Positions 1 through 32,319 of a DNA stretch of 32,319 nucleotides are shown piece by piece. The notes below the pieces were generated by a model. The model saw nothing but the letters and a program-made list of their open reading frames with translations, ran no database searches and was not told where the DNA came from. A program made the translations under genes and the position numbers. Location of the stretch: contig JAPLDU010000054.1 in the NCBI GenBank assembly GCA_026391255.1, positions 1 to 32,319 of the forward strand, in the 5' to 3' direction. Each line of letters begins with the position of its first letter. Within the stretch, counting starts at the first letter, position 1. Origin of the DNA: Bacteroidia bacterium. Its GTDB lineage: Bacteria; Bacteroidota; Bacteroidia; Bacteroidales; JAPLDU01.

Positions 1-122
1 TGTTTTATGTCTGAAATTCGCGTGGATCAAATCCCCTCCTTGCTCGCAGGGAGGGGTTAGGGGTGGGTAAAAATTGAATGCATCAATAGCTTGAAATTTT
101 AATAATTCAAAACAGTTTCTTA
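1..122 (-). mobile_element. MITE-like inverted-repeat element, partial copy 1
   Basis: This is one end of a dispersed element, cut by the window start. Read on the minus strand it begins TAAGAAACTGTTTTGAATT and runs through a TTTTTACCCACCCCTAACCC stretch into a GC-rich hairpin (CCCCTCC...GGAGGGG, about 34-57). The same order of motifs occurs at 12185-12431 and 26379-26610 in the opposite orientation. No coding capacity is visible. The other half must lie upstream of the window. Confidence 0.6.
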
Positions 123-138
123 AATCATTGAGATGTTT

Positions 139-216
139 ACTAACTAATTTCTAATTTCAATTTTTAATTTCTTAATTTCTAATTTCTTATTTCTAATGCC
201 TATTGCCTAATGCCTC
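139..216. repeat. degenerate tandem array (TTTCTAA words, then GCCTATTGCCTAATGCC)
   Basis: The array lies between the MITE-like element and the ppk1 stop codon. The first 60 bases are repeats of TTTCTAATTTC-like words. The last 20 are the TGCCTAATGCCTATTGCC word family also seen near 9430, 24209, 24390, 31290 and 31530. I see no gene or hairpin terminator in this stretch. Confidence 0.6.
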
Positions 217-222
217 GTATTC

Positions 223-2280
223 TCATTTTTCAGACAGATATTTCATGATTGCAATTTGCGAACGCAATTTTTTTTCACCGGTATTTGGTTTGTAACGATT
301 GCTCAGTTGATCATCCAGTACACGGGCTTTCACATTATCGTGCCATTGAAGGTTCAGTATGTCTTTCAGTTCTTTTTTTAATTTGATATTATTAACGGGG
401 CAGGTAACTTCCACCCGGTGGTCTAAATTTCTTACCATCCAGTCGGCGGATGAAATGAAAATTTTTTCATTGCCTCCATGATAAAATATAAATACACGTG
501 AATGCTCCAGGTATTCATCCACAATGCTTATTGCCTGTACATGATTTTTCAGTTTTGGTAAATCCGTGAGCATACAAAATATTCCACGGATGATAAGTCT
601 GATTTTTACACCAAATCTTGCGGCTTCAAACAAATGATCAATCAAGATTTCATCTGAAAGGGAATTCATTTTTAAAATCATTCCGGCTTGTTTTCCTTTT
701 TTTGCCTGCCTGATCTCAAAATCAATGAGTTTAGACATATCAAGGCGCAGATTTTTAGGGCAGGTAATTAACTTACTGCATTCATCGATCATGTTTTTAT
801 TTTCTTTTGGTTTTTCCAGATATTGAAAAACACGTTCAATATCAGCCATGATCGTTGCATTTGATGTAAGCAGGCAAAAATCGGTATAAATTTTTGCTGT
901 ATTCTCATCTAAATTCCCGGTACTTATGAATCCGTATTTTTTGCTTCGGTTACCTACTATTTTTCTGATCACACATAATTTAGCATGTACTTTCATTTCA
1001 TGAATTCCAATCAGCACATGAATGCCTTCTTCTTCAAGAATTGTTTTCCAGTATAAGTTGGCTTCTTCATGAAACCTGGCTCTCAGTTCCAGCATCACCG
1101 TTACCTGCTTACCGTTTCTAGCTGCATTGATCAGGGCATTCATGACTTTTGAACTGGGCGCAACACGGTAAGCTGTAATTTTAATGCTCTTAACATTGGC
1201 ATCCATGGCTGCTTCACGAAGTAAATCAATCAATGAATCGAACGAATGATAAGGGAAACATAAAAGCACGTCTTTTTTTAAGACCACATCTGTGACTCTC
1301 GGTGAATCTTTTAATGCTGAAAGAGTGATGATTTTGCGATGTGACTTTTTCTTAGGAAAAACATCCGGGAAATTCATAAAATCCATAAAATTGTGAATTC
1401 GCCCCCCAGGAATTACTGAATCTTTTGAAGATAAATTCAATCGTTTGAATAAATATTTCAGCAATATTGAATCTATTTCTTTATCATAGACCAATCTGAC
1501 TGTTTTTCCACGTTTTCTTTTCTTTATTCCGGCTTCAATTTTTTGTATTAAATTAGTACTTACATCGTTATCCAGATCAATTTCAGCATCACGGGTCACT
1601 TTGAAAATCCAGGCATTAAAGCGGTCAAGATCCATATGACCAAAGATGTATTTTAAGTTGAAACGAATGACATCTTCCAGGAGAATAATATGGGTCTGAT
1701 TGTTATGAGAAGGAAGCAGGACAAAGCGGTTCATCACCCGGGTCGGTACTTCGATCACTGCAAATTTATGTTGGTATGCATTGGCAGATGACGACATCTG
1801 CACGGCCAGATAAAGTGATTTTTCCCTGAGATTGGGAAACTCAGGAATGCTTTCAATCATTAACGGAATTATATTGCTGCGTACTTCGCTGTCAAAGTAT
1901 TGCTGAACAAATTTTTGCTGGGGCAGGGTCAATTGCTTTTCAGTTTTGATGAACACATTATTCCGCTTCATCTCCCGGATTATTTCGTCCCAGATCCTGT
2001 TAAATTCATTTTGCTGCAGCAACACAATCTGGTTAATATCTTCCATGATGCGTTTCGGATTCTTTTCCAGGTGCATCCTCAGTTCGGCCTTGCTCCCGAA
2101 TTCAAGCATTCTCTTTAAAGTAGCCACACGAACTCTGAAAAACTCATCTAAATTGTTGGAAAATATTCCAAGAAAATGAATACGTTCTATCAACGGATTG
2201 CTTGTATCTGCAGCTTCCTGCAAGACCCTGCCGTTAAATGACAACCAACTGATATCCCGTATGATAAACTTTTTCTTCAT
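223..2280 (-). CDS. ppk1: polyphosphate kinase 1
   Basis: Reversibly transfers the gamma-phosphate of ATP onto a growing polyphosphate chain, which stores phosphate. The protein is 685 residues, a normal PPK1 length. The N-terminal helical domain starts with the typical RDISWLSFNGRVLQEA pattern and NNLDEFFRVRV follows at 42-52. The catalytic core has the autophosphorylated histidine at H432 in KVHAKL, the phosphate-binding arginines at R372 and R402, and the second conserved histidine H593 in EHSRVFIFYHGG. All key residues are present, so the enzyme should be active. It begins 23 bases after the phoU stop codon, so phoU and ppk1 are probably cotranscribed as the end of the phosphate operon. 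The stop codon runs into a TAGGCAATAGGCATT-type array. Confidence 0.97.
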   Translation of the reverse strand: MKKKFIIRDISWLSFNGRVLQEAADTSNPLIERIHFLGIFSNNLDEFFRVRVATLKRMLEFGSKAELRMHLEKNPKRIMEDINQIVLLQQNEFNRIWDEIIREMKRNNVFIKTEKQLTLPQQKFVQQYFDSEVRSNIIPLMIESIPEFPNLREKSLYLAVQMSSSANAYQHKFAVIEVPTRVMNRFVLLPSHNNQTHIILLEDVIRFNLKYIFGHMDLDRFNAWIFKVTRDAEIDLDNDVSTNLIQKIEAGIKKRKRGKTVRLVYDKEIDSILLKYLFKRLNLSSKDSVIPGGRIHNFMDFMNFPDVFPKKKSHRKIITLSALKDSPRVTDVVLKKDVLLCFPYHSFDSLIDLLREAAMDANVKSIKITAYRVAPSSKVMNALINAARNGKQVTVMLELRARFHEEANLYWKTILEEEGIHVLIGIHEMKVHAKLCVIRKIVGNRSKKYGFISTGNLDENTAKIYTDFCLLTSNATIMADIERVFQYLEKPKENKNMIDECSKLITCPKNLRLDMSKLIDFEIRQAKKGKQAGMILKMNSLSDEILIDHLFEAARFGVKIRLIIRGIFCMLTDLPKLKNHVQAISIVDEYLEHSRVFIFYHGGNEKIFISSADWMVRNLDHRVEVTCPVNNIKLKKELKDILNLQWHDNVKARVLDDQLSNRYKPNTGEKKLRSQIAIMKYLSEK

Positions 2281-2303
2281 ATAAACTGTGACTTCCTGAT
2301 TTA

Positions 2304-2969
2304 TTACTTCTTTTTGTTGCTGTGTTTTACCACTTTAGCCTCAATATGGAAGATCAGTTCCTCTGCAATGTTTTTACAAAGATCACCGATGCGTTCCATC
2401 TTTTTAATGATGGAGTAAAGGTATAATGTTTGTTCGATCAGCTCAGGATACTGCCTGAAAAGGATTACGGAAGTCTTATGGGAATTCATATGAATCTCGT
2501 TGAGCAGGTGATCCTGCTTGAAAAGTTTCCTGGCCAGTTTGGTATCTTCATTTTCAATCCCTGAGCAGATTTCTGACATCATGATCAATGTCTGGTCGTA
2601 CATTTCGTCGAAACGAAGTTCTTTCCTGATGGTGGCATCGAGCGGCTTTTCAAATTCGAGTACGAAGTTGGCCATTTTTCGTGCATTGTCGCCAATACGT
2701 TCCAGGTTTGATGCCGTGTTGAGGCATGATAAAACAAACCTCAGGTCAACCGCCACCGGGTTATACAATGCAAGGATGTTTTCCACGTCAAGGGTGATCT
2801 TCAGATCATAGACATCCACCCGCTTTTCATTTGCAATGATCTCGTGAACAATGTCCTGGTCCCAGGTATCCAGCGATTCTTTGTTCTTTTCGACCTGGCC
2901 CTTCACTAATTTAGCCATATCAAGCGTGTCTTGCTTTAACTGCTTCAGGGATAATTCAAGATTTATCAT
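2304..2969 (-). CDS. phoU: phosphate transport regulator PhoU
   Basis: PhoU proteins are cytoplasmic negative regulators that link the Pst transporter to the PhoR kinase and prevent excess phosphate uptake. This one has 221 residues and the usual two repeats of a three-helix bundle, about residues 10-105 and 115-215. The metal-binding style motifs are visible as NLERIGDNARKMA (about residue 88) and KKMERIGDLCKNIAEE (about residue 190), the E/D-xx-RIGD pattern of the family. It lies between pstB and ppk1, its usual neighbours. The start ATG is followed by INLELSLKQLKQDTLDMA, a normal PhoU N-terminus. The 191-base gap upstream is full of TTAGTCG repeats. Confidence 0.96.
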   Translation of the reverse strand: MINLELSLKQLKQDTLDMAKLVKGQVEKNKESLDTWDQDIVHEIIANEKRVDVYDLKITLDVENILALYNPVAVDLRFVLSCLNTASNLERIGDNARKMANFVLEFEKPLDATIRKELRFDEMYDQTLIMMSEICSGIENEDTKLARKLFKQDHLLNEIHMNSHKTSVILFRQYPELIEQTLYLYSIIKKMERIGDLCKNIAEELIFHIEAKVVKHSNKKK

Positions 2970-2970
2970 A

Positions 2971-3160
2971 TTATTAGTCGTTAGTCGTTAGTCCTTAGTC
3001 CTTAGTCGTTAGTCGTTAGTCATAAGTTGGCAATTGTCAGTAATCAGAATGTCAATAACAATATTGTCATCTTTTTCACTTTATCACTTCATCACTTCAT
3101 CACACAATCACCCTGACAATATGTTACTTATGACTATGGACTATTGACTTACAACTAAAA
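2971..3160. repeat. pstB-phoU gap: TTAGTCG array and TCATCACT array
   Basis: The 2971-3026 stretch consists of TTAGTCGTTAGTCCTTAGTC-type words. The 3071-3107 stretch consists of TTCATCACTTCATCAC words, and 3120-3150 holds TTATGACTATGGACTATTGACTTA. No reading frame or clear terminator is seen. The gap interrupts what is otherwise a standard pst-phoU operon. Confidence 0.6.
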
Positions 3161-3913
3161 TCATCCAAACCTTCCTGTCACATAATTCTGGGTTCTGACT
3201 TCCTTTGGGTTGGTAAATATTTTATTGGTTACGTCATATTCAATCAGTTCACCGAGATAGAAAAATGCGGTAAAATCCGATACCCTGGCAGCCTGTTGCA
3301 TATTATGGGTAACGATGATAATAGTATATTTTTTCTTCAAGTCGATGATCAGGTCCTCAATTTTGGATGTGGATATAGGATCGAGGGCAGAGGCTGGTTC
3401 GTCCATGCACAGGATGGAGGGTTTAACTGCCAGCGCACGTGCAATGCACAACCGCTGCTGCTGGCCTCCTGATAAACCAATGGCCGATTTCTTCAGGTTA
3501 TCCTTCACCTCGTCCCATAAAGCTGCCTGCATCAATGAACTGATCACAGACTCCTCGATCGTGTGTTTGTTGGTTTCTCCGTTTACTCTCAGTCCATAGG
3601 CAACATTTTCATAGATGGACATGGGAAAAGGGTTAGGTTTCTGGAAAACCATTCCTACTTTTTTCCTCAATTCGTCTATTTTAGTATCTTTCAAGTAAAT
3701 ATTCTTTCCTTCAATAAATACTTCACCAATGATTCTGGTATTGTCAATCAGGTCGTTCATCCTGTTAAACAGCCTGATAAATGTTGATTTTCCACATCCC
3801 GAAGGTCCGATCAGTGCTGTGACAGTATTTGTCTCAACCCTGAAATTGATGTTCTTCAGTGCTTCATAATCACCGTAGAAGAAATTCAGATTCCTGGTTT
3901 CAAGTATATACAT
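3161..3913 (-). CDS. pstB: phosphate ABC transporter ATP-binding protein PstB
   Basis: This is the ATPase subunit that powers phosphate import through PstA and PstC at the inner face of the cytoplasmic membrane. It has 250 residues, full length for the family. The Walker A motif GPSGCGKST is at 36-44, the Q-loop glutamine at about 91 in [16 protein letters not shown], the signature LSGGQQQR at 147-154, Walker B with the catalytic glutamate (ILCMDEP) at 167-173, and the switch histidine H203 in [11 protein letters not shown]. The PstB-specific [11 protein letters not shown] stretch follows Walker A. It lies in order after pstC and pstA. All catalytic residues are intact. Confidence 0.97.
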
Positions 3914-3916
3914 GGA

Positions 3917-4137
3917 TAGATATGAATTATGAGTTATGAGTTATGAATGATGAGTATCAGGTAACATTCAGGTTACCATAATATTTCAACTTCTTTCATT
4001 TTATTTCAACATATTTCTATAAATTTCAAACTATTTCTATTTATTTCTATTTTCTATTTATTTCTATTTTCTATTTATTTCTATTTATTTCTATTTTCTA
4101 TTTATTTCTATTTATTTCTATTTTCTATTTATTTTTA
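3917..4137. repeat. pstA-pstB gap: ATGAGTT array and ATTTCTATTT array
   Basis: The 3917-3957 stretch carries ATGAATTATGAGTTATGAG words. From about 4010 to 4137 the DNA is an almost pure TATTTCTATTTATTTCTATTTTC array. It runs into the 3' end of pstA and supplies that gene's stop codon and its final Asn-Lys-Asn-Lys codons. No gene is present. Confidence 0.65.
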
Positions 4138-4973
4138 TTAGTAAAATAATTTCTCATAAAACTTGCTGTCAGGTTAAGAATAAGCACCATCACCACAAGA
4201 ACGAAAGCTGTTCCGTAAGCCATGGGTCTTGTGGCTTCAATATCTGTTCCGCTTGTAACGAGAACGTATAAATTATAAGGAAGCGCCATCACCTGATCGA
4301 AAATGCTGGTAGGGAGTTTTGGCAGGAAATAGGCGGCCACGGTGAACAGGATGGGGGCTGTTTCGCCTGATACCCTGCTGATGGAAAGGATCATGCCGGT
4401 CAGGATATTAGGAAAAGCAGTCGGAACCAGAATTCTCCGTATGGTTTGTATTTTGGATGCGCCTAGAGCAAAACTGCCGAACCGCAGTGAATCATCCACA
4501 GACTTGAGCGCTTCTTCGGTGGTTCTGATGATGACAGGTAATACCATGAGTCCGAGTGTGAGTGAACCCGCAATGATGGAATCGCCAAAACCTAATTTAT
4601 TTACGAACAATGCCATGCCAAACAACCCGAAAACAATAGATGGTACTCCGGCTAAATTATTAGTCATCAGTCTCATAAACTTTTTCAGTTTACTTTCTTT
4701 CAGGTATTCGTTCAAATAAATACCTGACAACACACCTACCGGGAATGCAAATATCATGCTTCCGGCGATCAGGCACATGGTTCCCACAATGGCCGGTAAA
4801 ATTCCTCCACCTTTCATTCCATCTTTGGGCATGGTAGTAAGAAATTCCCAGTTTACCACTTTTATCCCCCTGATAATAATAAAGTACAGTATGAGAAATA
4901 ATATTCCTATGATGATGATGCTGATCAACCTGAACAGGTTAAAAGCAATGGCTTGTTTCGTGTTCTTTTTCAT
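4125..4973 (-). CDS. pstA: phosphate ABC transporter permease PstA
   Basis: One of the two membrane subunits that form the phosphate channel. It has 282 residues and about six membrane segments, starting near residues 12-34 and 60-84. The permease coupling (EAA-like) loop is seen around 153-190 in EEALKSVDDSLRFGSFALGA and the following FPNILTG stretch. GVPSIVFGLFGMALF (about 108-122) is typical of the PstA/PstC family. The ATG overlaps the pstC stop codon in an ATGA arrangement, which indicates translational coupling. The last four residues (Asn-Lys-Asn-Lys) and the TAG stop lie inside the downstream ATTTCTATTT array, so the C-terminus may have been changed by repeat growth. Confidence 0.96.
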   Translation of the reverse strand: MKKNTKQAIAFNLFRLISIIIIGILFLILYFIIIRGIKVVNWEFLTTMPKDGMKGGGILPAIVGTMCLIAGSMIFAFPVGVLSGIYLNEYLKESKLKKFMRLMTNNLAGVPSIVFGLFGMALFVNKLGFGDSIIAGSLTLGLMVLPVIIRTTEEALKSVDDSLRFGSFALGASKIQTIRRILVPTAFPNILTGMILSISRVSGETAPILFTVAAYFLPKLPTSIFDQVMALPYNLYVLVTSGTDIEATRPMAYGTAFVLVVMVLILNLTASFMRNYFTNKNK

Positions 4974-6166
4974 TTGCTTTTATCCCTTATGAATTCCACT
5001 GAGGTATTTACGATTAAGGTTATAAGGAACAGCACGATTCCGAGAGCAAACAAAGCTTTGAAATGCAAACCTCCGTAAGAGGCTTCTCCAAGTTCTGCGG
5101 CGATGGTTGCAGGAATTGTCCGCACAGGTTGCAACATTGTATGTGGCATTATTGCAGCATTTCCGGTGACCATCAGCACTGCCATGGTTTCTCCGATGGC
5201 CCGGCCGATTCCAAGGATGGTTGCTGCTGTTATGCCCGATTTAGCATATGGAATGACTACTCTGACAATAGTCTGCCATTGATTGGCTCCCAATGCCATG
5301 CTGGCTTCCTGCATTGACCGCGGCACAGCCTTGATTGCATCTTCCGAGATAGTAATAATGGTAGGTAATGCCATAATGCCGAGTATAATACTTCCGGCTA
5401 AAGCCGTTTCACCAACCGGGATTGCAAAAATCTTCTGAATGAGGGGTACAACTATGATCAGTCCAAAAAAACCGAAAATTACCGAAGGAATGCCTGCCAG
5501 CAATTCGATCAGAGGTTTCAGAAAGAACCGCAGGCGGGGGCTTGCAACCTCAGCCAGATAAATGGCGGTGGCTATTCCAAGGGGAAAAGCGATCAGTATT
5601 GCACCGAGGCTGACCCATATCGTTCCCAGGATCAGAGGAAGTATACCAAACTGGGCAGCGGGTTGTGTAGTAGGATACCATTCTTTGCCTCCGAAAAAAC
5701 CCGTCAATGTTACATTCCGGATAGGTAATCTTGTCCCTTTGAAGTTGACCGGAATATATTTCTCTGAAAAGAACATCAGTATATTGGGATGTTTCACTAC
5801 CATTTCATTGAGTTTCTGGGGCAGGTTCTCAAACTCACTGCCCAGGTCAGCTTCAGTATAATATTTTGAAATGTCATCCATACTGAAAAGAAATATGGAA
5901 TCATTGGTTCCACCTACTTCTTTCCATGTCATTATTTCACCATTGAAAATCTTTTTAATCTGTTCGGAACGAAGTTTTTTAACAGGATTGTTACTGTTTA
6001 CGTATAGTGCAGAACCCTTCTCAACAGGCGAACTGGTAAAAAGGCCAATTCCTTCACTGAACAGGAAGATTATGATAAAAATAACCGCTAGGCTGGTAAT
6101 GGTGCTACTGGTAAACAGGATGCCTTCGACAAATTTTTCGTAGTATTTTCTTATTTTTTTTCTCAC
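4970..6166 (-). CDS. pstC: phosphate ABC transporter permease PstC with PstS-like periplasmic insertion
   Basis: Second channel subunit of the Pst importer. It has 398 residues, about 80-100 more than a typical PstC. After the first membrane segment (about 17-42) there is a long periplasmic stretch to about residue 155. Residues 54-95 contain NPVKKLRSEQIKKIFNGEI and then WKEVGG. This closely matches PstS of the same cluster (NKVSQLTREQLEGIFTGKI and WKEVGG, residues 111-155). The rest is a normal permease: FGILPLILGT near 173, AGIPSVIFGFFGLI, the coupling loop with EASMALGANQWQT, and GRAIGETMAVLMVTG. It overlaps pstA by four bases. The insertion is clearly in frame and uninterrupted. Its role is unknown to me; see findings. 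Confidence 0.95.
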   Translation of the reverse strand: MRKKIRKYYEKFVEGILFTSSTITSLAVIFIIIFLFSEGIGLFTSSPVEKGSALYVNSNNPVKKLRSEQIKKIFNGEIMTWKEVGGTNDSIFLFSMDDISKYYTEADLGSEFENLPQKLNEMVVKHPNILMFFSEKYIPVNFKGTRLPIRNVTLTGFFGGKEWYPTTQPAAQFGILPLILGTIWVSLGAILIAFPLGIATAIYLAEVASPRLRFFLKPLIELLAGIPSVIFGFFGLIIVVPLIQKIFAIPVGETALAGSIILGIMALPTIITISEDAIKAVPRSMQEASMALGANQWQTIVRVVIPYAKSGITAATILGIGRAIGETMAVLMVTGNAAIMPHTMLQPVRTIPATIAAELGEASYGGLHFKALFALGIVLFLITLIVNTSVEFIRDKSK

Positions 6167-6223
6167 AGTTCATGAATAATATTATTTTATTTCTGAAATA
6201 TTGATGCGCTTTGGCAAAAAATT

Positions 6224-6365
6224 CCAAAAAACAAATCTCAAAAAACAAATAATAAACAATATCAAAATTTCAAATACGAAATGCAACGCTGGTTTTGAAT
6301 TTGTCATTTTGTTGATTCGAATTTATTTGTAATTTGTATTTTGAGATTTGTGATTTCTTGTTTGG
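6224..6365. repeat. AT-rich imperfect inverted repeat between phoR and pstC
   Basis: The left arm consists of CAAATCTCAAAAAACAAAT words and the right arm of the complement, ending TTTTGAGATTTGTGATTTC and then TTGTTTGG. The arms share ACAAATCTCAAAA exactly, with looser pairing further in. The structure fills most of the 222-base gap. It could fold into a long weak hairpin in RNA. No gene is visible. Confidence 0.5.
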
Positions 6366-6388
6366 TTCTGGCTCCTCCAGGTTAGGAA

Positions 6389-7441
6389 TCACCCCTTCTT
6401 TAAAGTGAATGAGAAACTGGATCCGATGCCGGGAGAACTCCTGACATGGATGGTTTGCTTATGAGATTCGATGATGTGCTTTACAATGGCCAGTCCCAGG
6501 CCGGATCCGCCGGCATCCCGTGAACGGCTTTTATCCACCCTGTAAAATCTTTCAAAAAGCCTTGGAAGATGCTCCTGGCCGATGCCAATCCCGTTATCAG
6601 AAATCTCAATCAGGATGTTTTCATCCATGTCATGAAACCCAACCCTTGTCTGACCTCCTTCAACACCATATTTCAGCGAGTTGTCGGCCAGGTTGATCAG
6701 TGCCTGTTGAATGCGTTCCTTGTCAGCAAAAACAAAAACAGGCTTGTCGGGTCTGGTGTCTTCCGTGAAGCTGAACCTTATCTTTTTCTTCCGGGCTTTA
6801 TTTTCCAACATGTCAAATACCTCATGGCAAAGAGATACTATGTCAAACCTGGAATAGAAAAGGTTCATTTCACCGGACTCAAACTGGGAAATGATCTCGA
6901 GGTCCTCTACGATATTGATCAGCCTGTCGATATTTTTTTCTGATTTCTGCAGGTAGTCACGGTTAACATTTTTATCATCCAATGCTCCGTCCAGTAAGGT
7001 AAGAATGTAGCCCTGGATATTGAACAGGGGGGTTTTCAATTCATGGGAAACATTGGCCAGGAATTCCCTTCGGTAGGTTTCCAGTTTCTTAAGTTGCCTG
7101 ATCTCTTCATTATGCCTCTCGGCCCATTCAGCAACTTCTTTATTTATATTTTCGAGGGCATTTTCACCGGTCATAGGTTTCACAATTGATCTTCCGTTTT
7201 CTGTTTTTGAATTATGTATTGTCTTATAAATGACCTTGATCTTTTCATATATGAATTTTTTTTGAATGAATGACAGTATTAATGTGGAAATTATCCATAT
7301 CAGAACAGCAGTAAGCAGCATGATCAGCCAGTTCACATGAATTCCGGACAGGTAGGCTGAGGAAAAAAAAATGATACAAAACAGCAAACTGAATACTATT
7401 CCTGAATAAATAATAAGTTTTTCCGGCTTATGAACATTCAT
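6389..7441 (-). CDS. phoR: PhoR-type sensor histidine kinase
   Basis: Membrane histidine kinase, probably sensing phosphate status through the Pst/PhoU complex and phosphorylating the neighbouring PhoB-type regulator. It has 350 residues with two membrane segments close to the N-terminus (about 10-30 and 38-60) and almost no periplasmic loop, as in PhoR. The phosphorylated histidine is H133 in ANVSHELKTPLFNIQGY. The ATP-binding domain follows, with the N-box NLADNSLKYG, G1 DNGIGIG and G2 GGSGLGLAIVKH. No PAS domain is recognisable between membrane and kinase core; the 60-110 stretch looks like a short linker. It lies 155 bases after phoB and before pstC. Confidence 0.9.
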   Translation of the reverse strand: MNVHKPEKLIIYSGIVFSLLFCIIFFSSAYLSGIHVNWLIMLLTAVLIWIISTLILSFIQKKFIYEKIKVIYKTIHNSKTENGRSIVKPMTGENALENINKEVAEWAERHNEEIRQLKKLETYRREFLANVSHELKTPLFNIQGYILTLLDGALDDKNVNRDYLQKSEKNIDRLINIVEDLEIISQFESGEMNLFYSRFDIVSLCHEVFDMLENKARKKKIRFSFTEDTRPDKPVFVFADKERIQQALINLADNSLKYGVEGGQTRVGFHDMDENILIEISDNGIGIGQEHLPRLFERFYRVDKSRSRDAGGSGLGLAIVKHIIESHKQTIHVRSSPGIGSSFSFTLKKG

Positions 7442-7470
7442 TTATATTAGAATTGATAGCTAATAAACAG

Positions 7471-7600
7471 AATTTGAAAATTTGAAAATTTGTTAATGTG
7501 ATAATGTGATAATGTAACCCGTGACATGTGATTTAAGGATAAGTGACAGTAAGTAAAATGTGAATAACTCATCACACATCACTCATCACTCTTCACTCAT
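7471..7600. repeat. phoB-phoR gap: TTTGAAAA, ATGTGATA and TCATCACT arrays
   Basis: Three short arrays lie in a row: TTTGAAAATTTGAAAATTTG at 7471-7490, AATGTGATAATGTGATAATG at about 7495-7515, and ATCACTCATCACTCTTCACTC at 7574-7600. The last one runs into the phoB 3' end, where it forms the final GAG TTA codons and the TGA stop. Confidence 0.55.
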
Positions 7601-8280
7601 AACTCATATTTATAACCAACTCCTTTGATGGTTTTAATATTATCGTTCTGTAGTTTTTCCCTGATCTTCCGGATGTGAACATCAATGGTTCTTTCTCCTA
7701 CAATAATATTGTCATCCCATACTGAGGAATAGATCTCTTCACGGGTAAATACCTTGTTGGGTTTGGAAGTAAGAAGCGCCAGCAGTTCGAATTCCTTTTT
7801 AGGTAAAGTAAGTTCACGGTCATCAATCGTCACGCGGAATTGTTCTTTATTGACAGAGAGATTACCGACAGTATACGCTGAATTATCGGTTGATTTTTTC
7901 CCATACCTCCGAAGTAATGAAGAAATTTTACTTGTCAGCAGACGCGGTTTTATAGGTTTGCTGATATAATCATCGGCGCCGGCCTCAAATCCGGCAATCT
8001 GTGAGTAATCCTCGTTGCGGGCGGTGAGGAAGGCAATCACTGAATCCTGCAGGTAGGGAATCTCGCGTAACTCCCGGCATGTCTCAATACCGTCGAGGCC
8101 GGGCATCATGACATCAATGATGATCAGGTGCGGAATTTTTTCTTTTGCAACCTGGATGGCATTCCTTCCGTTGATTGCAGTATATACCTGGTAGCCTTCT
8201 TTTTTCAGGTTATAGCCAACAAATTCGAGTATGTCCTCCTCATCATCAACGATCAGAATTATGTATTCGGAGTTGTTCAT
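7597..8280 (-). CDS. phoB: PhoB-type response regulator (OmpR family)
   Basis: DNA-binding response regulator of 227 residues, most likely the phosphate-regulon activator given its position between pstS and phoR. The receiver domain (about 5-120) has the acidic pair D12 and D13, the phosphoacceptor D56 in LIIIDVMMPGLDG, the conserved threonine in AFLTARNED and the lysine in DDYISKPIKPR. The C-terminal winged helix (about 135-227) shows LTLPKKEFELLALL and ERTIDVHIRKIREKL, typical of the OmpR/PhoB output domain. The last two codons and the stop are made of ATGAGTTATGAG repeat sequence, so the ordinary C-terminal tail may have been replaced. A candidate target is the TTAACAT repeat upstream of the porin at 10949-10967. 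Confidence 0.92.
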   Translation of the reverse strand: MNNSEYIILIVDDEEDILEFVGYNLKKEGYQVYTAINGRNAIQVAKEKIPHLIIIDVMMPGLDGIETCRELREIPYLQDSVIAFLTARNEDYSQIAGFEAGADDYISKPIKPRLLTSKISSLLRRYGKKSTDNSAYTVGNLSVNKEQFRVTIDDRELTLPKKEFELLALLTSKPNKVFTREEIYSSVWDDNIIVGERTIDVHIRKIREKLQNDNIKTIKGVGYKYEL

Positions 8281-8342
8281 TTTTTTCAGTTATTAATTCC
8301 GGATTTATGCTGCTAATGTACAATAATTCCTGATATGAAATT

Positions 8343-8411
8343 TATGGTAGTCAAAAGTCAATAGTCGTAAGTCATTAGTTGTAATTCGTAATTCGTAATT
8401 CGTAATTAATA
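8343..8411. repeat. pstS-phoB gap: AGTCAATAGTCGTAAG and TTCGTAA arrays
   Basis: The 8343-8380 stretch is made of GTCAAAAGTCAATAGTCGTAAGTC words. The 8385-8411 stretch is three and a half units of TTCGTAA. The array ends beside the hairpin terminator of pstS. No gene is present. Confidence 0.55.
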
Positions 8412-8413
8412 AA

Positions 8414-8461
8414 CTGCCCTGGCAATACCCGGTAAATGAGAAGTACCGGATAGCAGGGCAG
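8414..8461 (-). terminator. hairpin terminator downstream of pstS
   Basis: The outer arms CTGCCCTG and CAGGGCAG are perfectly complementary. The inner arms TACCCGGTA and TACCGGA extend the stem. On the minus strand the stem is followed by TTTATTAATTA, a moderately T-rich tail. It lies 24 bases past the pstS stop codon, which suggests that the porin-pstS transcript ends here and phoB is transcribed separately or by read-through. Confidence 0.6.
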
Positions 8462-8484
8462 TAACCTAAAAGCTAATGTGTGTT

Positions 8485-9330
8485 TTATTTACCAAGTGGA
8501 ACGTAGCCTTCCTGCTGAACGATCTTTTGTCCGTCTGACGAAAGAATATAGTCGACAAAAGGTTTCACTTTTGATTCAACGGAACCTAAATAATATAAAT
8601 AAAGCGGACGGGTAATAGGATAGGTTTTGTTCATAGCAGTCTGAACGGAAGGTTCGATATATGTTTTTCCCTTGTCATAGGAAACTTTCAGCGCTTTGAC
8701 ATCTTTATTGACATAGGCAATTCCGACATATCCGATAGCTCCTTTAGTCTGGGTAACTGACTGTACAATGGCACCTGTAGCTGGCATGAGAAGAATTCCT
8801 GTGCCATAGTTTTTACCTTTCAGCACATGTTCTTTGAAAAATTCAAAAGTACCTGAACTTGATTCACGGGAATAGGCAACAATGGTCTGGTCGTCACCAC
8901 CAACTTCTTTCCAGTTCTTTATTTTTCCTGTAAAAATACCTTCAAGCTGTTCACGGGTGAGCTGTGATACTTTGTTTGCCGGATTCACAATCACAGAAAT
9001 AGCATCATATGAAATGATCACTTCTTTGATATTATTTTTTCCAGCATCCTGCATTTTCATTTTTTCATCCATTTTCATGGATCTTGAGGCCATGGCAACG
9101 TCAGTTGTTCCGTTCTGAAGGGCTGCAAAGCCTACTCCTGATCCACCACCGATCACGGTGATTGAACTACCTGCATTATTTTTCATAAAAGTCTCTGATT
9201 CTTTCTGTAAAAGAGGTAAGCATGTATCACTTCCCTTCACTTTACAAACTACTTTTTTCTGTGCAATGGCACCGGTTATGGCAGCACTTATCAGCGCCAT
9301 TACCATAACCATGATTGATAACTTTTTCAT
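8485..9330 (-). CDS. pstS: phosphate-binding periplasmic protein PstS
   Basis: Periplasmic phosphate-binding protein that delivers phosphate to PstCA. It has 281 residues, with a signal peptide (about 1-23, ending AITGAIA before Gln-Lys). The phosphate-binding fold shows KGSDTCLPLL near residue 32, the loop GGGSGVGFAALQNGTTDVAM at 61-80, SRESSSGTFEFFKEHVL around 154-170 and KGAIGYVGIAYV further on. These are the usual ligand-contacting Ser/Thr/Asp-rich loops. Residues 111-155 are the segment that PstC resembles. There is no lipobox cysteine, so the protein should be soluble in the periplasm. It follows the porin gene by 126 bases and has its own terminator. Confidence 0.95.
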   Translation of the reverse strand: MKKLSIMVMVMALISAAITGAIAQKKVVCKVKGSDTCLPLLQKESETFMKNNAGSSITVIGGGSGVGFAALQNGTTDVAMASRSMKMDEKMKMQDAGKNNIKEVIISYDAISVIVNPANKVSQLTREQLEGIFTGKIKNWKEVGGDDQTIVAYSRESSSGTFEFFKEHVLKGKNYGTGILLMPATGAIVQSVTQTKGAIGYVGIAYVNKDVKALKVSYDKGKTYIEPSVQTAMNKTYPITRPLYLYYLGSVESKVKPFVDYILSSDGQKIVQQEGYVPLGK

Positions 9331-9424
9331 TTTAATATTTTTAAATTTATTGTTTTAATTGTTAGGTGTTTAGGCTTTAGACTATCAGACTATTAGAGAA
9401 CAATGAATTTTCATTTTTGCTTTC

Positions 9425-9452
9425 CATTGCCTGATGCCTATTGCCTAGTGCC
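9425..9452. repeat. TGCCTGATGCCTATTGCCTAG array
   Basis: A short member of the TAGGCAATAGGCATT word family that sits just past the stop codon of the porin gene in the porin-pstS gap. Confidence 0.5.
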
Positions 9453-9456
9453 TTAC

Positions 9457-10851
9457 TTAGAATTTATATTGTAACCTGATAGTAAGGACATTATCCTTTA
9501 TATCCTTTTTATAGTTCAGTTTATTCGTGGTATCATAGAGAGAGGTATTTTCATTCGTCACCATATCATAATAAGTAACGAGTTTCAAATGTTCATTGAA
9601 ATGCCATATCCAGCCAAGCCCAATGGTAGAGTATTTGATATCGGCAGCATTTGTGGCTTTGGCTCCTGAACCTGAAGTGACTGCTTTGCCAATATCTGTA
9701 CCGGCCACCTTGGTGTTCGGGTCATATACGTCGTACTTCAGAACCAACTGGTGTTTTGTATGTCCCAGGTCCTGGATAAAATATACATAATATCCGCTGA
9801 AATCCCTGAGAAAGGTGGCAGCTCCAACTGTTTTAGTAGTGGTAATAATCACCGGATGACCCTGTGTATTCAAAACTGTATCGGTAGTTGCAGTCGCTGT
9901 GCCTGAAAGCAGAGCTGAAGGTGTATTGCTTGAAGAAGAACTACCTGCAGAAGTTCCGGAAATATATTCTCCTTTTAATTGTGTTATTCCGATCATAGAG
10001 TTTAATGCCAGCTGGAAATCAATTCCGACATATTTTCTCCCGGCGTAATCAGGTGCATTATTCACTTTGGTATATCCGAGTGCGCTGCTCTGGTACTGAT
10101 ATTCTGCCACTCCGGAAGCATCAGGCGAATTTTTGAAGTAACCGTTATAATATGATGCACCTAAACCAACTTTAAAGTTTTCATTCATAATAGCTTTATT
10201 GAAAGCAAAACGACCGATAAAATCCCAGCGGTTGTCAATAGCCGGAACATTTCCACCAGAACCATTAAATAATCCAAGGTCGAGTTTAAAAATGTTCCAA
10301 ACGGAAGTTTTCCAGGGTTGAATGCTCAGTTTTGCTCCGAGGTCAACTTCTCCCGGGAAAATTGTCTGGACGAAACGTGAAAGCTCCGGTGATTCCCTGA
10401 GTCCCGAAGAATAATCGATTTCATAACCAAACGGGCGGTTGAACTGTCCTGCAGTAATGCTGAACATTTTGAGCATCGGTTCGGTGTAAGTCAGGTAAAA
10501 CTCTTTTAAAGCAACTGCTTTTTCGGTGATGTCCATTTGTAAAACATAATTTGTAAGGGTAGTTGCATAATTGAATTTGATCCTGCCCCTGCGGATCATG
10601 AAGCGATGGTCAATGTTCTTGCCGAAATTTCCGCCGGCAACTGAAGCTTCCCCGGCCGAATCGGCAGATTGTCCCTGGAATTGAAAATATCCCGATATTT
10701 TCATTTTCTTCAGATCATTGATATCAGCATTGAACTGATCAATTTTACCAGGCAATGTGTCAGTGACACCTTCTTCCTGCGCTTTCAGCCTGTTAATATT
10801 TGCGCAGATAAACATAACAAATGTTAAAGTAAAAATTAAACATTTTCTCAT
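9457..10851 (-). CDS. OprP/OprO-type phosphate-selective outer-membrane porin
   Basis: Outer-membrane beta-barrel of 464 residues, predicted to admit phosphate or polyphosphate to the periplasm. The signal peptide covers about residues 1-24 (ends RLKAQ). The HRFMIRRGRIKFNYATTLTN stretch, followed by ITAGQFNRPFGYEIDYSSGL, is typical of the phosphate-selective porin O/P family. The chain ends with alternating strands and a terminal Phe (LTIRLQYKF), as expected for a barrel assembled by BAM. A Ser/Thr/Ala-rich loop at about 300-345 (SGTSAGSSSSSNTPSALLSG and following) is probably surface exposed. It is the first gene of the phosphate block, and a PHO-box-like repeat lies 98 bases upstream of the ATG. 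Substrate specificity is inferred from family and context. Confidence 0.88.
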   Translation of the reverse strand: MRKCLIFTLTFVMFICANINRLKAQEEGVTDTLPGKIDQFNADINDLKKMKISGYFQFQGQSADSAGEASVAGGNFGKNIDHRFMIRRGRIKFNYATTLTNYVLQMDITEKAVALKEFYLTYTEPMLKMFSITAGQFNRPFGYEIDYSSGLRESPELSRFVQTIFPGEVDLGAKLSIQPWKTSVWNIFKLDLGLFNGSGGNVPAIDNRWDFIGRFAFNKAIMNENFKVGLGASYYNGYFKNSPDASGVAEYQYQSSALGYTKVNNAPDYAGRKYVGIDFQLALNSMIGITQLKGEYISGTSAGSSSSSNTPSALLSGTATATTDTVLNTQGHPVIITTTKTVGAATFLRDFSGYYVYFIQDLGHTKHQLVLKYDVYDPNTKVAGTDIGKAVTSGSGAKATNAADIKYSTIGLGWIWHFNEHLKLVTYYDMVTNENTSLYDTTNKLNYKKDIKDNVLTIRLQYKF

Positions 10852-10948
10852 TGTTGTAAAATTTTAAATTAATTTGATGCAAATGAAGTGTTTACACATT
10901 AATTGAATTTTATGGGTATATTAAATATGTGCTAACAGTTATCCGATC

Positions 10949-10967
10949 AATGTTAAGGGAATGTTAA
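10949..10967 (-). promoter_or_regulatory. candidate PHO box (TTAACAT direct repeat, 7-4-7)
   Basis: On the minus strand, pointing at the porin gene, the sequence reads TTAACATTCCCTTAACATT. Two identical 7-mers are separated by four bases, an 11-base period, which is the layout of PhoB/PhoP boxes. The word TTAACA equals the Bacillus PhoP half-site consensus. It is 98 bases from the porin ATG. I did not find an equal repeat in front of pstS, pstC or phoB. Confidence 0.5.
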
Positions 10968-11110
10968 GGAGTGATGAGTTATGAGTAATGAATTATGAGT
11001 TAGTCAATAGTCATGAGCGTCACGAGGGTCATGAGCGTCATGAAGTCATGTGTCAAATATCACTTCATCACATCATCACTCATCACTCATCACTCATCAC
11101 TCATCACTGA
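10968..11110. repeat. porin-gcvH gap: ATGAGTA, GTCATGAGCG and TCATCACT arrays
   Basis: The divergent gap of 360 bases between the porin and gcvH holds the PHO-box-like repeat near 10950, a GAGTGATGAGTTATGAGTAATG stretch, a GTCACGAGGGTCATGAGCGTCATG stretch at about 11018-11042, and an ATCACTCATCACTCATCACTC array at about 11060-11108. A promoter word for gcvH follows at 11162. No reading frame is apparent. Confidence 0.6.
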
Positions 11111-11161
11111 TAACTTATTATATAACATATCCACCATAATAATCTGGCAATGTTTTTTTTC

Positions 11162-11169
11162 TATTTTTG
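11162..11169 (+). promoter_or_regulatory. -7 promoter word for gcvH
   Basis: TATTTTTG fits the Bacteroidota -7 consensus TAnnTTTG and lies 43 bases before the gcvH start codon. A clear TTG -33 element at the usual distance is not present, so the call is tentative. Confidence 0.4.
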
Positions 11170-11211
11170 GCAGGTTAATTTCTAAATATTAAATGATAAA
11201 ATATTAATAGT

Positions 11212-11592
11212 ATGAATGTTCCAGAAAATTTACTGTATACCGAAGATCATGAATGGTTAAAACTGGCCGGAAATGAAGCATATGTAGGTATTACCGAGTT
11301 TGCACAAAGTCAGTTAGGCGACATCGTATTTATTGAGATCGAAACTGAAGGAATGAATCTTGCAAAACACGAAACTTTTGGTACTATCGAAGCCGTGAAG
11401 ACTGTTTCTGACATGTTCATGCCTGTTTCAGGTGAAGTACTTGAAGTGAACAGCAAAGTGCTGGATCATCCGGAAATTGTGAACAGCGATTCTTTTGGAG
11501 AAGGATGGATGATAAAAATATCATTGTCTGATCCGGGTGAATTAAAGCAGTTATTATCACCGGCCGATTACAGGAAACACACCGGAGCCTGA
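11212..11592 (+). CDS. gcvH: glycine cleavage system H protein
   Basis: Lipoyl carrier protein that shuttles the aminomethyl group between the P and T proteins of the glycine cleavage complex. It has 126 residues, normal length. The N-terminus (NLLYTEDHEWLKL) and the lipoylation site K63 in TFGTIEAVKTVSDMFMPVSG are the standard family signature, and LGDIVFIEI precedes it. The start ATG follows an A/T-rich leader. The gene stands alone: the P, T and L genes are not nearby. A small perfect hairpin (GCCTGA-TT-TCAGGC, 11587-11600) overlaps the stop codon and could act as a weak terminator. Confidence 0.97.
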   Translation: MNVPENLLYTEDHEWLKLAGNEAYVGITEFAQSQLGDIVFIEIETEGMNLAKHETFGTIEAVKTVSDMFMPVSGEVLEVNSKVLDHPEIVNSDSFGEGWMIKISLSDPGELKQLLSPADYRKHTGA

Positions 11593-11619
11593 TTTCAGGC
11601 TGTAGGCTTTTATTGTTAA

Positions 11620-11692
11620 GAGTTATGAATTATGAGTGATGAGTGATGAGTGATGAGTGAACTTATGACTTATAACTTACGACTTATAACTT
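11620..11692. repeat. convergent gap array (ATGAGTG and TTATAACTTA words)
   Basis: Between the 3' ends of gcvH and the lipoprotein gene, the DNA reads as GAGTTATGAATTATGAGTGATG units followed by CTTATGACTTATAACTTACG units. It ends three bases before the lipoprotein stop codon. Confidence 0.55.
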
Positions 11693-11694
11693 TA

Positions 11695-12132
11695 TTAGTT
11701 TGTAATTGATACTGTTACTCCGTTAAAGGAGGTTTGGTATTGTTTCAGCGGCACACTGGCAGGTCCCTGTGTTACCGATCCGTCTAAGAGAAGGAATTTT
11801 GAACTGCAGCAATCCTTGCAAACTGCAAAGGTATGTGTCTGTTCAACGGTGACCCTGCAATTGTCCATAGGACGGAATGTGCATGTACGGTCGTAAGCCA
11901 TAAACTGGTCACCAGAAACGCGGTAAATGATAATACCGTTTACGCCACCCGTGACATATACAAAATTACCGACAGAATTCAGAATGCTGAAATCCGGATC
12001 ATTTAACTGGATGCTGAAGTTCACAGGGACATATGGTACTTCATCCTTCTTATTACACGAAAAAAAAGAAAGAAACAAACTTGCAATCAGCAAAAAGAAG
12101 ATTATCTTTGATAAATTTTCAGGAAATTTCAT
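11695..12132 (-). CDS. lipoprotein with Rieske-like fold and cysteine-only metal site
   Basis: Predicted lipoprotein of 145 residues. A hydrophobic stretch (10-25) ends in FLSFFSC with the lipidated cysteine at C26 followed by Asn-Lys-Lys-Asp. The mature part has the order of elements seen in small Rieske-type proteins: GGVNGIIIYR (62-71), FMAYDRTC (77-84), a CKDCC pair (105-109), KFLLLDGSVTQGPASVPLKQY (112-132) and a C-terminal strand. In true Rieske proteins the two motifs are Cys-x-His and Cys-x-x-His. Here the candidate ligands are C84, C92, C105, C108 and C109 and no histidine sits in either motif. It may bind another metal or a cluster with all-Cys ligands, or be structural through disulfides. 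The function is unknown. Confidence 0.7.
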   Translation of the reverse strand: MKFPENLSKIIFFLLIASLFLSFFSCNKKDEVPYVPVNFSIQLNDPDFSILNSVGNFVYVTGGVNGIIIYRVSGDQFMAYDRTCTFRPMDNCRVTVEQTHTFAVCKDCCSSKFLLLDGSVTQGPASVPLKQYQTSFNGVTVSITN

Positions 12133-12184
12133 CCGGAATTTATTTTATATGAATAAACTGACTATGAGCTTATAAATTGTATTA

Positions 12185-12431
12185 TTAGAAACGTTTTGAA
12201 TTTTTAAAAGTTCAAGTTATTGATATATTCAATTTTTACCCGCCCCTAACCCCTCCCTGCGAGCAAGGAGGGGAACTGATCCTTGCGAATTTCAGGCATA
12301 TTACATAGCGTACAAACCCCTCCCTGCCAGCAGGGAGGGGACAAAGGGGAGGGTTAAAAAATTATATAATATCAATCAGACAAATAAGATAATTTATTTA
12401 GTTTAATTTTAATATTCAAAACATTTTTAAG
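12185..12431 (+). mobile_element. MITE-like inverted-repeat element, copy 2
   Basis: Non-coding element of about 247 bases in the divergent gap between the lipoprotein and the TonB receptor. The left end TTAGAAACGTTTTGAATTTTT pairs with the right end AATATTCAAAACATTTTTAAG. Inside, TTTTTACCCGCCCCTAACCC pairs with GGGGACAAAGGGGAGGGTTA. Between these lie two GC-rich hairpins, CCCCTCC...GGAGGGG at about 12252-12275 and 12317-12340; the second stem is perfect. It is homologous to 26379-26610 and to the reverse complement of 1-122. No transposase reading frame is present. Confidence 0.65.
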
Positions 12432-12477
12432 ATTAATGTTGATATCATTTTGTAATTATTCAAGTATGCAGGCTATA

Positions 12478-12520
12478 TTCCTAACAGCCTAATAGCCTAC
12501 AGTCTAAAAGGCTTGATTAA
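12478..12520. repeat. CCTAACAGCCTAATAGCC array upstream of the TonB receptor
   Basis: Short degenerate array of TAACAGCCTAATAGCCTACAG words, the same family as the inverted arms at 30255-30375. The rest of the 523-base gap 12133-12655 holds the MITE-like element and a promoter word. Confidence 0.5.
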
Positions 12521-12564
12521 ATAAACTTATTTTAATACTGTATAACATAATTATTTGAATAAAA

Positions 12565-12572
12565 TACATTTG
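12565..12572 (+). promoter_or_regulatory. -7 promoter word upstream of the TonB receptor
   Basis: TACATTTG matches TAnnTTTG and is followed by an 83-base leader to the ATG at 12656. No TTG -33 element is visible at 19-21 bases upstream. Confidence 0.4.
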
Positions 12573-12655
12573 GTGGGGAATTCCTATTATTCATATATTT
12601 ACAGATTTAATTTCAGGGATATTAGCCTATTATTGACATTCATAAACAGTGCATT

Positions 12656-15600
12656 ATGGTTAGAAAATTACTTTTTACATCAGTAAGTTTACTGTTCGTA
12701 CAGGCGTTGTTTGCACAAAGTGCGTTAAAAGGAAAGGTGGTTGATAAGGATACCAAGGAAGTTATCCCGTTTGCAAACGTAGTCATAGAATCTGAAAGCG
12801 GCAACCGGCTTGGCGGTGCAAGTTCCGACATCGATGGTATGTACACTATCAAACCGATTCCTGCAGGTAAGATCAATGTGAAAGCCTCCTGTATCGGCTA
12901 TGGTCCGTACCAGATGAACGGAGTGCAAATTCTTGCTGATAAAATTCAAATCCTCAATATTGATCTGAGTTCTACCACCAAAGAAATTCAGGAAGTCGTT
13001 ATACAGTCTTATAAGAACCCTCTTATCTCTGCTGATAACACTCAAACCGGAGTAACAGTGACCTCGGAGGATATCGCAAAAATGGCTGCCCGTAGTACGG
13101 ACGCTATCGCAATTCAAGCGGCAGGCGTCTATTCAGAGAATGGTGAGGTCGGTAGTATTCACGGTGCCCGTGCCAGTGGTAATGTTACCTATATTGATAA
13201 TATGAAGGTAATTGGTAACACAAGCCTGCCTAAATCGGCTATTGAAGAGGAGACCGTTATTACCGGAGGTCTTGATGCCAAATATGGGGATGCCACCGGT
13301 GGTATTACCAATATCACTACCAAAGGAGCTTCAAGCGAATTATACGGTGGAGTTGAATTTCTGACATCCCAGTATCTCGATCCTTATGGCTATAACCTGC
13401 TGGGAGTTACTCTTTCAGGACCACTATGGACAATAGATGATAAATCATCACCCGGCCATAAGAATGCCATTCTCGGGTATTTCTTTTCCGGCGAGGTTGG
13501 TTACGTGAAGGATGGCTCACCTTCTGCCATCAGTCTTTACCAGGTTAAGGATGATGTTCGTCAGCAGATCATTGATAATCCCCTTCGTGCCTTAGATGTT
13601 GGATCCGGTACAAACCTGAACGCTGAATTCCTCCACAGCGATGCATTTGAAAAAGTGAATGTGAAGAAAAATGCCGACAACAGATCCATCAACCTCTCAG
13701 GTAAAATTGATATTTCACCTTCCAAAAATCTTGGTATTGTGATCGGATTATCGGCAAACAGTTCCCGGAATGAAAACTGGAATTTTTCTAACAGCCTGTT
13801 TAACTGGGATAATAATTCCGAATCATATAATACCACTATGCGCGGATATGTGCGTCTTACCCAGAAATTCCCCAATAGTTCCGACGAAAAAGAAAAATCA
13901 CTGATCAGTAATGTATATTATTATATCCAGGCTGATTATGAGAGAGATTTCGGCCTGACATGGGACAAGCATCACCAGAATAATCTTTTCGACTATGGTT
14001 ACATGGGAAGATTCCAGACTTACAAAGCGCCTTCGTACAGTACTGACCTGAAGTATGATTCAATTACCGGGCTGTATGCTCATATTCAAGACAATAATTA
14101 TGATACACTTGTCAAATACACATACTCCAATGTGAACCCTTATTTAGCCAATTATACCCAGCGATATTTCGATCTTTTCGGCTCTAATCATTTCCTTACC
14201 ATGAATCCTGAACAGATACAGTTTGGTAAAGGCCTTCTTAACGGTGATGCCCCGGATGCTGTATATAGTATCTGGTATGTGCCCGGTGCGATTACAACCG
14301 GTTATTCAAAATATGATGACAACCAGTTTCGTGTATCAGCATCAGGTTCTGCAGATATCAAGGACCATGCAATTTCCTTCGGTTTTGAATTTGAAAAGAG
14401 AACATATAATGGTTATAATGTTGCTCCATATGGACTCTGGACTCTTGCCCGCGGGTTAATGAACAAACATATTCAACAGCTTGATGTGTTGAATCCCATT
14501 CCTGATTATCTGAAAGACCAGAACGGTAACTATGTCTATAATGACGATGGCAGCCGGGTGTTTATGGATACCATATCTTATAACAGACTATACAGCGCCC
14601 AGGATCAGGCGCTGTTTGATATTAAATTCAGGCAGCATCTTGGAAAACCAATCAATGGAACAGAATGGGTTGACCTGGATTCCTATGACCCGTCACAACT
14701 CAGTATTAATTATTTTGCTGCCGATGAATTATATAATAGTGGAAACTCCTATGTTAGTTACATGGGTTATGATCCTTACGGAAACCTGATTTCCAGGAAA
14801 CCCAGCCTGCAGGATTTCTTTTCTGCATCGGTAAGCGATGGTGGTAAACAATGGCCTACCCGTCTTATCGCACCCTATGAGCCTAATTATTCTGCCTTGT
14901 ATCTTCAGGATAAGTTTTCTTTTAACGACCTCATCTTCAATGTAGGTGTGCGTGTTGACCGTTTCGATGCCAATCAGAAAGTATTAAAAGATCCTTATAC
15001 ACTGTACGATGCTTTTAAAGCCGGCGATAGTGACGGAGGGAAATTGCTTGGTGGCGAGCGTCCTTCCAATATCGGTGACAATTATACCGTTTACGTGGAT
15101 AATGTTTCAAACCCCACACGAATCATGGGTTACCGCAATGGAAGTACCTGGTTTAACTCATCAGGCACAGAAATCAATGACCCCCAGACCATTGCCTCGG
15201 CTTCAGGAATTGCACCATATTTGGTTAAACCCGATGTCACCATGAGTTCGGATAATTATGATGTATCCATGTCATTTAAAAATTACGAGCCCCAGATCAC
15301 TGTGATGCCGCGTATTTCTTTTTCCTTTCCCATTTCCGACGTAGCTACTTTTTATGCCCATTATGATGTTTTGTCCACAAGGCCGGGAGACAATGTTTTA
15401 GATCCATCCAATTATCTCTTTTTCCAGGTCAGAAGCGCCGGTTTGATTTCAAACCCCGACCTGAAACCTGAGAAAACTGTTGACTATGCTCTCGGATTCC
15501 AGCAGAAACTGAATGCTACATCAGCTTTAAAACTTGAAGCTTATTACCGTGATATGCGCGACATGATTCAGCAAACCATGCTTTATGGCGCTTATCCTGA

Positions 15601-15784
15601 GTACAGGTACCGTACCTATAGTAATATTGACTTCGGAACCGTTAAAGGATTCACGGTTACTTATGATCTCAGACGAACAGGAAATGTAACTTTCCGTGGT
15701 TCATATACCCTGCAGTTTGCCAACGGAACAGGCTCAAATGCAGATGCAGCAGCCAGCCTTGTGAGTTCATTTCGATCAGGGTAA
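12656..15784 (+). CDS. TonB-dependent receptor, main part (gene broken near the 3' end)
   Basis: Outer-membrane TonB-dependent receptor. The signal peptide covers about residues 1-20 (ends VQALFAQ). A carboxypeptidase-regulatory-like beta-sandwich follows at about 23-110 (GKVVDKDTKEVIPFANV near the start). The plug domain lies at about 115-225, with SGNVTYIDNMKVIGNTSLPK and the ITGGLDAKYGDATGGITNI stretch typical of SusC-like and related receptors. A long barrel follows, including KPEKTVDYALGFQQK near 940. The frame stops at 15782-15784 after SLVSSFRSG, and the barrel continues in another frame from 15765. As written, the product would lack the last strands and the terminal Phe needed for barrel assembly. 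It begins the transcription unit with the T9SS cargo and the PorV-like gene. The ligand is unknown. Confidence 0.88.
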   Translation: MVRKLLFTSVSLLFVQALFAQSALKGKVVDKDTKEVIPFANVVIESESGNRLGGASSDIDGMYTIKPIPAGKINVKASCIGYGPYQMNGVQILADKIQILNIDLSSTTKEIQEVVIQSYKNPLISADNTQTGVTVTSEDIAKMAARSTDAIAIQAAGVYSENGEVGSIHGARASGNVTYIDNMKVIGNTSLPKSAIEEETVITGGLDAKYGDATGGITNITTKGASSELYGGVEFLTSQYLDPYGYNLLGVTLSGPLWTIDDKSSPGHKNAILGYFFSGEVGYVKDGSPSAISLYQVKDDVRQQIIDNPLRALDVGSGTNLNAEFLHSDAFEKVNVKKNADNRSINLSGKIDISPSKNLGIVIGLSANSSRNENWNFSNSLFNWDNNSESYNTTMRGYVRLTQKFPNSSDEKEKSLISNVYYYIQADYERDFGLTWDKHHQNNLFDYGYMGRFQTYKAPSYSTDLKYDSITGLYAHIQDNNYDTLVKYTYSNVNPYLANYTQRYFDLFGSNHFLTMNPEQIQFGKGLLNGDAPDAVYSIWYVPGAITTGYSKYDDNQFRVSASGSADIKDHAISFGFEFEKRTYNGYNVAPYGLWTLARGLMNKHIQQLDVLNPIPDYLKDQNGNYVYNDDGSRVFMDTISYNRLYSAQDQALFDIKFRQHLGKPINGTEWVDLDSYDPSQLSINYFAADELYNSGNSYVSYMGYDPYGNLISRKPSLQDFFSASVSDGGKQWPTRLIAPYEPNYSALYLQDKFSFNDLIFNVGVRVDRFDANQKVLKDPYTLYDAFKAGDSDGGKLLGGERPSNIGDNYTVYVDNVSNPTRIMGYRNGSTWFNSSGTEINDPQTIASASGIAPYLVKPDVTMSSDNYDVSMSFKNYEPQITVMPRISFSFPISDVATFYAHYDVLSTRPGDNVLDPSNYLFFQVRSAGLISNPDLKPEKTVDYALGFQQKLNATSALKLEAYYRDMRDMIQQTMLYGAYPEYRYRTYSNIDFGTVKGFTVTYDLRRTGNVTFRGSYTLQFANGTGSNADAAASLVSSFRSG

Positions 15785-16259
15785 AGCTTATAACGGCCCG
15801 AAACTCTGGGGTAAGGATATATTGCAGAACACGGGAGCTAATCTTACAATCCGTACCGGTTCAGGATCTCCCTACACTAAAACGGATATTGTTTCAGGTT
15901 CCATGCAGGGTTCACAGAACGGATCGCGCAAACCCTGGAGAACCGTTCTTGATCTCAGAGTTGACAGGGACATTGCTATTCATTTAAAAGGTGAGTCAAA
16001 GGCAATCAAAGAAATGAACCTGAATGTTTACCTTGAAATAACCAACCTGTTGAATACTCAAAATATAATCAACGTTTATAGTTCAACCGGGAATCCGAAT
16101 GATAATGGTTTTCTGGCGGCAGCTGCTAATCAACCTTTTATTAATTCCCAGGTTGATGCTGTTGCTTACAGAAATTATTATTCCATGGCTTACTTCAATA
16201 ATCCCGGATTTTATGGATTGCCCAGACAAATCAGGTTTGGTATCAGTTTAGGATTTTAA
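15765..16259 (+). pseudogene. TonB-dependent receptor, out-of-frame 3' part
   Basis: Continuation of the receptor at 12656 in a different frame, about 164 codons, open from just after a TGA at 15762. It reads HFDQGKAYNGPKLWGKDIL, then NTGANLTIRTGSGSPYTK, and ends with the barrel terminus RFGISLGF, including the C-terminal Phe. There is no good start; the first possible one is a TTG at 15822 inside the domain. From memory of related receptors, a short stretch (a Pro/Asn-rich turn followed by a DxRH strand, perhaps 25 residues) is normally found between the two parts and seems absent. A deletion plus frame change is therefore more likely than a single-base error. Assembly error cannot be excluded. 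Confidence 0.7.
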
Positions 16260-16293
16260 TTTATTGCATTACTGAAATTTAATATCAATAAAA

Positions 16294-19200
16294 ATGAAAA
16301 GTTTTAAGTTTTTCATCCCTCTCATCTTTTCAGCTTTCTTTCTGCAAGGTTTTTTATTTGCTGAAAAACTTGTTACCCTAGGTAATCCTCATAATAACTA
16401 TAAATCTACCGGTTCTGTTGCTTCCGGTTGTGTGATCCCCAGTACTCAGACAGAATTGCAGCTCAATAATGTGAGGGCGCTTATCATGACAGGTGGCGAT
16501 ATGTGGTGGGACCTGAAAGGCAAGGCCCAGTACGAAGTTCCCAAAGGATCGGGAAAGACCGCCCTTTTTGCCGGGGGAATATGGATTGGCGGAACTGACG
16601 TAAACGAACAGTTGAAACTTTGTGCTATCAGGTACCGCGAAAAAGGGACAGATTATTGGACAGGCCCTTTGATTGAATCAGGTCCTAACCGTGCAACTAC
16701 TTCTTCAGATGTTTGCCTGCAGTATGATAAACATTTTGATGTTACCCGTGATGAAGTAGCTAAATTCCGGGCATGGTTTGCCTCCACCCCGGCTGAAAGA
16801 GCTGCCAATTATCCGGGTTACGTGATCCCTGATGTGATCATTAACTGGCCTGCTCATGGCGATGTGACAAAAGGATATGACTACCACCTGGCACCGTTCT
16901 ATGATGCTAACGGTGATGATTATTATAACCCTTACGACGGTGATTATCCATTCTTCGACCTTGACGGTGCATTACCCTGCGGTACAACCCGTGAAAAACG
17001 GGTACCCCGTTTATTTGGGGACGAAACCCTCTGGTGGATCTATAATGACCGTGGAAATGTACATACCGACCCCACAGGAGATGCCATCGGAATGGAAATT
17101 CATGCCCAGGCATTTGCTTTTGCCACCAACGACGAGCTGAATAATATGACTTTTTATAATTATGCACTGATCAACCGGTCAACCTATACTCTTTTTAATA
17201 CCTATTTTGGTGTATGGACGGATGCTGATATGGGCTATGCCTTTGATGATTATGTAGGTTGCGATGTGAAACGCGGACTCGGCTATCTGTATAATGGCAA
17301 AGATGTTGATGGCACCGGACAATTATATGCTTATGGCGAACAGCCTCCGGCCATCGGAATGGACTTCTTTGAAGGTCCCTACCAGGACCCTGACAACCAG
17401 GATAATGCAAGCAGTTGGGATACCTTGACCGGTAATCTGAACTGCGATGCAAACATCATGAACGGTAATATCAACGGGTTGAACTTCGGAGATGGAATCG
17501 TGGATAACGAACGCTGGGGAATGAGGAGATACATTTATTTCAATAATTGTGCGTCTGGCGGTCAGTGCGACCCTCAGGAAGCCGTTGAATATTATAATTT
17601 TTTAAAAGGATACTGGAAGGATGGTACACAATTATTTTATGGTGGTACAGGTTATTGGTCCGATCCTAAAACGTCTACCATTCCGTCGGATTTTATGTTC
17701 CCCGGCGATACAGACCCATGTGGATGGGGTACGGCCGGTGCTCATCAGCAACCCTGGGATGAAAAAACTGAAGACAATCCTCCCGGTGACAGGAGGTTCG
17801 TGCAGTCGGCAGGTCCGTTTACCCTTGAACCAGGCGCTGTGAATGATATTACCATGGGCGCTGTGTGGGCAAGGGCAACCAGCGGAGGAGCTTTTGCTTC
17901 TGTGAAAGCCGTTCGGCTTGCAGATGATAAAGCGCAGTTACTCTTTGATAATTGCTTTAAAGTCGTGAACGGGCCCGATGCCCCCGAAATGCAGATCATT
18001 GAACTCAAAAACCAATTGGTATTCCATCTTTCTAACCTTCCATCATCCAATAATTACCTGGAAAAATACAAAGAAAAAGACTTTTCTATCCCTAATCAGG
18101 TTCTCGTAAAGGATACTCCAATTACTGTTAAGGATAAGTATTACAAGTTCGAAGGTTACCAGGTGTTCCAGTTAAAAGACTCTACTGTTTCTGTGACAAA
18201 TATACATGACGATAATCTTGCCCGGCTTGTTTTTCAGTGCGACATAAAAAATAAAGTATCCAAACTTGTGAATTTCACATGGTCAACTGACATGAATGCT
18301 AATGTACCTACGCTTGAAGCTTATGGCGACAGCATGGATCAGGGGATTAAACATACGTTTACCATTACGGAAGATATGTTTGCCACTGACGCCAAAACAC
18401 TGGTAAATTATAAGAAATATTATTACCTCGCTATAGCATATAGTTATAACAATTATATGCACTACGACCAGAATAATCCGGACAGTATCAATGGTCAGAA
18501 ATTACCCTATAAAGCCAGCCGGAAAGGAGCCACCGGAGCTATTAAAGCATATACAGCCATTCCACATTACAACACTCCGCAGAATGGAGGAACCATCATA
18601 AATGCCAGTTATGGCGCAGGCCCTATGATCACACAGGTGTGGGGCCGTAGCGGTGATTCTGTTTCTCTCGATCTTACCGATGAAACAATAAATGAAATAA
18701 TGACAGGAGACCCGTGGAAAGCTAACAATGTAACCTATAAAAACGGTTTTGGCCCTATAAATTTAAAAGTGGTCGACCCCCTTAATGTTCCGGACGGAAA
18801 TTACATGATCAAATTTGATACGGTGAATTATAACAAATATTTATTCAATATTTATGATTCAAAGTGGTACCTGGTGCAAATCAGCGGTTCTACTGCAATA
18901 GATACCATATATGCAGAATCATTGATAAGTTATGAAAATGAACAGATCATCCCGGAACTGGGACTATCTGTTACTATTACCAATTTGCCACAGAATCCTG
19001 ACCTGGGGAATCTGCAATTGAGCGTATTGCCCGCTACTCTGCAATACAGTAATGTATCAAAGGCATGGCTTTCCTTTTTGCCGGACGAGAATAATGCAAA
19101 TCCTTTTAACTGGATTCGTTCCGGAACTCAACATGACACAACTGATCTGCCACATAAAGACTATTATGTAGTAGGCTCCAGTTACGATAATAAATCTGCT

Positions 19201-20514
19201 TTTGGGAAAATACTGAACGGTACCTGGGCTCCATATAAATTGGTTTCTCATATCGAATGCGGATTGTCTTATGATTCAGCGGGTTGTTTTAGTTTGATTG
19301 ATTTCAGACACGAACGACTTGCCAGTATTAATGTCGTGTTGACCTCTGACAAATCAAAATGGACCCGCTGTGTTGTAGTGGAAACCAGTGAAAATGATAC
19401 TACAAATGCGGGTGTTCCAATCTCCGGAATGTCAGTTGAGCGTGGTGCCTTTAAATATGATATGCGCCGTTCTCCCTCAATAGATAAAGAAGGGAACTTT
19501 GCCACACCAGGTTCCGGCCCCAGTAATAACCCTGAGGATGCTAACTACATTGCCGATAACGGTATGGGTTGGTTCCCGGGTTATGCCATTGATGTGGAAA
19601 CAGGAGCAAGACTGAATTTAATGTATGGTGAAGCTTCCCAATTACCCAATGAAAACGGAAGGGACATGAAATGGAACCCAACACCCAATGTACTTACCAA
19701 ATTCGGCTGGACCAGTTATTATTCCGGATCAACAATAGCCAAAAGAGATATTTTATGGGGTGGTAAACATTTTATTTATATCATGGGTAATAACAACCAG
19801 CCCAAAGACAGTTTGCAAAACCAGTTCCCGTATATGCCTCCTTATGATGCAGGTAAGTACATTCAAAATCACTTTACAAGGTACAATTCAGCCCATACCT
19901 CAACTGAGAAAAAATTTAAACAAAGTATTTACAGGAATGCCATGTGGGTATCAATACCACTGCTAGTCAGTGATTATTCCACTATGACAATGGATCAGAT
20001 ACTGCAATTATCCGACATAAAAATAAAACTAAGAATTGCCAATCCTATAGCAGTCTCAGTAGCAACCCAGGCAGATCATCCTGACGAAGTGACCACTGAT
20101 GTTTTTGGAGCACCAGTATACATTAAATATCCTGAATACACATTCAGCACTTCTGATATTGCCACAAAGAAAAATGACAATAATGCAGCCAAGAGTGCAC
20201 TTGATCTGATTAATATTGTACCAAATCCATATTATGGTTATTCCCCTTATGAGAATAACCAACTGGATAACCTTGTCAAGATCACTAACCTGCCCCAGCA
20301 GTGTACCATCTCAATTTATAATGTAAATGGTACCCTTATCAGGAGATTCAAGAAAGACAGCGGGATTACCTACCAGGAATGGGATCTCAAGAACCAGTAT
20401 TCAATACCGATTGCAAGCGGTGTTTACATCATTTATGTAAAAGCCGACGGAGTAGGAGAGAAGGTGATCAAATGGTTCGGTGCATTGCGACCGGTCGACC
20501 TGAATGCTTTCTGA
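16294..20514 (+). CDS. large secreted protein with T9SS C-terminal sorting domain
   Basis: Protein of 1406 residues with a signal peptide (about 1-23, ending LQGFLFA). I do not recognise an enzymatic domain. The N-terminal region is rich in aromatic, Asp and Asn residues, and a calcium-loop-like DANGDDYYNPYDGDYPF sits at 204-220. Similar Asp/Asn-rich repeats occur at 310-380. The C-terminal 95 residues form a sorting domain: IVPNPYYGY, VKITNLPQQCTISIYNVNG, WDLKNQYSIPIASGVYIIYV and the tail GEKVIKWFGALRPVDLNAF. This predicts export by the type IX system and cell-surface display or release. It starts 34 bases after the receptor stop codon and ends 46 bases before the PorV-like gene, so the three are probably one transcript. 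The cargo's function is unknown. Confidence 0.88.
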   Translation: MKSFKFFIPLIFSAFFLQGFLFAEKLVTLGNPHNNYKSTGSVASGCVIPSTQTELQLNNVRALIMTGGDMWWDLKGKAQYEVPKGSGKTALFAGGIWIGGTDVNEQLKLCAIRYREKGTDYWTGPLIESGPNRATTSSDVCLQYDKHFDVTRDEVAKFRAWFASTPAERAANYPGYVIPDVIINWPAHGDVTKGYDYHLAPFYDANGDDYYNPYDGDYPFFDLDGALPCGTTREKRVPRLFGDETLWWIYNDRGNVHTDPTGDAIGMEIHAQAFAFATNDELNNMTFYNYALINRSTYTLFNTYFGVWTDADMGYAFDDYVGCDVKRGLGYLYNGKDVDGTGQLYAYGEQPPAIGMDFFEGPYQDPDNQDNASSWDTLTGNLNCDANIMNGNINGLNFGDGIVDNERWGMRRYIYFNNCASGGQCDPQEAVEYYNFLKGYWKDGTQLFYGGTGYWSDPKTSTIPSDFMFPGDTDPCGWGTAGAHQQPWDEKTEDNPPGDRRFVQSAGPFTLEPGAVNDITMGAVWARATSGGAFASVKAVRLADDKAQLLFDNCFKVVNGPDAPEMQIIELKNQLVFHLSNLPSSNNYLEKYKEKDFSIPNQVLVKDTPITVKDKYYKFEGYQVFQLKDSTVSVTNIHDDNLARLVFQCDIKNKVSKLVNFTWSTDMNANVPTLEAYGDSMDQGIKHTFTITEDMFATDAKTLVNYKKYYYLAIAYSYNNYMHYDQNNPDSINGQKLPYKASRKGATGAIKAYTAIPHYNTPQNGGTIINASYGAGPMITQVWGRSGDSVSLDLTDETINEIMTGDPWKANNVTYKNGFGPINLKVVDPLNVPDGNYMIKFDTVNYNKYLFNIYDSKWYLVQISGSTAIDTIYAESLISYENEQIIPELGLSVTITNLPQNPDLGNLQLSVLPATLQYSNVSKAWLSFLPDENNANPFNWIRSGTQHDTTDLPHKDYYVVGSSYDNKSAFGKILNGTWAPYKLVSHIECGLSYDSAGCFSLIDFRHERLASINVVLTSDKSKWTRCVVVETSENDTTNAGVPISGMSVERGAFKYDMRRSPSIDKEGNFATPGSGPSNNPEDANYIADNGMGWFPGYAIDVETGARLNLMYGEASQLPNENGRDMKWNPTPNVLTKFGWTSYYSGSTIAKRDILWGGKHFIYIMGNNNQPKDSLQNQFPYMPPYDAGKYIQNHFTRYNSAHTSTEKKFKQSIYRNAMWVSIPLLVSDYSTMTMDQILQLSDIKIKLRIANPIAVSVATQADHPDEVTTDVFGAPVYIKYPEYTFSTSDIATKKNDNNAAKSALDLINIVPNPYYGYSPYENNQLDNLVKITNLPQQCTISIYNVNGTLIRRFKKDSGITYQEWDLKNQYSIPIASGVYIIYVKADGVGEKVIKWFGALRPVDLNAF

Positions 20515-20560
20515 TCAGTGTGTTAAATAATCGAATTCGAATTTTTCAAAAAATACAGAT

Positions 20561-21649
20561 ATGTTGACAGCAGAAAAATCACGGATGTTTTCGTGGCACA
20601 AAACAGCGATTCAACTTACGGTAACAGCTTTTACATTGATCTTACTGTTTCCGGTTTTCTCCTTTGCCGGTAACGAACAACGCGCCGGTCAGGCAGGCGC
20701 CGGTGAGTTATTGATCAATCCATGGGCCAGGAGTACGGGATGGGGCGGAGCCAATACTGCTTATGCACAAGGCCTTGAAGCTATTTTTCTCAATGTGGCC
20801 GGCACTGCTTTTACCCCGCACACTGAATTAATATTTGCCCACACTACCTGGCTTACTAATTCAGGTGTGGCACTTAATTCATTCGGTTTTTCCCAGAAAA
20901 TGGGCGAAGCCGGTGTTCTTTCCCTGGCAGTAATGACAGTCGATTTTGGTGAAATTAATGTTACAACCGTTGATCTCCCTGAAGGAGGTATCGGAACTTT
21001 TCATCCTCAGTATACCAACATCTCGTTAGCCTATGCCAAGGAATTTTCGAATAGTATTTATGGTGGTCTTACTATAAAAATATTGTCGGAAAAAACATCC
21101 AATACTGCTGCCAGTGGAGTGGCTCTTGATGCAGGCATTCAGTATGTCACAGGTTCCGACCGGCAGATCAGGTTCGGTATTACCATGAAAAATGTCGGCC
21201 CTACCATGAAATTCTCAGGTGACGGTTTATCATTTCGCGGCGATGTGCCTTTAACCGGTGTCAGCCTTACCGTTGAGCAACGTTCGGCCGAATATGAACT
21301 TCCCTCTCTTATCATGATTGGCGGATCTTATGATTTTAATATTTCTGAACGTCATAAACTGACATTGGCCGCTAACTTTACTTCCAACTCATTCACCAAT
21401 GATCAGTATCATATTGGTCTTCAGTATGCTTATAATGATATCCTGTTTCTCAGAGGTGGATATGTATACGAAAAAGGAATAAACAGTACTGATGAACGTA
21501 CAACTGTATTTACCGGTCCGACAGCAGGTATATCCATTCAGGTACCATTGAACACTGAAAAAGGATCTGTCTTTTCTATCGATTATTCATACCGGGCCAC
21601 AAATCCATTCAGCGGTGTTCACAGTATCGGAGCCAGGGTGAGTTTATAA
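20561..21649 (+). CDS. PorV/PorQ-family outer-membrane protein
   Basis: Beta-barrel protein of 362 residues related to PorV (LptO) and PorQ, which move T9SS cargo from the translocon to the attachment complex. The signal peptide covers about residues 15-36 (ends FPVFSFAGNEQ). The family start motif is recognisable as AGAGELLINPWARSTGWGGA, then EAIFLNVAGTAF near residue 70, corresponding to the usual D-A-ALYWNPAGLA. The chain is regular amphipathic strands and ends SIGARVSL. It is the last gene of the unit that contains the 1406-residue cargo and is followed by a strong terminator. It is likely to be a paralogue dedicated to this cargo rather than the housekeeping PorV, but this is inference from position. 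Confidence 0.8.
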   Translation: MLTAEKSRMFSWHKTAIQLTVTAFTLILLFPVFSFAGNEQRAGQAGAGELLINPWARSTGWGGANTAYAQGLEAIFLNVAGTAFTPHTELIFAHTTWLTNSGVALNSFGFSQKMGEAGVLSLAVMTVDFGEINVTTVDLPEGGIGTFHPQYTNISLAYAKEFSNSIYGGLTIKILSEKTSNTAASGVALDAGIQYVTGSDRQIRFGITMKNVGPTMKFSGDGLSFRGDVPLTGVSLTVEQRSAEYELPSLIMIGGSYDFNISERHKLTLAANFTSNSFTNDQYHIGLQYAYNDILFLRGGYVYEKGINSTDERTTVFTGPTAGISIQVPLNTEKGSVFSIDYSYRATNPFSGVHSIGARVSL

Positions 21650-21674
21650 AAATATTCATATTTTTGCAGCATAA

Positions 21675-21712
21675 GAAAAGGGTCCCGGAATCCCGGGATT
21701 CTTTTTTGTTTT
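21675..21712 (+). terminator. Rho-independent terminator after the PorV-like gene
   Basis: The arms AAAAGGGTCCCGG and CCGGGATTCTTTT pair over about 13 positions, two of them G-T. The tail CTTTTTTGTTTTTA is T-rich. It lies 25 bases past the stop codon and closes the receptor-cargo-PorV unit. Confidence 0.85.
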
Positions 21713-21726
21713 TATATATCCGGACA

Positions 21727-21817
21727 TTAGTGATAAGTTATAAGTAATAAGTTATAAGTAATGAATTATGAGTGATGCTTTATAACTTATGCCTTATAAC
21801 TTATGTCTTATATCTTT
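21727..21817. repeat. GTGATAAGTTATAAGTAATAAG array before greA
   Basis: Degenerate array of TTATAAGTAATAAGTTATAAG units, then ATGAGTGATGC and TTATGCCTTATAACTTATGTC units. The words partly pair with each other because TTATAA is a palindrome. It ends 28 bases before the greA ATG. Confidence 0.55.
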
Positions 21818-21845
21818 TTATTATTACTAAATTATTATCAGGGAT

Positions 21846-22313
21846 ATGTCTCAGATTTTTATGTCAGAAGAAGGCTTGAAAAAGCTAAAGGATGAACTGG
21901 AGCAATTAAAGCGCGAGAGGCCGAACATATCACGTCAGATCGCTGAAGCACGTGATAAGGGAGACCTCAGTGAAAACGCCGAATATGATGCCGCCAAGGA
22001 AGCTCAGGGTATGCTTGAAATGAAAATATCGAAACTGGAAGCTTCTGTTGCTGCCGCCCGCATCATTGATGAATCAAGAATAAATACCTCAATAGTCCAG
22101 ATATTGAACAGGGTCAAGATACTGAACAGGACTAATAATAAAATCATGGAATATCTCCTTGTATCAGAATCGGAAGCTGATATCAGATCAAACAAACTAT
22201 CAATTAATACTCCAATAGCTCAGGGCCTGCTTGGAAAGAAAGTCGGCGACGTAGTGAGTATCAAGGTTCCGTCTGGGATTATCCCTTTTGAAATAATTGA
22301 AATATCTAAATAG
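21846..22313 (+). CDS. greA: transcription elongation factor GreA
   Basis: Rescues backtracked RNA polymerase by inserting its coiled-coil tip into the secondary channel and stimulating transcript cleavage. It has 155 residues. The N-terminal coiled coil (about 6-75) has the tip motif GDLSENAEYDAAKEAQ at 39-54, with the acidic residues D40 and E43 that position the catalytic metal. The FKBP-like C-terminal domain (about 85-155) contains SINTPIAQGLLGKKVGDVV. The ATG at 21846 is preferred because it gives the usual family length; an in-frame ATG at 21861 is an alternative. The stop codon is followed directly by a TTACGAGTTACGAGTTACG array. Confidence 0.96.
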   Translation: MSQIFMSEEGLKKLKDELEQLKRERPNISRQIAEARDKGDLSENAEYDAAKEAQGMLEMKISKLEASVAAARIIDESRINTSIVQILNRVKILNRTNNKIMEYLLVSESEADIRSNKLSINTPIAQGLLGKKVGDVVSIKVPSGIIPFEIIEISK

Positions 22314-22375
22314 GCTTTTACGAGTTACGAGTTACGACTTACTACTTATGACTTACGGCTATAATCTGTTATCTT
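22314..22375. repeat. greA-HIT gap array (ACGAGTT and ACTTATGACTTACG)
   Basis: A few units of TACGAGTTACGAGTTACGAC followed by TTACTACTTATGACTTACGG. It separates greA and the HIT gene by 81 bases without a visible promoter or terminator. Confidence 0.45.
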
Positions 22376-22394
22376 AATATTCCGAATCGATATA

Positions 22395-22793
22395 ATGAGC
22401 ATATTTACAAAAATCATCAAGGGGGAAATCCCCTGCTATAAGGTGGCTGAGGACAAGGATTATTTTGCATTTCTTGATATTAATCCTTTGGCAAAAGGTC
22501 ATACTCTTGTTATTCCCAAACGCGAGACCGATTATATCTTTGATTTACATGACAATGAACTTGCAGGATTAATGATCTTTGCTAAGAAAATTGCAAAAGC
22601 AATTGAAAAAGTTGTTACTTGTAAAAGAATCGGAATTGCTGTGATCGGACTTGAAGTTCCTCATGCCCATATTCACCTGATACCCATTGATAAAGTTCAG
22701 GATATAGATTTTTCCAGACCAAAGCTGAGATTTACAGAAAGTGAATTCAGGGAAACAGCGGAGGCAATCATGAAAGAACTTGGTAACCAGTGA
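22395..22793 (+). CDS. HIT-family nucleotide hydrolase or transferase
   Basis: Protein of 132 residues in the histidine-triad superfamily (HINT/FHIT type), cytoplasmic, usually hydrolysing adenosine phosphoramidates or similar nucleotides. It begins SIFTKIIKGEIPCYKVAED and continues DYFAFLDINPLAKGHTLVIP, both typical. The active-site triad is H90, H92 and H94 in VPHAHIHLIP; the last histidine before it (H53 in DLHDNEL) varies in the family. The residue pattern IAVIGLEVPHAHIH has Ala-Val-Ile-Gly in place of the usual NxGxxAGQ, a frequent variation in Bacteroidota copies. The stop codon TGA is the first word of the GC-rich array that follows. Confidence 0.92.
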   Translation: MSIFTKIIKGEIPCYKVAEDKDYFAFLDINPLAKGHTLVIPKRETDYIFDLHDNELAGLMIFAKKIAKAIEKVVTCKRIGIAVIGLEVPHAHIHLIPIDKVQDIDFSRPKLRFTESEFRETAEAIMKELGNQ

Positions 22794-22796
22794 GTA

Positions 22797-23045
22797 GGGA
22801 ACGAAGCGACGGGGCGAACGAAGAGACTGAGCGACGAAGAGACTAAGTGACAAGGGGACTAGGCGAACGAAGCGACGGGGCGAACGAAGAGACTGAGCGA
22901 CGAAGAGACTAAGTGACAAGGGGACTAGGCGAACAAAGAGACGGGGCGAACGAAGCGACTGAGCGACTTGGCGAACGAAGCGACCGGGCGACTTGGCGAA
23001 CGAAGCGACTGAGTGACGAAGAGACTGAGCGACTTGGCGAATGAA
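22797..23045. repeat. GC-rich array of CGAAGCGAC/TGAGCGAC words with a perfect 66-bp tandem duplication
   Basis: About 250 bases made of words such as GAACGAAGCGAC, TGAGCGAC, GAAGAGACTAAG and TTGGCGAACGAAG. Positions 22800-22865 are repeated in tandem and without change at 22866-22931. A third, diverged unit starts at 22932. It is clearly richer in G+C than its surroundings. It begins at the HIT stop codon. Minus-strand reading frames through it are periodic by-products. There are no unique spacers, so it is not a CRISPR array. Confidence 0.85.
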
Positions 23046-23077
23046 GTGATGAAGTGAAAAAATGAAAAATTCCTTAA

Positions 23078-23152
23078 AAATTTACTTTATGAACTTTATA
23101 AACTTTATGAACTGATTAACTCATCACTCATCACTCATAATTCATCACTCAT
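23078..23152. repeat. AACTTTATGAACTTTATAAAC and ATCACTCATCACTC arrays
   Basis: The 23084-23113 stretch consists of TTTATGAACTTTATAAACTTT units. The 23118-23152 stretch consists of CATCACTCATCACTCATAATTC units. The second runs into the 3' end of the HMA gene and supplies its final GAT GAG codons and TGA stop. Confidence 0.55.
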
Positions 23153-23354
23153 CCATCGGGTATCCGGCAAGCTTCAGTGCATCAGCAAAATCCTTATGAA
23201 GATCATGATCGCTTTCGTATTTTACAGTGACATCTGAATTGTTCAAATCAATATCAACTGAAAGAACTCCTGCAAATTTTGATAGAGTTGATCTGACTTT
23301 TCCAACGCAACCATCACACTTCATGTATTTTACTTTGAAATTGTCTGTTTTCAT
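23145..23354 (-). CDS. heavy-metal-associated (HMA) domain protein
   Basis: Small cytosolic protein of 69 residues, a single HMA ferredoxin-like fold that binds Cu(I) or another soft metal as a chaperone or buffer. The metal site is MKCDGC near the N-terminus (residues 11-16 of the chosen start). The rest fits the beta-alpha-beta-beta-alpha-beta pattern: GKVRSTLSKFAGVLSVDIDL, then SDVTVKYE and a helix with FADALKLAGYPMDE. I chose the ATG at 23354 (MKTDNFKVKY) because the 11 extra residues from 23387 are not part of the fold. No copper ATPase is nearby. The stop codon lies within the ATGAGTGATGAG repeat. Confidence 0.8.
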   Translation of the reverse strand: MKTDNFKVKYMKCDGCVGKVRSTLSKFAGVLSVDIDLNNSDVTVKYESDHDLHKDFADALKLAGYPMDE

Positions 23355-23378
23355 ATTTTCTGTCGTATGTTGTAAATC

Positions 23379-23445
23379 ACCATTCACTATTCACTATTCA
23401 CTACTCACCATTCACTCCGCCACAGGCGGATCACCATTCACTATT
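23379..23445. repeat. CACCATTCACTATTCACT array
   Basis: Units of ACCATTCACTATTCACTATTC on both sides of a small CCGCCACAGGCGG hairpin at about 23418-23430. It lies between the exonuclease stop codon and the HMA gene. Confidence 0.5.
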
Positions 23446-24208
23446 TTGATAATTCCCTGAGTTTGATTTGTGTCAGTATTTTTTTTGTATACAAGGGAAA
23501 TTCATTATTCATCATCCAACTGTAATATCCCGGTTCTTTTCTGAATACTTCTTCAACAGCTACACCTTTATGTTTCCCGAAGTTAAATACTTCGATCCCT
23601 TTGTTATTCATGACTATTCTGCCAAGAAAATCTACATTTTCGTTATAGGAAGAAAAGTCTGACAGGAATTTCACATCGTTTTGTAAGTTATGATAACGTT
23701 CAAGTTGTGATTTGAGTACCTCATAAGTGGCCAGGGTGTCACCTTCGGCGCTATGTGAATTAATATGATCTTTTCCGCAGTAGAAATGAAAAGCAGCGGC
23801 CAATGTTCGTTGTTCCATCTTATGAAAAATAACCTGGACGTCGATGAATCTCCTGTTTTTCTTATCAAAATCGAGCCCGGCCCTGAGAAATTCCTCTGCC
23901 AGAATGGGTATGTCAAACATGTTGGAGTTATATCCGGCCAGGTCGCAGCCTTCGATATACTGACTTATTATGTGTGCCATTTCTTTAAAGGAAGGGGAGT
24001 CCTTCACATCTTCGTTCCTGATTCCGTGAATGGCGCTGGCTGCTTCAGGGATCGGAATACCCGGATTGATGCGGTACGTTTTTATCTCTTCTTTTCCATC
24101 AGGCAGAATTTTTAACAGTGAGATTTCAACAATACGGTCATTGACTATATTAATACCAGTTGTCTCAAGATCAATAAATACAAGTGGTTTGTTTAATTGC
24201 AGGTTCAT
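23441..24208 (-). CDS. DnaQ-like 3'-5' exonuclease with a C-terminal extra domain
   Basis: DEDDh-type exonuclease of 255 residues, similar to the epsilon proofreading subunit. The acidic pair D13 and E15 lies in FIDLETTG. Exo II is AGYNSNMFDIPIL with D99. Exo III is HSAEGDTLAT with the general base H152 and the acid D157. All four catalytic residues are present. After about residue 185 there is a second small domain with FNFGKHKGVAVEEV and GYYSWMMNNEFPLYTKKIL at 209-245. This resembles the small domain found after many DnaQ-like nucleases and in proteins of the quorum-sensing-regulated virulence factor family. The gene is 208 bases after dnaN and on the same strand, so it may act with the clamp. 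Its leader is formed by a TAATGCC array that touches the start codon. Confidence 0.92.
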   Translation of the reverse strand: MNLQLNKPLVFIDLETTGINIVNDRIVEISLLKILPDGKEEIKTYRINPGIPIPEAASAIHGIRNEDVKDSPSFKEMAHIISQYIEGCDLAGYNSNMFDIPILAEEFLRAGLDFDKKNRRFIDVQVIFHKMEQRTLAAAFHFYCGKDHINSHSAEGDTLATYEVLKSQLERYHNLQNDVKFLSDFSSYNENVDFLGRIVMNNKGIEVFNFGKHKGVAVEEVFRKEPGYYSWMMNNEFPLYTKKILTQIKLRELSK

Positions 24209-24416
24209 TAGGCATTAGGCATTAGGCAATAGGCAATAGGCAATAGGCATTAGGCAATAGGCAATAGGCATTAGGCAATAGGCAACAGTCAATAGGCATT
24301 ATGTAATACAATGGGCAAAAGTAAGAGTACATAATTCACATTTACGAATTACCAATTTTACTTATACCTGAAAATCAAAATAACTAATGCCTATTGCCTA
24401 ATGCCTAATGCCTGAT
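24209..24416. repeat. dnaN-exonuclease gap: TAGGCATTAGGCAATAGGC arrays
   Basis: The 24209-24300 stretch is about twelve units of TAGGCAATAGGCATTAGGC words and begins at the exonuclease start codon. The 24388-24416 stretch holds ATGCCTATTGCCTAATGCCTG in the opposite sense and ends at the dnaN stop codon. The two arrays can therefore pair as a long interrupted hairpin. The middle 90 bases are A/T-rich and featureless. Confidence 0.65.
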
Positions 24417-25547
24417 TTATACATTGATCATCATTGGCATGAGAAGCATTAGGATATCCTCACCTTCAGTTTCGTTTTCAACAGGCAGCAGGATACCTGC
24501 GCGGCTCGGATCGGAGAGTTCAAATCTTACCTCAGCAGTAGAAATGTTGGCCAGTAATTCAAGCAGGAAAATTGATTTGAAACCTATTTCCATTTCGTCT
24601 CCATCATACTGGCATGTTAATGTTTCGATTGCGGAGATGGAATAATCAATATCCTGAGCAGAAACGATGATCTGGTTGGCTGTAAGATGCAGCTTTATCA
24701 GATTGCTGGCCTGGTTGGAGAATACTGAAACACGCTTAATGGTGTTGTAAATTTCCATTCGGTCAATGGTGAGTTTATTGGGGTTGTTTAAAGGGATTAC
24801 TGAATTGTAGTTCGGGTAGTTGCCTTCTACTAACCGGCAAATAAGCCTGTATTCAGGTAATGTAAAGAAAGCATTCTTTTTGTCAAACTCAAGCTGGACT
24901 TCATTTATGTCCTTTGCCAGGATATTTTTAATCAGGGAAGCCGGTTTTTTTGGTAATATGAAAGCAGCAGTCGCTTCAGCCGGATTATCGCTGCGTTTGT
25001 ACCGTATCAGTTTATGTGCATCAGATGCAACAAATCCGATATCGGCAACCGACAACTCAATAAAAATTCCGTTCATCACCGGACGAAGTTCATCGTCAGC
25101 AGTGGCAAAGATGGTTTTACTGATCCCGGTATTCAGAATTTCAGATTTAATTTTTGACCTGATAGTTAATTCTTCATTCAGAACGGGCAATTCAGGAAAA
25201 TCATCGGAATTTTGTCCCATCACATTATATACCCCTTTATCCGAGAGTATTTCCACCTTCATGGATTCATGATCGATTTTAAAAGTAAGAGGTTGTTCGG
25301 GAAATTCCTTAATGATATCATTCAGACGCTTAGCTTCAATTGCAATACTGCCTTCTTCTTCAGATTCCAGAACTTTTATGGTGGTAATAAAAGTAGTTTC
25401 GAGGTCGGAAGCGGTAACAGTCAACTCGTCTTTACTCAACCTGAAAAGAAAATTATCAAGAATAGGTAATGTATTTTTTGTACTGATCACCTTGCTGACA
25501 GTTTGCAGGTGTTTTATAAGTTCCCCGCTGGAAATAATAAATCTCAT
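24417..25547 (-). CDS. dnaN: DNA polymerase III beta subunit (sliding clamp)
   Basis: Forms the ring that holds DNA polymerase III on DNA. It has 376 residues, full length, with the three clamp domains at about 1-120, 128-250 and 252-374. The N-terminus MRFIISSGELIKHLQTVSKV and the following NTLPILDNFLF are standard. Domain two has TIFATADDELRPVMNGIFIE, the usual ATS/ATA-D-RPxLxGI motif, and domain three ends with a methionine-rich ILMLLMPMMINV (consensus LxMPMRL/I). The ATG at 25547 fits the family start. dnaA is not in the window and I see no DnaA-box cluster nearby. Confidence 0.97.
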   Translation of the reverse strand: MRFIISSGELIKHLQTVSKVISTKNTLPILDNFLFRLSKDELTVTASDLETTFITTIKVLESEEEGSIAIEAKRLNDIIKEFPEQPLTFKIDHESMKVEILSDKGVYNVMGQNSDDFPELPVLNEELTIRSKIKSEILNTGISKTIFATADDELRPVMNGIFIELSVADIGFVASDAHKLIRYKRSDNPAEATAAFILPKKPASLIKNILAKDINEVQLEFDKKNAFFTLPEYRLICRLVEGNYPNYNSVIPLNNPNKLTIDRMEIYNTIKRVSVFSNQASNLIKLHLTANQIIVSAQDIDYSISAIETLTCQYDGDEMEIGFKSIFLLELLANISTAEVRFELSDPSRAGILLPVENETEGEDILMLLMPMMINV

Positions 25548-25642
25548 TTTATTAAATTTTAAGAATAAGACTATGATTAAAAACGTAAAATTAAGTTTAA
25601 TTTGAGTCTCTCTATAATGTTGAAATAATGGAAATCAGAAGA

Positions 25643-25705
25643 AGGATTAACGATTTTCAATTTCAGAAGTATTTGAATCTCAAAAATCTAAAATCGTTGA
25701 TCTTT
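25643..25705. other. inverted repeat upstream of dnaN
   Basis: AACGATTTT (25649-25657) pairs with AAAATCGTT (25690-25698). The pairing continues imperfectly outward (GAAGGATT against GATCTTT), leaving a 32-base loop. It lies about 100 bases before the dnaN ATG and could be a regulatory hairpin or an element remnant. The rest of the 308-base gap 25548-25855 holds a terminator at 25809 and no gene. Confidence 0.35.
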
Positions 25706-25808
25706 ATTCTTAAATCAAATGTATCTATTTTATGGAAAGACACTAATTAAGTTCAAACAAGACAAAGGTAATGAATAATAAAAATTATCAGCATGCAGGA
25801 CAAAAAAA

Positions 25809-25836
25809 AAGCAGGATTTCTCCTGCTTCTTTTTTT
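25809..25836 (-). terminator. hairpin terminator after PepSY-like gene B
   Basis: The arms AAGCAGGA and TCCTGCTT form a perfect 8-bp stem with a four-base loop. On the minus strand a run of T residues follows; the plus strand also has a T run, so it may stop transcription both ways. The same hairpin occurs after the paralogue at 26644. Confidence 0.85.
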
Positions 25837-25855
25837 AACGTTCGGTTAATTCACC

Positions 25856-26233
25856 TTATTTTGTAGGTGTTGTAGGAGCTTGATCTTTTTTAGGTTCCGG
25901 TTTCGGAGATGGTTTCACTACCGGTTTTGCATCGGTCTTCTTTGGCTCGTCTTTCTTTAATAACTTACCAGTTGCATCGTAGGTGAGAATTAACATGGCT
26001 GCCTCTTTAGAATCTTTAATATCTTTTGCTTCTTTCTTCACCATGACTTCAAATGTGAAAACACCCTTGGTGTCAACTTTGAATGCATGCTGAATTTTGT
26101 AATCTTTAAAATCCTTGGCAATGTTGTCGGTAATTGCCTTTGGAAGATCTTCGGTTTTCACCGAGGTTTTTGTCTGGGCGTTAGCGAAAACTACTGCCAT
26201 GCCTAAAAACAGAACTAATGCTACTCTTTTCAT
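25856..26233 (-). CDS. PepSY-like periplasmic protein, paralogue B
   Basis: Exported protein of 125 residues. The signal peptide is MKRVALVLFLGMAVVFANA (1-19). The mature part has one PepSY-like unit: KAITDNIAKDFKDYKIQHAF, a strand VFTFEVMVKK and the ending LILTYDATGKLLKKDEP. A Pro/Lys-rich tail (KPVVKPSPKPEPKKDQ) follows and may cross or bind the cell wall. I chose the ATG at 26233 because a TATGTTTG promoter word lies 30 bases upstream, inside the longer open frame. Related PepSY-like proteins of Bacteroidota are small periplasmic proteins of uncertain role, often next to two-component systems, as here. It is a recent duplicate of 26693-27067; compared with that copy it has an insertion (AKDIKDSKEA). 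Confidence 0.7.
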   Translation of the reverse strand: MKRVALVLFLGMAVVFANAQTKTSVKTEDLPKAITDNIAKDFKDYKIQHAFKVDTKGVFTFEVMVKKEAKDIKDSKEAAMLILTYDATGKLLKKDEPKKTDAKPVVKPSPKPEPKKDQAPTTPTK

Positions 26234-26262
26234 TTTTATAAATTTTAATTGGTTAACTGGTG

Positions 26263-26270
26263 CAAACATA
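26263..26270 (-). promoter_or_regulatory. -7 promoter word of paralogue B
   Basis: TATGTTTG on the minus strand is an exact TAnnTTTG match, 30 bases before the chosen start. The same word and surroundings occur in front of the paralogue at 27097-27104. No -33 TTG is obvious. Confidence 0.55.
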
Positions 26271-26378
26271 AAACCCGATTCTGTTTTTTTTCTGTAGTTT
26301 TTAAGATTATCATTTATTAACAGACTTTTATATATCATTCAGTATAATTATATGTAAATCAACCTGATGGATATAATC

Positions 26379-26610
26379 TAAGAAACTGTTTTGAATTTAT
26401 AAAAAGTTCAAGTTATTGGAACATTTAATTTTTACCCACCCCTAACCCCTCCCTGCGAGCAAGGAGGGGAACTGAAATCTGCTAAATAAAAACATATTAA
26501 ATAGCGGACAATCCCCTCCCTGCTGGCAGGGAGGGGACAAAGGGGAGGGTAAATAAATTAAATTATACGCTAATAATCAAGCTATTAATAAAATTCAAAA
26601 CAAACTCTTA
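26379..26610 (+). mobile_element. MITE-like inverted-repeat element, copy 3
   Basis: This is the best-preserved copy of the family, 232 bases. The left end TAAGAAACTGTTTTGAATTT pairs with the right end AAATTCAAAACAAACTCTTA. Inner arms TTTTTACCCACCCCTAACCC and GGGGACAAAGGGGAGGGTAA follow, with two GC hairpins between them, at about 26446-26469 and 26513-26536. The second has a perfect 11-bp stem. It lies between the two PepSY-like paralogues, after the terminator of one and before the promoter of the other. No reading frame. Confidence 0.7.
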
Positions 26611-26643
26611 ATTTAAATGAAATAAAGTAATGAATAATAAAAA

Positions 26644-26670
26644 AAGCAGGATTTCTCCTGCTTCTTTTTA
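26644..26670 (-). terminator. hairpin terminator after PepSY-like gene A
   Basis: Stem AAGCAGGA/TCCTGCTT with T runs on both outer sides. It is an exact copy of the hairpin at 25809, which shows that the duplication included the terminator. Confidence 0.8.
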
Positions 26671-26692
26671 ACAATATCCGGTTAATTAAACC

Positions 26693-27067
26693 TTATTTTG
26701 TAGGTGCTGTAGGTGCTGGATCTTTTTTAGGTTCCGGCTTTGTTGTTGTTGTTGTTGTCGTAGTTGTTGTTGTTTTAACTGCTGGTTTTGCTTCGCTCTT
26801 CCTCGGTTCATCTTTCTTAATGAACTTACCGTTTGCATCGTAAGTGAGGATTAACAGCTGAGCATCTTTCTTTACCATAATTTCATAAGTGATAACACTC
26901 TTGGTGTCAACTTTGAATGCATGCTGAATTTTGTAATCCTTAAAATCCTTAGCTATGTTATCGGTAATAGCTTTTTGAAGATCTTCGGTTTTCACCGAGG
27001 TTTTTGTCTGGGCGTTAGCGAAAACTACTGCCATGCCTAAAAACAGAACTAATGCTAATCTTTTCAT
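26693..27067 (-). CDS. PepSY-like periplasmic protein, paralogue A
   Basis: Exported protein of 124 residues, near-identical to its neighbour through the signal peptide (MKRLALVLFLGMAVVFANA) and the first half of the PepSY-like unit. Differences are concentrated after residue 60. The tail holds a run of about eleven threonines encoded by a GTT/GTC trinucleotide tract, followed by KPEPKKDPAPTAPTK. Slippage in this tract would change tail length without breaking the frame. The chosen ATG at 27067 follows a TATGTTTG promoter word; a longer frame from 27148 would cross that promoter. It lies 74 bases after the kinase gene and has its own promoter, so it could be both cotranscribed and separately controlled. 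Confidence 0.7.
   Translation of the reverse strand: MKRLALVLFLGMAVVFANAQTKTSVKTEDLQKAITDNIAKDFKDYKIQHAFKVDTKSVITYEIMVKKDAQLLILTYDANGKFIKKDEPRKSEAKPAVKTTTTTTTTTTTKPEPKKDPAPTAPTK
26738..26775. repeat. trinucleotide tract encoding poly-threonine
   Basis: GTTGTTGTTGTTGTTGTCGT followed by AGTTGTTGTTGTT on the plus strand, read as ACA/ACG/ACT codons for threonine in PepSY-like paralogue A. It is absent from paralogue B, so it grew after the duplication or was lost there. Confidence 0.75.
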
Positions 27068-27096
27068 TTTTATAAATTTTAATTGGTTAACTGATG

Positions 27097-27104
27097 CAAA
27101 CATA
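27097..27104 (-). promoter_or_regulatory. -7 promoter word of paralogue A
   Basis: TATGTTTG on the minus strand, an exact TAnnTTTG match 30 bases before the chosen start and conserved in the duplicate. It lies in the 74-base gap after the kinase gene. Confidence 0.55.
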
Positions 27105-27141
27105 AAACCCGATTCTGTTTTATTTCTGTAGTTATTCCAAA

Positions 27142-28440
27142 TTAACACTTATTAACATTTATTTCTGTAAAATCCAGTATAATTATATGTAAATCATTCT
27201 GATAAGTATATTCAATATTTATGCAATATATTGTACATATCTTTTTGACTATTGACAATCCCAGTCCGAGCGAATCAGCCGACCGTCCTGATTTGCTGAA
27301 TCGCCTGAAATAATGTATTGGTTCTTTCTCCGTTTGACGTCCTGTGTTTTTTATGATCAGGGTACCTGGAACCAGGTTTATTTCTATTCTCCCATCCGGG
27401 ATGTTATGCCTGATGGCATTGCTGATAAGGTTAGATATCAGAATATCAGCAAGATCAGGATTAATATTGATCAGAACATGCTCATCCGTCTTTTCGATGA
27501 CTGTTAGTTTCTTTTTCTGGATAAATTCCTGGTGGTTTGAAAGAAATTTGCTGATTAGCAGAGCAAGGCTGACCGCTTCTTTTTTCTGGTATTGCTGGTT
27601 TTCAATCTTTGACAGCAGGCTGAGAGACTGATTCAGTCTTGACAGGCGGGTTGCTGCTTCATAGGCTGACTGGATCAGCTCCATCTTTTCGTCATCTAAG
27701 TTTTTGGTTTGTATCAGTAATTCTAATTTTGACCTGATAATTGCAAGCGGTGTCTGGGTTTCATGAGAAACATCCTCGGTAAATTCCTTCAGATTCAGAA
27801 AATCCTTCCTGATCTTTTCCGACATCATGGTAAGAACTTTGTTTAATTGGTTGAATTCAAGAACATTAGTACGTGAAAACACAATGGGCTGAGAAGTATG
27901 TACATCAAAATCGCTTATGATTTTAATAGTATCATAAAAAGGAACCCAGATTTTCTTGGAAACAAAATAATTGACAGGAATGAGAATGATACTTAGTGAG
28001 AAAAACATGACCAGCATAGCTAAAAAGATATTTTCAGTCAGGGTTTCAGAATAGATGGTAGGTCTCAGAATACTGATCCGGTAAGTCCTTCCTTTGCTGT
28101 CGTTGTCGAGATATACCAGATGGCGGTTTGGTATCATGTGATTCGCCAGGGTATCATATATCAGGGTGTCAATAATTCTCTCCTTTGCAACATTTGACTT
28201 TGCTACCTTATGATTGTACAGTATCACTTCAATCTGGTGGCCGAAAACTGTCGTAAAATCAGGAATATTGTTTGAATGTTCAATCTGTTCCTGGATGATT
28301 ACTCTCTCGGTATGTAATGATTCTGATACTTTGGTATATACAATCGTTTTAATGAAATGGTAAAATATAATCCCGCCTGTAATAAATACCAGGATTGAGA
28401 ATACCACATAATACACTGATGTTTTGGTTAAGAGTTTCAA
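27142..28440 (-). CDS. sensor histidine kinase
   Basis: Membrane histidine kinase of 432 residues. A first membrane segment (about 10-32), a periplasmic sensor of about 100 residues (35-133) and a second membrane segment (about 137-160) precede the kinase core. The phosphorylated histidine is H226 in EDVSHETQTPLAIIRSK, with HETQTP instead of the common HELRTP. The N-box is NLISNAIRHN (337-346). The G1 motif is reduced to NTG (365-367), with Asn at the usual Asp position, and the G2 box is SLGLGLSIVKK. The degenerate G1 is common in this Bacteroidota kinase group. It overlaps the response regulator gene by four bases and is followed by the PepSY-like genes, which may feed the sensor. Confidence 0.93.
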   Translation of the reverse strand: MKLLTKTSVYYVVFSILVFITGGIIFYHFIKTIVYTKVSESLHTERVIIQEQIEHSNNIPDFTTVFGHQIEVILYNHKVAKSNVAKERIIDTLIYDTLANHMIPNRHLVYLDNDSKGRTYRISILRPTIYSETLTENIFLAMLVMFFSLSIILIPVNYFVSKKIWVPFYDTIKIISDFDVHTSQPIVFSRTNVLEFNQLNKVLTMMSEKIRKDFLNLKEFTEDVSHETQTPLAIIRSKLELLIQTKNLDDEKMELIQSAYEAATRLSRLNQSLSLLSKIENQQYQKKEAVSLALLISKFLSNHQEFIQKKKLTVIEKTDEHVLININPDLADILISNLISNAIRHNIPDGRIEINLVPGTLIIKNTGRQTEKEPIHYFRRFSKSGRSADSLGLGLSIVKKICTIYCINIEYTYQNDLHIIILDFTEINVNKC

Positions 28441-29114
28441 CTTGCTTTAAATTTGTACCCCATTTTGTAAATAGTTTCTATATAATCTGACCCGCCTGTT
28501 TCCATAATTTTTCGTCTCAGGTTTTTAATATGAGTGTAAATAAAATCATATGAATCGGCCATATCAATATCATCACCCCACAAATGTTCTGCTATGGATT
28601 CTTTTGTCAACACCCTGTTTTTATTAGTAAGAAAATACATCAGAAGATCATATTCCTTTTTGGTAAGAACCACTTCCGAATTATTAACAAATACCTGGAA
28701 AAGATCAGGAATGATCCTGATCTCGTCAATAATAATCTCGCGTTTGCCGCTGAAACTGCGTCTTCGCATCAGCGACTTGATCCTGGCATTCAGTTCTGAG
28801 AGGTGAAAAGGCTTGGTCAGGTAATCATCGGCTCCGATATCAAGCCCGATGATCTTATCGTCAGTAGAATCTTTTGCTGAAATTATAATTACTCCTGCTT
28901 CCGATTCGGTTGCTTTCAGTTCATTGATAAGTGTCAGCCCGTTACCACCAGGCAATGTCAGGTCAATGATCAGGCAGTCGTAACGGTACAATGAAATTTT
29001 TTCGCTCGCTGTTTGAAAATCAAGAGCTGCTTCGCAAATATTACCCTCCTGTTCAAGGTAAGTCAGGATGGAATCTGCAAGCGCCTTTTCGTCTTCAACA
29101 ATCAGAATTTTCAT
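28437..29114 (-). CDS. OmpR-family response regulator
   Basis: DNA-binding response regulator of 225 residues, partner of the kinase at 27142. The receiver domain has E7, D8 and E9, the phosphoacceptor D51 in LIIDLTLPGGNG, the switch Ser in VIIISAKDS and the Lys in DDYLTKPFHLSEL. The winged-helix output domain (about 130-225) contains VVLTKKEYDLLMYFLTNKN and SYDFIYTHIKNLRRKI. Its stop overlaps the kinase start in an ATGA-type arrangement, which indicates coupling. The autoregulation target is not evident from the sequence. Confidence 0.94.
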   Translation of the reverse strand: MKILIVEDEKALADSILTYLEQEGNICEAALDFQTASEKISLYRYDCLIIDLTLPGGNGLTLINELKATESEAGVIIISAKDSTDDKIIGLDIGADDYLTKPFHLSELNARIKSLMRRRSFSGKREIIIDEIRIIPDLFQVFVNNSEVVLTKKEYDLLMYFLTNKNRVLTKESIAEHLWGDDIDMADSYDFIYTHIKNLRRKIMETGGSDYIETIYKMGYKFKAS

Positions 29115-29156
29115 TAACTGTCGGTGATCTGTTCTGCAAAAATAATACTATCAGAG

Positions 29157-29210
29157 TTTGTAAAGTAGAAAGTTCATAAAGTTCATAAAGTTTACAAACT
29201 GATTTACTTT
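29157..29210. repeat. AAAGTTCATAAAGTTCATAAAG array
   Basis: Several units of AAAGTTCATAAAGTTTACAAA between the SRPBCC gene stop and the response regulator gene. The same words in the other sense occur at 23084-23113 and 31375-31403. Confidence 0.5.
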
Positions 29211-29214
29211 GAAC

Positions 29215-30222
29215 TTATTTAATTTCAACAGGATAATAAATATTGGTTACCCATTTGAGAGAATCTTTCTCTGTCAGGTTGTTAGTAACATATTCTTCCC
29301 AGGGTGGACCGGTGACTTTGACAGGATGGGTTTTTATCCATTCTTCCACCTGCTCATAGGTGGCTGCTATTCTGTCATATGGTCCGAAATGTACCGCCAG
29401 CGCCGCTTTCCCGGCTTTAATGTCTCCCTGTTCTATTTTTCCTGAAGTATTTATTTTATCAAAAACAGGATATGCGTTTAACATATCTACTTTCCCGGGC
29501 GAATAGCTAAAATATATTGAAATGGGTGGTTTGGATTTCAAAATGCTGGCATCAATTAAAAATTTTTGTAATTCAGCGAAGTTTTGCATGCTGACTGAAC
29601 CGATATCAGCCGCCTTGCAGGTGGTGCGTATTCCAAAATAATGCTGGCCCGGAAAATTTATCACTTCAACATTGACCTTTCTGGTCGGAGGAAGTTCCCG
29701 GCACAGGGAATCAAGTGATTTCAGGCCTTTTTCAAAATCCTTACCCAGCAATTTATCCATGAATAACCCGAAATACCTTGCAATGGGATTAAAGCCCAGA
29801 TCACTGATCATAATCCATGTTGCTTTTGTTCCGCCGGTATCCTTTGCAAACCTGAACTGGCAGAACGAAGGCCTGCTTTTCATAAATTTCATTTGTAAAT
29901 TTACTGAATCGGGTGGATAACTTGCCGTTATTTTAAGCATACCATTCCCCACACGGGAATTTTCACTGCTCCATTTATAACTTGCACCGGCTCCTGCTTC
30001 CGGACCTTCATATTTTAACTCCATTTCCGGATCTATCCGATGCCAGGGTGACCATCTTTCCCAGTTCTTCAGAATGTTCACCTGCTCATAAACCACAACA
30101 GGTATGGATTTTATCACCTTTGATCTTTCCACTCTTATTTTTGACGGAAGAAACAATGAGATGACAATTAATAATATGATGATTACCAGTAATACATATG
30201 CAACCGACTTAATTGTTTTCAT
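29215..30222 (-). CDS. membrane-anchored SRPBCC plus GyrI-like domain protein
   Basis: Protein of 335 residues with an N-terminal membrane anchor (about 7-27) and two ligand-binding-type domains. Residues about 33-175 look like an SRPBCC (START-like) domain: VERSKVIKSIPVVVYEQVN, NWERWSPWHRIDPEMELKYEG, and a final helix FEKGLKSLDSLC. Residues about 183-335 look like a GyrI-like effector-binding domain: VEVINFPGQHYFGIRTTC, then AALAVHFGPYDRIAATYEQV and the terminal PVEIK strand. The combination is frequent in hypothetical proteins of Bacteroidota. With the anchor it would sit on the membrane, most likely with the domains outside the cytoplasm. The ligand is unknown. Confidence 0.8.
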   Translation of the reverse strand: MKTIKSVAYVLLVIIILLIVISLFLPSKIRVERSKVIKSIPVVVYEQVNILKNWERWSPWHRIDPEMELKYEGPEAGAGASYKWSSENSRVGNGMLKITASYPPDSVNLQMKFMKSRPSFCQFRFAKDTGGTKATWIMISDLGFNPIARYFGLFMDKLLGKDFEKGLKSLDSLCRELPPTRKVNVEVINFPGQHYFGIRTTCKAADIGSVSMQNFAELQKFLIDASILKSKPPISIYFSYSPGKVDMLNAYPVFDKINTSGKIEQGDIKAGKAALAVHFGPYDRIAATYEQVEEWIKTHPVKVTGPPWEEYVTNNLTEKDSLKWVTNIYYPVEIK

Positions 30223-30254
30223 AAAACTATAAAAATTAAGATTAATACTCAGGT

Positions 30255-30375
30255 ATATAGGCTGTAGACTTTTAGGCTGTAGGCTATTGGTAAAAAGTAT
30301 CAGGTATCAGGTATCAAATCAACTCATCACTCATAATTCTAAAAGCCTAACAGCCTACAGCCTAATAGTCTATAT
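30255..30375. repeat. inverted arrays of AGGCTGTAGGCT words
   Basis: The left arm (30255-30288) has ATATAGGCTGTAGACTTTTAG and continues AGGCTGTAGGCTATT. The right arm (30341-30375) is its imperfect complement. Between them lies a CAGGTATCAGGTATCA stretch and a short CATCACTCAT word. The structure could fold as a hairpin of about 34 bp with mismatches. It is in the 456-base gap upstream of the SRPBCC gene. Confidence 0.55.
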
Positions 30376-30426
30376 TCAAGACAACCCTAACAGATACAAA
30401 TTAAAGACTCAAAGAAATTAAAAAAA

Positions 30427-30632
30427 TTCACTGTTGTCCGGTTAAAATGTTTGAGATTCTTCGCTTCGCTCAGAATGACAAGCTGTTCTGTAGATTTATA
30501 AGGGAGTGGGGTTACTGGAGGCTTCGCCTCCGGTAACCATACTCTTCCACCTCTTAAATGCTTGTCATTCCGAAACGAAGTGCAGCGAGGAAACTATAGT
30601 TTGTTTTGTCATTTTTATCGGACAAGAGTGAA
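30427..30632. mobile_element. MITE-like inverted-repeat element with central hairpin
   Basis: The terminal arms TTCACTGTTGTCCGGTTAAA and TTTTATCGGACAAGAGTGAA match as a 23-bp inverted repeat with three mismatches. Further in, GAATGACAAGC pairs with GCTTGTCATTC. The centre is a strong hairpin, GGTTACTGGAGGC against GCCTCCGGTAACC, with loop TTC. Total 206 bases, no reading frame. The GAGATTCTTCGCTTCGCTCA segment is a word seen in dispersed repeats of many bacterial genomes. It is distinct in sequence from the element family at 26379. Confidence 0.65.
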
Positions 30633-30678
30633 AAATATTGAAAATAAAATTTAGCTGATTGGCAATAACTGAAAGCGA

Positions 30679-31287
30679 TTAACAGAATAGCATGACCAGT
30701 GAAAAAATGGTAACCCCATTTATAAAACCCCAGTAGATTTCGGATGGTTTGTGAATTTCCCTGTAAAGCAATGATGAACCTGTGAGTCCGGCAGCCAGGA
30801 TGATTGCAATGATTACCGGTTCAAGGTTAACAGCCATTCTGACTGACAAAACAAACAGCGCTCCTGAAAGTCCCCCGAGGCCGGTAAGATGAAGGCTGAT
30901 ATTGAATTTTGTAAGAATAAAAAGGGAAACAAAAGCAGATGTAACGACTCCCAGCATGAACCGTACCGGCAGATCAGGCACCCCGGTTTTTGTGAAAATG
31001 TAATAACAGAAAAAGTAGAAAATCAGGCAGATAAAGATGGGTACAAACTTCATATTTTCATTCTCTGGTGATGTTTTCCGCGTGATGGAGCGGAAATAAA
31101 AAAACAATACGAAACTTAGGGGCATAACAAAGGTAGATATGATTGAAATCGACATGATGATACCGACTGCTTTGAAGGGCAGATATCCCAGGTAGCCCGA
31201 AAAGGTTAACATCATATATACTCCCAGGCTCGGGATTATCATCGGATGAAACAGAAACGTGATTATTCGTGACAGTTGTTTTAACAT
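30679..31287 (-). CDS. PAP2-like multi-pass membrane protein
   Basis: Hydrophobic protein of about 202 residues with six or so membrane segments. I recognise a weak resemblance to the PAP2 phosphatase superfamily in the second half: KFNISLHLTGLGGLSGAL (a S-x-H-x-x-G-x-G pattern) and LYREIHKPSEIYWGFINGV (the R-x-x-H...G pattern). The N-terminal KX6RP motif is not evident, so catalysis is doubtful. I chose the ATG at 31287 (MLKQLSRIITFLFHP). The ATG two codons earlier is part of a TAATGCCTATG repeat that touches the gene. It may be the gene's leader rather than coding. It lies between the SRPBCC gene and rpoN. Confidence 0.6.
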   Translation of the reverse strand: MLKQLSRIITFLFHPMIIPSLGVYMMLTFSGYLGYLPFKAVGIIMSISIISTFVMPLSFVLFFYFRSITRKTSPENENMKFVPIFICLIFYFFCYYIFTKTGVPDLPVRFMLGVVTSAFVSLFILTKFNISLHLTGLGGLSGALFVLSVRMAVNLEPVIIAIILAAGLTGSSLLYREIHKPSEIYWGFINGVTIFSLVMLFC

Positions 31288-31411
31288 AGGCATTAGGTAT
31301 TAGGCAATAGGCATTAGGCACTAGGATTTAGAAATAAGAAATTGGTCATTAAACTTCCTAAAATTTGAGCGTATGATCTTTATGAACTTGATAACTTTAT
31401 AAACTATTGCC
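31286..31411. repeat. TAGGCATTAGGTATTAGGC array and AACTTTATAAAC words
   Basis: The 31288-31324 stretch consists of AGGCATTAGGTATTAGGCAAT units and adjoins the PAP2-like gene start. The 31375-31411 stretch holds CTTTATGAACTTGATAACTTT and then CTATTGCC. Together with the element at 31412 and the array at 31527 it fills the 262-base gap before rpoN. Confidence 0.55.
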
Positions 31412-31529
31412 TAGTGTCGTGACAACTTAATATTGAAGCATAAACTTAACACTGAACAAAGTTAATAGCACGATTTTAAAGCATTTTCAAATTTTCAAAT
31501 TGTCTCATTTTCAAATTGTCTTGACACTA
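31412..31529. mobile_element. short inverted-repeat element inserted in a TATTGCCTA array
   Basis: TAGTGTCGTGACAA (31412-31425) and TTGTCTTGACACTA (31516-31529) form a 14-bp inverted repeat with two mismatches. The direct repeat ACTATTGCCTA occurs exactly on both sides (31403-31413 and 31526-31536), as expected of a target duplication, although the host array contains ATTGCCTA words anyway. The interior carries CATTTTCAAATTTTCAAATTG repeats and no frame. Confidence 0.5.
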
Positions 31530-31549
31530 TTGCCTAATGCCTAATGCCT
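31527..31549. repeat. TATTGCCTAATGCCTAATGCC array at the rpoN stop codon
   Basis: Three units directly downstream of the rpoN stop codon, same family as the arrays around dnaN and the exonuclease gene. Confidence 0.5.
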
Positions 31550-32319
31550 CTAAAGTTCTTTCCTGAGGCGGGCAACAGGAATATCTAATTGCTCGCGGTA
31601 CTTTGCCACTGTGCGCCTTGCGATATGATAACCTTTTTCCTTCAGGATGCGGGCCAGCTTGTCATCGGTAAGCGGTTTGTTTTTTGATTCATCATTTATG
31701 CAATCATGCAGGATCTTTTTTATTTCACGGGTGGAGACTTCTTCTCCTGATTCTGTCTGCATTCCTTCGGAAAAGAAATATTTGAGGGGAAAAATCCCGA
31801 AATGGGTTTGAATATGCTTACTGTTTGCAACCCTTGAAATAGTCGAGATGTCAAGTCCTGTTCTTTCGGCAATATCCTTGAGAATCATAGGTTTCAGCCT
31901 GGTCTCATCACCTTCAATGAAATAATTGTGTTGGAATTTTATGATCTCGTTCATGGTAAGGAGCATGGTGATCTGTCTTTGTTTCAGAGCTTCAATAAAC
32001 CACTTGGCAGAATCAATTTTCTGCTTCATATAATTCACGGTTTCTTTGTCCTTCAGCGACTGTTCTTTTTTCTTTTTGTTATAATTTTCGAACATCCGGG
32101 CATAGGTACTGTTGATCCGGAGATCGGGGATATTCCTCTGGTTCAGGCTAAGCACCAGTTCACCTTCAGATTCTTCCAATAAAAAATCAGGAAAAATCTG
32201 CTGGTAATTTTTATTCTGTGGATCGTTGTATGAACCGCCAGGCTTGGGATTAAGCTTTAATATTTCATTGATGGCCAGTTTCAGGTCGTCATCTGACAGC
32301 CCCATTTTTTTTTTGATCC
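31550..32319 (-). CDS. rpoN: RNA polymerase sigma-54 factor, C-terminal part
   Basis: The frame is open to the window end, so the N-terminal part, including the enhancer-responsive region I, is missing. What remains (at least 256 codons) covers the core-binding region end (LNPKPGGSY near the start), the ETVNYMKQKIDSAKWFIEAL helix, the DNA-binding helix-turn-helix with MILKDIAERTGLDISTISR and the SNKHIQTHFGIFPLKYFF region, and the RpoN box ARRTVAKYREQLDIP followed by the terminal VARLRKEL. These are diagnostic for sigma-54. An internal ATG at 32305 follows a run of ten A residues encoding Lys-Lys-Lys and is not the real start. Confidence 0.95.
   Translation of the reverse strand, partial: IKKKMGLSDDDLKLAINEILKLNPKPGGSYNDPQNKNYQQIFPDFLLEESEGELVLSLNQRNIPDLRINSTYARMFENYNKKKKEQSLKDKETVNYMKQKIDSAKWFIEALKQRQITMLLTMNEIIKFQHNYFIEGDETRLKPMILKDIAERTGLDISTISRVANSKHIQTHFGIFPLKYFFSEGMQTESGEEVSTREIKKILHDCINDESKNKPLTDDKLARILKEKGYHIARRTVAKYREQLDIPVARLRKEL

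Follow-up and report, generated by a model that had tools for sequence, protein, structure and literature searches.

A TonB-dependent receptor, a T9SS cargo with a predicted PorZ-like CTD and a PorV-family barrel recur and duplicate together across Bacteroidota

Introduction

PorV collects type A substrates of the T9SS at SprA (PMC10994853), and a 2025 paper holds that type A CTDs are all recognized by PorV (PMC12618676). Why, then, should a PorV-family outer-membrane barrel be encoded directly beside a single large T9SS cargo and a TonB-dependent receptor? Cargo-specific T9SS barrels are already published: type B cargos have PorP/SprF barrels of their own (PMC9143113, PMC12618676), and PorQ anchors PorZ, whose CTD is retained, at the surface (PMC5562754). 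According to a review, cognate PorV-like barrels may shield certain CTDs from cleavage (PMC10202324). We analyzed a stretch of 32,319 nucleotides from a Bacteroidia genome (hereafter the window), in which the first-pass annotation had proposed that the receptor, cargo and barrel genes form a dedicated export unit, with the barrel serving as a cargo-specific shuttle or anchor. In a search of open-access journal articles, we found no paper describing this triad.

Results

Organization of the locus

The three genes lie on one strand in the order receptor, cargo, barrel, as first annotated, and the annotated spacings are confirmed: 34 bases between receptor and cargo (16259 to 16294), 46 bases between cargo and barrel (20514 to 20561). 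The corresponding gaps in 19 relatives are 19-61 and -11 to 120 bases, and those of the window are normal for the family. The claimed terminator is likewise present as a strong terminator-like hairpin, with greA and a HIT gene located downstream of it. The claimed promoter did not hold up: sigma-70-like sites are found 38 times against 32.9 (sd 4.8) in shuffled sequences, which is chance level, and the site closest to the start (12633-12660) overlaps the ATG. The promoter was therefore rejected. Two alike G+C-rich palindromic stretches (CCCCTCCCTGC...GCAGGGAGGGG-like) are found 5' of the receptor gene, at positions 12240-12350 of the window.

Table 1. Features of the receptor-cargo-barrel locus (positions in the window)
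Feature	Position	Strand	Basis
TonB-dependent receptor, main open part (CarboxypepD_reg, plug, most of barrel)	12656..15784	+	Pfam PF13715, PF07715
Receptor C-terminal part, in a different frame after a ~77-base deletion	15771..16259	+	Aligns to C-terminus of intact relatives
T9SS cargo, 1406 aa, with signal-peptide-like N-terminus and CTD	16294..20514	+	Full-length relatives; CTD profile
Predicted cargo beta-supersandwich region, about residues 42-558	16417..17967	+	AlphaFold2 model, structure match
Predicted PorZ-like cargo CTD, about residues 1296-1398	20179..20487	+	Structure match to PorZ 5m11; PorZ profile
Conserved C-terminal tail ALRPVDLNAF, past where type A CTDs usually end	20482..20511	+	Kept in relatives
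PorV-family outer-membrane barrel, 362 aa	20561..21649	+	NF033709
Terminator-like hairpin, then T run	21674-21707	+	15 pairs, of which 6 are G-C

Of the three genes annotated, the cargo and the barrel are open, whereas the receptor is not one continuous frame: it stops early, and its remainder is read in another frame. Compared with the closest relative, about 77 bases (~26 codons) are absent together with a frameshift, and the lost stretch corresponds to SGQPNLRTL..PL..D.RH.......DYRF in intact orthologs. The deletion may be genuine or may come from misassembly. Besides the window receptor, the genome encodes no full-length member of this family; receptors of other triads from the same taxonomic order are open or are cut solely by contig ends. 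Elsewhere, the receptor of a triad at L089:4195-7976 is likewise split across several frames, with the cargo and barrel open. The profile search matched none of the window's three triad proteins to SusC or SusD, and the receptors of distant triads match TIGR04056 (SusC family) partially and below its cut-off. The locus thus lacks the SusC-family receptor and SusD neighbor that mark a SusCD importer.

Cargo protein and its CTD

The cargo aligns with full-length relatives at 43-58% identity. Its predicted beta-supersandwich region (mean pLDDT 87.6) resembles that of dextran dextrinase 9ju0 (Z 19.3, rmsd 3.1 over 254 residues). An enzymatic role was considered and dropped, because the match is confined to the beta-supersandwich domain, with none to an (alpha/alpha)6 domain. 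The middle of the protein (about residues 560-1290) gave no clear fold among the matches listed, which is a slight test.

The predicted model of the CTD has a T9SS CTD fold and is closest to PorZ 5m11 (Z 11.4, rmsd 1.9 Å over 88 residues); other T9SS CTDs among the matches listed reach Z 7.3 at most (mirolase 7.3, PorU 7.2, NucA 6.6). Scores for TIGR04183 (cut-off 23) are 22.5 bits for the whole protein and 23.8 bits for its C-terminal part, and the profile search found no match to the type B CTD profile (TIGR04131) in the cargo. In this genome, the PorZ profile scores highest with the true PorZ (contig 46, 668 bits); the next best CTD matches are an orphan cargo paralog on contig 31 (35.3 bits) and the window cargo (33.5 bits). 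The window cargo is not itself a PorZ equivalog, as its CTD alone matches and the score is far under the full-length cut-off of 260; a low score is expected if this one domain alone is shared. The PorZ profile is also matched by 43 of 58 cargo relatives and by 6 of 8 cargos of other lineages. By profile and predicted fold, the cargo CTD is PorZ-like, a likeness that concerns one domain and is read from a model and from sub-threshold scores.

The cargo does not end ~4-6 residues after the conserved lysine, as type A CTDs do, and carries about ten further conserved residues. This tail is absent from 30 other CTDs of the same genome. Among relatives, it reads RPxDLNxF in most Bacteroidales and differs in other lineages. 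Triad barrels fall into two clades (see below); the cargos of the larger one extend ~ten residues past the point where type A CTDs usually end, and 13 cargos paired with the second lack the tail. Because the barrels of these tail-less cargos group together with full support, tail and barrel clade are linked through a single evolutionary split. The tail may play a role in barrel binding, which we offer as a hypothesis. As a universal barrel signal it was ruled out by the tail-less cargos of the second clade and by orphan cargos, which often retain it.

The paralog on contig 31 (L038:1981-6192) is a second full-length cargo in the same genome without an adjoining receptor or barrel; its tail is shortened, ending in VLKWAGVIRK, and its CTD is as PorZ-like as that of the window cargo. 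Three loci encode shorter T9SS-type proteins of about 520-620 aa (L064:4671-6281, L065:5502-7358 and L066:5451-7010), with a cargo-like N-terminal part and ordinary CTDs at the end.

PorV-family barrel and other T9SS components

The barrel, which may start some codons downstream of position 20561, belongs to the PorV/PorQ family NF033709 by score (153.7 bits against a curated cut-off of 90). It stays below the equivalog cut-offs for PorV (67.8 against 250), PorQ (67.5 against 220) and PorV2 (50.4 against 325), and, judged by these profiles, fits no named equivalog. At 25.1 bits against a cut-off of 90.55 for PorP/SprF (TIGR03519), it is not scored as a type B shuttle. Weak matches to UPF0164 and TraF_2 were also found. 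In the phylogenetic tree, PorV and PorV2 fall outside the two supported clades formed by the triad barrels; PorQ has a long branch, which makes its placement uncertain.

The genome has one PorV, one PorQ and one PorV2 at other loci, and the window barrel is therefore not its PorV. The first-pass annotation had noted that its proposal would fail if this barrel were the only PorV of the organism, which is not the case. The genome further encodes SprA, PorZ and at least 150 type A CTDs. Its SprA gene (contig 122, 1684-9049; L277, L278) is in two pieces that lie in different frames and meet near 2500, and may be broken or misassembled. The true PorV, on contig 146 (L060:909-6140), has as neighbors a PorP/SprF-family barrel and a 909-aa cargo of type B, which together resemble a SprB-SprF pair.

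Taxonomic distribution of the triad

A scan of named genomes identified 80 loci with cargo relatives in Bacteroidales, Flavobacteriales and others, of which 57 contain the full triad; in all, 119 non-redundant triads were assembled. Hits include records of Fluviicola and Lentimicrobium. In a set of 60 genomes of the same taxonomic order, the barrel is present in 24, all of which (24/24) also have the cargo. The barrel family is discrete in this set, every score being above 350 bits or below 70 save for one contig-cut fragment. The receptor family is also found in 24 genomes, which are nearly the same ones. The exceptions are G013, with a receptor end alone at a contig edge, and G022, with receptor and cargo pieces but without the barrel. 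Wherever neighborhoods from this order are long enough, receptor, cargo and barrel follow one another in one order, mostly together with greA and HIT.

In a sample of the whole phylum, 100 of 296 genomes carry the barrel family, and 19 of the 20 loci fetched contain the triad, the remaining one being cut by a contig end. The first-pass annotation had asked for such a search for co-occurrence, with non-recurrence in other genomes counting against it; instead, the triad recurs phylum-wide. Beside the triads of sampled lineages outside Bacteroidia, we did not find greA and HIT.

Cargo paralogs without an adjoining receptor and barrel exist as well. They were discarded as an argument against the triad, as most such genomes carry a complete or contig-cut unit elsewhere; in three of them (G061, G064 and G077) no unit was seen elsewhere in the genome.

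Joint inheritance and duplication

Six genomes have several barrels, and 19 of the 20 copies fetched from them lie in a triad of their own, the last being cut by a contig end. For 22 triads of multi-copy genomes, correlations between the pairwise distances of the three proteins are 0.90-0.93. Shuffling partners within genomes reduced r to about 0.04, and 0 of 5000 shuffles reached the observed correlation; since the shuffling stayed within each genome, species descent does not explain it. The nearest paralog in another genome is identical for all three proteins in 94 of 110 comparisons. In 75 units with greA, partial correlations of 0.70-0.82 are left once GreA is controlled for. Co-duplication of the barrel is as tight with the receptor as with the cargo. 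The three genes are thus inherited and duplicated jointly across the phylum; joint inheritance is what the distances show, and binding is not thereby implied. Duplication of the whole triad argues strongly for a dedicated unit.

Discussion

Alternative explanations

The adjacency of the three genes could be a mere consequence of a conserved chromosomal region around greA, with no functional link between them. Indeed, the block adjoins greA and HIT in most loci of Bacteroidia. However, distant lineages in our sample have the triad without these two genes, so its gene order is not a by-product of the greA neighborhood. Together with duplication as a unit and the correlation of its members beyond GreA, this contradicts the explanation, which we regard as highly improbable. 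The barrel might instead be a second general PorV that serves many cargos, in which case its place beside one of them would be meaningless; its PorV/PorQ family membership and the very many type A CTDs of the genome speak for such a role. Against it stand the separate PorV of the genome and the copy-by-copy match of paralogous barrels, each with its own cargo and receptor, which largely contradict this explanation and leave it with little probability.

A more serious contender, although an unlikely one, takes the barrel for a FadL-type diffusion channel that works with the receptor on a hydrophobic ligand, while the cargo is an ordinary type A protein that is handled by the common PorV and only binds the ligand outside. 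PorV is a FadL homolog (PMC12578637), UPF0164 and TraF_2 match the window barrel weakly, and the co-duplication of receptor and barrel is no looser than that of cargo and barrel. On the other hand, the family score of the barrel is that of PorV/PorQ, and the cargo CTD appears to be of the PorZ kind, which is held by a PorV-family barrel.

Proposed mechanism

We consider it rather likely that the barrel is a dedicated carrier and anchor of its cargo. The cargo would be exported via the general T9SS translocon SprA, and its PorZ-like CTD would be handed to its own PorV-family barrel rather than to the common PorV. The CTD would then remain bound to the barrel, uncleaved, so that the barrel acts as both carrier and lasting anchor, in the way that PorQ serves PorZ and SprF serves SprB. 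Of the two roles initially proposed, shuttle or anchor, the dedicated nature of the unit is upheld, and a PorQ-PorZ-like anchor is favored over a transient shuttle because the cargo CTD is PorZ-like. The triad suggests a private carrier and anchor for one secreted protein in place of the shared PorV.

Several observations weigh against the carrier-anchor reading: the published statement that type A CTDs are recognized by PorV (PMC12618676), the confinement of PorZ likeness to the CTD, the missing tail in the second triad clade, the orphan cargo paralogs and the broken receptor of the window.

The barrel and its cargo probably serve the receptor. Alongside the TonB receptor with which it is inherited, the anchored, mostly-beta cargo could serve capture and import as an outer subunit, with the beta-supersandwich region perhaps binding a carbohydrate or similar ligand. 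Tentatively, we raise the possibility of a T9SS-built importer, distributed phylum-wide and separate from SusCD, in which a TonB receptor works with an external subunit that is delivered via the T9SS and held by a private PorV-family barrel. If true, the triad would connect T9SS export with TonB-dependent uptake. A barrel that co-duplicates with one cargo across a phylum also offers many natural pairs for studying carrier choice and CTD retention.

Comparison with known systems

By analogy, the triad fits the dedicated-barrel principle, its barrel being of the PorV family and its cargo CTD PorZ-like. The attachment complex PorQ-PorZ (PMC5562754, PMC10202324) similarly combines a PorV-family barrel with a surface protein whose CTD is of the same kind. 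However, PorZ has beta-propellers and delivers A-LPS, whereas the window cargo has a predicted beta-supersandwich region and matches PorZ by its CTD only; moreover, the triad includes a TonB receptor, and the genome has its own PorZ and PorQ. In SprB-SprF and PG1035-PorP (PMC9143113, PMC12618676), the cargo is also encoded beside its own outer-membrane barrel, but those systems pair PorP/SprF barrels with type B CTDs, in contrast to the PorV-family barrel and the apparent type A, PorZ-kind CTD found here. The PorV shuttle (PMC10994853) shares the barrel family and, apparently, type A substrates with the triad; it serves type A cargos generally, whereas the window barrel falls short of the PorV cut-off and has been duplicated along with one cargo. 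Finally, SusCD and other importers built from a TonB receptor and a lipoprotein resemble the role proposed here, in that a TonB receptor and an external protein are encoded alongside each other; unlike in SusCD, the window receptor has no SusC match, a SusD neighbor was not found, and the external protein of the triad bears a T9SS CTD.
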